Assembly (NCBI RefSeq): GCF_019803445.1
Contig: NZ_CP081844.1
Coordinates: 1,376,501 to 1,440,500 of the forward strand
Reading direction: 5' to 3'
DNA: 64,000 bases
Source of the DNA: Caenibius sp. WL
GTDB taxonomy: Bacteria > Pseudomonadota > Alphaproteobacteria > Sphingomonadales > Sphingomonadaceae
Below are positions 1 through 64,000 of this stretch, one piece after another. Within the stretch, counting starts at the first letter, position 1, and every line of letters begins with the position of its first letter. Under the pieces are notes generated by a model. The model made no database searches and had not been told where the DNA came from. It saw nothing but the letters and a program-made list of their open reading frames with translations. A program made the position numbers and the translations under genes.

Positions 1-840
1 CCCCGGTTCCTGCCCCGAAGGCACGCTGCCGGCCCGCAGCAGCTTCAACTGGTCGCGGCTGATCGGGATGCCGGGTAGCGCGGCCAGCACGCCGGCAAGG
101 CCGTCGGACAGTTCGATGAATGTCCGCTCACGCTCCTGCGCGGCGGCGATCCGGCGGTTGAGCGTGGCCACCTCAATCGCTTCGGGCCCGGCGATCTCGT
201 AAGTCTTGCCGCCATGCGCGGCGGGATCGGCCAATGCCTGCGCCACGGCCTGCGCCGCGTCGTCGATGAACAGCGGCTGGAGCTTCGCATGCGGGGCGAA
301 AATCGGGATCACCGGCAGGCTGGCGATCAGCCCGGCGAACTTGTTGATGAACTGGTCGTCGTCCCCCGCCAGAATCGCCGGGCGCAGAATCGTCGCCGTG
401 GGGAAGGCCGCGCGCACCGCCGCTTCGCCGGCGGCTTTCGTCCGGGCGTAGGCGACAGGCGATTCGGCATCGGCGCCCAGCGCCGATATATGGACGAAAG
501 CGCTCGCCCCGGCGTTCCGCGCAGCCAGCGCGCATGCTTCGGCGCCGCGCACGTGCACCGCGTCGAGATCGCCAGTGAACGCGCCCACCAGATAGACCAC
601 GGCATCCGCCCCGGCCACGACCGGGGCGATGGTGTGCGGCTTGGTAACGTCGCAGCCGACGAACTGGATCTGGCCGAGATTGGCCAGCGGGCGCAGATTG
701 AAGCCGCGTTTGGGATGGCGCGAAGCCACGCGCAACCGCGCGCCGCGCGCCAGCAGTTCCTGCGCGACATGCGTGCCCAGCATGCCGCTGCCGCCCAGCA
801 GCAGCACCAATTTGCCATCCAGCGGATCGGAATGTGCCAT
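1..840 (-). CDS. NAD(P)-binding NDUFA9-like atypical SDR (partial, 3' end outside window)
   Basis: The start ATG is at 840 and the frame stays open to base 1, giving at least 280 residues, so the C-terminus is missing. The protein opens with a short lead and then a Rossmann strand and glycine motif, LVLLLGGSGMLG (about residues 11-22). This is followed by a basic patch typical of atypical SDR proteins that bind NAD(P). The later segments AFVHISALGAD and the YARTK region match the complex I NDUFA9 / NmrA-like family. In that family the protein acts as a nucleotide-binding accessory subunit or an assembly-related protein rather than a classical dehydrogenase. It is transcribed away from the tRNA gene. 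The subfamily is inferred from motif layout. Confidence 0.8.
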   Translation of the reverse strand, partial: MAHSDPLDGKLVLLLGGSGMLGTHVAQELLARGARLRVASRHPKRGFNLRPLANLGQIQFVGCDVTKPHTIAPVVAGADAVVYLVGAFTGDLDAVHVRGAEACALAARNAGASAFVHISALGADAESPVAYARTKAAGEAAVRAAFPTATILRPAILAGDDDQFINKFAGLIASLPVIPIFAPHAKLQPLFIDDAAQAVAQALADPAAHGGKTYEIAGPEAIEVATLNRRIAAAQERERTFIELSDGLAGVLAALPGIPISRDQLKLLRAGSVPSGQEPG

Positions 841-954
841 AGTATGCAGGTCCAACCTGTGTAAAAGAATGCCGTTCTGCGGCTCGCCATGCCGCAAGGC
901 GGGGCACATCGCAAGGGAGCGCGCAATTTGTTTCGCCTTCCTGCAAGAGAGGCG

Positions 955-983
955 TTGACAGCCCCCGGGGCGTTGGCTAGTGG
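955..983 (+). promoter_or_regulatory. Candidate sigma-70 promoter of the tRNA-Leu gene
   Basis: A perfect -35 hexamer TTGACA (955-960) is followed after 17 bases by TAGTGG (978-983), a weak -10 that keeps TA at its start. Transcription would begin about 45 bases before the mature tRNA. No other plausible promoter lies between the divergent gene and the tRNA. Confidence 0.5.
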
Positions 984-1033
984 CGCCCACCTACCCGCTG
1001 CACAGCGCCTTTTTCGAAGCCTGTGCGGTCCGT

Positions 1034-1120
1034 GCCCAGATGGCGGAATTGGTAGACGCACCGTCTTCAGGTGGCGGCGCTCGCAAGGGCGTGGAGGTTC
1101 GAGTCCTCTTCTGGGCACCA
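1034..1120 (+). tRNA. tRNA-Leu (anticodon CAG)
   Basis: The 87-base gene folds as a class II tRNA. The 7-bp acceptor stem pairs GCCCAGA with TCTGGGC, and the encoded CCA end is at 1118-1120. The anticodon arm is CCGTC / TTCAGGT / GGCGG with anticodon CAG, reading CUG leucine codons. A long variable arm precedes a T arm GGAGG / TTCGAGT / CCTCT with one G-U pair. Six T residues follow the CCA directly and may help termination. Confidence 0.96.
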
Positions 1121-1353
1121 TTTTTTCCTTCTGGAAGAATCCGGAAGGTTTTCAACGAAATCGCCAAGAGCACGCCGGGTTTCACGCCGTGGGCCTGCGG
1201 TTTTCTCTCGATCAGCACCATGGCAACGGCTCCCCCCAAAGGGCGTAACTTCCCGCGCGCTCAGGCATGGCTTGATTCATTGCGCCAATCGCGGCTGAAT
1301 GCGGGCAGAGAAAACAGAATGATGGGGAGCATGAGGTGGCAGGAGAGGCGAAT

Positions 1354-2238
1354 ATGAAGGGGCGGCCGCTGGTGGTGGCGGTTTCGATCAATGGCGAGCG
1401 TTCGAAAAGCGCCAACCCCCATGTTCCCATCGGGCCCGATGAAATCGTGGCAACGGCGCTGTCCTGCTACGATGCCGGGGCCTCGATCATTCACTGCCAC
1501 AATGCGAGCACCGCGCTGAAGGGGCAGGCGGCGGCTGACGATTATCTGGCGGCGTGGCGGCGCATCCGGGCGGAGCGGCCCGGCGCGCTGTGGTATCCGA
1601 CGCTGACCCGCGACGGCTGCGACGATCTCGACCATGTTCGGATCATCGATGAGGCGATCGGGCTGGAGTTCGCCTGCTGCGATCCGGGCTCGGTCGGCTT
1701 TTCCGCTCTCGATGCGGAAGGCATTCCGATGGGCGGTTACTACACCAACAGTTACGAGCAGATCCGGGCCAATTTCGCGCAGCTCGCCGCATGGAAGCTG
1801 GGGCCGCAGATAGCGATCTACGAGCCCGGCTATCTGCGCACGGTGCTGGCCTATCATGCGGCGGGCACACTGCCGCAAGGGGCGGTGGTCAACCTCTATT
1901 TCGGCGGACCTTACGGCTTGTCCACCCAGGCCAGCCCCAGTTTCGGCCTGCCGCCCACGCGCCATGCACTGCTGGCCTATCTCGATATGCTGGAGGGGAC
2001 GGACCTGCCGTGGACCGTTTCCGTCTGGGGCGGCGATCTGTTCAGGACGGAGCTGCCCGAAATGGCCATCGAACGGGGCGGCCATCTCCAGATCGGTCTC
2101 GAAAGCCATTTCGATCCAGTGGACAAGCCGACCAACGAGGACCAGATTCGGGCCGCGCTCCGGCTGGCCGAGCAGGCGGGCAGGCCGGTGGCGGACCGTG
2201 AAGCGACGCTGGCTGTGTGGCGGTCGCCTAAGGCTTAA
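1354..2238 (+). CDS. BKACE-family beta-keto acid cleavage enzyme (DUF849)
   Basis: This 294-residue protein belongs to the family of 3-keto-5-aminohexanoate cleavage enzymes, which condense a beta-keto acid with acetyl-CoA and release acetoacetate plus a new CoA ester. The zinc-binding HxH is visible at about H47 and H49 (IIHCHNAS). A conserved glutamate lies in AIYEPGYL (E157), and another in GGHLQIGLE (E250). The usual family ending GLED reads GLES here. The ATG at 1354 is preferred over a GTG 18 bases upstream because AGGAGAGG at 1341-1348 sits at correct spacing. The substrate cannot be read from the sequence. A DDN-family gene follows on the same strand, so the two may be co-transcribed. 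Confidence 0.85.
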   Translation: MKGRPLVVAVSINGERSKSANPHVPIGPDEIVATALSCYDAGASIIHCHNASTALKGQAAADDYLAAWRRIRAERPGALWYPTLTRDGCDDLDHVRIIDEAIGLEFACCDPGSVGFSALDAEGIPMGGYYTNSYEQIRANFAQLAAWKLGPQIAIYEPGYLRTVLAYHAAGTLPQGAVVNLYFGGPYGLSTQASPSFGLPPTRHALLAYLDMLEGTDLPWTVSVWGGDLFRTELPEMAIERGGHLQIGLESHFDPVDKPTNEDQIRAALRLAEQAGRPVADREATLAVWRSPKA

Positions 2239-2322
2239 GACCCAAGCGCCATGGCGGTCTCCCTTGCGGAGGCCGGGCGAGGCGGGCACAACATCGGGCA
2301 TATCGGATTGGGAGTGACACGC

Positions 2323-2790
2323 ATGATCAAGGCCACCGCGGATAACGTCGATTGGTACGCCGAACATATTCGCACTTATCTGGAAACCGATGGGCGCGAA
2401 GGGCACTACGTGGATTTCAGCGGGCTGGGCGGCAAAGGGCCGACGCAGACGCTGCTGCTCAAGACGGTGGGGCGCAAATCGGGCAAGGTTTCGATCGTGC
2501 CGCTGATCTACGGCAAGTTCGGTGAGGATTACGCGATCATCGCTTCGAAAGGCGGTGCGCCCAGCCATCCGGGCTGGTTCCTCAACATGGAGGCGGCGGA
2601 CGAGGTGGCCTTCCAGGTGGCGGAGGATCATTTCACCGGAAGCTGGCGCGTGGCCGAAGGGGAGGAACGCGCGCGGATCTGGGCCGGAATGGTCGATATC
2701 TATCCGCCCTATACGGATTATGAAGCCGCCACCAGCAGGCGCATCCCGGTGGTGGTGCTGACGCCGACCGGCAGGACGGCGACGCTCTGA
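2323..2790 (+). CDS. DDN-family (deazaflavin-dependent nitroreductase-like) oxidoreductase
   Basis: This is a small split-barrel protein of 155 residues. The signature LLKTVGRKSGK, then PLIYG, then ASKGGAPSHPGWFLN (about residues 45-95) marks the family of F420-dependent nitroreductase Ddn. Members use deazaflavin F420 in actinobacteria, while the cofactor of proteobacterial members is often unknown. The ATG at 2323 is chosen because GGGAG at 2310-2314 precedes it by 8 bases. An upstream in-frame ATG at 2251 has no good ribosome site. It lies 84 bases behind the BKACE gene, which suggests a shared minor catabolic route. The reaction is not predictable from sequence. Confidence 0.8.
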   Translation: MIKATADNVDWYAEHIRTYLETDGREGHYVDFSGLGGKGPTQTLLLKTVGRKSGKVSIVPLIYGKFGEDYAIIASKGGAPSHPGWFLNMEAADEVAFQVAEDHFTGSWRVAEGEERARIWAGMVDIYPPYTDYEAATSRRIPVVVLTPTGRTATL

Positions 2791-2909
2791 TGCTCTTGCG
2801 CGGCGCGCCGGGGCACCCTGGAGGCCTCCGGTGCGATAGTGGGGGCAGTGCCGCGCTTGTTTTTGCTGGCGCGGGGAACCGGGCGGCGTTTCTTGCGTAG
2901 GGATGCCTG

Positions 2910-3176
2910 ATGCTTTCGTCCACAATCAGCGCGTTGCAATATCTGGGGGCCTTCCTGTCGACTGTGGCGGCGCTTATCGTATCCCTCAATCTCGGCAGAC
3001 GGTGGACGGGCTTCGGCTTTGTCCTGTTCGTGTTCGGCAGCATTGTCCTGATTGCATGGGGATTCCTGCAACCGGACAGTGCGGGGATCGGCTGGCAGAA
3101 TATCGCCCTGCTTATCATCAACTGTGTGGGGGTTTACCGCTATCTTATCCTGAAGAAACCGGTGGCCGACGGGTGA
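2910..3176 (+). CDS. Small integral membrane protein, function unknown
   Basis: This 88-residue protein consists almost entirely of three hydrophobic segments. They lie at about residues 8-27, 34-53 and 62-82, joined by short loops holding LGRRW and QPDSAG. The C-terminus is basic (LKKPVADG). No catalytic motif is visible and I do not recognise the family. The compositional pattern of a real membrane protein supports coding. It sits between the DDN-family gene and the phospholipase D gene on the same strand, about 120-140 bases from each. Confidence 0.6.
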   Translation: MLSSTISALQYLGAFLSTVAALIVSLNLGRRWTGFGFVLFVFGSIVLIAWGFLQPDSAGIGWQNIALLIINCVGVYRYLILKKPVADG

Positions 3177-3315
3177 AGCAGGGAGGAGTAGGGCGATGCG
3201 CGTTCTGCCTGCGTTTGCCGCACGGGGATATCCTCTGGGCAGAACGGCTGGCCGGACACAAATGGCACGCGGTTCGATGAGAGCGGAAGCAAAGGCATAG
3301 CGGGGTTCGGGGCGC

Positions 3316-4851
3316 ATGACAGACGGGCCGGTAGCTGAAACACCTGAGGGCACGGTGCAGCCGATCGTCGCGGAAGGGCGGAACTGCTGGCGGATCGAAC
3401 GGGCCGAGCGCGCCAGCGTGGTGGTGGATGCGGCGGATTATTACCACCTGATCCATGAAGCGATGGACAAGGCGCGCCAGCGTATCCTCATACTCGGCTG
3501 GGATTTCGACACGCGAATCTGTCTCGAACAGAAAAACGGGAAACGGTCCGAAACGCTGGGACACTTCTTCCTCCGGCTGGCGAAAAGCAATCCCGCGCGT
3601 GAAATCGACATTCTCAAATGGAATTTCGGCGCGCTGAAGCAGTTCCTCCATCCCAGAGCGGTCTGGTTCCTCCTGCGCTGGTCGCGCACCAGGGCGATCG
3701 ATTTCCGGCTGGACAGCGCCCATCCGCCGGGATGCAGCCATCACCAGAAAATCGTGGTGATCGACGAGCAATTCGCGGTGTGCGGCGGGATCGATATTTC
3801 CACCGGGCGCTGGGACACGCCGCAACACCGGGATAACGAGCCGGGCCGCCGCCTGCCCGGCGGCAAGCCGTATATGCCCTGGCACGATGCGACGATGCTG
3901 CTGACGGGCGATGTGGCCGGGGCCTTGGCCGATCTCGGGCGGGACCGCTGGCATGTGGCGACCAACGGCCAGCTTCTGCCCCTGCCGCAGGCGAGCGAAC
4001 GGCTGTGGCCCGACGATCTGCCCGCCCAGTTCGAGAACGTCCAAGTGGCGATTGCGCGCACGCGGGCACCGTATCGCGATGTGGAGGAAGTGCGCGAGAT
4101 CGAAGCGCTCTATCTAGACATGATCGCCGCCGCCCGCCGCTTCATCTATTTCGAAAATCAGTATTTCACCTCGGCCAAAGTGGCGGCGGCCATCGCCAAT
4201 CGGATGGAGGAGGCCGATCCGCCCGAGATCGTGATGGTCATGCCGCGCCAGGCCGATGGCTGGCTGGAGCAGATGGCGATGGACGCGGCGCGGGTGCAAC
4301 TGGCCAGGGCCATCGCCAAAGTGGACCGGCTGAACCGCTTCCGCATCTATGTGCCGGTCACCGATGGCGGCACGGATATCTACGTTCACGCCAAAGTGTC
4401 GATTGTCGATGATCGGCTGCTGCGGGTGGGATCGTCCAATCTCAACAACCGTTCGCTCGGGCTCGACAGCGAATGCGATGTGGTGATCGATGCCGGGCTG
4501 GCGGGCAACCGCGATACGCCGCAGGAAATCGCCCGTATTCGCAACCGTCTGCTGGCCGAACATCTGGGCGTGGAGCAAGAGGCCTTCGCCGCCGCTTTCG
4601 CGGAACGCGGCTCTCTCGTCGCCACGATCGAAGCGCTGCGGAGCGGAGGCAAGACGCTGGACCTGCTCGATCTGGTCAAACCCGGCCCCTTCGACGCGTT
4701 CATTGCCGAGAACGAACTGCTCGACCCCGAACATGCCGAGGGGTTTCTCGATCCGCTGGCGGCACGCGGGCTGCGCAAGCAGTGGAAAAGGATTCGCTCC
4801 TGGCGCGGCCGGGCGCGGGGGAAGGGCGGTCGCCGTCAGCCGGTGGGCTGA
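3316..4851 (+). CDS. Phospholipase D / cardiolipin synthase-like protein
   Basis: This 511-residue protein has two HKD motifs, as in the phospholipase D superfamily. The first is H143-x-K145-x4-D150 in HHQKIVVID. The second is H358-x-K360-x4-D365 in YVHAKVSIVDD, followed by the typical GSSNLNNRS. The two motifs form one active site through a phospho-histidine intermediate and act on phosphodiester bonds of phospholipids. No signal peptide or transmembrane anchor is evident, so it is probably cytosolic or peripheral. The C-terminus is strongly basic (RGRARGKGGRR), which may favour membrane contact. Its last 16 bases overlap the end of the convergent MFS gene. Confidence 0.9.
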   Translation: MTDGPVAETPEGTVQPIVAEGRNCWRIERAERASVVVDAADYYHLIHEAMDKARQRILILGWDFDTRICLEQKNGKRSETLGHFFLRLAKSNPAREIDILKWNFGALKQFLHPRAVWFLLRWSRTRAIDFRLDSAHPPGCSHHQKIVVIDEQFAVCGGIDISTGRWDTPQHRDNEPGRRLPGGKPYMPWHDATMLLTGDVAGALADLGRDRWHVATNGQLLPLPQASERLWPDDLPAQFENVQVAIARTRAPYRDVEEVREIEALYLDMIAAARRFIYFENQYFTSAKVAAAIANRMEEADPPEIVMVMPRQADGWLEQMAMDAARVQLARAIAKVDRLNRFRIYVPVTDGGTDIYVHAKVSIVDDRLLRVGSSNLNNRSLGLDSECDVVIDAGLAGNRDTPQEIARIRNRLLAEHLGVEQEAFAAAFAERGSLVATIEALRSGGKTLDLLDLVKPGPFDAFIAENELLDPEHAEGFLDPLAARGLRKQWKRIRSWRGRARGKGGRRQPVG

Positions 4852-6101
4852 TCGAGCTGCTGCCCCCGCGTTTCGGGGATCAGGAACAGCACCAATGGGA
4901 TCGCCAGCCATGCCACCGCGGCCAGCGCGGTGGCGGCGGGGCCGATACCGCCCAGTTGCGCGCCGAGATTGCCCATCACCGCCGGGGCGATCACCACGCC
5001 CCAGCGGCCGATCAGATTGTTGCACCAGCCATTCGCCGCGCCGCGCAATTCGGTGGGGAACAGTTCGCTGTTCAACGTGTAGGCGACTGTCCAGACGCCC
5101 AGCATCGTCTGCAGCCCGACGAATGACGCGGTGATCGCGTGCCATCCGGTGGAGGCATAACAACTCACCGTCAGCAGGCCGAGCAGTCCGGCAAACAGGC
5201 TCACCGTCCAGCGCCGCCCTATGGCATCGGACAGCAGGCCCGCCCCCATATATCCGACAAAGGCCCCGACCAGACCGAGCGGAGCGATCGCGGCGAGGTC
5301 ACTGGCCGGCCAGTGACGTTCCTTGACCACGTAGAGCGTGAAGAACAGCCCGCCGACCGAACTGGCGAAGTTGACGATGAACCACAGCGCGCTCATCGCG
5401 AAGAAGCGCATACGCAGGTGCGGGGCCAGCAACAGCCGCAATTCCGCGAGAGCCGATGGCCGCGCCAGCCCGCGTCCGCGCACGGCCAGCCAGATCGGCG
5501 TTTCGCGCAGGCGCCACAGCAGCAGCGGCATCATCAACAGGGGCGCCGCGCCGATCACGAACAGCATCCGCCAGCCGAGCGGGCTTTCCAGCGCAGGGCC
5601 GATGGCGAGGAACGGCAGGGCCGCGCCGAAGCTGCCCATCGCGCCGAGCATGCCGTTTGCCCGGCCGCGCAAGTGCGCGGGCAGGGATTCGCTGACGATG
5701 AGATAGGCCAGCGCCACCTGCCCCACGAGCAGCGCCCGGGTGACGAACTGGATCGCGGTGTAGGACGCGATGTTCCACGTCAGCACGGTCGCCAGCGAAC
5801 CGAGCGAAAAACCCGCCGCCGCCAGCAGCAGGAGCGGGCGGCGGCCGAAACGGTCGGCCAGGCGCAGCAGCATCCAGGCCGCCATCGATCCCAGCGCGAT
5901 CACGGCCAGCGCATCGCCCAGCCGCTCGGTCGGCGTGCTGAATTCCTTGCTCAGGTACGGCAGGACCACGCTGGTGGCGCTGATGTCGAACCCTTCGAAC
6001 ATCACCACCACCGCCAGCATGGCCAGCGTGATGAACTGTTCGCGCGTGAGTTTTTCGCCCGTTCCGGCGGCTATGGCGGCGGGGCCTGTTGCCGGGATCA
6101 T
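4836..6101 (-). CDS. MFS transporter (12-TM, aromatic acid/sugar symporter type)
   Basis: This is a major facilitator permease of about 421 residues. The first helix carries MFEGFDISATSVVLPYLS, and the conserved loop between helices 2 and 3 reads LADRFGRRPLLLL, the MFS signature. A second half-repeat loop, LLSDAIGRRWTVSL, follows in the C-terminal domain. ATG at 6101 is chosen because upstream in-frame residues look non-coding. A ribosome site is not obvious there. The DUF1214 gene lies upstream on the same strand with a gap of about 100 bases. The stop codon overlaps the phospholipase D gene by 16 bases, an unusually tight convergent end. The substrate is unknown. Confidence 0.85.
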   Translation of the reverse strand: MIPATGPAAIAAGTGEKLTREQFITLAMLAVVVMFEGFDISATSVVLPYLSKEFSTPTERLGDALAVIALGSMAAWMLLRLADRFGRRPLLLLAAAGFSLGSLATVLTWNIASYTAIQFVTRALLVGQVALAYLIVSESLPAHLRGRANGMLGAMGSFGAALPFLAIGPALESPLGWRMLFVIGAAPLLMMPLLLWRLRETPIWLAVRGRGLARPSALAELRLLLAPHLRMRFFAMSALWFIVNFASSVGGLFFTLYVVKERHWPASDLAAIAPLGLVGAFVGYMGAGLLSDAIGRRWTVSLFAGLLGLLTVSCYASTGWHAITASFVGLQTMLGVWTVAYTLNSELFPTELRGAANGWCNNLIGRWGVVIAPAVMGNLGAQLGGIGPAATALAAVAWLAIPLVLFLIPETRGQQLDQPTG

Positions 6102-6204
6102 GCGGCGGTGTGCTGCGATGGGGCGAGGGGCGATGCAGAGGTGCGGCCCTGCGAAGCGGCGGTGGCTTTCATGCTGGCGATCATTGGGCGATGCGCGCGC
6201 CCGG

Positions 6205-7296
6205 TCAAGCGCGGAGGCTGTCCAGCGGTACGACGCGGCAACGCGGGATGGGGTGATGTTTCGTGCTGATCCAGCGCAGCAGCGCAGTGCCGCTGGCGTG
6301 GCCGGTGGTATCGATCCAGTTGTAGGGGGCGCCGGGATCGCTGGGTGCGACAACGATGCGCAGCAGGCCATCATCCCCGATCCGGGCGCGATGCTTGGTC
6401 AGCCAGGCGTGAGGGATGAACGTGTAATCGGCCGATTCCATCCACCAGTTCTGCAAGACGAAATTCCAGAACCGGCATTCGGGCACTTCGGTTTCGATCA
6501 ACCAGGCTTCGCCGGGCTGTAACCGCCAGTAGCCGTGCAGATAATGGATATTGGGATCGCCGCCCACGTTCTGAAAAATGGTCTGGTCCCATGGCAGCAG
6601 TTCGTTGGGCCGGGCCATGAACATTTCGCTCCATCCCGCGAAGGCCCGGGCGGTTTGAGTCACGAAGGCGGCGGCCGCCGTCAACGAACGGTCCATCATC
6701 GCGGGATCGGCGGGGGCGGGGCGAGCCGGGCGGTCGAGGCATTCGATCGTCAACCGGGCCGGGCTTTCCGCCCCCCCGCGATCCAGAAACGTCTGCCGCA
6801 CCAGCAGCATCGAACTGTCGGCCTGCATCGGCAGCCAGTTGCCCTGCGCCGGCTTCTGCTGGCTGACCGTGATCGCGAAGCTGCCATCGGGTGCGATGTC
6901 CATCGCCGCGTCCTCCAGCTCTCCGGTGGAAGCCATGCCCCCGTCGATGGCGAAGCGGTTGGCCTTGGTCCCGAAGCTGAGGTAGGACACCGTCCCGCGC
7001 TGCCCGTGCAGGACATAGGTCCGGTCCGCCCTAATGGTGGCGTTGAGATAGAGATTGTCGGGATTGTCCCCGCCGATTTTCAGCGTGTCGCTGGTCAGGC
7101 GGTAGAAGCGGGGAAAATCCGCATCGCCTCCTTCGATGATCGACAGGAACGCGGCCCGGGTCAGCCGGGTGAGATACCGCAGCCCTTCCGCCTGATCGAG
7201 TGGGGCTTTGGGTGCGGATGCGCGCTCCAGCACTGCCCCGGCTTCGGCCAGCCGGTTGCAGAACGCGCTCCATTCCTTCGCCAGTCCGTTTGTCAT
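6205..7296 (-). CDS. DUF1214 domain protein
   Basis: This 363-residue protein ends in a recognisable DUF1214 domain. Its hallmarks include FVLQNWWMES and YNWIDTTGHASG followed by a basic C-terminal strand, here with RWISTKHH. The N-terminal half is helical and then beta-rich (TSDTLKIGGDNPDN). No signal peptide is seen. DUF1214 often occurs next to DUF1254 in envelope proteins, but no DUF1254 partner is present here. ATG at 7296 is preceded by GGAAGGTGAG; an in-frame GTG lies one codon earlier. It sits between an aldehyde dehydrogenase gene and an MFS gene on the same strand, suggesting a small catabolic unit of unknown substrate. Confidence 0.8.
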   Translation of the reverse strand: MTNGLAKEWSAFCNRLAEAGAVLERASAPKAPLDQAEGLRYLTRLTRAAFLSIIEGGDADFPRFYRLTSDTLKIGGDNPDNLYLNATIRADRTYVLHGQRGTVSYLSFGTKANRFAIDGGMASTGELEDAAMDIAPDGSFAITVSQQKPAQGNWLPMQADSSMLLVRQTFLDRGGAESPARLTIECLDRPARPAPADPAMMDRSLTAAAAFVTQTARAFAGWSEMFMARPNELLPWDQTIFQNVGGDPNIHYLHGYWRLQPGEAWLIETEVPECRFWNFVLQNWWMESADYTFIPHAWLTKHRARIGDDGLLRIVVAPSDPGAPYNWIDTTGHASGTALLRWISTKHHPIPRCRVVPLDSLRA

Positions 7297-7385
7297 CACC
7301 GCTCACCTTCCCTGTGGAGGGACGATCCCAATCTCGATGGAAGGGGATCACACGCCCGGTGGCGGTGCAAGTGGGCGGCCTGCTT

Positions 7386-7426
7386 TTATGGCACGATGCG
7401 GAAACCCTGACCGCATCGTGCCATAA
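7386..7426. repeat. Perfect 16-bp inverted repeat with 9-base loop
   Basis: The arms TTATGGCACGATGCGG (7386-7401) and CCGCATCGTGCCATAA (7411-7426) match exactly. The element lies 24 bases beyond the aldehyde dehydrogenase stop and 90 bases ahead of the DUF1214 start. Neither strand has a T-run after the stem, so it does not look like a classical intrinsic terminator. It may be a processing stem or an operator. Confidence 0.8.
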
Positions 7427-7449
7427 GGAGGTGGGCAAATCGCGCCGGT

Positions 7450-8874
7450 TCAGCCCGCCGCGATGAATTTGAGATTGGTGAACGCCTCCAGCCCTTCGAT
7501 TCCGCCTTCGTGGCCATGGCCGCTGTGCTTGATCCCGCCGAAAGGGGTTTCCGGGGTGGAGATGGCCAGCGAATTGACGCCCACCATGCCCGCTTCGATG
7601 GCTTCGGAAATGGCATGGCCCGTCCGCGCGGACGAGGTGAACGCGTAGGAGGCGAGGCCGAGTTGGAGCGAATTGGCGCGTTCCACCACTTCATCGAAGC
7701 TTTTGAACGGAACGATGGGGGCAATCGGGCCGAAAGGTTCCTCGGTCATCACGCGGGCGGTGTCGGGCACGTCGCGGATCACGGTCGGCTGGAAGAAGAA
7801 GCCCTGGTTGCCGATCTTCTCACCGCCGGTCACCACTGTGCCCCCCGCCTCGCGGGCATCGCGCACGAAGCCTTCGATGGCTTCCACCCGGCGCGCGCTG
7901 GCCAGCGGGCCCATCTGGCTGTCGGGTTCAATTCCCGGGCCGACCTTGATCGCGGCAGTCAGTTCGGCAAAGCGCGACACGAACCGTTCATAGGAATCCT
8001 GCTGGACATAGAACCGCGTGGGGGCGACGCAGACCTGCCCGGCGTTGCGGAACTTGCCTGCCACCAGGGTTTGCGCGGCCTGATCGATATCGGCATCGTC
8101 GAACACGATCACCGGCGAATGGCCACCCAGTTCCATCGTGGTCCGCTTCAGCGTTTCCGCCGCTTGTCTGATCAGCAGCTTGCCGACGGGGACCGATCCG
8201 GTGAAGGATACCTTGCGCACCGCTTCGGCGCGCATCAGGTATTCCGACACGAACGCGGGCTGGCCGTAAACCACGTTCAGCACGCCCGCCGGAACGCCTG
8301 CGTCGACGAAGCATCGGGCCAGTTCGGCGCAGGTGGCAGGGGTTTCTTCGGACGGTTTGATAATGATCGAACAGCCTGCCGCAATCGCCCCCGCCATTTT
8401 GCGGATCGGCGTCACCGCCGGGAAATTCCATGGGGAGAACGCGGCGACCACGCCGACCGGTTCGTGCGTGACCAACTGGCGCACGTCCGGATTGCGGCTG
8501 GGGACGATGCGGCCATAGCTGCGCTTGCACTCTTCCCCATACCATTCGACGATATCGGCGGCGTAAGTCAGTTCGACACGGCTTTCGGCAACCGGCTTGC
8601 CCTGTTCGAGAGTCAGGATCGGGGCGATCTGCTCGATCCGTTCGCGCACGAGATCGGCCGCCTTGCGCATGATCCGCGCGCGTTCGAGCGGAATGGTCTT
8701 GCGCCAGGTCTTGAAGGCCGCTTCGGCGGCGGCCAGCGCTTCGTCCAGAACGGCTTCGGTTGCGAACGGACAATCGCCCAGCGAAGCACCCGTTGCCGGG
8801 TTGAGAATGGGTTCGCCATGGCCGTTGCCATCGCGCCAAACGCCGTTGATCAGGAACTGGACTGAAGGGTACAT
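7450..8874 (-). CDS. NAD(P)-dependent aldehyde dehydrogenase, succinate-semialdehyde dehydrogenase type
   Basis: This aldehyde dehydrogenase has 474 residues, the normal length for the family. The general base glutamate is visible at about E248 in MELGGHSP and the catalytic cysteine at about C282 in AGQVCVAP. The N-terminal NPATG motif and the segment PWNFPAVTPIRKMAGAIAAG, which binds NAD(P), are intact. Closest resemblance is to succinate-semialdehyde dehydrogenases and relatives. ATG at 8874 follows GGAGAGG at good spacing, so the longer in-frame extension is rejected. It is transcribed divergently from the GGDEF-EAL gene. The true aldehyde substrate is not fixed by sequence alone. Confidence 0.88.
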   Translation of the reverse strand: MYPSVQFLINGVWRDGNGHGEPILNPATGASLGDCPFATEAVLDEALAAAEAAFKTWRKTIPLERARIMRKAADLVRERIEQIAPILTLEQGKPVAESRVELTYAADIVEWYGEECKRSYGRIVPSRNPDVRQLVTHEPVGVVAAFSPWNFPAVTPIRKMAGAIAAGCSIIIKPSEETPATCAELARCFVDAGVPAGVLNVVYGQPAFVSEYLMRAEAVRKVSFTGSVPVGKLLIRQAAETLKRTTMELGGHSPVIVFDDADIDQAAQTLVAGKFRNAGQVCVAPTRFYVQQDSYERFVSRFAELTAAIKVGPGIEPDSQMGPLASARRVEAIEGFVRDAREAGGTVVTGGEKIGNQGFFFQPTVIRDVPDTARVMTEEPFGPIAPIVPFKSFDEVVERANSLQLGLASYAFTSSARTGHAISEAIEAGMVGVNSLAISTPETPFGGIKHSGHGHEGGIEGLEAFTNLKFIAAG

Positions 8875-9117
8875 GCTGGCCTCTCCGGGCAGAAAATGGT
8901 TCGATGCGGGAACATGGCCTTGTCTGGCCGCTTTGATCGCTCCCCGCCGGTTTCGTAAGGGGCATAGCCGGGTGGGTAAAGGCTTTCGTGTACCCGAGTG
9001 CATAGTTCGCGGTAGGCCGGCAGGCGCTGTTCTCGCGAGACGATGCGTGCTAAGCGTCTTCTTCTTGTTAAGGATTTCGCGCTAGGCAGACTGAACCGAT
9101 AACAGGTTGTGGTTGGA

Positions 9118-11442
9118 ATGAACGCCGGGCGTACACCGCTGAATAGATTGACGGACTGGTTGCTTGGCTCACGGGTCAGGATGCCGCTTGACGTTTCCGA
9201 TGCGTTGCGGGGCGGCCTGTTCGCTTCGACGCCCATTTTCCTGGGCGGGGTGTTCAACACCATCGCGGTGGCGGGCATCGCCGCCTGGCGGTATCCCACG
9301 GCGCCGTTCATTGGCTGGCTGCTGTTCGAAATCTGCCTGGGGATCGTCCGGCTGGGCACTTTGATGATCGGCCGCCGGGCTATCGCCGCCGGGCGCACGC
9401 CGCCATTCAGTCTGCTGTTTGCGTTCCTGTCCTGCCTCTGGGCGGGCTCGATCGGCTATGGCGCGTTCATCTGCGTGATGATCGGCGACTGGGTGATGAC
9501 CACAATCGTCTGCCTTTCGGCTTCGGCGATGGTCTGCGGCATCTGCCTGCGCAATTTCGGCACGCCGCGCCTGGCGGCGCTGATGGTCTGCCTGGCGCTG
9601 ACGCCCTGCGCGCTGGCGGGATGGCTGGCCGCCGAGCCGGTGATGAAAGTGATCAGCATCCAGTTGCCGATCTACATGGCGGTAATTTTCGCGGCCACCT
9701 TCGCGCTGCACAAGATGCTGATTTCGCGCATGATCGCGCTGACCGACCTGAAACTCAGCGAATCCTTCAACCGCACCATTCTCCAGTTCAGCCCGGACTA
9801 TACCCTGTTGCTCAACCGCGAATGCGAAGTGGTGTTCAGCAACAGCCCCTATTCGCCGCTGGCCTCGTCGTGGCCAGCGCCGCAGGACGATTGGCTGGAG
9901 CGGTGGCGCCCGGAACACCGCGCGATGGGGAAAAAAGTGCTGGCGCGGGTCCGCACCGGCCAGACAGGCAGCTTTACCCTGTGCGACAAAGACGCCGATG
10001 GCCGGTCGCACTGGTTCGAAGTGATCGCCAACATGATCGCCGACGGATCGGGGCGCACCGTGGTGGTGGCGCGCGATATCACCCATCAGAAGCTGTCAGA
10101 AGAAAAGGCCTTGTGGATGGCGCATCACGATGCGCTGACCGGCCTGCCCAATCGCCCGCTGCTGCAGGAACGGCTCGACAGCGTGCTCGAACGGGCGGAC
10201 AAGGAGATGGTCGGCGCGCTGCTGTTGCTCGATGTCGACAATTTCAAAATCATCAACGACACGATGGGCCACGACGCGGGCGATGCCTTGCTGACCACGT
10301 TTGCAGCCCGGCTCAAGGCGGCACTGGCTGAGAGCGATCTCATCGCCCGGACGGGCGGCGATGAATTCGCCATCATTCTGCCGGTCGACAGCGAGGATCA
10401 GGTGGATGCGAAAGTTCGCCGGATTTTTTCGCAATTGCGCCGGCCGTTCAATTACGAAGGCCGCCTGCTGGAATGCAGCGCCAGTGTCGGCGCCAGCTTC
10501 ATTCCCCGTGACGGGACCACCCGTGCGGAAATCTTCAAGGCGGCCGATATCGCGCTCTACGCGGCGAAGGCCGCCGGTCGCGCGCAGATCAAAGTGTTCG
10601 AACCGGCCATGATGGTGGAAGTCGAACGGCATCAGGGCATGATCGCCGCCGCGCGGCAGGCCTTGCAGATGGACAGTATCGAACCCTATTACCAGCCCAA
10701 GATATCGCTGGGCACCGGGCAGGTGAACGGTTTCGAGGCGCTGCTGCGCTGGCGCAATGCCGATGGCGAAATCTGTGCGCCCCGGGCGCTCGGCGCGGCG
10801 TTCGAAGATCCCCGGATCGGCCATGTGCTGGGCCAGCGGATGCTGGAAAAGGTGCTCGATGATGTCAGCGCCTGGATCGCGGCGGATGTGCCTTTCGGCC
10901 ATGTGGCGATCAATGTCGCGGCGGTCGATTTCCGCAGCGGCGCTTTCGCGGAAAATCTGCTGAGTCAGTTGAAAGCGAAGGGAGTGCCCACTTCCGCGAT
11001 CCAGATCGAAGTGACCGAAACCGCGTTCCTCGGCCGAGGTTCCGAGCATGTCGAGGAAGCGCTGGAACTGCTGAGCGAGAACGGCATTCGCATCGCGCTG
11101 GACGATTTCGGCACCGGCTATGCCTCGCTCTCGCATCTTAACCAGTATCCGGTCGACCTGCTCAAGATCGACCGCTCCTTTATCGATCAGATCGGCAGCA
11201 ATGCCGATACCGCCGCAATCTGTTCGGCCGTGATCAATCTGGGGCATTGCCTGGGCATGGAAGTGGTCGCCGAAGGGATCGAAACGCGCGATCAGGAAGC
11301 GCACCTGATCGGCGTCGGCTGCGATACCGGGCAAGGCTACCTTTATTCCAGCGCGCTGGCCGCTGCCGATGTGCCCGCGCTGGTGCACGATCAGCCATTC
11401 ATGCCGGGCCCGGCCGAACGTTCGGCCACGCAGGTCGCCTAG
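9118..11442 (+). CDS. Membrane-bound GGDEF-EAL cyclic-di-GMP protein
   Basis: This 774-residue protein starts with about six hydrophobic segments (residues 30-205). A PAS-like region follows (about 220-325), then a GGDEF domain with an intact GGDEF at about 413-417 and an EAL domain with EAL at about 540-542. The residue set needed for phosphodiesterase action is present: the N of AINVAA, the E of IEVTET, DDFGTGY, LKIDRSF, VAEGIET and the Q of TGQGYLYS. The inhibitory I-site RxxD five residues before GGDEF reads AESD, so product inhibition is probably absent. Both synthesis and breakdown of c-di-GMP look possible. ATG at 9118 is preferred over a GTG at 9109. Confidence 0.92.
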   Translation: MNAGRTPLNRLTDWLLGSRVRMPLDVSDALRGGLFASTPIFLGGVFNTIAVAGIAAWRYPTAPFIGWLLFEICLGIVRLGTLMIGRRAIAAGRTPPFSLLFAFLSCLWAGSIGYGAFICVMIGDWVMTTIVCLSASAMVCGICLRNFGTPRLAALMVCLALTPCALAGWLAAEPVMKVISIQLPIYMAVIFAATFALHKMLISRMIALTDLKLSESFNRTILQFSPDYTLLLNRECEVVFSNSPYSPLASSWPAPQDDWLERWRPEHRAMGKKVLARVRTGQTGSFTLCDKDADGRSHWFEVIANMIADGSGRTVVVARDITHQKLSEEKALWMAHHDALTGLPNRPLLQERLDSVLERADKEMVGALLLLDVDNFKIINDTMGHDAGDALLTTFAARLKAALAESDLIARTGGDEFAIILPVDSEDQVDAKVRRIFSQLRRPFNYEGRLLECSASVGASFIPRDGTTRAEIFKAADIALYAAKAAGRAQIKVFEPAMMVEVERHQGMIAAARQALQMDSIEPYYQPKISLGTGQVNGFEALLRWRNADGEICAPRALGAAFEDPRIGHVLGQRMLEKVLDDVSAWIAADVPFGHVAINVAAVDFRSGAFAENLLSQLKAKGVPTSAIQIEVTETAFLGRGSEHVEEALELLSENGIRIALDDFGTGYASLSHLNQYPVDLLKIDRSFIDQIGSNADTAAICSAVINLGHCLGMEVVAEGIETRDQEAHLIGVGCDTGQGYLYSSALAAADVPALVHDQPFMPGPAERSATQVA

Positions 11443-11460
11443 AGCCGCCGGAACACGCCT

Positions 11461-12351
11461 CTAGTGGCCGATACTCTTCGGCTCCGCAGGCCGCATCACG
11501 CTTGCCATAGCGTTGAACTGCGCCAGGATGGCATCCATCACCGCCCGCACGCGCGGCATGTGGCGCATATCGGCATGGACCCCCAGCCAGACATCGCGCA
11601 CCAGATCGGGCGTGTCGGTGTTGAGATAGACCAGATTGGCTTCCTCATCAGCCCGGAACCGGGGCAGGGCGGCGATGCCGGCCCCGCTTGCCGCCGCGCT
11701 CAGCATGACTTCGCGGCTGTTGGAACGAAAGCTTGCCTGCGCTTCGGGATAGCGTTCGCGCAGCCACTTGGCTTCGGGCAGGTGTTCCTGATCATCGAGA
11801 ACGGTGATCAGCCGCGCCTGGCGGCCTTCCTGCCGGGCCGCCCAGTCGGCGGTGGCGTAGATGCCCAGCGCAAGCGAACCGGCCTTGCGGGCAATGATCT
11901 CGTGCCCTTCGAACCGGCTCATACGCAAGGCGATATCCGCCTCTCGCTTCGAGAGGCTGAGCGTTCGCATATCGGGCACCAGCTCCACGACGATCCCCGG
12001 ATGCACGCATTGCAGGCGGGCCAGTGCCGGGGCCACGATACGGTCGGCCAGCGTGTCCACCGTGGTCAACCGGACAAGCCCCGCCAGCGCCACATCGCGG
12101 CCGACGATAGTCCGCTCCGCGGCCAGTGCTTCGGCTTCGATCCGTTCGGCATTGGCCAGCACGCTTTCGCCCAGCGCGGTCAGGGCATAGCGGTTGGGCA
12201 GGCGCTGCAACAGGCGCGCGCCCATGCGCCGTTCCATCGCCGCCAGCCTCCGGCCCATGGTCGGCTGCGTGACCCCGAGCGCGCGGGCGGCGGCGGACAA
12301 GGTGCCGCCGCGAGCGATGGCGAGGAAAGTCTGCAAATCATCCCATTGCAT
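11461..12351 (-). CDS. LysR-family transcriptional regulator
   Basis: This 296-residue protein has the LysR winged helix-turn-helix at residues 3-60 (LQTFLAIARGGTLSAAARAL, then TQPTMGRRLAAMERR). An effector domain follows, containing ITVLDDQEHLP. It is transcribed divergently from the wrbA-like quinone oxidoreductase with 116 bases between the starts. This is the usual arrangement for a LysR regulator and its target. Two dyads lie in that gap. The effector is not predictable. Confidence 0.9.
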   Translation of the reverse strand: MQWDDLQTFLAIARGGTLSAAARALGVTQPTMGRRLAAMERRMGARLLQRLPNRYALTALGESVLANAERIEAEALAAERTIVGRDVALAGLVRLTTVDTLADRIVAPALARLQCVHPGIVVELVPDMRTLSLSKREADIALRMSRFEGHEIIARKAGSLALGIYATADWAARQEGRQARLITVLDDQEHLPEAKWLRERYPEAQASFRSNSREVMLSAAASGAGIAALPRFRADEEANLVYLNTDTPDLVRDVWLGVHADMRHMPRVRAVMDAILAQFNAMASVMRPAEPKSIGH

Positions 12352-12359
12352 TGGTCAAT

Positions 12360-12375
12360 CATGCGATAACGCATG
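12360..12375. promoter_or_regulatory. Dyad in the lysR/wrbA gap
   Basis: CATGCG-ATAA-CGCATG is a perfect 6+4+6 inverted repeat 9 bases upstream of the lysR start. It is a candidate autoregulatory site of the LysR protein. Confidence 0.45.
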
Positions 12376-12392
12376 GCGGATAGTCAATATCG

Positions 12393-12406
12393 TGCATTTC
12401 AATGCA
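12393..12406. promoter_or_regulatory. Second dyad in the lysR/wrbA gap
   Basis: TGCATT-TC-AATGCA is a perfect 6+2+6 inverted repeat that also contains a T-N12-A LysR-like spacing. It lies about 60 bases ahead of the wrbA start and is a candidate activation site. Confidence 0.45.
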
Positions 12407-12467
12407 ATCCTGCATGGGTATGTTGTCACTCAATCCCGTTGTTTCCATGCTTTGAAGGACATTCGCG

Positions 12468-13067
12468 ATGAGCAAGATTCTCGTTCTGTATTATTCGAGC
12501 TACGGCCACATCGAAACCATGGCCGAAGCGATTGCCGAAGGGGCCCGTGCCGCCGGGGCGGAAGTCGATATCCGTCGCGTTGCCGAAACCGTGCCCGAAG
12601 AAGTGGCGCGCGCCAGCCATTACAAGCTCGATCAGCAGGCCCCCATTGCGACGGTGGCCGAACTGGAACAGTATGACGGCATCATCGTCGGCACCGGCAC
12701 GCGCTTTGGGCGGATGTCCTCGCAGATGGCCGCATTCCTCGATCAGGCGGGCGGATTGTGGGCGCGCGGCGCGCTCAACGGCAAAGTGGGTGCGGCGTTC
12801 ACGTCCACCGCCACCCAGCACGGCGGGCAGGAAACCACGCTGTTTTCGATCATCACCAATCTGCTGCATTTCGGCATGACGGTCGTCGGCCTCGACTATG
12901 GCTTTGCCGGGCAGATGCGCAACGATGAGATTGTCGGCGGCGCGCCCTATGGTGCGACCACGATCGCCAATGGCGACGGCAGCCGCCAGCCGAGCGAAAC
13001 CGAGCTGGAAAGCGGCCGTTACCTCGGCCGCCGGGTGGCCGAAACGGCGCAGAAGCTGTTCGGCTAA
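12468..13067 (+). CDS. wrbA: NAD(P)H:quinone oxidoreductase, WrbA family
   Basis: This 199-residue flavodoxin-fold enzyme is typical of WrbA in length. The FMN phosphate loop is [12 protein letters not shown] (residues 8-19). The other FMN-contacting loops are [19 protein letters not shown] and [16 protein letters not shown], both diagnostic of WrbA. It reduces quinones by two electrons, which avoids semiquinone radicals and protects against electrophile and oxidative stress in the cytosol. The gene stands alone, divergent from a LysR regulator, and ends at a strong convergent hairpin. Confidence 0.93.
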
Positions 13068-13076
13068 ACCAGTGAA

Positions 13077-13123
13077 AACGGGGCTGGCGACCGGGCAACA
13101 GCGAGCCGGCCACCAGCCCCGTT
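13077..13123. terminator. Bidirectional hairpin between wrbA and regA
   Basis: AACGGGGCTGG (13077-13087) pairs perfectly with CCAGCCCCGTT (13113-13123) across a 25-base loop. It lies between two convergent genes, the right place for a shared terminator, although a T-run is lacking. Confidence 0.6.
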
Positions 13124-13134
13124 CCTGTCTTCGC

Positions 13135-13668
13135 TTATTTAAGCTGCCGCTTTTCCAGTTTGCGCGCCAGTGTGCGACGGTGCATGCCCAGGCGGCGCGC
13201 GGCTTCGGAAATGTTGAAATCCGTTTCCACCAGCGTCTGGTGGATATGTTCCCATTCCAGCGTCTTGATCGACGATTGCCGCCCGTCGACCGGGGCATCG
13301 GGATTGCCGTCGGATCTGGCGAAGGCGGCTTCGATATCGTCGGTGTTGGACGGCTTGGCGAGATAGTGCGACGCGCCCAGCTTGATCGCCTCCACCGCCG
13401 TGGCGATGCTGGCAAAGCCGGTCAGCACGACGATTTTCATATCCTCGTCATGCGCGCGCAGCGTCTGCACGCAGGCAAGACCCGATGCGCCGCCGAGCTT
13501 GAGATCGACCACGGCATAACCGGGCGAATGATCGGCCAGAAGCGCAAGCAGCGCCTCGTGGCTGTCGGCGGAAAGAACGGCATAGCCGCGCCGTTCGAAC
13601 GAACGGGAAAGCGTGCGGGCAAAAGCCGCATCGTCTTCCACGATCACCAGTTGGCGTTCGCCGTTCAT
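13135..13668 (-). CDS. regA: Redox response regulator, RegA/PrrA/ActR type
   Basis: This 177-residue response regulator has acidic residues E11, D12 and D13, the phospho-acceptor D55 (YAVVDLKLG) and the conserved K105 (YLAKP). The C-terminus is a Fis-type helix-turn-helix, ISEAARRLGMHRRTLARKL, the hallmark of the RegA/PrrA family. In that family it controls respiration, photosynthesis and redox genes. Its start overlaps the regB stop by 4 bases (ATGA), so kinase and regulator are co-translated. It is the last gene of the cyo-surf1-regBA run. Lengths and motifs are all normal for the family. Confidence 0.93.
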   Translation of the reverse strand: MNGERQLVIVEDDAAFARTLSRSFERRGYAVLSADSHEALLALLADHSPGYAVVDLKLGGASGLACVQTLRAHDEDMKIVVLTGFASIATAVEAIKLGASHYLAKPSNTDDIEAAFARSDGNPDAPVDGRQSSIKTLEWEHIHQTLVETDFNISEAARRLGMHRRTLARKLEKRQLK

Positions 13669-14969
13669 CGCTTGGACGCTCCTTCATAGGCGAGAGTGGC
13701 AAGCGGCAGATGCAGCCGCACGGTGGCGCCGCCGGGGCGGTTTTCGGCTTCGGCCTTGCCGCCCATCTGCCGCAGCACGTTGACCAGCAGGAACAGCCCG
13801 AGCCCGCGCCCGGCCTGCCCCTTGGTCGAACGATAGGGTTGCCCGAAACGTTCCAGCATTTCCGGCGCGAAGCCGGGGCCGTGATCGGACACTTCGAGAA
13901 TCAGCGTCTCGTCCTTGCGGGCGGCGTGGATGCCGATCCATTCGGGGGAGACTTCGGCGGCGTTGTCGATCACATTGCCGATCACCTGCCGCAGCGCGGG
14001 ATCGGCCACGATGGGAATGTCCGCGCCGAAACGGTCATCGTAATCCAGCGTCACATTGCGCCAGGCCGTGCGGCAATCGCCGACGATGCCATCGAGAAAG
14101 GCGCGCATCGTGGTCACTTCCGGGGCGACGCCGCGCGCTTCGCCCGCCGACATCAGAATACCGCTGACGATCGTCTTGCACCGCTGCACCGCGGCATCCA
14201 TGTCGGCCAGATCCTCCTGCAATTCGGTGTCGCGGGCCAGTTGCGGCAGGTGCCGCCAGTCGCCGATCAGCACCGAAAGCGAAGAGAGCGGCGTGCCCAG
14301 TTCGTGTGCCGCGCCCGAAGCGAGCAGGCCCATGCGCACGATATGGTCTTCTTCCGCGGCCCGCTGGCGCGCGGCGGCGAGCGCGGCATCGCTGGTGCGC
14401 AGATTGCGGTTCACCCGGGTGAGGAACACCACCAGCAGCACCGCGATCAGCAGGAAGCAGACGAGGCTGCCCTTGAGATACAGCGCCAGCGGATCGGAGC
14501 GGTAGGGTTCGGGCAGAGCCAGCGGCACCGGCTCGACGGTCAGCACGCCCATGGCGCACAACGCGGCGGCGAGAATGCACCACGAGGAAATCGGCTTGAG
14601 CAGGATCGCCCCCAGCGCCACCTGCAGCAGGAACAGCGAAGCGAAAGGATTGGCGAGCCCGCCCGAAAAGTGCAGTTGCCAGGTCAGCACCGCCACATCG
14701 ACGAGGAGGACGCTGGTCAGTTCGGCATTGGTCACCGCCGCGCGGTGGCGCATCAGCGGCAGGCCCGCGATGTTGATCGCCGCGACCAGGGCGATTGCCG
14801 CCAGCATCGGTTCGAGCGGCAGCGGAATGCCCATGAAATTGTGCACCAGCTCGATCGTCAGCAACTGGCCGCCGACCGCCAGCCAGCGCAGCAGCATCAG
14901 CAGGCGGAGATTGCGCCCCCCGGCATCGGTTTCCAGCAATGTGGCAAGATGGCTTTCGGGCGCGGGCAT
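13665..14969 (-). CDS. regB: Redox sensor histidine kinase, RegB/PrrB type
   Basis: This 434-residue kinase has six hydrophobic segments in residues 25-185. GGLANPF at about 103-109 matches the quinone-sensing GGxxNPF heptapeptide of RegB. The H-box is AAHELGTPLSS with H222, and a redox-type cysteine C264 (VQRCKT) lies at nearly the same place as Cys265 of Rhodobacter RegB. The ATP-binding G boxes DHGPGF and GRGLGLFL close the protein. It would sense the ubiquinone pool or redox state and phosphorylate RegA. ATG at 14969 is taken as start because the longer frame runs into the surf1 gene. Confidence 0.93.
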   Translation of the reverse strand: MPAPESHLATLLETDAGGRNLRLLMLLRWLAVGGQLLTIELVHNFMGIPLPLEPMLAAIALVAAINIAGLPLMRHRAAVTNAELTSVLLVDVAVLTWQLHFSGGLANPFASLFLLQVALGAILLKPISSWCILAAALCAMGVLTVEPVPLALPEPYRSDPLALYLKGSLVCFLLIAVLLVVFLTRVNRNLRTSDAALAAARQRAAEEDHIVRMGLLASGAAHELGTPLSSLSVLIGDWRHLPQLARDTELQEDLADMDAAVQRCKTIVSGILMSAGEARGVAPEVTTMRAFLDGIVGDCRTAWRNVTLDYDDRFGADIPIVADPALRQVIGNVIDNAAEVSPEWIGIHAARKDETLILEVSDHGPGFAPEMLERFGQPYRSTKGQAGRGLGLFLLVNVLRQMGGKAEAENRPGGATVRLHLPLATLAYEGASKR

Positions 14970-14979
14970 GGGGCAGGGC

Positions 14980-15711
14980 TTACCTGTCGGAGGCGGGGTG
15001 GCGGAGGATGTACCACGCGCTCCAGCAGGCGAGCAACGCCAGCGCAAACCAGGTCAGGGCATAGACCAGGTGATTGTCGGAAAACGCCACCACCGTGAGG
15101 CCGCCGACCGGATAGCCGCCGGGATTGGCCGCCTTGTCCGCATCGATGAAGTAGGGCGCCGTATGGGGGAGATCGCGCGCGGCGGCGATGGCCGCCACAT
15201 CGCGCGAATACCATTTGCCCGCCGCCGGATCGTTGGCGCGCAGGAAGCCGCCGCCCGGCTCCGTCGCGCGCAGCAGGCCGGTGACAGTGACGGGCCCGGC
15301 CCCGTTGCCCGCCGCGCGACTGGCGGGATCGCGCTTGTCCGGCGGGACGAAGCCGCGATTGACAAGCACGGTGAAGCGCGGGGTTTCCAGCGGAGTCAGA
15401 ACCCAGAAACCGCCGCCATGATCGGTCACGGCCTGAACCAGCGTTTCGCGGTCGTGGCGGAAATGGCCGGTTGCGGCCACCCGGCGATAGGCATCGCCCT
15501 CTGCGGTGATTCGGGGCCATGCGGCGGGGCCGGGGGCGGGGATGGGTTGGCCGTGCGATCGTTCCGCAACGGCGGCGATCAGGGCATGCTTCCATTCGCG
15601 CCGTTCGAGCTGCCACACTCCCAGTGCGGCAAGCCCGATGGCCAGAAGCAGCGCCGCCCCGGCGATGACCGCGCGCAGGCGCGGCGATCGCGGGCGGCGC
15701 GCCTGCGTCAT
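14980..15711 (-). CDS. SURF1 family oxidase assembly protein
   Basis: This 243-residue protein has the SURF1 plan. One transmembrane helix lies near the N-terminus (about residues 13-31, ending LGVWQLERREWK) and one at the C-terminus (about 215-233, YALTWFALALLACWSAWYI). Between them is a soluble periplasmic domain with the conserved LVNRGFVP. SURF1 helps insert heme into oxidase subunit I. Its start overlaps the cyoD stop by 4 bases, so it is translationally coupled to the quinol oxidase and probably serves it rather than a cytochrome c oxidase. Confidence 0.9.
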   Translation of the reverse strand: MTQARRPRSPRLRAVIAGAALLLAIGLAALGVWQLERREWKHALIAAVAERSHGQPIPAPGPAAWPRITAEGDAYRRVAATGHFRHDRETLVQAVTDHGGGFWVLTPLETPRFTVLVNRGFVPPDKRDPASRAAGNGAGPVTVTGLLRATEPGGGFLRANDPAAGKWYSRDVAAIAAARDLPHTAPYFIDADKAANPGGYPVGGLTVVAFSDNHLVYALTWFALALLACWSAWYILRHPASDR

Positions 15712-16103
15712 GGCAACTGGCTCACGTCATGCGGCATGGGCATCATGTTGGTGTTCAAATGATGCATGACCCACAGGGACCCTGCGAGCATGATGACGAC
15801 CACGATGATCGTGAAGACCAGCGAGGTCATCGTCCAACCGTCGTCGCTTTTCGGGCTCATGTGCAGGAAGTACACCATGTGGACGACGATCTGAACCGCC
15901 GCGAAAGCCACGATGATCGCCGCGGTCATCCCGGCTTCGAGCGGGCGGGCCATCACCAGCCAGAAGGGGATGGCGGTGAGGATGACCGAGAGGACGAAGC
16001 CGGTCACATAGTCGCGCATCGAACCGTGCGGCAGGCCGTCGTCGTGATGGGCCCCATGATGAACATCGTGGCCGTGGTTGGAGTGATGGGGGTCCTGGCT
16101 CAT
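15708..16103 (-). CDS. cyoD: Cytochrome bo3 quinol oxidase subunit IV
   Basis: This 131-residue protein has three transmembrane helices, at about residues 31-50, 58-80 and 92-112. The sequence VVHMVYFLHM matches CyoD. The N-terminus is rich in histidine (residues 6-27). CyoD is the small fourth subunit and aids assembly of the copper site in subunit I. The gene lies directly after cyoC, with the start touching the cyoC stop, and before surf1 with an ATGA overlap. Confidence 0.93.
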   Translation of the reverse strand: MSQDPHHSNHGHDVHHGAHHDDGLPHGSMRDYVTGFVLSVILTAIPFWLVMARPLEAGMTAAIIVAFAAVQIVVHMVYFLHMSPKSDDGWTMTSLVFTIIVVVIMLAGSLWVMHHLNTNMMPMPHDVSQLP

Positions 16104-16729
16104 CACAGCGCTCCCATGAGATAGACAAAGGTGAAGACGCCGATCCAGATGACGTCGAGGAAGTGCCAGAACAGGCTGAGGCACATCAGGCGGCGCTTGT
16201 TGGCCTGGATCAGGCCGTGGCGGCTGGTCTGCACCAGCAGCGTGACGAGCCAGATCGAACCGAACGTCACGTGCAGGCCGTGCGTGCCGACCAGCGTGAA
16301 GAACGAGGACAGGAACGCGCTGCGCTGCGGCGTGGCGCCGATGTGGATCAGGTGATGGAACTCGTAAAGTTCGATCCCCAGGAACGCGAGGCCGAACAGC
16401 AGCGTGACGACCAGCCACATCTGCATCTGGCGCAGCTTGTTCTGCATCATCGCCAGCATGGCGAAGCCGTAAGTGATCGAGGAGAACAGCAGCATGGCCG
16501 TGTTCAGCGCGATCAGATTGAGATCGAACAGGTCCTTCGGGCTGGGCCCGGCGGCATAGTTGCCGCCGAGCACCGCGTAGCAGGCGAACAGGATCGCGAA
16601 GATGAGACAGTCGCTCATCAGGTAGATCCAGAAGCCCAGCATCGTGCTGTGGCCTTCGGGGTGGGCGTGTTCGTCCAGATCGTAGAACGCGACCGGACCG
16701 CCCGAAGTGGTGAGAGTTGCTGTGCTCAT
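16103..16729 (-). CDS. cyoC: Cytochrome bo3 quinol oxidase subunit III
   Basis: This 208-residue protein has five transmembrane segments and the heme-copper oxidase subunit III pattern, including [24 protein letters not shown] and [15 protein letters not shown]. Length matches CyoC of other proteobacteria. It forms part of the membrane quinol oxidase complex and does not bind the redox metals itself. The cyoB stop is 4 bases before its start on the same strand. Confidence 0.94.
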
Positions 16730-16733
16730 GTCA

Positions 16734-18740
16734 TCAGGCTCCGGCGGCCAGCTGGCGGGTGCGCGCTTCCTCGGTCGCGGCCACGGTGGCGGCCGGGATG
16801 TGGAAATCGCGCTTGTAGTTGAACGTATGGGCGATGGCGCCGCCGATCAGCGCGACGAAGCTGAGGCCCGCAAGCCACCAGATATGCCACACCAGAGCGA
16901 AGCCGCAGACCAGGCTGATACCGGCCAGGATGATCCCCGCGCCTGTGTTGCTGGGCATGTGGATGTCGCGGAAACCGGCCAGCGGGCGCTGCGCACCGCG
17001 TTCCTTCATGTCGTGCCACGCATCGATATCGTGGATCACCGGCGTAAAGGCGAAGTTGTACTCCGGCGGGGGCGAGCTGGTCGCCCATTCCAGCGTGCGG
17101 CCGCCCCACGGGTCGCCCGTCTCGTCGCGCAGTTCGTCACGCTTCCAGATGCTGACAGCGAACTGGATCAGCATGGCGGCGATGCCCACGGCGATCAGCG
17201 CGGCGCCGATCCCGGCGATCGCGAACCAGATTTGCAGGCTCGGATCGTCGAACACCCGCATGCGGCGCGTCACACCCATCAGGCCGAGGATGTAGAGCGG
17301 CATGAAGGCCAGCCAGAAGCCGATCACCCAGCACCAGAAGCTGATCTTGCCCCAGAACTCGTTCAGCTTGTAGCCGAAGGCCTTGGGCCACCAGTAGTTG
17401 ATCGCCGCGAACACGCCGAACACGACGCCGCCGATGATCACGTTGTGGAAGTGGGCGATAAGGAACAGCGAGTTGTGGAGCACGAAGTCCGCCGGCGGCA
17501 CGGCCAGCAGCACGCCCGTCATCCCGCCGATCACGAAAGTCAGCATGAAGGCGACGGTCCACATCATCGGCAGATCGTAGCGGATGCGGCCACGGTACAT
17601 CGTGAACAGCCAGTTGAAGAGCTTGGCGCCCGTCGGGATCGAGATCACCATGGTGGTGATGCCGAAGAAGCTGTTGACGCTGGCGCCGGAACCCATCGTG
17701 AAGAAGTGGTGCAGCCACACGAGATAGCTGAGGATGGTGATGCAGACGGTGGCGTAAACCATCGAGGTGTAGCCGAACAGCTTCTTGCCCGAGAATGTCG
17801 AGGTGACTTCGGAGAACACGCCGAACAGCGGCAGGATCAGGATATAGACTTCCGGGTGGCCCCAGATCCAGATCAGGTTCACGTACATCATCGGGCTGCC
17901 GCCGAAGTCGTTCGTGAAGAAGTTGGTGTCGACGTAGCGATCGAGGCTGAGCAGGGCGAGCACCGCGGTCAGCACCGGGAACGAGGCGACGATCAGGATG
18001 TTGGCGCAGAGCGAAGTCCAGGTGAAGACGGGCATCTTCATCAGGTTCATGCCCGGCGCGCGCAGCTTCAGGATCGTCACGATCAGGTTGATGCCGGATA
18101 AGGTTGTCCCGACCCCGGCTATCTGGAGCGCCCAGATATAATAATCGACCCCGACATTCGGGCTGTAAGCGATGCCCGAAAGCGGCGGGTAGGCCAGCCA
18201 GCCGGTCTGCGCGAATTCCCCGATGAACAGCGAAATCATGACCAGCACGGCGCCCGCGGTCGTCATCCAGAAGCTGAAGTTGTTGAGGAACGGGAACGAC
18301 ACGTCGCGCGCGCCGATCTGCAGCGGCACGATGTAGTTCATCAGGCCGGTGATGAACGGCATCGCCACGAAGAAGATCATGATCACGCCGTGGGCGGTGA
18401 AGATCTGGTCGTAGTGATGGGCGTTCAGATAGCCTTCGGACCCGTTGAACGCGAGGACCTGTTGCAGGCGCATCATGATCGCGTCGGCAAAGCCGCGCAG
18501 GAACATGACGAGACCCAGGATCATGTACATGATCCCGATCTTCTTGTGATCGACCGTGGTGAACCACTCTTTCCAGAGATAGCCCCACAGGCGGAACTTG
18601 GTCAGCAGGGCGAGCAGGGCGATACCGCCCAGGGCCACCGCCGCGAACGTGGCGATCAGGATCGGCTCGTGCAGCGGGATCGCCTCGAAGGAGAGGCGGC
18701 CGAGAAGCGGGCCGGTTTCAGGTACGGGATGCGGAGTCAT
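16734..18740 (-). CDS. cyoB: Cytochrome bo3 quinol oxidase subunit I
   Basis: This 668-residue heme-copper oxidase subunit I carries the binuclear-centre signature [14 protein letters not shown], with the histidine-tyrosine crosslink region, and HHFFTMG for Cu[10 protein letters not shown] supplies the paired heme histidines and [11 protein letters not shown] the low-spin heme ligand. [11 protein letters not shown] is typical of the extended CyoB C-terminus. It oxidises ubiquinol, reduces oxygen to water and pumps protons. Length and motif order are normal. It lies 17 bases after cyoA. Confidence 0.96.
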
Positions 18741-18757
18741 AAGGGTCTCGGGCGCAA

Positions 18758-19969
18758 TCAGGATGCAGGGCGCGACACAGGGCCGCGATTTTCAAACAGG
18801 GCCAGCGTTTCGGCCTTGCCCGGCTGGCCGGGGCGGGTCAGCCCCGCGCCAGTCAACGGCTGGGGGTTCACCGGGGCCGGGCCGGCCTTGAGATTCGGTG
18901 CGGTGGGCGTGATGCAGACCGCGGCGACGTAGCGCTTGCCCGCATCGCCCGCCGAAGGCAGGGGAAGCTGGGGGCCGGTGCCGCGCGCGGCGTGCTTGTC
19001 GTAAGCGATCTGATGGACATTGTGGATGCCCGCGATGCCCATGCCGCCGCGCGCGTCGATCGCCATCATGTCGTGCATGCACATCTTGCCGGGCTCGACG
19101 CACATGTTCACGATCATATCGAACAGATTGGGTTCGACGCTGGCGAAGTGGCGGGCGGGTTCCTTCTCGCTCGGGCGTTCGAGCTGGAGATAGGCCGCGC
19201 GGTCAAGCGAACCGCTGCCGCTCTTGGCTTCTGCCACCCACTTTGCGAAACCGGCATCGTCCAGGCTCTTCACCGCGAAGCGCATGTTGGAGAAGCCCGC
19301 GCCGCTGTAATTGGCGGAAAAGCCGGTGAATTCGCCGGTCTGGTCCATGATGCCGTGCAGTTTGGTTTCCATGCCCGGCATGGCGTAGATCTGCCCGGCC
19401 ATGGCGGGGATGTAGAACGAATTCATCACCGAGGACGCCGAAATGCGGAAGCGCACCTGGCGGTGGGTCGGCACGGCCAGTTCGTTCACTGTGGCGATGC
19501 CCTCTTCGGGATAGATGAACAGCCATTTCCAGTCGAGCGCGACGACATTGACATCGAGCGGCCTGGTTTCGGCCACCGCGGCGGTCTGCTGCTTGTTCTC
19601 GGCCAGCGGGCGATAGGGATCGAGCAGGTGCGTGGCGACCCAGGTGATCGCGCCCAGGCAGATGATGATCAGCAGCGGCGCCGCCCAGATGACGAGTTCG
19701 AGCTGGGTCGAGTGATCCCAGTCCGGCTTGTACGTCGCTTCCTTGTTGTTCGCGCGGTAGCGCCAGGCGAAGAAAACGGTCAGCGCCATCACCGGCACGA
19801 TGATCAACAGCATCAGCACGGTGGAAATGACGATGAGATCGCCCTGCTGGCGCGCGATGTCCCCGGCGGGGTCAAGCACGACCAGGTCGCAACCGGCGAC
19901 CAAGGGCAGCAGGGCAAGCAGGGGCAACGGCCTGAGCCGTGCGGCGAGTCGAGGAAGTGGCGTCGGCAT
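18758..19969 (-). CDS. cyoA: Cytochrome bo3 quinol oxidase subunit II (lipoprotein)
   Basis: This 403-residue protein begins with a lipoprotein signal ending LVAGC (cysteine near residue 27). Two transmembrane helices and a cupredoxin domain containing [19 protein letters not shown] follow. The CuA ligands of cytochrome c oxidases are absent, as expected for a quinol oxidase, and [11 protein letters not shown] follows the CyoA pattern. The C-terminal tail of about 60 residues after the cupredoxin domain is proline-rich. It is the first gene of the minus-strand cyoABCD-surf1-regBA run. A dyad lies about 40 bases upstream. Confidence 0.94.
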
Positions 19970-20006
19970 GCCGCGCGCCTAGGCAAGGTATGCTGCACCG
20001 CACATA

Positions 20007-20019
20007 GGACATTTTGTCC
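20007..20019. promoter_or_regulatory. Dyad upstream of cyoA
   Basis: GGACA-TTT-TGTCC is a perfect 5+3+5 inverted repeat in the 159-base gap between divergent cyoA and an MFS gene. It is a candidate regulator site. It does not match the FNR-type TTGAT-N4-ATCAA box. Confidence 0.35.
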
Positions 20020-20128
20020 AATCCCTTGATGGCTCCCGATGCCGCAGGGGGACTTTCATGTTGCGGGCGCGAAGCCCTCGCCTTAAGATTCGTGCCGTGA
20101 AAGCGGCCCATTGCTACAGGATGTGTCC

Positions 20129-21454
20129 ATGAGCGCCGACACTGTGCCAACCGTTCAGGCCGAACGCGATGCCCGTGCCCTCAATGCCGAAGGGCATCGT
20201 ATCGCGCCCGGTGAAATCGCCATCGGCGTGATTATTGGCCGTACTTCGGAATTTTTCGACTTCTTCGTTTATGCCATTGCTTCGGTTCTGGTTTTTCCGA
20301 AACTGTTCTTCCCCTTCGTCGATCCGCTGACGGGGACTCTCTATTCCTTCGGCCTGTTCGCGCTGGCGTTCTTCGCCCGCCCGGTGGGGACTGCGATCTT
20401 CACCGCGGTCGATCGGGCGTATGGCCGGGGCGCGAAGCTGACGATCGCCCTATTCCTGCTCGGCGGTTCGACCGCCGCGATCGCGTTCCTGCCCGGTTAC
20501 GATTCGATCGGCATTGCCGCCGTGGTCCTGCTGGCGCTGTTCCGCATGGGGCAGGGCGTGGCGCTGGGCGGTTCGTGGGACGGCCTGGCTTCGCTGCTGG
20601 CGATCAACGCGCCCGAGGGCAAGCGCGGCTGGTATGCGATGGTGCCGCAGCTCGGCGCGCCGCTCGGCCTGATCGTGGCCAGCCTGCTGTTCATGTTCCT
20701 CGTGTCCGCGCTCTCGGCGGAAGATTTCCTCGGCTGGGGCTGGCGCTATCCGTTCTTCGTGGCGTTCGCGATCAACGTGGTGGCGCTGTTCGCGCGCCTG
20801 CGCATCGTGGTGACGCCCGAATACGCCCGCCTGTTCGACCGCATTTCGCTCAAGCCGGGTTCGGTGCTGGATACGGTCCGTTCGGAATGGCGCGTCATCG
20901 CCGCCGGCGCCTTCGCGCCGCTCGCCAGCTTTGCCATGTTCCACATGGTGACGGTGTTCCCGCTGTCCTGGGTGTTCCTGTTCACCGAGGAAATGCCCGC
21001 GCGCTTCCTCGGCATCGAAGCCATTGCGGCGGCTTTCGGCGTGCTCGCGATCATCGCATCGGGCTATCTGGCCGACCGCGTCGGCCGCCGCACGGTGCTC
21101 GGCGTGACGGCCGCCGGGATCGCCGCGTTCAGCGGCTTCGCCCCGCAGCTTCTCGATGGCGGCGAACTGGGCGAACTGGTGTTCATGATTTCCGGCTTCC
21201 TCTTGCTGGGCCTGTCGTTCGGCCAGTCGTCGGGCGCGCTGTCTTCCAGCTTCCTGCGCCACAACCGCTACACCGGCTCGGCGCTGACCTCCGATCTGGC
21301 ATGGCTGTTCGGCGCGGGCTTCGCGCCGCTGGTGGCTCTCTGGCTGTCGAGCGCGTTCGGCCTGCTGGCCGCCGGCGCCTATCTCCTGTCGGGCGCGGTG
21401 GTGACGTTGGTCGCCCTGTGGCTGAACGCCGAACTCGGCCGTTCGATCGACTGA
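20129..21454 (+). CDS. MFS transporter, metabolite:H+ symporter (MHS) type
   Basis: This 441-residue permease has twelve hydrophobic segments. The N-terminal helix GRTSEFFDFFVYAIASV and the segment FRMGQGVALGGSWDG are typical of the metabolite/proton symporter branch, which takes up dicarboxylates, betaines or related solutes. The loop YLADRVGRRTVLGV in the second half is the MFS signature. ATG at 20129 has AGGA upstream; a TTG 18 bases earlier is less likely. It is transcribed divergently from cyoA and ends at a hairpin. The substrate is unknown. Confidence 0.87.
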   Translation: MSADTVPTVQAERDARALNAEGHRIAPGEIAIGVIIGRTSEFFDFFVYAIASVLVFPKLFFPFVDPLTGTLYSFGLFALAFFARPVGTAIFTAVDRAYGRGAKLTIALFLLGGSTAAIAFLPGYDSIGIAAVVLLALFRMGQGVALGGSWDGLASLLAINAPEGKRGWYAMVPQLGAPLGLIVASLLFMFLVSALSAEDFLGWGWRYPFFVAFAINVVALFARLRIVVTPEYARLFDRISLKPGSVLDTVRSEWRVIAAGAFAPLASFAMFHMVTVFPLSWVFLFTEEMPARFLGIEAIAAAFGVLAIIASGYLADRVGRRTVLGVTAAGIAAFSGFAPQLLDGGELGELVFMISGFLLLGLSFGQSSGALSSSFLRHNRYTGSALTSDLAWLFGAGFAPLVALWLSSAFGLLAAGAYLLSGAVVTLVALWLNAELGRSID

Positions 21455-21462
21455 TCCGGGCT

Positions 21463-21483
21463 GGGGAGGCGGCATGCCTCCCC
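21463..21483 (+). terminator. Hairpin after the MHS-type transporter gene
   Basis: GGGGAGGC (21463-21470) pairs with GCCTCCCC (21476-21483) over a 5-base loop, 9 bases beyond the stop codon. There is no clear T-run behind it. Confidence 0.5.
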
Positions 21484-21625
21484 GCCTTCCGGCCCTGAAA
21501 AGGGCGGGTATGGGCTCTGCCGCATACCCATTTCCCCGGTTGCCCTGGTCTTTCGCCCGCATCGGGAATGACGTCCCGGCTCACTCCCGCTAGGTAAGGG
21601 GGCGAATCACCGTCCGGGACACCGC

Positions 21626-23359
21626 ATGACTTTTGACCAATGGGCGATCATTGTCATTCTGCTGGCAATGCTCGTCGCCTATGCGACAGAGCGGTTCCGG
21701 GTGGAACTGGTCGCCATGGTCGGGCTGGCCGCGGGCCATCTTGTCGGCGTGGTGCCGGTCCAGAATATCTTCGCGGGCTTTTCCAACCCGGCGGTCATTA
21801 CCGTCGCCGAAGTCCTGCTGATCGTGTCCGCGCTTTCCGCCACCCGGGTGATCGACGATTTCGCGCGGCGGATCGCGGTGCATACCACCAGCGAGCCCGC
21901 TGTGTTGACGATGCTGTGCTGCACCGGGGCGTTCATTTCCATTTTCATGAACAATATCGGTGCGCTGGCGCTGATGTTCCCGGTGACTTTGTCGGTCTGT
22001 TCGCGGCTGGATATCCCGCCGGGGCGGGTGCTGATGGCGCTGTCCTTCGCCACGCTGCTGGGCGGGATGTGTTCGCTTACCGGCACGCCCGCCAATCTCG
22101 TGGTCAACCAATGGAAGATCGCGGAGAGCGGAGCGGGCTTCGGATATTTCGAACTGGGGCTGGTGGGCGGCCCCGTGGCGCTGGCGGGGCTGGCGTGGAT
22201 CATTTTTGCCGCCCCCCGCGTGTTTCGCCATATCGTTTCGCACGAGGCGCCGTTCGAAGCCGGGCCAGCCGATTTTCTGGCCGAAATGCATATTCCCGCC
22301 CATTCAGCGCTGGCCGGGCTGCATCTCCCCCAAGCGGAGGAGCGGTACGAAATCGCGATCCATGGCGTGCTGCGCCATGGTGCGCATGTCTTCGCCAGAC
22401 GCGGCGATATCGTCCTCGCCCCCGGCGATACCGTGCTGCTGGAAGGGACGCTGGGCCATCTGCAGGATCTGGTCGAAGGCGGGCAGCTTGAAGGGCTGCA
22501 TCCCGACGAAAGCGCCGGGGTGGAGCGGATGGAAATCGTGGTGATGCCCGACAGTCTGCTGCAGGGCACGCGCATCAGCGATGTTATGGCGTTCATCGAA
22601 CGCAATGTGCAGGTGGTCGGGATCGCCAGCCGCCGGCGCCGGATCGAAGGCCGTTTCGAGGATCTCCAGATCGGCGTGGGCGATGTGCTGGTGCTGGCGG
22701 GCGAACGCAGCGCCCTGCGCGAAGCGGCGGCCGATTGCGGCCTGCTGCCGCTGTCTGCCCGCCGGGTGCCGCGCCGGACGCGGGCCGCCTGGCCGAGCGT
22801 GGCGGTCTTCGCGCTGGGCGTTGTGCTGTCGGCGTTCGATGTCGTGCCGACCGAGCTGGCTTTCGGCGCGGTGGTGATCGCGATGGTCATGCTCGGCAGC
22901 CTGAATCTGCGCGGCGCGTTGCAGGACATGAACTGGAGCATCGTCATCCTCCTGGCCTGCATGATCCCGCTGGGGCTGGCGGTGGAGGACACGGGCACCG
23001 CGCGGGTGATCGCCAATGCGTTGGCGGATTATCTGCCATCGACCCAGCCGGTGGTGGTGGCGACGATGGTCCTGCTGCTGGCGGTGGCGATCACGCCGTT
23101 TATCGACAACGTGTCCACCGCCGTGGTGCTGAGCCCGATTGCGGCGGGCGTTTCGGCCCGCACCGGGATGCCGCTGGAACCCCTGCTGATCGCGGTTGCC
23201 ATCGGGGCTTCGCTTGATTTCCTCACCCCGTTTGGCCATCACAACAACGCGGTGGTGATGGGTGCGGCGGGTTATCGGTTCCGCGATTTTCCCCGGCTTG
23301 GCGCACCGCTGCTGGCCATATCGGTGTGTGTCGCCATCGCCTGTTTCGCGGTGATCTGA
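21626..23359 (+). CDS. SLC13/DASS-type permease with two TrkA-C (RCK-C) domains
   Basis: This 577-residue protein has hydrophobic halves on either side of a soluble central part (about residues 210-385) that holds two RCK-C/TrkA-C repeats. One begins near FLAEMHIP and the other near MEIVVMPDSLLQGT. The transport signatures MNNIGALALMFPV, SLTGTPANLVV and FIDNVSTAVVLSPIA are the paired motifs of the divalent anion/sodium symporter family. Members move sulfate, dicarboxylates or related anions. The sulfur operon immediately downstream makes sulfate a reasonable guess, but it is not proven by sequence. It lacks an obvious regulator of its own. Confidence 0.85.
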   Translation: MTFDQWAIIVILLAMLVAYATERFRVELVAMVGLAAGHLVGVVPVQNIFAGFSNPAVITVAEVLLIVSALSATRVIDDFARRIAVHTTSEPAVLTMLCCTGAFISIFMNNIGALALMFPVTLSVCSRLDIPPGRVLMALSFATLLGGMCSLTGTPANLVVNQWKIAESGAGFGYFELGLVGGPVALAGLAWIIFAAPRVFRHIVSHEAPFEAGPADFLAEMHIPAHSALAGLHLPQAEERYEIAIHGVLRHGAHVFARRGDIVLAPGDTVLLEGTLGHLQDLVEGGQLEGLHPDESAGVERMEIVVMPDSLLQGTRISDVMAFIERNVQVVGIASRRRRIEGRFEDLQIGVGDVLVLAGERSALREAAADCGLLPLSARRVPRRTRAAWPSVAVFALGVVLSAFDVVPTELAFGAVVIAMVMLGSLNLRGALQDMNWSIVILLACMIPLGLAVEDTGTARVIANALADYLPSTQPVVVATMVLLLAVAITPFIDNVSTAVVLSPIAAGVSARTGMPLEPLLIAVAIGASLDFLTPFGHHNNAVVMGAAGYRFRDFPRLGAPLLAISVCVAIACFAVI

Positions 23360-23392
23360 CCGTTCCCGCGGCAAAGCGGGCAGGGCGGACTT

Positions 23393-23407
23393 GCAACAAT
23401 TTGTTGC
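23393..23407. promoter_or_regulatory. Perfect palindrome upstream of the Rrf2 gene
   Basis: GCAACAA-T-TTGTTGC is a perfect 7+1+7 inverted repeat, 48 bases ahead of the Rrf2 start. It is a candidate operator for this or another regulator. Confidence 0.45.
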
Positions 23408-23420
23408 CTGCCGTAAAAGT

Positions 23421-23435
23421 CTACTTTGTGAATAG
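23421..23435. promoter_or_regulatory. CTACT-N5-AATAG element before the Rrf2 gene
   Basis: CTACT-TTGTG-AATAG is near-palindromic (CTAyT-N5-ArTAG). The same layout recurs upstream of the sulfate-binding protein gene at 23963-23977, so it may be the Rrf2 protein's own binding site. Confidence 0.4.
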
Positions 23436-23454
23436 GAAATCGGCGTAGCCAGAT

Positions 23455-23925
23455 ATGATCTCGAACAAGGCCAAATATGCGTTCCGGGCGCTGCTTGCGA
23501 TTGCGTCCGCGCCGGAGGGGGAATCCTTGACCAGCGCCGAAATCGCGCGCCGCCATTCCATTCCGCACAAGTTCCTCGAACAGATTCTGCTCGATCTCAA
23601 GAAAGCCGGCATTCTTGACAGCCGCCGGGGAAAAAGCGGCGGATATGTGATGCTTAGGCCGTCCGACACGATCAGTTTCGGGGAAGTCCTGCGTCTGTTC
23701 GAAGGCCCGCTGGCCCCGCTGCCGTGCCTGTCCCGCAATTCCTACCGCCGGTGCGAGGATTGCGAGAGCGAAGCGCGTTGCGACATTCGCCGCGAATTCG
23801 GCCGGGCCTACGACGCAAGCCGGCAGGTGCTCGATTCGCGGACCATTGCCGATGCCCTGCGTGATGGTGGGCGCGATGGCGCGGCAACCCCGGAAATCCG
23901 CTATGACGAACGCATGACGGGGTGA
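23455..23925 (+). CDS. Rrf2-family transcriptional regulator of the sulfur operon
   Basis: This 156-residue protein has a winged helix-turn-helix with the Rrf2 signature FLEQILLDLKKAGILDSRRG and GGYVMLRP (residues 40-70). Four cysteines at about C91, C100, C103 and C109 could hold a metal or Fe-S cluster, as in IscR and NsrR, though the spacing is different. Others in the family (CymR, CysR-like) control sulfur assimilation. It lies directly before the sulfate ABC transporter genes on the same strand, with 130 bases between. A role in sulfur control is inferred from this position and a shared upstream element. Confidence 0.85.
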   Translation: MISNKAKYAFRALLAIASAPEGESLTSAEIARRHSIPHKFLEQILLDLKKAGILDSRRGKSGGYVMLRPSDTISFGEVLRLFEGPLAPLPCLSRNSYRRCEDCESEARCDIRREFGRAYDASRQVLDSRTIADALRDGGRDGAATPEIRYDERMTG

Positions 23926-23962
23926 TCGCGGGCAGGGAATGCAAATAGGCGCTTGCTAATCC

Positions 23963-23977
23963 CTACTACATAGATAG
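23963..23977. promoter_or_regulatory. CTACT-N5-GATAG element before the sulfate-binding gene
   Basis: CTACT-ACATA-GATAG repeats the arrangement found ahead of the Rrf2 gene (23421-23435). It lies 79 bases upstream of the binding protein start, a usual place for a repressor or activator site. Confidence 0.4.
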
Positions 23978-24055
23978 AGATAATGGGGTGTGTTGAACGC
24001 GCCCTGATTCGTCGCCTCGCAAAGGCCGGACCCGGGCAGTCGGGAGAATGGCGGA

Positions 24056-25105
24056 ATGCGTGGATTTCGAACCGTCCGGGCCTGGGGGCTGGCAACTTTG
24101 GCCGCGGTGGGCATCGCCGGGCTGGCGGCCTGTTCGCCGGCTGGAAACAAGGCTGACACCAAGGACCGGGTCGAACTGCTCAACGTGTCCTATGATCCGA
24201 CACGGGAACTCTACGAAGCGATCAACCCCAGGTTCGCCGCCGAATGGAAGGCGAAGACCGGGCAGGATGTCGCGATCAAGATGAGCCACGGCGGATCGGG
24301 CAAGCAGGCGCGGGCGGTGATTGACGGGCTGGATGCCGATGTCGTCACGCTGGCGCTGGCCTATGATATCGACGAGATCGCCGAGCGCGGGCAGCTTCTG
24401 CCCAAGACCTGGCAATCGCAGCTCACCGCCAACAGCGCGCCCTATACCTCGACCATCGTGTTCCTGGTGCGCCATGGCAATCCCAAAGGGATCAAGGACT
24501 GGGGCGATCTGGTGAAGCCGGGTGTCGCAGTCATCACCCCCAATCCGAAGACCAGCGGCGGCGCGCGGTGGAATTTCCTCGCCGCCTGGGCTTTTGCGCA
24601 CAAGGCTTACGGGTCCGATGCGGCGGCGGAAGACTATGTCCGCAAGCTGTTCGCCAATGTCCCGGTGCTCGACAGCGGCGCGCGCGGATCGACCACCACC
24701 TTCGTCGAACGCGGTATCGGCGATGTGCTGCTGGCGTGGGAGAACGAGGCGTTCCTCGCTCAGAAGGAATTGGGCAAGGGCAAGTTCGATATCGTCGTCC
24801 CGTCGATCTCGATCCTGGCGGAACCGCCGGTGGCCGTGGTCAGCAAGAATGCGGAACGCCACGGCACGCAGAAAGTGGCCGAAGCCTATCTCAAGTATCT
24901 CTACACGCCCGAAGCGCAGGATGTGATCGCCCGCAATTACTACCGCCCGATCGATCCCACGGTCGCCGCGAAGTATGCGGATGTCTTCCCCAAGCTCGAA
25001 CTCGTCACCGTGGATAAGGATTTCGGCGGCTGGCAGGCTGCGCAGAAGCGGTTCTTCAACGAAGGCGGCGTGTTCGACACGATCTTTGCCGCGACCAAGC
25101 GATAA
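24056..25105 (+). CDS. Sulfate ABC transporter substrate-binding protein
   Basis: This 349-residue protein has a lipoprotein-like signal with the lipobox LAAC (cysteine near residue 26). Family motifs include [38 protein letters not shown] and [16 protein letters not shown], which are conserved in sulfate/thiosulfate binding proteins. It delivers sulfate to the CysTWA permease from the periplasm. The start is supported by GGGAG about 9 bases upstream. It is the first structural gene of the operon. Anchoring as a lipoprotein is a variation on the soluble enterobacterial Sbp. Confidence 0.93.
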
Positions 25106-25110
25106 GCACC

Positions 25111-26007
25111 ATGGATATCGCATTGAGCAGTCCACTGCAGGTGCCCGACGCCACTCGCCATCCGGCCCCGTCGCGAACCCCGCGCCGGAAAAGCCGCTCC
25201 GTCATTCCGGGTTTCGGTCTGACGATGGGCCTGACGCTCGCTTGGCTCTCGCTCGTCGTCCTGATCCCGCTGAGCACGGTGTTCATCCGTTCGGCCGGGA
25301 TGGGGGTGAGCGATTTTCTCGCCGCCGGTTTTTCCGATCGCGCTCTGGCCGCTTACCGGATCAGCTTCGGCACGGCATTCCTCGCCGCCGTGGTCAACGG
25401 CGTGTTCGGCCTGCTGACGGCTTGGGTGCTGGTGCGCTACAGCTTTCCGGGCAAGCGCATCGTCAACGCGCTGGTCGATCTGCCGTTCGCGCTGCCCACG
25501 GCGGTGGCCGGGATTGCGCTGACCGCGATCTATGCGGGCAACGGCTGGGTGGGGCAGTTCCTCGAACCGCTGGGGATCAAGATCGCCTACACCCCGCTCG
25601 GGATCGTGATGGCGCTGGTTTTTATCGGCCTGCCGTTCGTGGTCCGCTCGGTCGAACCGGTGCTGGACGATTTCGGCGCCGAACTGGAAGAAGCGGCGCT
25701 CTCGCTCGGCGCGCGGCCGTGGCAGGTCTTCGCCCGGGTGGTCCTGCCCGCGATCCTGCCCGCGCTGCTCACGGGATTCGCGCTCTCCTTCGCCCGCGGG
25801 GTGGGGGAATACGGTTCGGTGATCTTCATCGCGGGCAACATGCCCTATAAGTCCGAAATCGCGCCGCTGCTGATCGTCACCCAGTTGGAACAGTACGATT
25901 ATGCCGCGGCCACCGCGATTGCCACGGTCATGCTGGTGGCGTCGTTCGCCATTCTGCTGGGTATCAACTGCATCCAGGCGTGGAGCCGGAGGAGGCTGGC
26001 GGCATGA
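25111..26007 (+). CDS. cysT: Sulfate ABC transporter permease CysT
   Basis: This 298-residue inner membrane protein has six transmembrane segments. The coupling motif [21 protein letters not shown] at about residues 192-212 contacts CysA. The sequence [16 protein letters not shown] is typical of the sulfate CysT/CysU permease. The gene starts 5 bases behind the binding protein stop and its stop overlaps the cysW start by 4 bases (ATGA). The N-terminal tail of about 30 polar residues is longer than in Escherichia coli. Confidence 0.93.
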
Positions 26008-26846
26008 ACGGTGTTCTCGCTTTGTCGGGCAGGCTGCAGGCGCGCCATCTGCTGATTGGGCTGATGCTGGCCTTTATCGGGCTGTTCCTCGTGCTGCCGC
26101 TGGTGTCGGTGTTCGCCGAAGGGCTGTCCAAAGGCTTTGCCGCCTACGGCGCCGCGCTGGTGCAACCCGATGCGCAATCGGCGATCAAGCTGACCTTGCT
26201 GGTCGCGGCGATCAGCGTGCCGGTGAATGTCGTGTTCGGCGTGATGGCCGCCTGGGCCATCGCCAAGTTCGATTTTCCGGGCAAGAGCCTGCTGATCACG
26301 TTCATCGACCTGCCGTTTTCGGTGTCGCCGGTGGTGGCGGGGCTGATCTATGTGTTGATGTTCGGGATGCAGGGCTGGCTGGGGCCGTGGCTGCGCGAAT
26401 ACGATATCCAGATCATTTTCGCCGTGCCCGGCATCGTGCTGGCGACGATTTTCGTGACTTTCCCTTTCGTTGCCCGCGAACTGATCCCGCTGATGGCGGA
26501 ACAGGGGCGCGATGACGAGGAAGCGGCGCTGTCGCTGGGGGCCAGCGGTTTCCAGACGTTCCTGCGCGTGACTTTGCCCAATATCCGCTGGGGCCTGCTG
26601 TACGGCGTGCTGCTGTGCAACGCCCGGGCCATGGGGGAATTCGGCGCGGTCTCGGTCGTTTCCGGGCACCTGCGCGGGCTGACCAACACCATGCCGCTGC
26701 ATGTCGAGATTCTCTACAACGAATACAATTTCGTCGCCGCCTTTGCCGTCGCCTCCCTGCTGGCCTTGCTGGCGCTGGTGACGCTGGTTCTCAAATCGAT
26801 TGTCGAATGGCGGTTCGACTACCAACGCGGGAGTGTGGGACATTGA
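26004..26846 (+). CDS. cysW: Sulfate ABC transporter permease CysW
   Basis: This 280-residue inner membrane protein has six hydrophobic segments and the coupling motif [40 protein letters not shown] is the CysW signature. It pairs with CysT to form the sulfate channel. ATG at 26004 is preceded by GGAGGAGG and overlaps the cysT stop. Its own stop overlaps the TTG start of cysA, so three genes are translationally coupled. Confidence 0.93.
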
Positions 26847-27895
26847 TCAGACTCGATAGCATTTCGAAGCGCTATGGGGCCTACCAGGCGCTCGATAACA
26901 TCAATCTCGATGTGCGCGACGGCGAATTTCTGGCGCTGCTCGGCCCGTCGGGGTCCGGCAAGACGACGCTGCTGCGGATCGTCGCGGGGCTGGCTTTTCC
27001 CGATCACGGTTCCGTGCTGTTCAACGGCGAGGACGTGACCGATCTCAAAGTCGCGGAACGCAAGGTCGGCTTCGTGTTCCAGCACTATGCGCTGTTCAAG
27101 CATATGACCGTGGCGGACAATATCGGCTTCGGCCTGTCGGTGCGCAAACGCCGTGAGCGCCCGTCGAAAGCGGCGATCCGTGCGCGGGCGGAGGAATTGC
27201 TCGATCTGGTGCAGTTGCGCGGGCTGGGCGATCGCTATCCGGCCCAGCTTTCGGGCGGGCAGCGCCAGCGCGTGGCGCTGGCGCGGGCGCTGGCGGTGGA
27301 ACCGCAACTGCTGCTGCTGGACGAACCGTTCGGCGCGCTCGATGCGCAGGTGCGCAAGGAACTGCGCCGCTGGCTGCGCCACCTGCACGACCAGATGGGG
27401 CTGACTTCGATCTTCGTCACCCATGACCAGGAAGAAGCGCTCGAACTGGCGGACCGGGTGGTGGTGATGGATCACGGGGTGATCGAACAGATCGGCACAC
27501 CCGAAGAAGTCTATATGGCGCCGCGCAGTTCGTTCGTTTCGAATTTCGTGGGCGAAACCAACAGCCTGCCGGTGTCGGTGCGCGACGGGCAGGCCCATTT
27601 CTTCGACCGCCACATCGCCATCGAGGCGGAGCGGATGCCCGATGGTCCCGCGCGGCTCGATTTCCGCCCGCACGATGTGACCGTGGGCGACGAACAGCCC
27701 GGTTGCCTGCCGCTGCTGGTGACAGGCGTCTATCGCCGGGGCGGCGATTGGCGGGTGGAAGGCGAAGTGACCGGGGTCGACCGGACGATCGAAGTCAATC
27801 TCGATGCCCGGATGCCCGCGCCCGAAGTGGGCAAGCGGCTGGCGATCAAGGTCCAGCGGGCAAAACTGTTTCAGCTATCGGAGGTGAAGCCATGA
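26843..27895 (+). CDS. cysA: Sulfate ABC transporter ATP-binding protein CysA
   Basis: This 350-residue ATPase has Walker [10 protein letters not shown], the Q-loop [13 protein letters not shown], the signature [15 protein letters not shown], Walker [13 protein letters not shown] and the H-loop [10 protein letters not shown]-terminal TOBE-like domain contains LDFRPHDV. It energises sulfate import at the inner membrane. The start is taken as TTG at 26843, since it overlaps the cysW stop as TTGA and follows GGGAG. No ATG is available before the Walker A motif in this frame. The 3' end overlaps the DUF2292 gene by 4 bases. Confidence 0.93.
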
Positions 27896-28074
27896 CGAAC
27901 GACCGGCCTGCCGGCAGCATCAAGCCGGAGAAATTCCAGCATGTCGAGCAAAGCCTCGCCAATATCCGCGAAGCCTTGCTGGGCCTGCGTTTCGGATCGA
28001 TCGCGATCACGATCCACGAAGATCGTATCGTCCAGATCGATGTGACCGAGAAGAAGCGCCTGCAATCCGGCTGA
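27892..28074 (+). CDS. Small DUF2292 (YezD-like) protein of the sulfur operon
   Basis: This 60-residue protein matches the DUF2292/YezD pattern: a helix with [20 protein letters not shown], then [14 protein letters not shown]. The protein is soluble and has no cysteines or recognisable catalytic residues. Its ATG overlaps the cysA stop by 4 bases, so it is co-translated with the sulfate transporter. Family members occur beside sulfur genes in many bacteria but have no established biochemical role. A regulatory or adaptor role in sulfur uptake is inferred only from linkage. Confidence 0.85.
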
Positions 28075-28159
28075 CCGGCAAAGGCGATCCATAACCAACC
28101 TTTCCAAGATGCTGACCGGACGGCCGGAGGCATCGTGATCTCAATCATGGGGACTTACG

Positions 28160-30592
28160 ATGTTATTCCGTGCCACTCTTCTGGCGGGGGCGGCGGGCGC
28201 CGTTCTGGCCGCGACACCCGCCCAGGCGGCCGAGGCCGAGGCTACCGCCGCCGCCGATGCGCAGCCGACCGCCGCCGGGACCGGGGCGGGCGACCGTCAG
28301 GATGAAATCCTCGTCACCGCCCGGCGCAGGCAGGAAACCGCGCAGGACATTCCGCTCGCCATTTCGGTGATCGGGGGCGAGCATATCGACAACACCGGCA
28401 GCTTCAATGTCGGGCGGTTGCAGCAACTGACGCCGACGCTGCAGTATTATTCTTCCAACCCGCGCAACACGGCGGTGAACATCCGTGGGATCGGTGCGCC
28501 ATTCGGCCTCACCAACGATGGCATCGAACAGGGCGTGGGGATCTATGTCGACGATGTCTATTACTCGCGCATCGCCTCGGCCACGTTCGATTTCCTCGAC
28601 GTGGCGCAGATCGAAGTGCTGCGCGGGCCGCAAGGCACGCTCTACGGCAAGAACACCACCGCCGGGGCGATCAACATCACCACCAACCAGCCGACGTTCG
28701 ATTTCGAAGGCAAGGCGGAAATCAGCGTCGGCAATCTGAATTTCAAGCAGGCCAAGGCGGCCGTGTCGGGCCCGCTGTCCGAAACGCTGGCCGCGCGCAT
28801 CGCCGTGTCGGCGACCAGCCGTCGCGGCACGATCTACAATGTCACCACCGACAAGTGGATTCAGAGCCAGGACAATCTCGGCCTGCGCGGCCAATTGCTG
28901 TGGCAGCCGACGGAGACGCTCAGCGTCACGCTGTCGGGCGACTACAGCACGCAGGATGCGGTCTGTTGCGGTTCGGTCTATGTCCGCACCGGCACGACGC
29001 AACGCCCGCTGAACCGCCAGTTCGCCGCGCTCGCCGCCGCGCAGGGCTATGCCCCCGTCAGTCTCAAGCCGTTCGACCGGCTGACCGATCTCGATGCCAA
29101 TCTCAACGCAGGCAACAAGATCGGCGGGGCCGCGCTGCGGGTCAAATGGGATGTGGGGCCGGGCACGCTGACTTCGATCACCGCGTGGCGGTTCTGGAAC
29201 TGGAAGCCGGAAAATGACCGCGATTTCACCGGCCTGCCGATCGTCACCAAATCGCAGAACCCGTCGACGCAGGATCAGTACACGCAGGAACTGCGCTACA
29301 ACTATTCGGGCAAGGCGATCGATTTCGTGGTGGGCGCTTTCGCGTTCTATCAGAAGATCAAGACGCAGGGCACCGAACAGCACGGCCCCGCGTCGAGCCG
29401 CTGGACGCTGAATCCCAGCAGCGCGCTGGCCAACGATCCCACCGTGCTCGATGGGCTGGTGGCTTACAACGACCAGTCGCTCAGCAACACCAGCCTTGCC
29501 CTGTTCGGGCAGTTGAGCTGGAAAGTGACCGACAGGTTCACCGTCCAGCCCGGCGTGCGGCTGAATTACGACAAGAAGAAGGGCTATTATAACCGCGCGG
29601 TGTTCGATGGGCAGGGCAACCCGGTGCTGTTCAACGATCCCGTGACCGGCCGCCCGCTGACCGATCCGGTGATCGATGCGCGCGTCATCGCCCAGCGCGG
29701 CGTGTTCGCTCCGCAACTGGTGCGGCCAACGTTCAGCGACTGGAATTTCAGCTACGATCTGACGCTGAGCTATCAGGTCACGCCCGCCGTCCTGCTGTAC
29801 GCCACTTATGCCAAGACGTTCAAATCGGGCGGAATCAACCAGAACGGCGTGCCGGCGGACAACAACGGCAATCCCATTCTGGCCGCGGGCACGGTGAAGC
29901 CGGAATCGGTCGACCATTACGAAGCGGGGATCAAGGCCCAGTTCCTCGACCGCAAGGCGATTCTCAACCTCTCGGTCTTCCGCACGGATATCAAGAATTA
30001 CCAGGCCAACGTGAACAACGGCCAATATGGCGTGCTGCGCGGTTATCTCGCCAATGCGGGGGCCGTGCGCACGCAAGGGGTCGAAGCCGATTTCTCCATC
30101 CGGCCGAGCGAACGCTTCAATCTCTACGCCAACGGGGCCTATACCGACGCCACTTATCGCAAATTCGTCGATGCGCCTTGTGCGCCGGAACTGTCGGGCG
30201 GCGCCAGCAGCCCGGCCAATTGCGACATTTCGGGTGAGCGCCTGCCCGGCGTGTCGAAATGGTCGTTCTCCTTCGGGGCGGAAGGTAATGTCCCGGCCAC
30301 GCTGTTCGGCAAGGAAGGGCAGGTCTATCTGGGGTATGACGGCAGCTATCGCTCCAATTTCTCCTCCAATCCGTCGCCTTCGGACTACACCTGGATCGAC
30401 GGCTATTCGCTGTCGAACTTCCGGGTCGGTTTCCGCACCGACAGCGGGTTCGATATCTTCGGCTGGGTGCGCAATGCGTTCGATCAGAACTATTTCGAAC
30501 AGTTGATGGTCGGGCCGGGCAACACCGGGCTGATTGTCGGCCTGCCAGGCGATCCGCGCACCTGGGGCGCGACGGTGAAAGTCGCCTTCTGA
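28160..30592 (+). CDS. TonB-dependent outer membrane receptor (sulfur-linked)
   Basis: This 810-residue protein has a signal peptide ending near AQAAEA. A TonB-box-like stretch DEILVTARRR (about residues 47-57) precedes a plug domain with VNIRGIGAP and YVDDVYYSR, and a barrel ending in an aromatic residue (VKVAF). The plug motif RGPQGTLYGKNTTAGAIN is typical of sphingomonad receptors. It imports a substrate across the outer membrane with TonB energy. The gene follows the sulfate transporter operon on the same strand by 85 bases, so an organosulfur ligand such as a sulfonate or sulfate ester is plausible. The ligand cannot be read from the sequence. Confidence 0.9.
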   Translation: MLFRATLLAGAAGAVLAATPAQAAEAEATAAADAQPTAAGTGAGDRQDEILVTARRRQETAQDIPLAISVIGGEHIDNTGSFNVGRLQQLTPTLQYYSSNPRNTAVNIRGIGAPFGLTNDGIEQGVGIYVDDVYYSRIASATFDFLDVAQIEVLRGPQGTLYGKNTTAGAINITTNQPTFDFEGKAEISVGNLNFKQAKAAVSGPLSETLAARIAVSATSRRGTIYNVTTDKWIQSQDNLGLRGQLLWQPTETLSVTLSGDYSTQDAVCCGSVYVRTGTTQRPLNRQFAALAAAQGYAPVSLKPFDRLTDLDANLNAGNKIGGAALRVKWDVGPGTLTSITAWRFWNWKPENDRDFTGLPIVTKSQNPSTQDQYTQELRYNYSGKAIDFVVGAFAFYQKIKTQGTEQHGPASSRWTLNPSSALANDPTVLDGLVAYNDQSLSNTSLALFGQLSWKVTDRFTVQPGVRLNYDKKKGYYNRAVFDGQGNPVLFNDPVTGRPLTDPVIDARVIAQRGVFAPQLVRPTFSDWNFSYDLTLSYQVTPAVLLYATYAKTFKSGGINQNGVPADNNGNPILAAGTVKPESVDHYEAGIKAQFLDRKAILNLSVFRTDIKNYQANVNNGQYGVLRGYLANAGAVRTQGVEADFSIRPSERFNLYANGAYTDATYRKFVDAPCAPELSGGASSPANCDISGERLPGVSKWSFSFGAEGNVPATLFGKEGQVYLGYDGSYRSNFSSNPSPSDYTWIDGYSLSNFRVGFRTDSGFDIFGWVRNAFDQNYFEQLMVGPGNTGLIVGLPGDPRTWGATVKVAF

Positions 30593-30599
30593 CGGGCAA

Positions 30600-30626
30600 G
30601 GGCCAGCCTTGCGTGGAGGCTGGCCC
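30600..30626 (+). terminator. Hairpin after the TonB receptor gene
   Basis: GGGCCAGCCT (30600-30609) pairs perfectly with AGGCTGGCCC (30617-30626) over a 7-base loop, 7 bases after the receptor stop. It probably separates the sulfur unit from the yfiRNB genes. Confidence 0.65.
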
Positions 30627-30704
30627 TCGTCCACTTTATCCGCTTCTTCATGGAAGGCGTTTAAACGCTCGATTTTTACGGCGAAATCGTTCAAGGCGAG
30701 CGAT

Positions 30705-31292
30705 ATGGGCGTTTCGTCTTGGGGATTTGGGCCGGTCACGCGTATCGGCAGGCTGGGCAAAAGGGGGTTACTCTGCGCACTGGCGCTGCTGCTCGCGCCG
30801 TGGCTGATCGGCGCTGCGCCCGGTGTGAACCAGATTGCCTATCCGGCTGGGCCGGGCCGCGCGGACGAAGCGACCGAGCGGCTGGTCCGTTCGATTTTCG
30901 AATACACCCGCTGGCCTTCGCGAAGCGATCCGGTGCGGATTTGTGTCGTCGGCCCGGCCCATTATGCCGGGCGGCTGGGCAGCAACGGGCTGCTTGACGG
31001 GCGGCGGATCGATGTTCGCGCGGTGGACAGCGATGCCTATGCCGTGCTGCCCGCCTGCGATGCGCTTTATCTGGGCGATATCGGGGTGGAGAAGGTGCGG
31101 CGCTGGGCGGCCGGGGCGCGGGGCAAGCCGGTAGTGACGATTGCCGAAGACGATCCGCCATGCACCGGCGAAGCGATGTTCTGCCTCATCCACAGGCGGA
31201 ATACGCTGTCGTTCCAGCTCAATGTCGATGCGGTGGCGCGTTCCTCGGTGCGGATCGATCCGCGCGTGTTCCGCCTGTCGAGGGAGCAATAG
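30705..31292 (+). CDS. yfiR: YfiR-family periplasmic regulator
   Basis: This 195-residue protein has an N-terminal hydrophobic signal (about residues 17-35) and the YfiR/DUF4154 fold. FEYTRWP near its start and the C-terminal FQLNVDAVARSSVRIDPRVFRL match. Four cysteines are present, and the last two sit as PPCTGEAMFC, seven residues apart like Cys145-Cys152 of Pseudomonas aeruginosa YfiR, where they form a disulfide. YfiR represses the diguanylate cyclase YfiN from the periplasm. ATG at 30705 is chosen over a longer frame because the upstream part is atypical. yfiN begins 3 bases after its stop. Confidence 0.87.
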   Translation: MGVSSWGFGPVTRIGRLGKRGLLCALALLLAPWLIGAAPGVNQIAYPAGPGRADEATERLVRSIFEYTRWPSRSDPVRICVVGPAHYAGRLGSNGLLDGRRIDVRAVDSDAYAVLPACDALYLGDIGVEKVRRWAAGARGKPVVTIAEDDPPCTGEAMFCLIHRRNTLSFQLNVDAVARSSVRIDPRVFRLSREQ

Positions 31293-31295
31293 GCC

Positions 31296-32522
31296 ATGTC
31301 CGAACGGCCCACCGCTCCGACTCTGCGCCAGACGCTTTCGCGCGTACACCGTTCGCTGGTGCTGTTCGCCGTCCTGCTGGTAAGCACAACCATGCTGATC
31401 AGCGGGGCGCTGATGATCCGCGATTATGTCTCGCGCAATCTCCAGCTTGTCGCCCGCACGGTCAGCTACACGGTCGAACCGGCCATCGTGTTCGGCGATA
31501 CCGAAGCGGTGCGTGAAGGGCTGGCGTCCGTGACCGGCGGCGGTTCGGTGGGCCGGATCGAAGTGGTCGATCCCAAGGGGCGCGTGCTCGCTTCGTGGAA
31601 ACGCGAAGGGGCGGGGGTACGCTCTCATATCGAAGAATGGGGCAGCCGCGTTTTCTGGCCGCAACCGGTGGTGGAAGCGGTGAAGATCGAAGGCGTCGCC
31701 ATCGCCGAGGTTCGCGTGTTCGGCAGCGCGGCGGGGATCGGGGGCTTTCTGCAAGTGGGCCTGTTCGCCGCGTTGTGCAGCCTCGGGATCGCGCTGGTCG
31801 CCACCAATCTTCTGGCGCGGCGGTTGCAGCGCGGGGTCATCACCCCGTTGCAGCATGTCGCCGATGTCGCCCGCTCGGTCCGCCAGGAACGTGCGTTCCA
31901 TCGCCGCGTGCCCGCGCCGGGGCTGGCCGAAGTGGATGTCTTCGTGCAGGATTTCAACGGCCTGCTGGTCGAACTGCAAGGCTGGTATGCCGGGATGGAG
32001 GAAGAAAATCAGGCGCTTGCGCTGCAAGTGGCGCGCGATGCGCTGACCGGGCTGGGCAACCGCCCCGCATTCGAAAAGCAGCTCGACGCGGCGATCCTTC
32101 ACGCAACGGACACCGGCAACCGCTTCGCGGTGCTCTATATCGATGTCGACCGCTTCAAGCGCGTCAACGACAGTTACGGCCACGATGCCGGGGATACCGC
32201 GCTGCGGATCATCGCGGAGCGGCTGAAGCTTTCGGTGCGCAGCGCCGACAAGGTCTTTCGGCTGGGCGGGGACGAATTCGCGATCCTTCTCGCTTCGCCG
32301 ACCACGGAAGCGGAAATCGATACGATCGTGACCCGGATCGAGGACAGCATGGCCGACACCATTTTCCTGCCCGAGGGCGAGCACATTGCCATCACGCTGA
32401 GCGTGGGCTATGCGGCCTATCCCGACGATGGCACCGCCCCCGGGGATCTGGTGCGCAAGGCCGACAAGGCCATGTATCGTGACAAATTGCGGAGATGTGA
32501 CGATGGCGTTGGCCGTCCGTAG
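31296..32522 (+). CDS. yfiN: YfiN/TpbB-type membrane diguanylate cyclase
   Basis: This 408-residue inner membrane protein has transmembrane helices at about residues 23-45 and 150-172. Between them is a periplasmic CHASE8-like sensing domain. A HAMP segment follows, then GGDEF. The catalytic motif is LGGDEFAILL, and the inhibitory I-site RSAD lies five residues before it, so product feedback is expected. It makes cyclic-di-GMP from GTP when YfiR repression is lifted. It lies between yfiR and yfiB, the order of the Pseudomonas system. The stop overlaps yfiB by 20 bases. Confidence 0.92.
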   Translation: MSERPTAPTLRQTLSRVHRSLVLFAVLLVSTTMLISGALMIRDYVSRNLQLVARTVSYTVEPAIVFGDTEAVREGLASVTGGGSVGRIEVVDPKGRVLASWKREGAGVRSHIEEWGSRVFWPQPVVEAVKIEGVAIAEVRVFGSAAGIGGFLQVGLFAALCSLGIALVATNLLARRLQRGVITPLQHVADVARSVRQERAFHRRVPAPGLAEVDVFVQDFNGLLVELQGWYAGMEEENQALALQVARDALTGLGNRPAFEKQLDAAILHATDTGNRFAVLYIDVDRFKRVNDSYGHDAGDTALRIIAERLKLSVRSADKVFRLGGDEFAILLASPTTEAEIDTIVTRIEDSMADTIFLPEGEHIAITLSVGYAAYPDDGTAPGDLVRKADKAMYRDKLRRCDDGVGRP

Positions 32523-33036
32523 CCGGTTTCCTGGGGCTTCCCGATTTCTTGCCGTGCCGTTGCTGCTTCTGGCCGCAGCCTGCCAGACGGTCCCCGCGGC
32601 GCCGCCGAAGGGGCCCTATTCGCCCGAACAGGTCGCCGTGCTGAAGCAATATGCGTTTCAGGAAGTGGGCGACGATTGGGCGCTGGGGATGGATGGCAAA
32701 CTGCTGTTCCCCTCCGATGACAGCCATCTGGGCGAAGATCAGGCGCAGGGCCTCGGGCAGATGGCGCGCAGCCTGCTGACGGTGGGCATCCACGGCGCGC
32801 GGGTGGAAGGGCATACCGATTCCACCGGCACCGCCCGCTACAATCAGGACCTGTCCACGCGGCGGGCGGAGGCGGTGAAGCAGGCGCTGGTTTCCGGAGG
32901 CATGGCCGATGCGCGCATCGAAGTGATCGGCAAGGGGGCCACCCAGCCTATCGAAAGCAACCGCACGGCGGCGGGCCGCAGCGAAAACCGCCGGGTGGTG
33001 ATCATCATCACCCCGGACAACGCGCTGCCCTACTGA
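32503..33036 (+). CDS. yfiB: YfiB-type OmpA-like lipoprotein
   Basis: This 177-residue protein has a lipoprotein signal with the lipobox LAAAC (cysteine near residue 23). A peptidoglycan-binding OmpA_C domain follows, containing VEGHTDSTGTARYNQDLSTRRA and IEVIGKGATQPIESNRTAAGRSENRRV. In the Pseudomonas system YfiB sequesters YfiR at the outer membrane and activates YfiN under envelope stress. The start at 32503 has GGAG upstream and overlaps the end of yfiN, so expression is coupled. It closes a complete yfiRNB unit. Confidence 0.9.
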   Translation: MALAVRSRFPGASRFLAVPLLLLAAACQTVPAAPPKGPYSPEQVAVLKQYAFQEVGDDWALGMDGKLLFPSDDSHLGEDQAQGLGQMARSLLTVGIHGARVEGHTDSTGTARYNQDLSTRRAEAVKQALVSGGMADARIEVIGKGATQPIESNRTAAGRSENRRVVIIITPDNALPY

Positions 33037-33073
33037 TTCCCTCCGAAAGGCGGTCGGCGGCGGGATCGCTCCG

Positions 33074-34813
33074 CTATCTGGCGGCGCGATCGCTCGGCAG
33101 CAGCATTTCGCCGCTTTCGATCTGCACTTTCAGCCGTTCCCGGTCGCGGGCGCGGTACATGTCCTCCGCCCGGTCGATCTCTTCCTCGCTCACGCCCAGA
33201 TCCTCCAGCGCCACGCGGGCCATTTTCACGGCGGATTCCAGCACTTCGCGGACCATGCGCTTGACCGGGGCATCGTGCAGGCGGATCACGGTGCGCCGGT
33301 CGAACGCGCGGACATAGAGCGCGGTGTCGGGGAACGCCTCGTGCACGCTCTGGAGCATTTCGGCGGTCAGTTGCCGCCCATCGACGCAGAACAGGATCAG
33401 TTCGGCATCGGCCGCGCCGGCCTGGCGCAGAAGGTCGAGCCGGGTGCCGTCGCCGAAATAGACCTTGTCGCCGAATTTGCTGGCGACATCGATGATTTCG
33501 ATATCGTTGTCGATCAGCGTCACCGGAATGTCGCTGGCGATAAGCATCCGTGCGACCGTCTGCCCGAACCGGCCGTAGCCGACGACGATTGCATTGGCCC
33601 CTTCCTCCAGCGGGCCTTCGCGCGTTTCGTTGCGGGTGGCGGCAGCGGGGGCTTCGCGGAAACGGCGGGTGGCCATCATCAGGAACGGCGTGGTGGCCAT
33701 CGACAGCGTGACGATGGCGCCGAACAGGCTCGCCGCTTCGGGATCGATCAGGTGGGCGTTGCTGGCCTGCGCGAACAGCACGAAACCGAATTCGCCGCCC
33801 TGGCTGAGCAGGAGGCCGAGCGCCAGCGCGCTGCGCCAGTTCATCCGGAACAGCAGGCCGATGCCCATGATGATGACAGTCTTGGACGCGATCAGCGCGG
33901 CGGCCATTCCGATCACGAACAGCGGCCGTTCGGCGATGGCATTGAGATCGAGCATCATCCCCACCGCCAGGAAGAACAGGCCGAGCAGGATCGAACGGAA
34001 CGGTTCGACATCGGCTTCGAGTTCGTGGCGATAGGGGGAATCGGCCAGCATCACGCCCGCCACGAACGCACCCAGCGCGGTGGAAAGGCCGAGCATTTCC
34101 ATCACCATCGCCGCCCCCGTGACCGTGAACAGCGAGGCGACGACGAACATTTCCCGTTCCCCGAGATTGCCGATCAGGCGGAACAGCGGGCGGATCAGGA
34201 AACGGCCGGCGGCGATCAGCCCGGCAATCGCGACCACGGTGTAAAGCGCCAGCAGCCAGCCGGAAGGGCCGTGGGCATCGGCCGGATTGCGGCTGAGCGC
34301 GGCGATGATCGTGATCATCGGGATCAGCGAGAGATCCTGGAACAGCAGGATGGCAAAGGCGCGTTCGCCGAATGGCGTGTGCAGGCGGCCCGCCGATTGC
34401 AGCATGGGCAGCACCTGTGCCGTGGACGACAGCGCCAACGGCAGGCCGAGCGCCAGCGCCGCGGCGGGCGAAAAATGGGCGAGGGCGATAATCGCGGTGA
34501 TGGCCATGCCGCAGGCGACGACCTGGAACAGGCCGAGCCCGAAGATATCCTGCTTCATCCGCCACAGGCGCGCGGGATTGAGTTCGAGCCCGACGACGAA
34601 CAGCAGGAACGTGATGCCCAGTTCGGCAAAATCGATCTTGCCCTGCGCATCGCCCACCAGCCCGAGCATCTGCGGGCCGACCACTGCGCCTGCGAGCAGA
34701 TAGCCGAGAGTGGCCCCGAGGCCGAGGCGGCGGAACAGCAGCACGCTGGCCAGCGCGAAGCCCATCAGCACCACGCCTTCGTAGAGAAGCGACACCTGGT
34801 TGGGTTCGTCCAT
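33074..34813 (-). CDS. CPA2-family cation/proton antiporter with TrkA-N domain (KefB/KefC-like)
   Basis: This 579-residue protein has 12-13 transmembrane helices in residues 8-385 with the CPA2 motif FLLFVVGLELNP. A cytosolic TrkA-N domain (about 405-520) follows with the Rossmann motif VVGYGRFGQTVARML. It exports potassium or sodium in exchange for protons and may be gated by nucleotides or glutathione adducts through the TrkA-N domain. No KefF or KefG ancillary reductase gene is adjacent, so the specific glutathione control is uncertain. It is convergent with yfiB. Confidence 0.9.
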   Translation of the reverse strand: MDEPNQVSLLYEGVVLMGFALASVLLFRRLGLGATLGYLLAGAVVGPQMLGLVGDAQGKIDFAELGITFLLFVVGLELNPARLWRMKQDIFGLGLFQVVACGMAITAIIALAHFSPAAALALGLPLALSSTAQVLPMLQSAGRLHTPFGERAFAILLFQDLSLIPMITIIAALSRNPADAHGPSGWLLALYTVVAIAGLIAAGRFLIRPLFRLIGNLGEREMFVVASLFTVTGAAMVMEMLGLSTALGAFVAGVMLADSPYRHELEADVEPFRSILLGLFFLAVGMMLDLNAIAERPLFVIGMAAALIASKTVIIMGIGLLFRMNWRSALALGLLLSQGGEFGFVLFAQASNAHLIDPEAASLFGAIVTLSMATTPFLMMATRRFREAPAAATRNETREGPLEEGANAIVVGYGRFGQTVARMLIASDIPVTLIDNDIEIIDVASKFGDKVYFGDGTRLDLLRQAGAADAELILFCVDGRQLTAEMLQSVHEAFPDTALYVRAFDRRTVIRLHDAPVKRMVREVLESAVKMARVALEDLGVSEEEIDRAEDMYRARDRERLKVQIESGEMLLPSDRAAR

Positions 34814-34989
34814 CGCGCTTGTCAGACCTTTTCCGTGGCCGGGCCACTTTCATGATGCGAAAAGGCGCGCCCTGTTCCGTAAAGGCCTGAATGCCGCGAG
34901 GAAACGCCGGTAAGCGCTTCTATCCCCATCGCGCGACACTTGCCAAGGGGTGTGTGCGGCGCCGGGCTGCGGTCCGGATCAGAACGCTG

Positions 34990-36375
34990 TCACACCATGT
35001 TTTGCGGGCGCACCAAGCGGTCGAATGTCGCTTCGTCGACATGGCCGAGCGCGAGCGCCGCCTGCCGCAGAGTCAGGCCGTTCCGGTGGGCATGGACGGC
35101 GATTTTCGCCGCCTTGTCATAGCCGATTTCGGGCGCCAGCGCCGTGACCAGCATCAGCGAGCGGTCGAGCAGTTCGGCGATGCGTTCGCGGTTGGGTTCC
35201 AGCCCTTCGACGCAGCGGGTGCTGAAACTGTCCATCCCGGTGGTGAGCAGCGCGATGGACCGGGCCACGGCCGCGCCGATCATCGGCTTGAACACGTTCA
35301 GTTCGAAATGCCCTTGCATGCCGCCGATCGTCACCGCCTGATGATTGCCGATCACTTGCGCCGCGACCATCGTCAACATTTCGCACTGGGTCGGATTGAC
35401 TTTGCCCGGCATGATCGAACTGCCCGGCTCGTTCGCGGGCAGTTCGAGTTCGCCGAGGCCCGAGCGGGGCCCACTGCCCAGCAGGCGGATGTCGTTGGCG
35501 ATCTTGTTGAGCGCGGCGGCCAGCGTCGCCAGCGTGGCCGACAGGTTGACCAGCGGATCGTTGGAAGCCAGCGCTTCGAACTTGTTGGGCGCGCTGCGAA
35601 ACGGCAACCCGGTCAGATCGGCGATGGCGGCGGCCATGGCCGGCCCGAAATTCTCGGGCGCGTTGAGCCCGGTGCCGACCGCTGTGCCCCCCTGCGCCAA
35701 TGCCATGATATCGCTCTGCAAGGCCGTTTCGATCCGCGCGCGGCACGCGGCCAGTTGCGCGGCATAGCCGGAAAATTCCTGCCCCAGCGTGACCGGGGTG
35801 GCATCCTGCAAATGGGTGCGGCCGATTTTCACGATCCCGGCCCACTCGTTCGCCTTGCGGTCCAGCGCGCCATAGAGGTGGGTGAGCGCGGGCAGCAGCC
35901 GCCCATCGACCGCCACGCCCGCCGCGATGTGCAGCGCGGTGGGGAAACTGTCGTTCGACGACTGATGCATGTTGACATGGTCGTTGGGGTGGACCGGGCT
36001 TTTCCCGCCGCGCCGCCCGGTAAGAATTTCGTTGGCCCGCCCGGCGATCACTTCGTTGCAGTTCATGTTGGTCTGCGTGCCGCTGCCGGTCTGCCAGATG
36101 ACCAGCGGGAACTGGTCGTCATGCTGCCCTTCGGCGACTTCGGCGGCGGCGGTTTCGATAGCGTCGGCAAGATCGTGCGGCAGGCCATACCGCCGATTGA
36201 TCCGCGCGGCGGCGCGTTTCACCACGGCCAGCGCGCGCACGATTTCGATCGGCATGCGTTCGCGTTCGCCGAACGGGAAATTGGCGATACTGCGCTGGGT
36301 CTGCGCCCCCCAATAGGCCGCGGCCGGAACGGCGACCTCGCCCAGCGTGTCGCTTTCGGTGCGATATTCGGTCAT
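34990..36375 (-). CDS. fumC: Class II fumarate hydratase
   Basis: This 461-residue enzyme has the superfamily signature [11 protein letters not shown] with the catalytic serine loop. [17 protein letters not shown] and [16 protein letters not shown] provide further active-site residues. FumC interconverts fumarate and malate in the TCA cycle without an Fe-S cluster. The start ATG at 36375 gives the normal length, while upstream in-frame sequence is arginine-rich and untypical. It is transcribed divergently from a TonB receptor, with 195 bases between. Confidence 0.96.
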
Positions 36376-36570
36376 GGAACGTCTCCTGCGTGAGCGGCGG
36401 GCGAGGGATGCGCGCGTAGGCCGAGGATGGGGCAAGGCATAGGCGCTGCGCAACTGCTGTCAAAACGTGGCGGGCCGAAGGGCGTTCCTGCGGCTGTGGG
36501 CAAGGGACTGGCAACTGTGCTAGGCGCGCCCTCTGCCCCTCTGCACAAAGATATCCGGACTCTTTCTCTT

Positions 36571-38610
36571 ATGGCTGCACGTTCTGTTTCGCTGATTTCC
36601 CGCACTCTGGTTCCGCTGGCCCTGCTGGCCCCCGTTATGCCGCTGGCGGCCGAGAGCGCGCCCGCCGGGGAAAGCCGGGAGATGATTGTCGTCACCGGGC
36701 GCGGGCTGGCCGACGTGCCGTCCGAACCGGCTTACGATACGGTCACGCTGGATCGCGAACGCATCGTCACCGGGGCATCCGGCCGGGTGGAGGACGTGCT
36801 GGCCAATGTGGCGGGCTTCCAGCAGTTCCGCCGTTCCGACAGCCGTTCGTCCAACCCTTCGGCGCAAGGGGTCACGTTGCGGTCGCTGGGCGGCAACGCC
36901 ACCAGCCGGGCGCTGGTCATGCTCGACGGCGTGCCGATGAGCGACCCGTTCTTCGGCTATGTCCCGCTTTCGGCGCTGGCGCCCGACCGGTTGCAGCGGA
37001 TCGCGGTGACGCGCGGCGGCGGGTCCGGCCCGTTCGGGGCCGGGGCGCTGGCGGGCGCCATCGAAATGGAAAGCGCCGATGCGGCGACGCTGGGGCTGTT
37101 GAGCGGCAGCGCCATGGTCAACCAGCGCGGTGAAACGGAACTGAGCGGCAATCTCGCCCCGCAGTTCCGCAACGGCGGGTTTGCGGTCATTTCCGGCCGG
37201 TGGGATCGCGGACAGGGTTTCCACACCACCCCCGGCGATGAGCGCGTGCCCGCCACCGCCCGGGCGCGATACGATAGCTGGTCGGCCAGCGCGCGCGCGG
37301 TGGTGCCGCTGTCGGGCGATATCGAATTGCAGGCGCGCGGCATGGCGTTCGACGATCACCGCACGTTGCGCTTCAAGGGGGCGGACAGTTCCAGCAGCGG
37401 GCAGGACGCCAGTCTGCGCCTTGTCGGGCGGGGCGATTGGCAGTTCGATGCGCTGGCGTTCGCCCAATGGCGCGATTTTTCCAATATCGTCGTCAGTTCG
37501 ACCCGCTATGTCCCGGTGCTCGATCAGCGCAAGACCCCGTCCACCGGCATCGGCGGCAAATTCGAACTGCGCCCGCCGGTGGGGGGCGATCATGTCCTGC
37601 GGCTGGGCGTCGATTTCCGCCAGTCCAAAGGCACGATGTACGAGGACGCTTACAACGCGATGACCGGCAAGATCACCGCGCGCCGCAAGGCGGGCGGGCG
37701 CAACAGCGATCTGGGCTTCTATATCGAAGATGCCTGGACGCTGGGCAATCTCGTGCTGACGGGCGGCTTGCGCGCGGATCGCAGCAGCATTCGCGGCGGC
37801 TATTTCGTCGAACGCAACCCTGCCGGTGCGGTGGTGCGCGAAAGCCGGTTCGACGACCGCGCCGATTGGGGCGTGACCTGGCGCGCGGGCGGGGTCTATC
37901 ACGTCAGCCCGAACCTTGCGCTGCGCGCCATGGGCTACAGCGGGATCCGCTTGCCGACGCTGAACGAACTCTATCGCCCCTTCACCGTTTTCCCGGTGAC
38001 GACGCAGGCCAACGCCGATCTGCGCAACGAGAAGCTGACCGGCTTCGAAGTGGGAATGGATGCCACGCTGGCCCCCGGCGTGGCGTTCACGCTTACCGCG
38101 TTCGACAACCGGGTGAAGCACGCCATCGCCAATGTCTCGATCGGCGAGAATCTGCGCCAGCGGCAGAATCTGCCGGCGATCGATGCGCGGGGTATCGAAC
38201 TGGGGGCATCGCTGGGGCAGGGGCCGCTGCGGTTTGATGGCAGCCTGGCGTGGACGGATGCGGAAATGGTCGGCCGGGGCGCATCGGCGGAACTGGACGG
38301 CAGGCGTCCGGCGCAATCGCCGCGCTGGGCGATGAGTGGGACGCTGAGCTATCGCCCGCAGCCGGGCTGGCATTTTGCCGCGACTTTGCGCCATATCGGC
38401 AAAGTCTATGAAAGCGATCTCGAAACCGATGTCCTGCGCGCGGCGACCACGCTCGACGCGTTCGCCGAAGTGCCGCTGGCTGGCGGCTTTTCGGCGGTAC
38501 TGCGGGGCGAGAACCTGTTCGACGAAACCGTGATTACCCGCAATTCGGGCGGCTCGGTCGATCTCGGCACCCCGCGCACGCTGTGGATCGGGGTGCGGCT
38601 GGCGCGGTAG
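36571..38610 (+). CDS. TonB-dependent receptor, BtuB-like
   Basis: This 679-residue receptor has a signal peptide (residues 1-29) ending near PLAAES and a TonB-box-like MIVVTGRG (about 39-46). The plug has VTLRSLGGNATSRALVMLDG and PFGAGALAGAIEMES, and a short barrel ends with LWIGVRLAR. Size and plug resemble BtuB-type or small siderophore receptors. I see no cobalamin riboswitch in the 195-base upstream region, so vitamin B12 transport is not supported. The ATG at 36571 gives a clean signal peptide. The gene ends before a convergent GC-rich hairpin region. Confidence 0.88.
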   Translation: MAARSVSLISRTLVPLALLAPVMPLAAESAPAGESREMIVVTGRGLADVPSEPAYDTVTLDRERIVTGASGRVEDVLANVAGFQQFRRSDSRSSNPSAQGVTLRSLGGNATSRALVMLDGVPMSDPFFGYVPLSALAPDRLQRIAVTRGGGSGPFGAGALAGAIEMESADAATLGLLSGSAMVNQRGETELSGNLAPQFRNGGFAVISGRWDRGQGFHTTPGDERVPATARARYDSWSASARAVVPLSGDIELQARGMAFDDHRTLRFKGADSSSSGQDASLRLVGRGDWQFDALAFAQWRDFSNIVVSSTRYVPVLDQRKTPSTGIGGKFELRPPVGGDHVLRLGVDFRQSKGTMYEDAYNAMTGKITARRKAGGRNSDLGFYIEDAWTLGNLVLTGGLRADRSSIRGGYFVERNPAGAVVRESRFDDRADWGVTWRAGGVYHVSPNLALRAMGYSGIRLPTLNELYRPFTVFPVTTQANADLRNEKLTGFEVGMDATLAPGVAFTLTAFDNRVKHAIANVSIGENLRQRQNLPAIDARGIELGASLGQGPLRFDGSLAWTDAEMVGRGASAELDGRRPAQSPRWAMSGTLSYRPQPGWHFAATLRHIGKVYESDLETDVLRAATTLDAFAEVPLAGGFSAVLRGENLFDETVITRNSGGSVDLGTPRTLWIGVRLAR

Positions 38611-38761
38611 GGGTGGACTGAACAGAAATCAGGCGGCTGAAATATCCGGTCGGCAACGCCGGCCGCAAGGCCGACCGGCCGACCGGCCGCCCGCAGCGCC
38701 GCAAGGCGCGAGGATAGCCAAGTGCCCGGACGGGCACGCCGGCGCTTGAGGCCAAACAGGC

Positions 38762-38787
38762 GGCATTCCCGCCCGCGCGGGAATGCC
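38762..38787. terminator. Bidirectional hairpin between convergent genes
   Basis: GGCATTCCCGC (38762-38772) pairs perfectly with GCGGGAATGCC (38777-38787) across 4 bases. It lies just before the amidohydrolase stop and after a GC-rich stretch containing several GGCCGACC copies. It likely ends transcription from both sides. Confidence 0.6.
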
Positions 38788-38797
38788 GAGGGCAGCC

Positions 38798-40546
38798 TCA
38801 GGCCGCCTTCGTCTCCTCGACCGCCGGAGCGCTTTGCGCCCCGCGCACCAGGCGGCCGGGCAGAGCGCCGGTCGCTTCCCCGCCGCGATAGGTGATCGCG
38901 CCGCTGACCATAGTCAGATCGTAGCCGCGCGCGTGCTGGACCAGCCGCCGCCCGCCTGCCGGGAGATCGTAAACGATGGTCGGCGCGGGCAGTTCGAGCC
39001 GTTCGGGATCGATCACGTTGACATCGGCCTTGTAGCCCACGCGCAGCAGGCCGCGATCTTCCAGCCCCACCGCGCGCGCCGGTTCGTGCGACAGTTGTCG
39101 CACGGCCCAGGCGAGCGGCAGGCGGCCTTCGCCGCGATCGCGCACCCAGTGGGTGAGCACGAACGTGGGGAAGCTGGAATCGCAGATCAGGCTGTAATGC
39201 GCCCCGCCATCGCCCAGCGCGATGATCGTGTTGGGATCGGAAATCATCAGCCGGGCCATGTCGAGATTGCCGTCGACATAATTGGACGACGGCATCATCA
39301 GCAGGCCGCGCCCATCCCGTTCGAGCAGGGCATCGAGCGCGAGTTCGGCGGGATTGCGCCCTTCGCGTTCGGCCCGCGCGCCGAGGCGGGTTTCGGCGGG
39401 CGGTTCGTAATTCGGCGGATCGCCCATCGGATAGAGATCGCCGACATCGGTGGCGAGCATCTGGTAGAGCGGGTTGTCGGTCACCGGCTGTTCGGCCAGC
39501 AGCCGGGCGCGCAGCGCCGGATCGCGCAAGGCGGCGACCTTTTCGGCCAGCGGCAGATCGGCCAGCGGCTGGAAGCTGGGGTGGAAGCGGAACGGATGGA
39601 ACGACAGTTCCAGCCCGAACAGCATCCCGATCGGCCGGGGGAAGACCTGCGCCCGGATCGGGATCGCCGCGTCGCGGTTGTAATCGCGCAGCATCGCCAG
39701 CATGGTTTCGGGCAGATCGCGCTGGAATTTCTTCTGCAGCAGGCTGAACGACAGCGGGCGGCCCGATGCGGCGACGATATCCTTGAACAGCGCCATGTCG
39801 GCCTGCGGATCGTCACCGTAATGCGCGTTGGGGATCATCTGGAACACGCCGGTTCCGGCATCGGCCAGCCCTTGCGCCAGCGCCAGCAGTTCCGCCCGGT
39901 CGGCATCCACCGAAGGGGCCAGTTCGCCCGCCACCGTGCGGTGGCCATGGTTGCGCGACGTGGTGACGCCCAGCGCGCCCGCCGCCACGGCATCGCCGAC
40001 GATGGCGCGCATCTGCTGCAATTCGTCCGCTGTGGCCGCTTCGCGCGCCGCGCCGCGTTCGCCCATGACATAGACGCGCACCGGCGAATGGGGAATCTGC
40101 GCGGCGAAATCGACATCGGCCTGCCGCCCGGCAAGCACATCGAGATAGTCGGGAAAGCTTTCCCAGTTCCACGGCAGGCCTTCGGTCATCACCACTTCGG
40201 GGATGTCCTCCACCCCTTCCATCACTTCCACCAGCATATCGCGCTGGTGCGGACGGCAGGGCGCGAAACCGACGCCGCAATTGCCCATGACCACGGTCGT
40301 CACCCCGTGATCGGAGGAGGGGCGCATGCGGTTTTCCCAGGTGATCTGGCCATCGTAATGGGTGTGGATATCGACGAAGCCGGGCGTCACCAGCTTGCCG
40401 GTGGCGTCGATGATTTCGTCCGCCTCGCCCTCGATCCGGCCGATGGCGGCGATGCGCCTGTCCTTGATCGCAAGGTCTGCGGCGAAGGGTTCCTGCCCGC
40501 TGCCATCGACGATCATGCCGCCGCGAATGAGTGTGTCAAAGCGCAT
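38798..40546 (-). CDS. D-aminoacylase-type amidohydrolase
   Basis: This 582-residue protein has the metal-dependent amidohydrolase fold: GFVDIHTHYDGQITW with HxH near residue 65, later SRNHGHRT, then ALGDGGAHYSLICD. These match N-acyl-D-amino-acid deacylases, which hydrolyse N-acyl bonds. The C-terminal part returns to the small beta domain with GYKADVNVIDPERL. The ATG at 40546 is 9 bases after AGAGGA; an in-frame TTG is 18 bases upstream. A divergent TetR gene lies 180 bases away with a strong operator dyad. Substrate is unknown. Confidence 0.88.
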   Translation of the reverse strand: MRFDTLIRGGMIVDGSGQEPFAADLAIKDRRIAAIGRIEGEADEIIDATGKLVTPGFVDIHTHYDGQITWENRMRPSSDHGVTTVVMGNCGVGFAPCRPHQRDMLVEVMEGVEDIPEVVMTEGLPWNWESFPDYLDVLAGRQADVDFAAQIPHSPVRVYVMGERGAAREAATADELQQMRAIVGDAVAAGALGVTTSRNHGHRTVAGELAPSVDADRAELLALAQGLADAGTGVFQMIPNAHYGDDPQADMALFKDIVAASGRPLSFSLLQKKFQRDLPETMLAMLRDYNRDAAIPIRAQVFPRPIGMLFGLELSFHPFRFHPSFQPLADLPLAEKVAALRDPALRARLLAEQPVTDNPLYQMLATDVGDLYPMGDPPNYEPPAETRLGARAEREGRNPAELALDALLERDGRGLLMMPSSNYVDGNLDMARLMISDPNTIIALGDGGAHYSLICDSSFPTFVLTHWVRDRGEGRLPLAWAVRQLSHEPARAVGLEDRGLLRVGYKADVNVIDPERLELPAPTIVYDLPAGGRRLVQHARGYDLTMVSGAITYRGGEATGALPGRLVRGAQSAPAVEETKAA

Positions 40547-40682
40547 AATGCGCAATCCTCTCAAAATTCTTTCTGTTTGCGTAGGGTATGGTAATCATTT
40601 GATCTGCACAATGGCTTTTTAGCACAGTTTCCCCCGCATGGCTCCTCGAAAATTCATACTTGCGGGTCTGCCCGATTCAGAA

Positions 40683-40702
40683 TACAGAACATGCATTCTG
40701 TA
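40683..40702. promoter_or_regulatory. TetR-type operator dyad
   Basis: TACAGAA-CATGCA-TTCTGTA is a perfect 7+6+7 inverted repeat between the divergent amidohydrolase and TetR genes, the usual position of a TetR operator. It overlaps a possible early ATG at 40691, which argues that the gene starts at 40727. Confidence 0.6.
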
Positions 40703-40726
40703 ATTGTATCCGGAGTTCGCAGCGCC

Positions 40727-41335
40727 ATGGCAGGCCGTCCCGTCTCTTATGATCGCGATGCGGTTGTCGATGGCGCGATGGTCGAATTCTGGGCGCGCGG
40801 CTTCATGACCAGCGATGTCGAGCAATTGACGCAGGCCGCCGGGCTCAACCGCCACAGCCTCTACAAGCGCTTCGGCGGCAAGCGCGGCCTCTTTCTCGAA
40901 GCCTTGCGCCGCTATGTCGACGAAGTGGCCGCCGCATACGTGGCCATGCTGGAAAGCGGGACGAGGCTAGACGATCTGCTGGCCTATTTCGAACGGATCA
41001 GCGGCGCCCAGGGGCAGGCCGACGATCCCGCGCCGCAGGGGTTCGATCATCGGGGCTGTTTCCTCGTCAACACCGCGATTGAACTGGGACGCACCGATCC
41101 CGATGTCGCCGCGCTGCTCGATGCCTATTACGCCCGGATAGAGGAAGGCTTCGCCGGGCTGATCCGGCGCGGGCAGGAGGCGGGCACGATCCGGGGCGAT
41201 CTCGATCCGCAGATCACGGCCCGCTGGCTGCGCGTCACCGGGCAGGGGCTCAGCGTGTCCTCCCGTATCGGGGCGATGCCGCAGGATCTGGCGCAGATGA
41301 TGCGGCTCACGCTTGCCCCCATGACCACGCAATAA
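40727..41335 (+). CDS. TetR/AcrR-family regulator
   Basis: This 202-residue regulator starts MAGRPVSYDRDAVVDGAM, with a helix-turn-helix at about residues 28-50 (VEQLTQAAGLNRHSLYKRFG). A C-terminal ligand domain with GCFLVNTAIELG follows. The start at 40727 follows CGGAG and gives the typical short N-terminus of the family. It is divergent from a D-aminoacylase-type gene and runs into two CMD-like genes, so it probably controls both. The effector is unknown. Confidence 0.87.
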   Translation: MAGRPVSYDRDAVVDGAMVEFWARGFMTSDVEQLTQAAGLNRHSLYKRFGGKRGLFLEALRRYVDEVAAAYVAMLESGTRLDDLLAYFERISGAQGQADDPAPQGFDHRGCFLVNTAIELGRTDPDVAALLDAYYARIEEGFAGLIRRGQEAGTIRGDLDPQITARWLRVTGQGLSVSSRIGAMPQDLAQMMRLTLAPMTTQ

Positions 41336-41369
41336 CCGTATAACTACCTGAACGATAAGGAGATCAAGG

Positions 41370-41867
41370 ATGCCCGAACCCCTGACCAGTCTCACGCTAG
41401 ACGAGGCGCTTGCCCGCGCCGGGCCGGCGGCGGACAGTTTCGCCCGCCTGTCGGACAGCATATGGCAACAGGAACAGCTGCCCGAAGGGTTGCTGGAACT
41501 GTGCCGTCTGACATTCGCCCGCCTGCATCGGGACGAGGCGGAAATGGCCGCGGTCAATCCGCTCGCCGGAAAGCGCGCCGATGCCGACGCGGCGCGCCGT
41601 CTCGTGCTGGAAGACAAGGCGCATGACAGCGACGCGTTGAACGAAGGCGAAAAGGCCGTGCTGCTGTTCGCCGAATACTATTGGATGGATGCCTCCTCGA
41701 TCCCCGATGAGGCGGCCGACAAGGTCAAGGCGCATTACGGTGATCCCGGCCTCGTGCTGCTGATCGAAGGATTGGGCCTGATCGATGGCCGCATCCGCAC
41801 CGCCCGCTGCCTGCGCGGATTGCAGGCCCATCGCGCCAACCAGGGGGAGATCGCCCATGTCCAGTAA
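41370..41867 (+). CDS. CMD/AhpD-like protein lacking the CxxC motif
   Basis: This 165-residue protein is helical and aligns with the following gene: LPEGLLELCRLTFARLHR matches VPPSLLEILRLRNARTVN in the neighbour. In the neighbour this is followed by the CxxC of the carboxymuconolactone-decarboxylase/AhpD fold. Here the cysteine pair is missing, replaced by HRDEAEMAAV, so it is unlikely to act as a peroxidase or thiol-dependent enzyme. AAGGAG precedes the ATG. Its stop overlaps the next start by 11 bases. It may be a non-catalytic partner subunit. Confidence 0.75.
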   Translation: MPEPLTSLTLDEALARAGPAADSFARLSDSIWQQEQLPEGLLELCRLTFARLHRDEAEMAAVNPLAGKRADADAARRLVLEDKAHDSDALNEGEKAVLLFAEYYWMDASSIPDEAADKVKAHYGDPGLVLLIEGLGLIDGRIRTARCLRGLQAHRANQGEIAHVQ

Positions 41868-42384
41868 ACCGCGCGTCACCGGCCCCGGCACCGACACGGG
41901 CAATGTCATCCGCGACAGCATGATGGGCCACGTGCCCGGCACCGTTTCGGAAATCATCGCGCTGAACGGCCATGTCTGGCGCGACAGTCTCGTGCCGCCG
42001 TCGCTGCTGGAAATCCTGCGCCTGCGCAATGCCCGCACGGTCAACTGCGTGTTCTGCAAATCGGTGCGCTACGATGTCGCCCGTGCCGACGGGCTGACCG
42101 AGGACCGGGCAGAAATGGTCGGTGACGATTACGAAACCAGCGCGCTTTCCTCGCGCGAGAAGGCGGCGATTGCGCTGGCCGATGGCTATCTCGGCTTCCC
42201 GGCGGGCGTGGACGAAGACACCGCGGCACGGGTCGCGGCGGAATTCAACGACGATGAAATCGCCTCGATGATGGTCGCGCTGATGACGTACAACTTCACC
42301 TCTCGCGGGGCTGTCAGCAACGGCGGCATGCCCGAAGATCCGCTGCCGATCATGGAAGTGTCGGTGGCCATCGCGGCGGGATAA
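41857..42384 (+). CDS. CMD/AhpD-like protein with CxxC motif
   Basis: This 175-residue protein has the CMD/AhpD core helix pair LLEILRLRNARTVNCVFCKS, with the redox CxxC (about residues 64-67). A helix with SSREKAAIALADGYL and a C-terminal NFTSRGAVSNGG follow. Proteins of this family act as alkylhydroperoxidase-like reductases or decarboxylases. It starts inside the previous gene by 11 bases, so the two are made together. It lies downstream of a TetR regulator, and the repeats at 42411 follow. Confidence 0.82.
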   Translation: MSSKPRVTGPGTDTGNVIRDSMMGHVPGTVSEIIALNGHVWRDSLVPPSLLEILRLRNARTVNCVFCKSVRYDVARADGLTEDRAEMVGDDYETSALSSREKAAIALADGYLGFPAGVDEDTAARVAAEFNDDEIASMMVALMTYNFTSRGAVSNGGMPEDPLPIMEVSVAIAAG

Positions 42385-42410
42385 GCCGCGCTGCTTCACT
42401 CTTTGTCGTC

Positions 42411-42485
42411 ATGCTGAACTTGTTTCAGCATCCATCCCTCCGGATCGAAAACCGTGCGTGGAGCAAGATGGATGCTGAACAAGTT
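42411..42485. repeat. Inverted repeat related to sphingomonad CAGCATCC elements
   Basis: The arms at 42417-42436 and 42467-42485 are inverted copies with one inserted T; the core is CTTGTTTCAGCATCCAT. The unit starts GTCATGCTGAACTTG, a type I recall as scattered through sphingomonad genomes. It is non-coding. Confidence 0.7.
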
Positions 42486-42515
42486 GGCGATTCTCCCGCC
42501 GGAGCAAGGACCTTT

Positions 42516-42585
42516 CGTCATTCCCGCGAAGGCGGGAATCCAGCTGCAAGGGCGAAACTGGATTCCCGCCTTCGCGGGAATGACG
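42516..42585. repeat. 28-bp perfect inverted repeat with 14-base loop
   Basis: The left arm 42516-42543 and the right arm 42558-42585 are exact inverse copies. Each arm itself contains a palindrome TCCCGCGAAGGCGGGA. It is a repetitive extragenic palindrome-type element next to the unit at 42411. Confidence 0.85.
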
Positions 42586-43083
42586 AGGGAAATATTTCTA
42601 CAGGAGATAATCGCCAACTATTCGGGGTGACGATTGGGGGCGTGGCGCATCCGGGCGTTACGCCTTTCCTACACGCGCGAAATATGGCTTATCCTGCGCG
42701 ATGACACCGCGCAGAAAACCCGCTTTCCGGTATCCATTCCGCCACTGCGCCTCCGCCGGTGTGCGCCGCTGTAACGGTATCAGGATACCGGCGCGAAAAG
42801 TCACACACTATGCATGGTTTTGGTTTGTGGGAAAACTGCATACGATTAAAAATACAGTTTTATTTCAGCGTATTGGACTGAATTTCTCACCCGTTTCGCT
42901 TTGCCGCACAACGCCACCCTCGCGCACTTTCGGGCCATTCTGCGTCAACCCGGTCATGGCGAACGCTCGTGCTGCGCTTTGCCCACCGTACCGCCTTGAT
43001 TGTCCGCCGTCGCTGACGCATCCTGCTGGCAGGCTCGGGCAAGCGGATAGGGTATAATCGCCTGGGTTAGAGAGGGAGGGGGC
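42586..43083. other. Gene-free, AT-richer intergenic stretch
   Basis: No convincing gene is present: the only open frames are short, with unusual composition and no ribosome sites. The middle (about 42800-42880) is clearly AT-richer than the neighbours, with GATTAAAAATACAGTTTTA. A 16-bp dyad is at 42775-42790, and a purine-rich ribosome site GGGAGGGGG precedes the next gene at 43084. It may hold the promoter of that gene. Confidence 0.5.
42775..42790. promoter_or_regulatory. Dyad in the gene-free stretch
   Basis: CGGTATC-AG-GATACCG is a perfect 7+2+7 inverted repeat about 300 bases upstream of the monooxygenase-like gene. It is an orphan candidate operator. Confidence 0.35.
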
Positions 43084-44253
43084 ATGCTGAAACAGACCAT
43101 ACCGACGCCGGAGGAAGTGATCGCACGGGCCGAGGCGCTGGTGCCGTTCCTGCGTGAACAGGCCGCGCGGCACCGGGACGACCGGCGGATCACCCCCGAA
43201 ACCATCGCCAGAGTGAAAGACGCCGGGCTGTTCCGCGTGATCCAGCCGCGCCGCTATGGCGGCTATGAAATGAGCCCGGAAGTCTTCGGCGAAGTGCTGC
43301 TCACGCTCGGGCGCGGCGATGCCAGCATGGGGTTCGTCTATGGCGTGATCGGGGTCCACGCGTTCCACATGGGCTTTTACGACGAACGCGCGGCGCAGGA
43401 TGTCTGGGGCATGGACGACAGCGTGCTGGTCGGCTCGCCCTATGCCCCCAACGGCACGGCGGTGCGGGTGGAAGGCGGCTATCGCTTTTCGGGCCGCTGG
43501 CCGTTCTCCAGCGGGTGCGACAATTGCGAATGGAATTTCCTCGGCGGCACGATCGAAGGGGAAGAGGGGCCCCTGCAACAGCGGATGCACGCCTTCCTGA
43601 TCCCGCGCGCCGATGCGCGGGTGGTCGATACCTGGAACGTGGTCGGCCTCCAGGGTTCGGGCAGCAAGGATATCGAAGTCGTCGATGCTTTCGTGCCCGA
43701 CTACCGGGTGCAGCGGTTCCCGATCTTCCATGCGGCGGCCCATCCGGGCACCGCGCTCAACACCGGGCCGCTGTTCCGTGCGCCGTTCCTGCCGTTGTTC
43801 GTGCGCTCGGTCTCCAGCGCCGCGCTGGGGGCGCTGGAAACGATGATCGAGCATTTCTGCGGCTACACCGCCGACCGGCTCAATGTCCTGAGCGAACGCG
43901 TGGCGCGCGATCCGCGGGTGCAGGAAGCGCTCGGCCGGGCGAAAGCCGGGGCGGAGGAGATGAAGACCGTGATGCGGCACGATCTCGCCCAGATGCGCCA
44001 GATCGGCGAGGAAGGCCGCGTGATCGGCATGGACGAGATGACTCTGCTGATGCTCAAGAGCACCAATGTGCCGCACCGCTGCCAGGATATCGCGCTCGAC
44101 CTGCTGCGCGCCGCCGGGGCCAACGGCATCCGGATCGACAAGCCGCTGGCCGATATCTACACCGATATTCTGGTGATCGGCCAGCACGCTTCGAACACGC
44201 CGGGGCCGCAAGCCGTGAATCTCGGCAAGATGATGCTGGGGGTGCAGGACTGA
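43084..44253 (+). CDS. Acyl-CoA-dehydrogenase-fold flavin monooxygenase (HsaA/class D type)
   Basis: This 389-residue protein has the fold of class D two-component flavin monooxygenases and acyl-CoA dehydrogenases. It shows FRVIQPRRYGGYEMSP, then the flavin pocket region YRFSGRWPFSSGCDNCEWNF and WNVVGLQGSGSKDIEV. The SGRW.FSSG pattern is typical of HsaA and aromatic hydroxylases that use reduced flavin from a partner reductase. No reductase gene lies next to it in this window. A LysR regulator follows on the same strand after 54 bases. The substrate, probably aromatic, is unknown. Confidence 0.8.
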   Translation: MLKQTIPTPEEVIARAEALVPFLREQAARHRDDRRITPETIARVKDAGLFRVIQPRRYGGYEMSPEVFGEVLLTLGRGDASMGFVYGVIGVHAFHMGFYDERAAQDVWGMDDSVLVGSPYAPNGTAVRVEGGYRFSGRWPFSSGCDNCEWNFLGGTIEGEEGPLQQRMHAFLIPRADARVVDTWNVVGLQGSGSKDIEVVDAFVPDYRVQRFPIFHAAAHPGTALNTGPLFRAPFLPLFVRSVSSAALGALETMIEHFCGYTADRLNVLSERVARDPRVQEALGRAKAGAEEMKTVMRHDLAQMRQIGEEGRVIGMDEMTLLMLKSTNVPHRCQDIALDLLRAAGANGIRIDKPLADIYTDILVIGQHASNTPGPQAVNLGKMMLGVQD

Positions 44254-44307
44254 CCGCAAGGGCGGGGCGCGGTGCCGCCGGCCCGCCGGCAGCACGGATA
44301 GGATGCC

Positions 44308-45156
44308 ATGCTCGATTGGGATGATTTGCGGTTTTATCTCGTCGCGGCGCAGGCCGGGACGGGAACCGCGGCGGCGGAAAAGCTGCGTGTCAGCCGGACC
44401 ACGGTAACCCGGCGGGTCGAAGCGTTGGAGCGTGCGCTGGGCGTGTCGCTGTTCGAAACCACGGCAGCCGGGACCGGGAGCACGGAAGCGGGGCGGCTGG
44501 TGCTGGCCTGCGCCCGCGATCTGGATAGCCGTATCGCCGCCTTGCGCGCCGCGCTCTCGCTGGCCGATGCGCATCCCGATGTGGTGCGGATCGCTCTGCC
44601 GGCGGAACTGGGGCTGGAGGCGCTGACGCTTTATCAAACACTTGCGGGAGACATCGCCGCCACTATCCGGCTGGAATTCGTGCAGAGTCCCCTCCCTGCC
44701 GCCGCCTTGCAGGAACGCAGCGCGGTGATCGGGTTGTGTGTCGGCGATACATTGCCCGCGCATCTGCGAGGACGGAGCATCGGGACGCTGCGCATGGCGC
44801 CCTATGCCGTGCATGGCGCCAATCCCGCGCGTCTGCCGTGGATCGGATTGGGTAAGGATCTGGTCGAAAGCGGGCCCGCGCGCTGGATGACGGCGCATGT
44901 GCCCGCTGAAAGGATCGCCCTGCGGGTCAACACCGGGGCCGAAGTGCGCGAAGCGGTACGGCGGGGGCTGGGGATCGGGTATTTGTGGGATGATGGCAGT
45001 GATGGGCCGTTGGGATGCCGCAGGGCGGAACAGGCCGGGCCGGTGATCGCGGACAAGCTGTGGCTGGCAATGCATGAGGATGTACCGCCCTCGCCTGCTG
45101 TCCGGGCAGTGCTGGCGCGGTTGGAAGACATTCTGGGCCGAAGCCTGGCGGCCTAG
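44308..45156 (+). CDS. LysR-family transcriptional regulator
   Basis: This 282-residue protein has the LysR helix-turn-helix at about residues 4-60 (LRFYLVAAQAGTGTAAAEKL, then VSRTTVTRRVEALERAL). The effector domain is somewhat short. It is co-directional with the upstream monooxygenase-like gene, so it may regulate that gene by autoregulation rather than by the usual divergent layout. The effector is unknown. The gene ends at a convergent hairpin. Confidence 0.87.
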   Translation: MLDWDDLRFYLVAAQAGTGTAAAEKLRVSRTTVTRRVEALERALGVSLFETTAAGTGSTEAGRLVLACARDLDSRIAALRAALSLADAHPDVVRIALPAELGLEALTLYQTLAGDIAATIRLEFVQSPLPAAALQERSAVIGLCVGDTLPAHLRGRSIGTLRMAPYAVHGANPARLPWIGLGKDLVESGPARWMTAHVPAERIALRVNTGAEVREAVRRGLGIGYLWDDGSDGPLGCRRAEQAGPVIADKLWLAMHEDVPPSPAVRAVLARLEDILGRSLAA

Positions 45157-45169
45157 AAATATCCGAAAA

Positions 45170-45193
45170 GGGGCGGCCATTGCAGACCGCCCC
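45170..45193. terminator. Bidirectional hairpin between lysR and a secreted protein gene
   Basis: GGGGCGG (45170-45176) pairs with CCGCCCC (45187-45193) over a 10-base loop, between convergent genes. Confidence 0.5.
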
Positions 45194-45202
45194 GATCCGT
45201 TC

Positions 45203-45691
45203 TCAACTCCGCTTATCAAGCACTTGCTTGAAGAAGATGATATCCTTCTGCGGCGAAAGCATCGATCCGATGCAAATCTGCCGTTTAAAAGCCGCATCCA
45301 TGTTGCAGATCTTGTCCTCGGTCGTGCCGTCGGGCCAGATCAGCTTGGACAGGATCACGCCGCCGGCCATCGGTGTCATCGATCCCTTCAGCCCCATGTT
45401 GCCGGGCAGGTCGCGCAGCACGCCGTCGATTTTGGCCTGATAGCCGAATTCCTCCACCGTCCCGTCAGCCAGTTCGCTGCGATAGGTGAAATCGATCGAA
45501 CCGGGCGCCGAAGGCCGGACGATGGACGTGAACGGGGCGAAGCTCTTGCCCTGCGGCGCGATCGATTCCGCGATGTTGAGCGTCCATGTGCCGACGCGCG
45601 GATCGGTCTTGCCATCCTGCGCCGCCGCCGCGCCGCCCATGCCCAGCATCAGCAGGCATGCCGCCAGCCCGGTGTTGCCCCATTTCGCCAT
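45203..45691 (-). CDS. Secreted protein of unknown function
   Basis: This 162-residue protein has a signal peptide ending at about AAAAQ (residue 24). A beta-rich mature part contains RVGTWTLNIAES and SIDFTYRSELADG, typical of small calycin- or lipocalin-like secreted proteins of sphingomonads. Two cysteines are present near the C-terminus. I do not recognise a catalytic motif. The start ATG follows GGAGAGG. It lies divergent from the JAMM-like gene with 164 bases between. Confidence 0.7.
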   Translation of the reverse strand: MAKWGNTGLAACLLMLGMGGAAAAQDGKTDPRVGTWTLNIAESIAPQGKSFAPFTSIVRPSAPGSIDFTYRSELADGTVEEFGYQAKIDGVLRDLPGNMGLKGSMTPMAGGVILSKLIWPDGTTEDKICNMDAAFKRQICIGSMLSPQKDIIFFKQVLDKRS

Positions 45692-45855
45692 TCTGCCTCT
45701 CCTTCATGATGATGAACAGGTGATCAGGGTAGAGCGGGAAAGGCTTCCGTCAACGCACGTTCCCGCGCCCCCCGGTGCAAATTTGGGCAGGCCGCCGCAC
45801 GGTTTGGGAGTTTCCGCGACATCGCAGCATTGGCAGGATAGGAGGCAATCCTCTC

Positions 45856-46650
45856 ATGCTGACGGAGCCATACTTGTTCAGCCGTTCTTTTCTTGCCGTC
45901 GCTGCGCTGTCTCTCTCCGTTGCCGCCGCGCCTGCGCACGCGGATACGGCCTGCAGGTTTGCGAGCGAACCGCGAGTGCTGATGGAGGAAGGCGGTCCCA
46001 ACGCGGACGGGAGCAAGCTGCTGCAGCTATGGGATGTGCCTGACCACCCGGTTCTCTGGTCGGCAACAGCGCCGGAAAGCGGGGGCTATCGCCGCTTCAG
46101 GGACGAACTGGCCGAACGAAAGATCGAAACCGGTCCGGTGCGCCTGTTGGAACGCAGCCCGACCCCGAACAATCGGATCGTGATCCGCCATGCCGATGAC
46201 TGGATCGGGCCAGCCAATTGCCTCGAAATGCTGATGTTCGGGCATCAGCATGGACGGCTCAACACTTTCGAGAACCCCAGCGAGTTTGCGAGCATCATCC
46301 TGCGATCCCCCGACAGGGAGCGTCTCCGCGTTTATTACTATACGATCAACCATGATGGCATCGGACGGATGGACCCCATCGTGGAACCGGCGCTTGCGGA
46401 CAGGCAGGCTGGATGGGAAGTGTTGATTGCGTTGCACAGCCACGTCTTCCATCCGGGCCAGCCCAAGATCGACGGCATTCTGGCCCCGAGCGGGCCCGAC
46501 GCCGATTTCCATGCCCGGTTCCATGCCCAGTCTGGCGTGCGAGAGGCGCGGATCACCAATGGCGTCCACACGGTCAGAATGCCGGCATCGAGCTTCGACG
46601 GGTTCCAGCGCGCAGCCGATGGGAACGAGGTCGGCAGTTCATCCGGCTAG
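45856..46650 (+). CDS. Secreted protein with a JAMM-like HxH...SxxD metal motif
   Basis: This 264-residue protein has a signal peptide ending near APAHA (about residue 29). The C-terminal half has a glutamate in NCLEMLMFG (E124), then LIALHSH with H194 and H196, then after 15 residues APSGPD with S212 and D215. E, HxH and SxxD in this order are the zinc site of JAB/MPN (JAMM) peptidases. The usual spacing between HxH and S is about 7, so this would be a variant with a longer loop. AGGAGG precedes the ATG. No database match was available. It stands alone. Confidence 0.7.
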   Translation: MLTEPYLFSRSFLAVAALSLSVAAAPAHADTACRFASEPRVLMEEGGPNADGSKLLQLWDVPDHPVLWSATAPESGGYRRFRDELAERKIETGPVRLLERSPTPNNRIVIRHADDWIGPANCLEMLMFGHQHGRLNTFENPSEFASIILRSPDRERLRVYYYTINHDGIGRMDPIVEPALADRQAGWEVLIALHSHVFHPGQPKIDGILAPSGPDADFHARFHAQSGVREARITNGVHTVRMPASSFDGFQRAADGNEVGSSSG

Positions 46651-46716
46651 GATGCCCAAGCGGCCATGCGCAGGTCGCAGGGCTCCGGCTGTCTTTCCCG
46701 AATATCCGGGCTAACC

Positions 46717-46745
46717 CTGCCGCCGCACGGTGTGTGCGGCGGCAG
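46717..46745. terminator. Bidirectional hairpin before copB
   Basis: CTGCCGCCGCAC (46717-46728) pairs perfectly with GTGCGGCGGCAG (46734-46745) across 5 bases, between the convergent JAMM-like gene and copB. Confidence 0.65.
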
Positions 46746-46750
46746 AGCGG

Positions 46751-47761
46751 TCAGAACCAGGCGCGGATGCCGGCCACGAGCAGGACACGGCTGGCATCGT
46801 CCCCTGCCGCGCGGGTCAGGCGGGCGGTCCTGCCGAGATCGCGCTGCCATTCGATCCCGATATAGGGGGCGAATTCCCGCCTGATCTCGTACCTTAACCG
46901 GGCGCCGGTCTGTAGCGACGTCACTCCCGCGCCGAGCCCGAGTTCGGGAATGGCCTGCGCCGAAAAGTTCGCTTCCACGCGTGGTTGGAGGATCAGGCGC
47001 TGGGTGATGCGCTGGTCGTATTCGGCTTCGATCCGCCCGGTCAGTTCGCCCTTGGTGGAAAGGAACATCGCGCCGTCCACCTCGAAAAAGTAGGGGGCGA
47101 GACCCTGCACACCGAGCACGGCATGCGTCCGATCCGGACCGCCGGGGCGCAAATCCTGCCGCACGCCGGCCTGCAGGTCGAACCACGGGCCGATCGCGCG
47201 GCTCCACAGGCCCTGCACTTCGGCGCTGACCGGCTGGCCGAACGCGGCGTGGCCTTCGCTTTTCAGCCACAGTTTGTCACGGTCGCCGCCGTAGCTGAGA
47301 TCGGCTTCCCATAGCCAGCCGTCCGGCCCCTTGCCGGTCTGCGCTTCCAGCCGGTCGATCCGCACGGTCCCCCATGTCATCCGTCCCATTTCCCGCGGCA
47401 GCGCGGCGCGCGATGCGGCCATCGCGCCTGCGGGGAAGACCGTGTCGGCCGCATGGACCGGGCCCGAACGCGCCTCGGGTGGAGGGGGGGCTTGCGGGAT
47501 TTGCGGGTCGGCCCCCCCATGCATCGCGTGCCCGGCATGGGGATTGCTGGCCGGTGTCGCGGGCGCAGCGGGCATAGCGTGCCCTTGGTGGCCAGCCTGG
47601 TCCGCAGGCGCGGGAGGGGCTGCCGTGTGGCCGCCATGGCCCGCGTGATCCATGGTCTGATGGTTTTGCCCGTGATCCCCGCCATGATTGTCATGCTGCG
47701 CCCAGGCGGGAGCAGCGGTGCAAGCGAGCGCGGCAGCTGCGGTGAAAAGTGCGGTTTTCAT
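46751..47761 (-). CDS. copB: Copper resistance outer membrane protein CopB
   Basis: This 336-residue protein has a signal peptide ending PAWAQ (residue 22). A histidine- and methionine-rich region of about 65 residues (DHAGHGGHT, NPHAGHAMHG) binds copper. The following CopB beta-barrel domain starts near MTWGTVRIDRLEAQ and ends with the terminal aromatic IRAWF. It works with CopA in copper detoxification of the envelope. The start overlaps the copA stop by 4 bases, so the pair is co-translated. Length is in the normal range. Confidence 0.93.
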   Translation of the reverse strand: MKTALFTAAAALACTAAPAWAQHDNHGGDHGQNHQTMDHAGHGGHTAAPPAPADQAGHQGHAMPAAPATPASNPHAGHAMHGGADPQIPQAPPPPEARSGPVHAADTVFPAGAMAASRAALPREMGRMTWGTVRIDRLEAQTGKGPDGWLWEADLSYGGDRDKLWLKSEGHAAFGQPVSAEVQGLWSRAIGPWFDLQAGVRQDLRPGGPDRTHAVLGVQGLAPYFFEVDGAMFLSTKGELTGRIEAEYDQRITQRLILQPRVEANFSAQAIPELGLGAGVTSLQTGARLRYEIRREFAPYIGIEWQRDLGRTARLTRAAGDDASRVLLVAGIRAWF

Positions 47762-49503
47762 GCGGTCTCTCCCCCCAGCGGGCGCACGGTCACGACATTG
47801 AACATACCCGCGTGCATATGCATCAGAAGGTGGCAGTGGAATGCCCAGTCGCCCGGCGCATCCGCCGTCAGATCGAAGCGGACGAAGCCGCCCGGCAGGA
47901 CATTGACAGTGTGCTTGCGCGGCTGGCGAATGCCCTTGCCGTTCACCAGTTCGAAGAAGAACCCGTGGAGGTGGATGGGATGCGTCATCATCGTGTCGTT
48001 GACGAGCTTGAAGCGCACCCGTTCGTTCCGGGCGAGACGGATCGGTTCGGTCTGTTCGGCAAAAGTCTTACCATCGAACGACCACATGTAGCGTTCCATG
48101 CTGCCGGTCAGATGGATTTCGATCTCACGCGTTGACGTGCGGGTGTCGGCAGGCGGGGCCAGTGTTTCGAGATCGCCGTAGGTCAGCACCCGGTGGCCCA
48201 CATTCTCCAGCCCCAGACCCCGGTCGTTGGTGCGGTCGAGCGGCATCGGCGCGATCATTTCGACCCCGTGATTGAGATCGACCCCCGGCGCGGCGGAACC
48301 ATCGCGCATCGTGTGCTTCATCCCATGGCCCATGCCTTCGTGTCCTGCCATGCCGGCCATCGCCGCCTCATCCATGCCCATGTCGCGCATGGTCAATGTC
48401 GGGCGTTCGCGCAGGGCGGGGACCGGCGCCATCATGCCCTGGCGCGGGGCCAGTGTCGCGCGGGCATAGCCCGAACGATCGATGGTTTCGGCAAACAGCG
48501 TGTAGGGCTGGTTGCCGGGGGCAACCACCACGTCATAGGTTTCGGCCACACCGATCTGAAATTCATCGGTTTCCACCGGGCGCACGTCCTGCCCGTCGGC
48601 ATTGACCACCTGCAGCGGCAGGCCGGGGATGCGCACATTGAAAATCGTCATCGCCGAAGCGTTGATGATCCGCAGCCGCACCCGCTCGCCCGGCGTGAAC
48701 AGGCCGGTCCAGTTGGCATCCGGCCCTTGTCCGTTGACGAGGTAGGTATAGGCCGCGCCGGTCACGTCGGAAATGTCGGTGGGCGACATGCGCATCCGGC
48801 CCCAGCGTAGCCGCTCCGCCGCGCCGGGCCCTTTGCCCGCGAGCAGCGAGGCGAGCGTTTCCTGGTCGCGCTGGAAGTAATCCGGCTGCTGCTTCAGTTT
48901 GGTCATGATCGTGTGCGGATGCATGAAGCTCCAGTCCGACAGCACGATCACATGTTCCCGGTCATAGGCGACGGGATCGCGATGCGCCGGATCGATCACC
49001 AGCGGGCCATAGAGGCCGATCGCTTCCTGCAGGCCGGAATGGCTGTGATACCAGTATGTGCCCGCCTGCCGCACGGGAAATTCGTAAGTGAACGTCTCAT
49101 GCGGGCGGATACCGGGGAAGCTGACGCCGGGCACGCCATCCATCTGGAACGGCAGGAGAATGCCGTGCCAGTGGATCGAGCTGTCTTCCTCCAGATGGTT
49201 GGTGACGGCAATCTGTACATTCCGCCCTTCACGCAGACGGATCAGCGGGGCGGGCAAGGTGCCGTTGACTGTCACCGCGTGGCCGGTGCGGCCGCCCACG
49301 GTGAACGGGGTGCGGGCGATGGCGAGTTCGATGCGTTCGCCGGTCAGAACGTCGCACCCCGGTGTGGGCCCCTGTGCGGGCAGAGTGGCATGGTGATCGT
49401 GCGCGGTTTGGGCGCGGGCCCAGCCGGGCAGCAGCAGCGCGCTGCCGCCGAGCGCGAAAGCGCTCTGGACCAGACGGCGTCGGTCGAGTGTGGTCTTGTG
49501 CAT
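47758..49503 (-). CDS. copA: Periplasmic multicopper oxidase CopA
   Basis: This 581-residue enzyme has a twin-arginine signal with DRRRLVQSAF (residues 6-15) followed by a hydrophobic stretch. Type 1-3 copper-site motifs are present: SIHWHG, YWYHSHSG, HPIHLHG and HCHLLMHMHAGMF. A methionine-rich loop (GMDEAAMAGMAGHEGMGHGM) binds extra copper. It oxidises Cu(I) in the periplasm. The ATG at 49503 follows GAGGA. Upstream on the same strand lie a small secreted Cys/His protein and csoR, so the operon is copper-controlled. Confidence 0.94.
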   Translation of the reverse strand: MHKTTLDRRRLVQSAFALGGSALLLPGWARAQTAHDHHATLPAQGPTPGCDVLTGERIELAIARTPFTVGGRTGHAVTVNGTLPAPLIRLREGRNVQIAVTNHLEEDSSIHWHGILLPFQMDGVPGVSFPGIRPHETFTYEFPVRQAGTYWYHSHSGLQEAIGLYGPLVIDPAHRDPVAYDREHVIVLSDWSFMHPHTIMTKLKQQPDYFQRDQETLASLLAGKGPGAAERLRWGRMRMSPTDISDVTGAAYTYLVNGQGPDANWTGLFTPGERVRLRIINASAMTIFNVRIPGLPLQVVNADGQDVRPVETDEFQIGVAETYDVVVAPGNQPYTLFAETIDRSGYARATLAPRQGMMAPVPALRERPTLTMRDMGMDEAAMAGMAGHEGMGHGMKHTMRDGSAAPGVDLNHGVEMIAPMPLDRTNDRGLGLENVGHRVLTYGDLETLAPPADTRTSTREIEIHLTGSMERYMWSFDGKTFAEQTEPIRLARNERVRFKLVNDTMMTHPIHLHGFFFELVNGKGIRQPRKHTVNVLPGGFVRFDLTADAPGDWAFHCHLLMHMHAGMFNVVTVRPLGGETA

Positions 49504-49601
49504 AGGTGTCCTCATTCCGGCGCGGGACCGGATGTGTCAGGCGGGCAAGCATCGCGCGCGAAAGCGCGGCTCGCTGGAAAACGAACGGAGTGGAAAGAGC
49601 T

Positions 49602-49934
49602 TTATGCCCGGCGTGGCGGCGGCGGATCGACCCCGGTATGAGTGGACACCAATATGCGGTGGGAAGAAGGATAGGTCGAATAGGGTACAGGGGTATAGGC
49701 CGGACCCATCTCCGGCGCATCCGGCAGGAAGCCGCCATGCGCCGCCAGGCACACAGCAAGGCAGTTTTCCTGATGTGCGTCATGCGGCGCGGGCTTGGCA
49801 GGCGCGCTGCCGCGGCAATCGTCGGCCATTGCGGCATGAGCCGGTGCGGGCGCTGCCTCTGCGCCCGCCAGTGTGGGGGCGAACGCCAGCATCACCGCCG
49901 AAAGGAATGCCAGCAGGGTGGCCATGCGGGGCAT
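49602..49934 (-). CDS. Small secreted Cys/His-rich protein of the copper cluster
   Basis: This 110-residue protein has a signal peptide ending near LAGAEA (about residue 23). The mature part contains HAAMADDC, then APHDAHQENCLAVCLAAHGG, with histidines and three cysteines that could bind copper. The C-terminus is proline-rich. I do not recognise a specific family, although DUF2946-like proteins of copper operons have a similar plan. It starts 4 bases behind the csoR stop and lies ahead of copA. A copper-binding role is inferred from composition and place. Confidence 0.6.
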   Translation of the reverse strand: MPRMATLLAFLSAVMLAFAPTLAGAEAAPAPAHAAMADDCRGSAPAKPAPHDAHQENCLAVCLAAHGGFLPDAPEMGPAYTPVPYSTYPSSHRILVSTHTGVDPPPPRRA

Positions 49935-49938
49935 GCGA

Positions 49939-50211
49939 TTACCGCCCCACCTTGCCGAACAGATCAATCAATTCGTTGAATTTTTCCCGTTGCGCCACCG
50001 CATCGCCGCCTTGCAGCGCGTCCTCGATGCAATGGCTGGCATGGATCGCCAGTACTTTGGACTTGGCCGCGCGCAGGGCCGCTTCCATCGCGGACATCTG
50101 CTGAAGCACATCGATGCAGTAACGTTCTTCCTCCATCATGCGGACGATTCCACGCGCCTGTCCTTCGATACGCTTCATACGCGCGATTTCCTTGGCGAAT
50201 TTCTGGTGCAT
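49939..50211 (-). CDS. csoR: CsoR/RcnR-family copper-responsive repressor
   Basis: This 90-residue all-helical repressor has the DUF156 pattern. C32 (RYCIDV), H57 and C61 (HASHC) match the Cys-x-His-Cys Cu(I) ligands of CsoR. IARMKRIEGQARGI is the N-terminal DNA-contact helix. Copper binding would release it from DNA. ATG at 50211 gives the normal length; a longer frame would place the gene inside its own operators at 50253 and 50286. It is transcribed away from the copper ATPase. Confidence 0.9.
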   Translation of the reverse strand: MHQKFAKEIARMKRIEGQARGIVRMMEEERYCIDVLQQMSAMEAALRAAKSKVLAIHASHCIEDALQGGDAVAQREKFNELIDLFGKVGR

Positions 50212-50252
50212 CGAGGCGACGGTTCCCTGGCGGAGCAAACGGTTCGTTCCAT

Positions 50253-50269
50253 ATACCCCCACTGGGTAT
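50253..50269. promoter_or_regulatory. CsoR operator 1
   Basis: ATACCC-CCACT-GGGTAT is a perfect 6+5+6 dyad with the GC-centred ATACCC/GGGTAT arms of CsoR sites. It lies nearest the csoR start and probably controls the minus-strand copper operon. Confidence 0.75.
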
Positions 50270-50285
50270 CTTGCGCAAATGAAAA

Positions 50286-50302
50286 ATACCCGGTAGGGGT
50301 AT
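50286..50302. promoter_or_regulatory. CsoR operator 2
   Basis: ATACCC-GGTAG-GGGTAT is a perfect dyad with the same arms as operator 1, centred 33 bases away (about three helical turns). It lies 34 bases ahead of the copper ATPase start and probably controls it. Confidence 0.75.
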
Positions 50303-50336
50303 GTCATTCATTGTTGCACAAGCGATTGGAGTCGTC

Positions 50337-52706
50337 ATGGCCGCCCAGCATTCAGAATCTCATTGCTGCCACAATCACGGGCACAATCACGATCATGGTG
50401 GCGGTCATGCAGGGGGCACGGTCATCGATCCGGTATGCGGGATGACGGTGGACCCGGAAAAATCGCCGCATCACACGATGCACGATGGGCAGGATTTCCA
50501 TTTCTGTTCAGCGCGCTGCCGGGAAAAGTTCATCGCCGATCCGCAGCGCTATCTCGAACCGGAAAAATACGCGGCCGAACAGCCCAAGGATGCGATTTAC
50601 ACTTGCCCGATGCACCCGGAAATCCGCCAGGCGGGGCCGGGCACCTGCCCGTTGTGCGGCATGGCGCTGGAGCCGGAGGAAGTCTCCCTCGATCAGGGGC
50701 CGGACCCGGAATATATCGACATGCGCCGCCGTTTCGGGATCAGCGCGCTGTTTACCGTGCCCCTGTTCCTTTATGCCATGGGCGAAATGCTCCCCGGCCA
50801 GCCGCTCGCGCGGGTAATCTCGGCCGAATGGGGTCAATGGCTGCAATTGGCCCTGGCGACACCGGTGGTGCTGTGGGGCGCGTGGCCGTTCTTCGTCCGC
50901 GCGGTGCAGTCGCTCAAGGGCTGGCATCCCAACATGTTCACGCTGATCGGGTTGGGCGTGGCGATCGCCTATGGCTTCAGCGTGGTGGCGACATTCGCGC
51001 CCGGCCTTTTCCCGGCGGCGTTCCACGATCATCATGGGCGGGTGGCCGTCTATTTCGAAGCGGCGGCGGTGATCACCACGCTTGTTCTGCTCGGGCAGGT
51101 GCTGGAACTGAAAGCGCGCGGGCATACTTCGGGCGCCTTGCGCGCGCTGCTGGAACTGGCGCCGCCCGTCGCCCTGCGCATTGGCGCGGACGGCGCGGAG
51201 CAGGAAGTGCCGTTGGACGATGTGCGCCGGGGGGACCGGCTGCTGGTGCGGCCCGGTGCGAAAGTGCCGGTGGACGGCACGGTCGCCAGCGGCGCTAGCC
51301 ACATCGATGAATCGATGATTTCGGGCGAACCCTTGCCGGTGAGCAAGGCCGTGGGCGACCGGGTGACGGGCGGCACGGTCAACCAGACCGGCAGTTTCAC
51401 GATGGTGGCGGAACAGGTCGGCGGGGAAACGCTGCTGGCCAAGATCGTCCAGATGGTCGCCACCGCGCAGCGCAGCCGCGCGCCGGTGCAGCGCTTGGCC
51501 GATCTGGTGGCGAGCTGGTTCGTGCCCGCGGTGATCGTGATCGCAGTGGCGGCGTTCGCCGTCTGGGCGGTCTGGGGCCCGCAGCCCGCGCTCGCCTATG
51601 CCCTCGTCAATGCGATTGCGGTGCTGATCATTGCCTGCCCCTGCGCACTGGGGCTGGCCACGCCGATGTCGATCATGGTCGGCATGGGCAAGGGGGCGCA
51701 GAATGGCATTCTGATCCGCGATGCCGAAGCGCTCGAAACCTTCGAGAAAGTCGATACCGTGGTGGTCGACAAGACCGGCACGCTGACCGAAGGCAAGCCC
51801 GCGCTGGTGGACGTCACACCGCCGTCGGGGATGGAAGAAAACGCCCTGCTGGCGCTGGCTGCTGCTGTCGAACGGACGAGCGAGCACCCGCTGGCCGCCG
51901 CCATCGTGGCCGGTGCGCGCGAACGCGGGATTGCACTGGCCGGGGCGGAGGATTTCCAATCCATCACGGGCGAGGGGGCGGTGGCCCATGTCGGCGGGCA
52001 ACGTGTCGCTATCGGCAACGACAAGCTGATGCGGCGCGAAGGGGCGTTCGATCCGCAGTGGGCGGACAGGGCCGGACAGGCGCGGGCCGAAGGGCAGACG
52101 GTGATGTTCGCCGCTGTCGATGGCAAAGCGGCCGGGCTGCTGGCCGTGGCGGACCCGATCAAGGCCAGCAGCGCCGATGCGGTGGCCCGCCTGCACAAGG
52201 CCGGTATCCGCGTGGTCATGCTGACCGGCGATGCCGAAGCGACCGCGCGGGCGGTGGCCGCCAGGCTGGGGATTGATGAAGTGCACGCCAATGTCTCGCC
52301 CGAGGACAAACACCGCGTGATCGGCGAATTGAAAGCGGCGGGCCATGTGGTTGCCATGGCGGGTGACGGGATCAACGATGCCCCGGCGCTGGCCGCGGCC
52401 GATGTGGGCGTGGCGATGGGCACCGGCACGGATATCGCCATGGAAAGCGCGCGGGTGACGCTGGTCAGCGGCGATCTGGCGGGCCTGGCCAAGGCGCAGC
52501 GGCTGTCGCGCCTGACCATGCGCAACATCCGGCAGAATCTGCTGTTCGCGTTTGGCTACAACGCGCTGGGTGTGCCGGTGGCGGCAGGGGTGCTCTATCC
52601 GGCGTTCGGGCTGCTGCTGAGCCCGATGCTGGCGGCGGCGGCGATGAGCCTGTCGTCCGTTTCAGTGATCGGCAATGCGCTGCGTTTGCGCCGTACCGCG
52701 CTTTGA
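50337..52706 (+). CDS. Copper-translocating P1B-type ATPase
   Basis: This 789-residue pump starts with a His-rich tail ([14 protein letters not shown]). A YHS domain ([18 protein letters not shown]) and a metal-binding segment [21 protein letters not shown] follow instead of classic HMA domains. The transport motif is [12 protein letters not shown] (CPC), the phosphorylation site [13 protein letters not shown], then SEHPLAAA and the hinge [16 protein letters not shown]. It exports Cu(I) or related ions across the inner membrane with ATP. The start at 50337 follows GGAG, while an earlier ATG overlaps operator 2. It is divergent from csoR. Confidence 0.94.
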
Positions 52707-52720
52707 TCGTGAAGCCCCGG

Positions 52721-52751
52721 GGCGATCCGTTTCGCGGTGAAGCGGATCGCC
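52721..52751. terminator. Bidirectional hairpin between the copper ATPase and rnk
   Basis: GGCGATCCG (52721-52729) pairs with CGGATCGCC (52743-52751) over a 13-base loop, between convergent genes. Confidence 0.6.
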
Positions 52752-52777
52752 TGTGAAAGCGAATGGCGGGTAGGGGG

Positions 52778-53191
52778 TCAGGCGGCGGTTTGCGGCTGGG
52801 TGACGCTGATGATGCGCAGCCAGCGTTCTTTCCCGTCGCGGTCGGGCCAGAGGATCGATTGCCCTGCGCGCAGGCCGATCAGGCCCGCGCCGATCGGGGT
52901 GAGAATGGAAATCTTCCCGGCCGAAATGTCGGCATCTCTGGGATAGACGATTTCGACGGTGCGATCGGCCCCGCTGGCTTCGTCAACGAATTCGACCGTG
53001 GCGTTCATCGTCACCACGTCGACGGGGATTTTCGCTTTGGTATAGGTCTTGGCGCGGCCGATTTCGTCAAGCAGCAGTTCGGCCACTTGCGGCAGCCGGT
53101 CCTCCACGCTCATCGCCAGGCTGGTGATGGCGTCGGCTTCGTCTTCGATCATGTGAATGGGGGGGCGCTTGACGGCGCGGGCCCTGGTCAT
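52778..53191 (-). CDS. rnk: Rnk-type nucleoside diphosphate kinase regulator (GreA/B C-terminal-like)
   Basis: This 137-residue protein has a short N-terminal coiled segment (DRLPQVAELLLDEIGRAKTY) followed by the GreA/GreB C-terminal fold with VTMNATVEFVDEASG and SAGKISILTPIGAGLIGLRAGQ. These match Rnk, a Gre-fold protein that can bind RNA polymerase but lacks the acidic cleavage finger. ATG at 53191 gives the normal length. A 405-base non-coding gap lies upstream, holding a perfect dyad at 53298-53315. Confidence 0.9.
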   Translation of the reverse strand: MTRARAVKRPPIHMIEDEADAITSLAMSVEDRLPQVAELLLDEIGRAKTYTKAKIPVDVVTMNATVEFVDEASGADRTVEIVYPRDADISAGKISILTPIGAGLIGLRAGQSILWPDRDGKERWLRIISVTQPQTAA

Positions 53192-53596
53192 GGTGATAGT
53201 CGCTTTCCGGTGGGATGATAGGGGCCGGTGAAATGCAAGGCCGGTGGGATGCGGGCGCACAGCCGCACGCGATGGCGGCGTCAGCGAAAATGGAGTTCGC
53301 CCCGAGTTCGGGGCGTGCGCACCGGAACCCGGGGCTAGATGCCCGCGAGAAGCTGCCCTCCGTGAAGGCGAAACCGGAAAAGACCTATGCGAATCTGCAT
53401 GAAACGAAGGATGCCGCGCATCACCGGCCAAGTCAAACGCTGACACACCGAACGGGACAGGCGGGTTGAGCGGTCTCTGCGGCGGGAACCGAAAAATCCC
53501 CGGCAGGGGCGTTTCCTTCCCTTCGACTTCGCGCTAGCGTCGCCGCGAATTGCCGGCGAAGGGGCCGGCGGGACATTTTCGGGGAGTGTGTGCGTA
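53192..53596. other. Intergenic region between rnk and an SDR gene
   Basis: No gene is supported in this divergent gap of 405 bases. It holds a perfect dyad at 53298-53315, a short palindrome around 53530 (GCGCTAGCG) and the SDR ribosome site GGGGAG at 53581. Otherwise nothing is recognised. Confidence 0.5.
53298..53315. promoter_or_regulatory. GC-rich dyad upstream of rnk
   Basis: CGCCCCGA-GT-TCGGGGCG is a perfect 8+2+8 inverted repeat 107 bases upstream of the rnk start. It may be an operator or part of a leader hairpin. Confidence 0.4.
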
Positions 53597-54283
53597 ATGG
53601 CTCGTAATGTGGTGGTGACCGGCGGTTTCGGGGCGCTGGGCCGGGTTGTGGCGGAAACTTTCGCCCGTCAGGGGGATACGGTGGTGCGGGTCGATTTCGC
53701 CGCGCAGGCCCCTGCCGGCAACGAAGGCGGGCTGGATATTCCCGGCGTCGATCTGACCGATGCGGCCGCGTGCGAAAATCTGGTTGCGCAAATCACCGGC
53801 AAGCTCGGCGGGATCGATGTGCTGGTCAACGTTGCGGGCGGTTTCACCTGGGAAACGCTGGCCGACGGTAGCCTTGAAAGCTGGCAGAGGATGTTCGCCA
53901 TGAACGTGCTCACCGCCGCCACGATCACCAAGGCCGCGCTCGAACCGCTCAAGGCCAGCGCGGCGGGCCGGATCGTCAACATCGGCGCGGGCGCCGCGAT
54001 CAAGGCCGACATGGGCATGGGCGCCTATGCCGCGTCCAAGGCAGGCGTTCATCGCCTGACCGAAGCGCTGGCGACGGAACTGGCCGGCACCGGAGTGACG
54101 GTGAACGCCATCCTGCCCAGCATCATCGACACGCCGACCAATCGCGCCGACATGCCCGATGCCGATTACAGCGCATGGGTGAAGCCGCAAGCCATCGCCG
54201 ATGCGATCGCCTTCCTCGCTTCCGATCAGGCGCGCGCGATCACCGGGGCGCTGATTCCCGCAACCCGGGGCAGCGAGGCCTGA
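53597..54283 (+). CDS. Short-chain dehydrogenase/reductase
   Basis: This 228-residue SDR has a nucleotide-binding loop TGGFGALG (residues 8-15), NVAGG as the strand-4 motif, IVNIGAGAAI in place of the usual serine strand, and the catalytic YAASK (Y near residue 144). The catalytic serine position reads as glycine/alanine in NIGAGAAIK, which is unusual. ATG at 53597 has GGGGAG upstream. It lies 37 bases before an MFS exporter gene on the same strand. The substrate is unknown. Confidence 0.82.
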   Translation: MARNVVVTGGFGALGRVVAETFARQGDTVVRVDFAAQAPAGNEGGLDIPGVDLTDAAACENLVAQITGKLGGIDVLVNVAGGFTWETLADGSLESWQRMFAMNVLTAATITKAALEPLKASAAGRIVNIGAGAAIKADMGMGAYAASKAGVHRLTEALATELAGTGVTVNAILPSIIDTPTNRADMPDADYSAWVKPQAIADAIAFLASDQARAITGALIPATRGSEA

Positions 54284-54320
54284 GCGGTATGCCCCTGCAT
54301 CGTGCGCGGCGGAGCGGGAT

Positions 54321-55580
54321 TTGACGCAACCCGGTCAGGCCGCGCCGCAGGGATTGATGGCCCCGGGTTCGACTCTGGGGCCATTTCGCTTCCCGGCGTT
54401 CCGGGCGATCTGGATCGCCAATCTCTTTTCCAACATCGGTTCGATGATCCAGTCGGTCGGGGCGGCCTGGCTGATGACCGAACTGACCGATTCCCATCGC
54501 CTGATCGCGCTGGTGCAGGCGTCGACCACGCTGCCGATCCTGCTGTTCGGCGTGGTCGCCGGGGCAATTGCCGACAATTTCGACCGCCGCCGGGTGATGC
54601 TGACAGCGCAGGCCGGGATGCTGATCGCCTCGGCCTTGCTGGCGTTCGTCACGTACGAAGGTTTCGTCAATCCGGCGGTGCTGCTATTGCTCACACTCGC
54701 GGTGGGAATCGGCACGGCGCTCAATTCCCCGGCGTGGCAGGCATCCGTGCGCGCGCAAGTGGGGCGTGAGGATCTGCCTCAGGCGATCAGCCTCAACACC
54801 ATTGCTTTCAATCTGGCGCGCAGTGTCGGCCCGGCGCTGGGCGGGTTGCTGATCTCGCTGTGGGATATTAGCCTTGCCTTCACGCTGAACGCGTTGAGCT
54901 ATATCCTGCTGATCGTGGTGCTGCTGCGCTGGCGGCCGGAGGTCGCACCACCGGTGCGCGGGCCGATGTTCCGTTCGATCAAGGCCGGAATCCAGTTCTG
55001 CCTGACATCGCCCGCCCTGCGCAAAGTGCTGGTGCGCGGCGCGGCCATCGGGTTCGGCCTTTCCGCCTATCAGGCGCTGTTGCCCGCCATCGTGCGCGAC
55101 CAGCTCGGCGGGGGCGAACTGACATTCGGCCTGCTGCTGGGCATGTTCGGGATCAGTTCCATTCTCAGCGCCCTGTTCGTGCGCAAGGCCATGCGTCGCT
55201 TCGGCACGGAGATGGTGATCGGCCTTGGCACGGTGTCCTTCATCGCTGCGGAGCTGTTGCAGGGGCTGAGCCACCACTTTGCATGGGCCTTGCTGGCGGC
55301 GGCTCTGGGCGGGGTCGGCTGGGTTCTGGCGCTGACCACGCTCAATGTCGCGATGCAGGTGCGATCCCCCGATGCCATTCTCGGGCGCTGTCTGGCGGTC
55401 TATCAGGCGATCACGTTCGGCGGCATGGCCATCGGCGCGTGGGTCTGGGGCGCGGTGGCCGACGCGAGCAACCTGTCGCTGTCGCTCGTACTGGGGGCCG
55501 TGTGGTTGACGGTGGCGCAGGTTCTGCTGCGTCTGTTCATGCCTATGCCGCAGCGGGGCGAAGGCGTGCCCATCGATTGA
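54321..55580 (+). CDS. MFS exporter, EntS/DUF894-like (MFS_3)
   Basis: This permease of about 419 residues has the MFS_3 pattern: FPAFRAIWIANLFSNIGSMIQSVGAAWLM at its start and the loop AIADNFDRRRVMLTAQ. GLALNSPAWQ-like sequence (IGTALNSPAWQAS) is typical of enterobactin-exporter-type families. A TTG at 54321 has GGAG at good spacing; an ATG at 54357 is the alternative start. It follows an SDR gene on the same strand. It may export a small molecule. Confidence 0.85.
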   Translation: MTQPGQAAPQGLMAPGSTLGPFRFPAFRAIWIANLFSNIGSMIQSVGAAWLMTELTDSHRLIALVQASTTLPILLFGVVAGAIADNFDRRRVMLTAQAGMLIASALLAFVTYEGFVNPAVLLLLTLAVGIGTALNSPAWQASVRAQVGREDLPQAISLNTIAFNLARSVGPALGGLLISLWDISLAFTLNALSYILLIVVLLRWRPEVAPPVRGPMFRSIKAGIQFCLTSPALRKVLVRGAAIGFGLSAYQALLPAIVRDQLGGGELTFGLLLGMFGISSILSALFVRKAMRRFGTEMVIGLGTVSFIAAELLQGLSHHFAWALLAAALGGVGWVLALTTLNVAMQVRSPDAILGRCLAVYQAITFGGMAIGAWVWGAVADASNLSLSLVLGAVWLTVAQVLLRLFMPMPQRGEGVPID

Positions 55581-55592
55581 ATGCGGCAGCGT

Positions 55593-56102
55593 TCAGGCCG
55601 GTGTTTCCAGCATCGCCCCGATGATCCGCCCCATCACCCGCCGGGTGGCGCGCAGATCCTCGTCGCTCGTTTCGCCCACCGCATGGCGCAGCATCGCGCT
55701 CACTTCCGGGATAATCGCCGCGCGAGTGGCACGCCCTTGCTCGGTCAGGCTGATCAAAGTCACGCGCCGGTCTTCCTTCGGCCTGGTGCGTTCGATCAGG
55801 CCTTTGCGATGCAGGCTGGCAACGAGGCGGCTGGTCGCGGCCGGGTCCTTATAGCTGCGTTCGACCAGTTGCGTCTGTTGCAGCGGGCTTTCCTGATGCA
55901 ACAGATTGAGAATCACGAATTCGCGCGCTGTCAGCGGCAGACCCTTGGCTTCGATAATCGCATTCAGCGCGCGCACCAGCCCGTCCGCCGCCCGGCTGAT
56001 CTGGAACCCGATCACGGACGGATAGACGGTGAAGGAGAACATCTCCTCGACATCGTGGGCGCGGGCGATATCCTGCCGCGAAGAAGGGGTCGACCTTGGC
56101 AT
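55593..56102 (-). CDS. MarR-family transcriptional regulator
   Basis: This 169-residue winged-helix protein shows the MarR core: LTAREFVILNLLHQESPLQQTQL, then the recognition helix DPAATSRLVASLHRKGLIERTRPKEDRRV, where DRR is in the wing. It is the last gene on the minus strand after the first Rieske oxygenase gene, with 67 bases between. A dyad upstream of that oxygenase is its likely site. It may sense a hydrophobic or aromatic ligand of the catabolic genes. Confidence 0.88.
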   Translation of the reverse strand: MPRSTPSSRQDIARAHDVEEMFSFTVYPSVIGFQISRAADGLVRALNAIIEAKGLPLTAREFVILNLLHQESPLQQTQLVERSYKDPAATSRLVASLHRKGLIERTRPKEDRRVTLISLTEQGRATRAAIIPEVSAMLRHAVGETSDEDLRATRRVMGRIIGAMLETPA

Positions 56103-56169
56103 GGCGCGCTATGTGGCGATCCGCGATGCCGTACGCAAGGACCGGGCGGGGCATGCCGCCATCGCTGCC

Positions 56170-57297
56170 TCAGGCGCTTTGCAGCGCCTTTTGCGGCGGG
56201 GCGTGGAACACATCGACGGCGATGCCCTTTGCTTCCCGGAGATCGAGCGTGACCGTGCGGCCATTGACCCGTTTCTGTAGTTCGGCGGCCTTGTCGCGCG
56301 GGTTGAAGAACTGGCGATACCAGGTCCGCAGGCGGCCATAGGGGCCATCGGCAGGCAGAGCCATCGGGTTGATACAGTCGCGCTTGTTGGCCCAGATTTC
56401 CACGTCCTGCCCCAGCCCGTGGACGGCGTTCATCGAAAATTCCCGCGCCAGCGCGATATCTTCCGCGCTTGGCGCCTGCGTGCCATCGTTCACCTGCACC
56501 ATGATCCCACTCCACACCCGCTCGCGGCCATCGTCGATCGGGGTGCTGGCGATCAGCCAGAAGCCGGGAAACCGGCCCTGCATATCGGATTCGAGAATGC
56601 CCGGTCCGGTCCGCCAGGTATCGAGCATCAGCATGTTGTATTCGTGATTGGCCACTTCGTTGCGGTGCCGTGTCCCGAAGTACTGGTGGACCACGTGATC
56701 CACGAACTCATTGGAAAAATAGATGCATTCGGTCGACCCGTGGACCGGCACCATGTGGCCGAGATCGGCCATGTTGTCGACGATTTCGCAGCCATGAATG
56801 TCGAGATCGCCAAGGTGCGCCATGTTCCATTCCACCCAGCCCGGTTCGCCGTAATGGTTACCGAAACTGGGCAGCGGATAATCCGGTTCCAGCCCTTCGG
56901 GATCGTACCAGGTCCACAGGATGCCGGCGAATTCGGTGACCGGGAACGTCTTGAGGCAGGCGGCCTTGGGAATGAAATCGGAATAGGGAATGTGATCGCA
57001 TTGCCCGTTCTCGTCGAAGCGCCAGCCATGGAAGGGGCAGCGGATCGATTCGCCCTGAACGTGTTCGCCGTCGAGCACGATGTAGGACGTGGTGTTCTTC
57101 GCCAGATGCGCGCCCATGTGCGGGCAATAGGCTTCGACCAGCCGGGCTTTGCCGCTCTTTCCGCGATAGAGGACCATATCCGTGCCGAAATAGCGCACCG
57201 AACTCGGCGTTTCGGTCGCATCTTCAGTCCTGCCGATCATGAACCAGCCACGGGGAAACGCGAACGCGCCGAAACCGTAATCCTGCGCCTTTGCCAT
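56170..57297 (-). CDS. Rieske non-heme iron oxygenase, KshA-like
   Basis: This 375-residue oxygenase has Rieske ligands C58-x-H60 (YCPHMGAHL) and C87-x2-H90 (RCPFHGW). The mononuclear iron site has D178-x2-H181-x4-H186 in NMADLGHMVPVHG. The layout is like KshA, the oxygenase component of 3-ketosteroid 9-alpha-hydroxylase. Such enzymes hydroxylate their substrate with electrons from a reductase, and no reductase gene is seen here. It is divergent from an SDR gene and followed by MarR. The substrate is unproven. Confidence 0.88.
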   Translation of the reverse strand: MAKAQDYGFGAFAFPRGWFMIGRTEDATETPSSVRYFGTDMVLYRGKSGKARLVEAYCPHMGAHLAKNTTSYIVLDGEHVQGESIRCPFHGWRFDENGQCDHIPYSDFIPKAACLKTFPVTEFAGILWTWYDPEGLEPDYPLPSFGNHYGEPGWVEWNMAHLGDLDIHGCEIVDNMADLGHMVPVHGSTECIYFSNEFVDHVVHQYFGTRHRNEVANHEYNMLMLDTWRTGPGILESDMQGRFPGFWLIASTPIDDGRERVWSGIMVQVNDGTQAPSAEDIALAREFSMNAVHGLGQDVEIWANKRDCINPMALPADGPYGRLRTWYRQFFNPRDKAAELQKRVNGRTVTLDLREAKGIAVDVFHAPPQKALQSA

Positions 57298-57367
57298 GCA
57301 GGTCTCTCCATCCGTTATTGTTGTCTTTGGCAGGAACCTAATACACACCCCGGCAAAGGCGAAGCCC

Positions 57368-57389
57368 TTTGTGAGGCGGCGCTTACAAA
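57368..57389. promoter_or_regulatory. Dyad between the Rieske and SDR genes
   Basis: TTTGTGAG-GCGGCG-CTTACAAA is an 8+6+8 inverted repeat with one mismatch in the 132-base divergent gap. It is a candidate MarR operator controlling both genes. Confidence 0.45.
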
Positions 57390-57429
57390 AATGAATGGCC
57401 CGGGCGGGCGGAAGATGGAGGAAGCGGGA

Positions 57430-58212
57430 ATGGCGGAAAGGCCGGTTGCGATCGTCACGGGCGGCGGCACGGGGGTGGGGGCGGCCTCTGCCCGGGCATT
57501 GGCGGCGCGAGGGTACGATGTGCTCGTCAACTATGCGCATAGCGCGGACGCGGCGGAACAGGTGGTGATGGAAATTCGCGCCATGGGCGGCGATGCCTGC
57601 GCGATGCAGGGTGATGTCGCCGAGGATGAGGCGTGCCGCGCGCTGGCCGAAGCGGCGCTGGCCCGTTGGGAGCGGATCGATGCACTGGTCCATTCGGCGG
57701 GCGTGACGCAGTTCGTTTCCATGGGCGATCTCGCCGGGCAGAACGCAGCGGATTTCCATGCGATCTATGCGGTCAACGTGATCGGCGCCTATCAGATGGT
57801 ACGCGCGGTGGAACCCGCGCTGCGGCGCAGCCCGTGTGGGGCTATCGTGATGATTTCCTCCATCGCCAGTCTTAACGGCACAGGCAGTTCCTATGCCTAT
57901 GCTGCGTCGAAAGGGGCGCTCAATACGTTGACTGTCTCGCTGGCGCGCAATCTTGCGCCGATCCGTGTCAATGCCGTGTTACCGGGGATGATCGATGGGG
58001 ACTGGCTGCGCCGCGGGCTGGGCGATGCGGGGTTCGAACAGGCGCGCCAGGCGTTCGAACAGTCCTCCACTCTGGGGGTGATCTGCCAGCCGGACGATAT
58101 CGCCCGGATGGTGGTGCCGCTGGTCTGCGATGCGACAGTAGTGACCGGGCAATTGATCACTGCCGATGCCGGCGCCTTGCTCGGCCGTCCGCCGCAGGTC
58201 GGTGCGCGCTGA
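57430..58212 (+). CDS. Short-chain dehydrogenase/reductase
   Basis: This 260-residue SDR has TGGGTGVGAA as the cofactor loop, HSAG as the strand-4 motif, the catalytic serine in MISSIASL and YAASK with the catalytic tyrosine and lysine. VLPGMIDGDWLRR is a C-terminal substrate loop. It is likely NAD(P)-dependent. ATG at 57430 follows GGAGG at 8 bases; two earlier in-frame ATGs are weaker. It faces the Rieske oxygenase divergently and leads to an MFS permease on the same strand. Role in the same pathway is inferred. Confidence 0.88.
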   Translation: MAERPVAIVTGGGTGVGAASARALAARGYDVLVNYAHSADAAEQVVMEIRAMGGDACAMQGDVAEDEACRALAEAALARWERIDALVHSAGVTQFVSMGDLAGQNAADFHAIYAVNVIGAYQMVRAVEPALRRSPCGAIVMISSIASLNGTGSSYAYAASKGALNTLTVSLARNLAPIRVNAVLPGMIDGDWLRRGLGDAGFEQARQAFEQSSTLGVICQPDDIARMVVPLVCDATVVTGQLITADAGALLGRPPQVGAR

Positions 58213-58313
58213 TCGTGCGGGGGTAATTCCGTTCGCGCCAGCGGGTCACAATATGATCCGATGCCCGCCCGCCGGGGCGACCCTTGCTTGCCAACGGCGA
58301 GGGCCCGTGTAGC

Positions 58314-58336
58314 CTCCCGCTCAAAATAAACGGGAG
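58314..58336 (+). promoter_or_regulatory. Hairpin overlapping the MFS ribosome site
   Basis: CTCCCG (58314-58319) pairs with CGGGAG (58331-58336), and the right arm contains most of the GGGAGAG ribosome site for the ATG at 58347. Folding would reduce translation initiation, so it may be a translational control element. Confidence 0.35.
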
Positions 58337-58346
58337 AGTTCGGGTC

Positions 58347-59585
58347 ATGTATTATGGTTGGCGCCTCGTCGTCATCGCCGCGATAGCCTATATGCTGACG
58401 ATGGGGGCGACCTACAGCGCGCTGGGCCTGTTCATCATTCCGGTATCGCAGGAATTCGGCCTGTCGCGGGCGGAAATGAACAGTGCGCTAATTCTGCTCA
58501 ATCTTGGCGGGGCCGGGCTCAGCCCGTTCATCGGGCGGATGCTGGACCGCTATTCCCCGCGCCGGATCATGACGGCGGGAAGCGTGCTGTTCGGCTTCAG
58601 CTTCGCGGTGCTGAGCTTTTCGCAATCGGTTCTGCTCGACGCGGTGATTATCGCTCTGCCGCTGGCCGCTGCCGTGCCTTCGGCCGGAACGCTGACGATG
58701 TCGGTGCTGCTGGCGCGATGGTTCACGGTCCATCGCGGCAAAGCGATGGTGCTGTCCGCGCTGGGCGTGTCGGTGGGCAGCATCGTGATGACGCCGGCGA
58801 TCGGCTGGCTGCTCGAACAGCAGGGCTGGCGTTCGACACTGCTGATCACCGGGGTGGTCTGCACGGCGATTCTGTTCGTCCTGTCGACATTGATCCGCGA
58901 ACGGCCAGGGCCTGAGGATAAAGAGCCTGGGGCCACACCCGAGGCGTTGGCGCGTTTGCAGGTGCTCATGGCGGCCGGGAGCAAGCCGATGCGCATCGGC
59001 GAGATTCTGCGGATGCCCAATTTCTGGACCATCTGTCTCAGTTCATCGCTTGCCATGGGGCTGGCGCAATCGCTGTCGATCACCTTCGTGCCGCTGGCTC
59101 TCGATCACGGCCTGTCGGTGATGGAGGCGACAACGCTGATGTCGATCACCGGCATTTCCGCGATTGCCGGTATCCTTGCCCTGTCCGCCGTCGCCGACAA
59201 GATCGAGCGGAGCCTGATCCTGACGGCGTTCTATGTACTGGGGGCGGTGCTCAATGCCGCGCTGCTGTTCAGCCATGGTTTCGTCATGCTGGCGGGGTGC
59301 GCGGTCATGCTGGGCGTGGCGGCGGGGGCGATGGCGCCGGTCTTCTTCGCGCTGGTGGCCGATCATTTCGGCACTGCCTCCTTCGGCACGGTGCGGGGGC
59401 TCATGGCCCCGTTCCTGGCGGTGATCGGGGCCATTCTGGTCCGTTTCGCCGGGGAGGTTTTCGACCGCACGGGCAATTACGACCTGCTGTTCACGATTTA
59501 CATCTTCGCCGAACTGGGGGCGGCGGCACTGATGTTCAGCACCCGATATTGTCATCGCAGGGCTATGGCGCCGACATTCGCCTGA
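58347..59585 (+). CDS. MFS transporter, monocarboxylate/OFA type
   Basis: This 412-residue permease starts MYYGWRLVVIAAIAYMLTMG, the usual opening of monocarboxylate-type MFS proteins. Its N-terminal half includes GRMLDRYSPRRIM, and the second half begins with MRIGEILRMPNFWTICLSS. Twelve hydrophobic segments are evident. It may import the substrate of the neighbouring catabolic genes. The start follows GGGAGAG, which is inside a hairpin. A TetR gene lies 107 bases downstream. Confidence 0.86.
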   Translation: MYYGWRLVVIAAIAYMLTMGATYSALGLFIIPVSQEFGLSRAEMNSALILLNLGGAGLSPFIGRMLDRYSPRRIMTAGSVLFGFSFAVLSFSQSVLLDAVIIALPLAAAVPSAGTLTMSVLLARWFTVHRGKAMVLSALGVSVGSIVMTPAIGWLLEQQGWRSTLLITGVVCTAILFVLSTLIRERPGPEDKEPGATPEALARLQVLMAAGSKPMRIGEILRMPNFWTICLSSSLAMGLAQSLSITFVPLALDHGLSVMEATTLMSITGISAIAGILALSAVADKIERSLILTAFYVLGAVLNAALLFSHGFVMLAGCAVMLGVAAGAMAPVFFALVADHFGTASFGTVRGLMAPFLAVIGAILVRFAGEVFDRTGNYDLLFTIYIFAELGAAALMFSTRYCHRRAMAPTFA

Positions 59586-59692
59586 GGGAAACCGGGGGAG
59601 GGCGGTTCCATTCTCCCGTTCCGGGCACGAGGGGCTTTTGCGATCCTGCGCGAGGCTGTTAAGGCTTGCAGCCGCAACAAGGATCAAGACGA

Positions 59693-60280
59693 ATGACGAC
59701 CACCGCCGCTCTCCCCCGCCGTGAATCGAACAAGGCCAAGATTCGCAGCGCCATCGTCGATGCCGCGGTCATCAAGTTCGGCGAAAAGTCGGTCAACGGC
59801 ACAACGATGGATGAAATCGCCGAGGAGGCGAAAATCAGCCGCGCGACCCTGTTCAACTATTTCCCCAGCAAGGCGGATATCGTGGCCGCGATTGTCGAGC
59901 AGATGGACGAGGCATTCATCGCCCAGCTCGACAAGTTCATCGAATTCGGCCTGCCGCTGGAAAAGCGGGTGAAGGAATTCTTCAGCGCCCATGCCCGCGA
60001 TCTCGAGGGGCGCTGGCTGAAATTCCGCCCGATGGTGGGAATTTCGGTGCAGGGCTGGGGGGAAGACACCGGGGCGCAGCGCTTCGCCCGGCTGAATGCG
60101 GCGTTCCTGCGGCTGGTGCACGACGCCCCGGAAAGGGAACGCGGCGCTTGCGCCGAGGTGCTGACTGGTACTTATGTCGGTATTGTGCAGAACTGGCGTT
60201 TCGAGTCGGATTATGCGCTGGAGGAACATCTGGTCGCGGCGGTCATGTTGATTATGAAATCGATACAATGCCCTGATTAA
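59693..60280 (+). CDS. TetR-family transcriptional regulator
   Basis: This 195-residue regulator has the TetR helix-turn-helix at about residues 30-56 (TTMDEIAEEAKISRATLFNYFPSKADIV). The ligand domain contains WLKFRPMVGISVQGWGED. Its start ATG at 59693 gives the standard N-terminus. It lies ahead of the amidohydrolase-Rieske-ACAD genes on the same strand with 76 bases between. A perfect palindrome in that gap is its likely operator. Confidence 0.88.
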   Translation: MTTTAALPRRESNKAKIRSAIVDAAVIKFGEKSVNGTTMDEIAEEAKISRATLFNYFPSKADIVAAIVEQMDEAFIAQLDKFIEFGLPLEKRVKEFFSAHARDLEGRWLKFRPMVGISVQGWGEDTGAQRFARLNAAFLRLVHDAPERERGACAEVLTGTYVGIVQNWRFESDYALEEHLVAAVMLIMKSIQCPD

Positions 60281-60320
60281 AAGGCAGAAATTACCTTCTT
60301 GCATTCTGCCGAAAAAATAA

Positions 60321-60334
60321 TAGACTTAAGTCTA
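60321..60334. promoter_or_regulatory. Perfect 14-bp palindrome before the catabolic operon
   Basis: TAGACTTAAGTCTA is fully self-complementary and lies 23 bases upstream of the amidohydrolase-fold gene and 41 bases after the TetR stop. It is a candidate TetR operator for the operon. Confidence 0.55.
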
Positions 60335-60356
60335 AGTTTTGCATGGGAGAGTGCTG

Positions 60357-61232
60357 ATGGGTGTGCCTAAGGATATTGGCGTAATCGATACGATGTTGGG
60401 TATCCCGACCCGGGAAGACCGGGCCGACTGGTATACCTTCTTCCGTCCGCTGCTGCGCGACAAGGAAAGCCTGCAGGCATTCGAAATGCCCGCCCAGTAT
60501 ATGTTCAAGGGCGTGCCCGATATCGGCGAGCATGACGACTACATCGCCTGGACCGTCGAGCAGATGGACAAGCACAATATCCAGCAGGCCATGATCGGGC
60601 TGGACGACCGCTGGTCGGAATCCGCGCTCGAAGCGAAACGGCGTTTCCCGGACCGGTTCTTCTTCGATGCCCCGATCGATCCCAACGGCGGGATGGAAGA
60701 AGTGCGCCGGATCAAGCGGCTGCACAAGGAACACGATCTGCGCGCCGTCAGCGTGTTTCCTTCGGGCACCTATCCGCAGGTTCCCATCGATCACAAGTAT
60801 ATGTTCCCGATCTACGCCACGTGCGTGGAACTGGATATTCCGATCCTGATGAACGTGGGCGTTCCGGGGCCGCGCATCCCGATGGCCCCGCAGCGGGTCG
60901 AACTGCTGGATGAAGTCTGCTGGTTCTTCCCCGAACTGAAGATCGTGATGCGCCATGGCGCCGAACCGTGGGACGATCTGGCCGTGAAGCTGATGCTCAA
61001 ATGGCCGAACCTCTACTATTCGACTAGCGCTTTCGCGCCCAAGCATCTGCCCAAGTCGATCATCAACTACGCCAACACCCGCGGCGCGGACAAGATCATC
61101 TACGCGGGCTATTTCCCGATGGGTCTCAGCCTCGACCGGATTTTCAGCGAGCTCGATCAGCTTCCGCTGAAGGACGAAGTATGGCCCAAATTCCTGCGCG
61201 ACAATGCACGCCGCGTGTTCAAGCTCGACTAA
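60357..61232 (+). CDS. Amidohydrolase-fold protein with depleted metal site
   Basis: This 291-residue protein resembles COG2159 amidohydrolases (TIM barrel). The expected HxH at the end of strand 1 is absent: the place reads VIDTMLGIP (about residues 9-17). The strand-5 histidine position reads ILMNVGVP (N166) and the strand-8 aspartate segment reads IIYAGYFP (247-254). Only H200 in MRHGAEPW remains at a ligand site. It may be a structural or non-metal protein. ATG at 60357 has GGGAG upstream. It starts an operon with a Rieske oxygenase and two acyl-CoA dehydrogenases. Confidence 0.8.
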   Translation: MGVPKDIGVIDTMLGIPTREDRADWYTFFRPLLRDKESLQAFEMPAQYMFKGVPDIGEHDDYIAWTVEQMDKHNIQQAMIGLDDRWSESALEAKRRFPDRFFFDAPIDPNGGMEEVRRIKRLHKEHDLRAVSVFPSGTYPQVPIDHKYMFPIYATCVELDIPILMNVGVPGPRIPMAPQRVELLDEVCWFFPELKIVMRHGAEPWDDLAVKLMLKWPNLYYSTSAFAPKHLPKSIINYANTRGADKIIYAGYFPMGLSLDRIFSELDQLPLKDEVWPKFLRDNARRVFKLD

Positions 61233-61244
61233 GGAGTATCGGTT

Positions 61245-62348
61245 ATGAGTGATCAAGTGCTAGACGCCCGTACCGCGCCTGTCGCCACCTGGCAGATCGT
61301 CGGTGCGATGAACCCCGAAGAGCGCGCCGTGTGGCGCATGGCTGATATCCAGAACAACGTCAGCGCCGAAGAACGCGGCGTGGACAAGATTCCGTTCGCT
61401 ATCGGCTGGTATGCCGCCTGCTATTCGGACGAAATCGCCGTCGGCGAAGTCAAGCCGCTGCGCGCGTTCGGCAAGGAACTCGCCATGTGGCGCGGTGAAG
61501 ACGGCCAAGTTCGCATCATCGACGCCTATTGCAAGCATCTCGGCGCGCATATGGCCTATGGCGGCAAAGTGCATGGCAACATGCTGGAATGCCCGTTCCA
61601 CGCATGGCGCTATGACGAAGCGGGTTCGGTCAAGGAAATCCCCTATGCCCGCAACATTCCGCCGCAGGCGAAGCGCCCGTGCGGTGGCTGGCCGACCGAG
61701 GAAGGCAGCGGCTTCATCTGGTTCTGGTATCACCCCAATGGCGAAGCGCCGCAGTGGGAACGGGTCGATTTCCCCGAAGTCGGCCGCGACGATTACACGG
61801 AATTCGATCGTTACGAATGGATCGTGCATGCCCCGCTCCAGTTCATGGCTGAAAACGCGGCGGACACGGCCCATTTCAAGTATATTCACGGGACCGCGAC
61901 CTTCCCGGATGCGGAGATCAAGTTCGACGGCATTCGCCGTACCGGCTTGGTCAAGGCCAAGATGGGCACGCCCAAGGGCGAGGTCGATGGCGAGATTCTG
62001 AATATGAATGTCGGCCCGGGCCAGGCGGCCACGCGGTTCAGCGGTATTTCGGAAACGCTGCTGATTGCCGGCATGACGCCGATCGATCATGACAAGGTGC
62101 GGGTGCGGTTCGCTTTCACCCAGCCCAAGACGGAAGCCGAAGGCCCGATGGGCGGGCTGGCCCGCGCGCTGATCCGCGACATCATCAAGCAGTTCGACCA
62201 GGACAAGGTGGTGTGGGATCGTCAGCGCTTTGTCGAACGCGCGCTGATCTGCGACGGCGATGGCCCGATCGGTGATTTCCGCCGCTGGTACTACCAGTTC
62301 TACGTCGAATGGAACGGCCGCGGTCCGCAGGCCATGGCAGCAGAGTAA
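61245..62348 (+). CDS. Rieske non-heme iron oxygenase
   Basis: This 367-residue oxygenase has Rieske ligands C96-x-H98 (YCKHLGAHM) and C116-x2-H119 (ECPFHAW). The mononuclear iron ligands are N204, D207, H210 and H215 in ENAADTAHFKYIHG. It differs from the KshA-like protein at 56170 in both motifs and length, so it is a separate type. AAGGAG at 61230 precedes the ATG. It lies 12 bases after the amidohydrolase-fold gene and 8 bases before the first acyl-CoA dehydrogenase. No reductase is visible in the window. The substrate is unknown. Confidence 0.9.
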   Translation: MSDQVLDARTAPVATWQIVGAMNPEERAVWRMADIQNNVSAEERGVDKIPFAIGWYAACYSDEIAVGEVKPLRAFGKELAMWRGEDGQVRIIDAYCKHLGAHMAYGGKVHGNMLECPFHAWRYDEAGSVKEIPYARNIPPQAKRPCGGWPTEEGSGFIWFWYHPNGEAPQWERVDFPEVGRDDYTEFDRYEWIVHAPLQFMAENAADTAHFKYIHGTATFPDAEIKFDGIRRTGLVKAKMGTPKGEVDGEILNMNVGPGQAATRFSGISETLLIAGMTPIDHDKVRVRFAFTQPKTEAEGPMGGLARALIRDIIKQFDQDKVVWDRQRFVERALICDGDGPIGDFRRWYYQFYVEWNGRGPQAMAAE

Positions 62349-62356
62349 GCCCGGCA

Positions 62357-63478
62357 ATGCAATTCACATTCAGCGAAGAGGAGACGCTCCTTCAGGAAAG
62401 CGTCTCCGGCTTCCTCGCAACGCACGGCAGTTCCGCTGCCGTGCGTAAAGCGATGGAAAGCGACCTCGGCTACGATCCGGCGCTCTGGCAGTCGATCGTG
62501 GGTGAAATGGGTATGGGCGGCATCGCCTTTCCGGCCCGCCTCGGCGGTGCGGAAATGGGGCATGTCGGCTTTGCCATCACGATGATGGAAATGGGGCGCG
62601 TGCTGCTGCCGTCGCCCTATTTCTCCAGCATCGGCCTGGCCGCGCAGGCCATTCTCAACGCCGGAACCGACGCGCAGCAGGATACGCTTCTGCCCGCGAT
62701 CATTGCGGGTGAAACGATTGCCGCGCTCGCCTGGCGCGGATTGGAACGCACGCCCGCCATCGCGGTGCGTCTCGATCAGAACGGGCAGCTCAATGGGGAA
62801 GCGGGGTTCGTGCCCTATGCCCATGCGGCCGGCCTGTTGGTGGTTGCGGCGCTGGATGGGGCCGGAAAAACCGTTCTGGCGGCCATTCCGGCCGATGCCC
62901 CCGGTGTCACGATCGAACGCCATGTCTCGATGGACCTGACCCGCCCGCTTGCCACCGTGCGCTTCGCCGGTGTGGTGGTCGCGCAGGATCGGATTTTGGG
63001 TGACGGCAGCGATGCCGCGGCTGCTCTGGAGCGGACGCTCGACCTTGCGCGGATCGCTCTGGCCGCTGAAAACGCGGGCGGGGCCGAAGGGGTTCTCGAT
63101 CTGACGGTTGCCTATACCAAGGATCGCGTCCAGTTCGGCCGGCCCATCGGCAGCTTCCAGGCTTTGAAGCACCGGATGGCCGACATGATGGTGGAAGTGG
63201 AAACGGCGAAAACCGCAGCCTATTACGCTGCGTGTGTCGTCGATGAAGCCTCCGACGAACTGGCGGAAGCGGCAGCGATTGCCTCGTCCTACAGCGCGGA
63301 CGCCTTCATGGGTTGCGCGGGCAACGCAATCCAGTTGCATGGCGGGATCGGCTTCACCTGGGAACATGACGCGCACCTCTTCTTCAAGCGTGCCCGGGCC
63401 AATGCCGTTCTGCTGGGTGATCCCACATCGCAGCGGGTGCGGATTGCCGACATGATCGGCCTGGAAAAGGTGGCGTAA
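62357..63478 (+). CDS. Acyl-CoA dehydrogenase, first of an adjacent pair
   Basis: This 373-residue flavoprotein has the FAD-contacting DRVQFGRPIGSFQALKHRMA (about residues 255-275) and the C-terminal LHGGIGFTWEHD region. The start MQFTFSEEE at 62357 fits the family. Adjacent pairs of acyl-CoA dehydrogenase genes are known to make heteromeric enzymes acting on bulky substrates such as steroid side chains in actinobacteria. The second member starts 1 base after its stop. The pairing is inferred from gene order. Confidence 0.88.
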   Translation: MQFTFSEEETLLQESVSGFLATHGSSAAVRKAMESDLGYDPALWQSIVGEMGMGGIAFPARLGGAEMGHVGFAITMMEMGRVLLPSPYFSSIGLAAQAILNAGTDAQQDTLLPAIIAGETIAALAWRGLERTPAIAVRLDQNGQLNGEAGFVPYAHAAGLLVVAALDGAGKTVLAAIPADAPGVTIERHVSMDLTRPLATVRFAGVVVAQDRILGDGSDAAAALERTLDLARIALAAENAGGAEGVLDLTVAYTKDRVQFGRPIGSFQALKHRMADMMVEVETAKTAAYYAACVVDEASDELAEAAAIASSYSADAFMGCAGNAIQLHGGIGFTWEHDAHLFFKRARANAVLLGDPTSQRVRIADMIGLEKVA

Positions 63479-63479
63479 G

Positions 63480-64000
63480 ATGCGGACAGAATTCACTCCC
63501 GAACAGGAAGCGTTCCGCCGCGAAGTCGCCGAATGGCTGGAAGAACAGCTTTCCGGGCCGTTCGCTTCGATCCGCAACCTCAACAGCATGAGCGACAAGA
63601 TTCCTGAGCGTCTCGCCTGGGAAAAAGCGCTCGGCAAGGCGGGTTATAGCGCTATCGCCTGGCCGCAGGAATATGGTGGGCGCGGGGCCAGCATCGCCGA
63701 ACAGGTGATCTTTGCCGAAGAATATGCGCGCGCTGGCGCTCCGGGCCGGATCGGCCATCTGGGCGTCACCATGGCCGGGCCGACGTTCATCCACTTCGGC
63801 ACGGAAGAGCAGAAGAAGGAATTTCTGCCCCCGATCCTGAGTGGCGATGTCCTGTGGGCACAGGGCTTTTCGGAACCCAATGCCGGGTCCGATCTGTCGA
63901 ATATCCGCACCAAGGCGCGCCTCGAAGACGGCCCCAACGGCCCCGAATGGGTGATCGATGGGCAGAAGATCTGGACCAGCCTTGCCCAGCACGCGCAATG
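63480..64000 (+). CDS. Acyl-CoA dehydrogenase, second of pair (partial, cut by window end)
   Basis: The frame starts MRTEFTPEQEAF at 63480 and stays open for 173 codons to the window end. AGYSAIAWPQEYGGRG and WAQGFSEPNAGSDL are the N-terminal acyl-CoA dehydrogenase motifs. It is the likely partner of the protein encoded just upstream. The C-terminal half, with the FAD and catalytic residues, lies outside the window. Confidence 0.88.
   Translation, partial: MRTEFTPEQEAFRREVAEWLEEQLSGPFASIRNLNSMSDKIPERLAWEKALGKAGYSAIAWPQEYGGRGASIAEQVIFAEEYARAGAPGRIGHLGVTMAGPTFIHFGTEEQKKEFLPPILSGDVLWAQGFSEPNAGSDLSNIRTKARLEDGPNGPEWVIDGQKIWTSLAQHAQ

Follow-up and report, generated by a model that had tools for sequence, protein, structure and literature searches.

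How sphingomonads remove the side chain of bile salts was named a key open point in a 2021 review (PMC8399759) and was still called 'yet largely unknown' in 2025 (PMC12175502). The end of the window, the 64,000-nucleotide stretch of the Caenibius sp. WL chromosome analysed here, carries oxygenase, dehydrogenase and regulator genes that bear on this question; a first-pass annotation had read them as one catabolic unit acting on a polycyclic or steroid-like substrate.

A probable bsd I-type cluster

The reference for gene order was bsd I, which was described in 2026 from Caenibius tardaugens NBRC 16725 and is induced by cholate (PMC12882949). Transporter, TetR, amidohydrolase, monooxygenase, Scd4AB beta, Scd4AB alpha, SclA, MaoC and alpha/beta hydrolase genes follow one another in both (9/9 matched), with protein identities of 74–94% over the nine genes. 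Because of this order and these identities, the region probably (at roughly 0.8) forms the left-hand portion of a cluster of the bsd I type, whose role is to break down the C5 carboxylic side chain that bile salts carry. It is a new member of an already published cluster type; what is new here is a single-copy palindrome, the loss of metal ligands in the amidohydrolase-fold protein (AMH), and the co-occurrence of AMH with the second Rieske oxygenase (Rieske 2). A plasmid megablast found no place with more than 80% of the query.

The steroid-like substrate proposed by the first-pass annotation held up, a bile-salt side chain being its best reading. Against that reading, the downstream ligase scored 393 bits with the steroid-24-oyl-CoA synthetase model, below the cut-off of 750. 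A cluster for some other steroid or terpenoid acid (sapogenin, resin acid or synthetic steroid) would suit the relatives of Rieske 2 and AMH found on Sphingobium megaplasmids, whose strain names suggest tomato while their host fields are blank, and in Hellea contigs, where bile salts are not necessarily the main supply. This seems distinctly unlikely, however, given that the ligase SclA of Sphingobium sp. Chol11 is described as acting on the C5 side chains that bile acid derivatives carry, and that the closely similar C. tardaugens cluster is reported to be up in cholate, its amidohydrolase about 21-fold (PMC12882949).

All the genes named in the first pass were found (Table 1), the MarR gene lying just beyond the span to which it had been assigned. 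As anticipated, the unit continues past 64000, where ligase, MaoC and alpha/beta hydrolase genes come next; the ring-cleavage genes sought there are not in the unit, and lie ~1.6 Mb off on the same chromosome. The idea that everything from MarR through the dehydrogenases belongs to one unit was ruled out by the boundaries of published bsd I, which begins at the transporter, and by the C. tardaugens gene layout: MarR and the first Rieske gene form a conserved pair of their own. MarR is thus probably outside the core unit, as is Rieske 1, which is probably of the ring-hydroxylase type. Genome comparison showed that the gap between Rieske 1 and the transporter is only about 270 bp in C. tardaugens, with no SDR there. 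The true start of AMH is likely the ATG at 60357, which matches the start in relatives.

Table 1 Features of the locus in Caenibius sp. WL, in window positions.
Feature	Position	Strand	Evidence
MarR regulator	55593..56042	-	Pfam MarR E 1.7e-14; C. tardaugens orthologue 73%, equivalent place
Rieske 1, KshA-like	56170..57297	-	KshA_C E 9.8e-54, Rieske E 1.5e-18; C. tardaugens orthologue 79%
SDR	57391..58212	+	Outside conserved unit; no counterpart at that spot in C. tardaugens
MFS transporter	58347..59585	+	Pfam MFS_1 E 1e-45; 82% vs C. tardaugens; opens bsd I-type cluster
TetR, predicted cluster regulator	59693..60280	+	Pfam TetR_N E 1.5e-14; 74% vs C. tardaugens
Predicted TetR operator TAGACTTAAGTCTA	60321..60334	.	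Once per genome, 4/4 genus genomes, 5' of amidohydrolase-fold gene
AMH, Amidohydro_2-fold protein without canonical metal ligands	60351..61232	+	Pfam E 2.1e-24; 92% vs C. tardaugens
Rieske 2	61245..62348	+	KshA_C E 1e-29, Rieske E 1.7e-21; 87% vs C. tardaugens
Acyl-CoA dehydrogenase beta, Scd4AB-type, without catalytic Glu	62357..63478	+	87% vs C. tardaugens
Acyl-CoA dehydrogenase alpha, Scd4AB-type, E250	63480..64664	+	In window to 64000; 94% vs C. tardaugens

A candidate operator for the cluster regulator

The palindrome TAGACTNNAGTCTA occurs as a single copy in each of the four genus genomes (4/4), always directly before the amidohydrolase gene. Neither of the operator strings given in print for C. 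tardaugens occurs in the 115 kb of Caenibius sp. WL that were read, which sets this genome apart from C. tardaugens itself. TAGACTNNAGTCTA appears the better candidate for the TetR operator. TetR may repress the cluster through this site, with a bile-salt-derived ligand relieving repression; the palindrome offers a concrete operator open to testing. The genome of C. tardaugens NBRC 16725 itself contains both published strings, in intergenic regions opposite to those given in the paper.

A predicted heteromeric dehydrogenase and the rest of the pathway

The best PDB relatives of the alpha and beta dehydrogenases are Tcur3483 and Tcur3481, partner subunits of one solved steroid acyl-CoA dehydrogenase complex (6WY8/6WY9) that likewise has one Glu-bearing subunit. 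At the place taken as catalytic, Glu occurs in alpha only (E250, 20/20 sequences); the matching place in beta holds A, G or S in 14/14. The partner relationship and the restriction of Glu to one of two adjacent subunits support the heteromeric dehydrogenase that had been predicted.

Homologues of the remaining parts of a bile-salt pathway (Hsh-type dehydratase, amidase, ring degradation) were found elsewhere in the genome. HsaA-, HsaC-, HsaD-, KstD- and thiolase-like genes lie at 3.045–3.117 Mb, the first four mostly under NCBIfam cut-offs. There is also a 67% homologue of the Novosphingobium aromaticivorans Hsh3 homologue and, at 1200379, a 66% homologue of the N. aromaticivorans F199 amidase; that F199 amidase is taken as Bsa type since its gene order, ligase-amidohydrolase-Rieske-amidase, is as in Nov2c230-227. 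A search for reductase genes with the PF00970 and PF14759 families gave two matches and one match in the genome, respectively, none linked to the cluster or near any Rieske gene. This agrees with Sphingobium Chol11 and C. tardaugens, for which KshB is reported lacking (PMC8399759).

Rieske 2 is unlike the probable ring hydroxylases

The first-pass annotation was right that the two Rieske oxygenases are unlike, with 29% identity and an internal Rieske-motif spacing of 26 residues for Rieske 1 against 17 for Rieske 2. Rieske 2 has a KshA_C domain and both Rieske and mononuclear iron motifs. Among 85 loci (the best 80 of 267 relatives plus 5 plasmid loci added by hand, a sample that leans to close relatives because the best 80 were taken), the Rieske motif was present in all and the iron motif N-D-H-H in 84. 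Structures were aligned for 43 of 86 Rieske 2 and 39 of 62 AMH sequences, the window included, chosen to span identities.

The closest solved folds to Rieske 2 are KshA1, KshA5 and Mtb KshA (TM (query) 0.74–0.76, 24–28% identity). Together with the KshA_C domain, and with the reported acceptance of side-chain steroids by an actinobacterial KshA (PMC8399759), this could mean that Rieske 2 is another 3-ketosteroid 9alpha-hydroxylase, acting on steroids that still bear the side chain, its pairing with side-chain genes reflecting co-regulation only. We consider this unlikely: Rieske 2 shares only 29–30% identity with the full first-class Rieske proteins of its own genome and differs from them in Rieske spacing, and one of these (3109055) already adjoins HsaA- and HsaC-like genes, a trio also found on F199 pNL2 at 66–73% identity. 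The presence of AMH in every family genome with Rieske 2, described below, also argues against it. By gene order, Rieske 2 is Nov2c228-type and is predicted to be a side-chain hydroxylase. Hydroxylated compounds have been reported in Chol11 sclA and scd4A mutants, Nov2c228 being a suspected enzyme; according to the 2025 paper the hydroxylation could be at C9 (PMC12175502), which counts against hydroxylation at C17, the position proposed below.

AMH has lost most of its metal ligands

Amidohydrolases usually bind metals through an N-terminal H-x-H or equivalent, a beta-5 His, a beta-6 His and a beta-8 Asp. AMH has the Amidohydro_2 TIM-barrel fold without this set: in 62/62 sequences D13-x-M15, Asn168 and Tyr254 replace the ligands and His202 is kept, so that three of the four are lost (beta-5 and beta-8 positions from alignment to LigW, the N-terminal one from sequence alone). 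Its closest fold is BB4693 (3IRS; Z 25.9, rmsd 2.8, 259 aligned), an Amidohydro_2 protein of unknown function, 24% identical, in which the beta-5 His and beta-8 Asp are likewise lost in alignment. Other fold matches include LigW2, dihydroxybenzoate decarboxylases, DitZ (8UYR) and 6M2I, which would fit an oxygenase of the DitZ or aminoisobutyrate monooxygenase type or a LigW-type decarboxylase. Such enzymes generally depend on bound metals, however, and with the alignable ligand positions lost in AMH this assignment is very improbable.

Since three of four ligands are missing throughout, the deconjugation role published for AMH looks unlikely, and AMH is unlikely to be a metal hydrolase. The deconjugation role would form part of a route in which AMH cleaves glycine or taurine conjugates, hydration falls to MaoC as a Shy1-like enzyme and ordinary beta-oxidation removes the side chain, with no role assigned to the Rieske enzyme. 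Such a route has been suggested for C. tardaugens from annotation and induction, although the same paper gives the Sal aldolase candidates as not induced (PMC12882949). The MaoC gene of Caenibius sp. WL and of the Caenibius type fits Shy1-like hydration, but MaoC was found in 3 of the 85 loci and not in the other 82, many of them short (best 80 of 267 relatives plus 5 plasmid loci), and hydration therefore falls outside the conserved core. With the separate amidase homologue at hand for deconjugation, this route as a whole seems rather improbable. A scaffold or binding role for AMH is possible, as ligand loss alone does not imply a lyase; that AMH works with Rieske 2 as a lyase needing no metal has just under an even chance.

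AMH and Rieske 2 travel together

Across 249 family genomes, AMH was found in 28 and Rieske 2 in 24, every one of the latter also having AMH. The two genes lie within 1.1 kb on one strand in 23 of these 24 genomes, and they travel together across the family. Against strict pairing, 4 of the 28 AMH genomes are without Rieske 2 at threshold, and 7 of the 69 loci having at least 3.5 kb upstream carry Rieske 2 with no AMH nearby; three of these seven (L017, L019, L021) are 71–82% identical to Rieske 2.

A proposed route for side-chain removal

Rieske 2 and AMH are the two least explained genes of the cluster, and we propose a testable idea of their joint action: sphingomonads might remove the whole C5 side chain in one cut, by C17 hydroxylation and retro-aldol cleavage of the C17–C20 bond. 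We offer this tentatively, as a possibility open to considerable doubt. An SclA-type ligase, encoded outside the window, would form the 24-oyl-CoA, which the two-subunit dehydrogenase (paired on sequence, its substrate inferred from Chol11) would convert to the delta-22 enoyl-CoA with alpha E250 as base. A general ferredoxin system would supply electrons to Rieske 2, which would hydroxylate a carbon at the side-chain root, and AMH, its metal site lost, would act as an acid-base lyase on C17–C20. C17 occupies the delta position of the delta-22 24-oyl-CoA; in the preferred form it would receive the hydroxyl, and a vinylogous retro-aldol reaction would give a 17-ketone and a C5 enoyl-CoA.

If true, this cut would account for the reported absence from Chol11 of Shy1, Sal1, Sad and the C3 side-chain enzymes. 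A novel side-chain pathway in that strain is cited by other papers as having been proposed (PMC8552905). A search by title and abstract, in which subscription papers and preprints were scarcely represented, turned up no earlier account of a C17 or retro-aldol mechanism for such bacteria. Co-occurrence and metal-site loss together reduce the pathway question to a two-enzyme assay.

Comparison with known systems

The Nov2c221-230 genes of Sphingobium sp. Chol11 (PMC8399759, PMC12175502), likened here by description, have ligase, monooxygenase and dehydrogenase-pair functions in common with the cluster. KshB is reported lacking in Chol11, and in Caenibius sp. WL no PF00970 or PF14759 match lies near a Rieske gene; TetR is reported missing in Chol11, unlike in Caenibius sp. 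WL. N. aromaticivorans F199, reported as a confirmed bile-salt degrader, has the set ligase-AMH-SDR-Rieske 2-amidase. Novosphingobium plasmids differ from Caenibius sp. WL in their order ligase-AMH-Rieske-amidase and in their Lrp/AsnC regulators. KshA shares Rieske and KshA_C domains, iron ligands and fold with Rieske 2, which differs from it by low identity in the fold comparison and by linkage to side-chain genes. In the KshA step, hydroxylation at C9, which holds the delta position in the 3-keto-delta-4 ring, results in C9–C10 cleavage, and the proposed C17 cut would be its side-chain mirror. Between the two Caenibius clusters, the SDR separating Rieske 1 from the transporter is present in Caenibius sp. 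WL only, and the nine genes, their order and the palindrome are common to both.

Relation to the bile-salt cluster of Caenibius tardaugens

The window comprises bases 1376501-1440500 of a 3.45-Mb contig (genome 3.49 Mb, two contigs), and 51 kb of the same chromosome was added beyond its end. All genes listed by the first-pass annotation were found in the window, and the unit that it had seen running past 64000 does continue there, with a CoA ligase, a MaoC hydratase and an alpha/beta hydrolase. In the available text of PMC12882949, the cholate-induced bsd I cluster of C. tardaugens has the order transporter, TetR, amidohydrolase, monooxygenase, Scd4AB beta, alpha, SclA, MaoC protein and alpha/beta hydrolase, with the amidohydrolase ~21-fold up in cholate. 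All nine genes are present here in identical order. By genome labels, C. tardaugens NBRC 16725 and the window genome share a genus, and the two operator strings that the paper gives for bsd I are both found in the former; Croceicoccus estronivorus is among the best named relatives (Rieske 2 86% identical). We conclude that the cluster is real, was correctly read and is of an already published kind, in a new member. The NCBIfam rows of its ligase, beta and alpha proteins reflect likeness at family level, not equivalog assignments.

Features of the cluster and of the ring-degradation region (window coordinates, continued past 64000 into the same chromosome, or chromosomal Mb; identity is to C. 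tardaugens NBRC 16725 protein)
Feature	Position	Top NCBIfam row	Bits (cut-off)	Identity
MarR				73%
Rieske 1	56170-57297 (-)			79%
MFS				82%
TetR				74%
AMH (Amidohydro_2-fold protein)	60351-61232			92%
Rieske 2	61245-62348 (+)			87%
Beta dehydrogenase	62357-63478	IpdE2	226 (450)	87%
Alpha dehydrogenase	63480-64664	Pimeloyl-CoA dehydrogenase large subunit	223 (624)	94%
CoA ligase	64943 (probable true start, preceded by AGGAG site)-66610	Steroid-24-oyl-CoA synthetase CasG	393 (750)	86%
MaoC hydratase	66610-67092			79%
Alpha/beta hydrolase	67185-67946			85%
HsaA-like	3.045-3.117 Mb	HsaA	365 (450)	
HsaC-like	3.045-3.117 Mb	HsaC	243 (450)	
BphD- and HsaD-like	3.045-3.117 Mb	BphD and HsaD	166 and 160 (462 and 400)	
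Hydratase	3.045-3.117 Mb	2-oxopent-4-enoate hydratase	353 (409)	
Dehydrogenase	3.045-3.117 Mb	3-ketosteroid delta-1-dehydrogenase	497 (789)	
Acetyltransferase	3.045-3.117 Mb	Acetyl-CoA C-acetyltransferase	651 (591; above)	

Everything from MarR to the dehydrogenases had been grouped together at first; the adjacency holds, the single unit does not. MarR and Rieske 1 likewise adjoin the cluster in C. tardaugens NBRC 16725, where only ~270 bp separate Rieske 1 from MFS, so that the SDR is absent there. C. estronivorus (L015) and locus L016 both have the genes from TetR to the hydrolase; no close Rieske 1 turned up within these two loci. As published, in the available text, bsd I begins at the transporter gene (PMC12882949). 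On these grounds MarR-Rieske 1 is treated as a putative pair of its own, apart from the cluster, and the SDR as a presumed lineage-specific addition.

Conserved core and candidate operator

Among 249 family genomes, AMH was detected in 28 (E <= 1e-60) and Rieske 2 in 24 (E <= 1e-90), all 24 of which also contain AMH; by coordinates, the two genes lie <=1.1 kb apart on the same strand in 23/24, the exception being G016. Of 85 Rieske 2 loci (the 80 best among 267 named relatives, with five plasmid loci added; many lie on short contigs), 73 contained AMH, which stood directly upstream in 70; 68 contained the ligase, 47 an amidase of the type on plasmid pNL2 of N. aromaticivorans and three MaoC. 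Where the flanks reached >=6 kb upstream and >=8 kb downstream (51 loci), AMH occurred in 46, the ligase in 46 and MaoC in two; the conserved core is therefore ligase, AMH and Rieske 2, with the hydratase outside it.

The string TAGACTNNAGTCTA occurs once per genome in 4/4 genus genomes (reversed control, 0), in each case 22-24 bp upstream of the likely AMH ATG. It also lies upstream of AMH in L014, and upstream of Rieske 2 in L021 and L024 (TetR relatives 47 and 40%), while TAGACANNTGTCTA lies upstream of AMH in L022, L126 and L127 (TetR relatives 41-44%). Locus L028 has two copies elsewhere, and none was found in the 140 bases examined in L017 or L019, both with TetR relatives. The two published C. 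tardaugens strings were not found in 115 kb of the window chromosome. We predict that TAGACTNNAGTCTA is a better operator candidate than these strings. In the C. tardaugens locus (L124, 3928 and 9069), the printed strings lie in the intergenic regions opposite to the description in the available text of PMC12882949.

Ring-degradation genes and neighbouring genes

By top NCBIfam rows, ring-degradation genes lie on the same chromosome. Ring-cleavage genes were located at 3.045-3.117 Mb (HsaC-like) and not in the cluster itself. Also found in this large steroid ring-degradation region (G000:C1:3045000-3117000, L108-L111) are CoA-transferase-like as well as a number of paired acyl-CoA dehydrogenase genes. 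At 3.109-3.112 Mb, a Rieske gene together with HsaA-like and HsaC-like genes corresponds to a pNL2 trio (73, 73 and 66%), 3099082 is a homologue (67%) of WP_011906908, given in the available text of PMC12175502 as the Hsh3 homologue of N. aromaticivorans, and 1200379 is a homologue of the pNL2 amidase (66%). A search for reductases by PF00970 and PF14759 gave two matches and one match in the genome, respectively, none of which lies near any Rieske gene.

The genome has nine KshA_C regions: six full first-class proteins, Rieske 1 included; two second-class proteins, Rieske 2 and 217434 (38% identical); and a 137-residue fragment. The CxH-CxxH spacing is 24-26 residues in the first class versus 17 in the second, the longer form apparently reflecting an insertion in the Rieske domain common to these paralogues. 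The fragment (G000:C1:838627-838926; L102, L117), an open frame with part of KshA_C and without the Rieske motif, is probably a gene remnant.

Close to the cluster lies a sulfatase (71201-73528; L005:13702-16029; Pfam E 2.7e-58), which might act on sulfated steroids, with a formylglycine-generating-type protein downstream by eye (74952-75872). At 79284-81248 (L006) a 654-residue protein consists mostly of short ANISNASISTADISTANVSQ-like repeats and is followed by two related ~370-residue proteins. Upstream, at 47758-52706, copper-type genes were recognised by eye (multicopper-oxidase-like, small regulator, P-type ATPase-like).

The dehydrogenase pair and the AMH site

The suspected heteromeric acyl-CoA dehydrogenase is supported: the best PDB matches of alpha and beta are, respectively, Tcur3483 (1.3e-59) and Tcur3481 (2.4e-41), the partner subunits in 6WY8/6WY9. 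Counting only sequences of >50% or >40% identity, alpha Glu250, in an H-E-R stretch, is present in 20/20 alpha sequences, and the matching beta residue is A, G or S in 14/14, leaving the Glu in alpha alone. We take Glu250 to be the catalytic base, as in the isovaleryl-CoA dehydrogenase type. In the available text of PMC8399759, such complexes have the catalytic Glu in one subunit only, and the enzyme of Thermomonospora curvata favours side chains of C3 over those of C5.

AMH belongs to Pfam Amidohydro_2. Its AlphaFold model, built from an alignment of 39 sequences, has a mean pLDDT of 81.6 (mostly <50 over residues 22-55) and is closest to BB4693 3IRS (Z 25.9, rmsd 2.8, 259 aligned), followed by decarboxylases and LigJ-type hydratases (Z ~20). 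In sequence alignment with LigW-type decarboxylases (4QS5, 4INF), His202 is retained, whereas the beta-5 His is replaced by Asn168 and the beta-8 Asp by Tyr254; D13-x-M15 stands in place of the usual N-terminal H-x-H, a place read from sequence alone. All these residues are identical in 62/62 AMH sequences, making this a conserved site yet no standard metal site. The deconjugation of bile salts proposed for the C. tardaugens amidohydrolase (available text of PMC12882949) therefore appears unlikely.

A possible joint role for AMH and Rieske 2

The gene set, the pairing and the motifs are observed; the mechanism is a proposal, which gives the cluster's two unexplained enzymes a testable joint idea. 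In the 3-keto-delta-4 system, the delta carbon is C9. KshA hydroxylation at C9 leads to ring B opening by retro-aldol (available text of PMC8399759). Delta-22 dehydrogenation would make C17 the delta carbon of the 24-oyl-CoA; if a KshA relative hydroxylated C17, the same vinylogous retro-aldol could follow, now cutting C17-C20, with AMH as the putative lyase, and would yield a C19 17-ketone in a single step. This proposal would fit the hydroxylated compounds reported for Chol11 mutants in sclA and scd4A (available text of PMC12175502, where C9 is named as a possible hydroxyl position). It would also fit Sphingobium sp. Chol11, in which Shy1, Sal1, Sad and the C3 side-chain enzymes are reported absent in the available text of PMC8399759.
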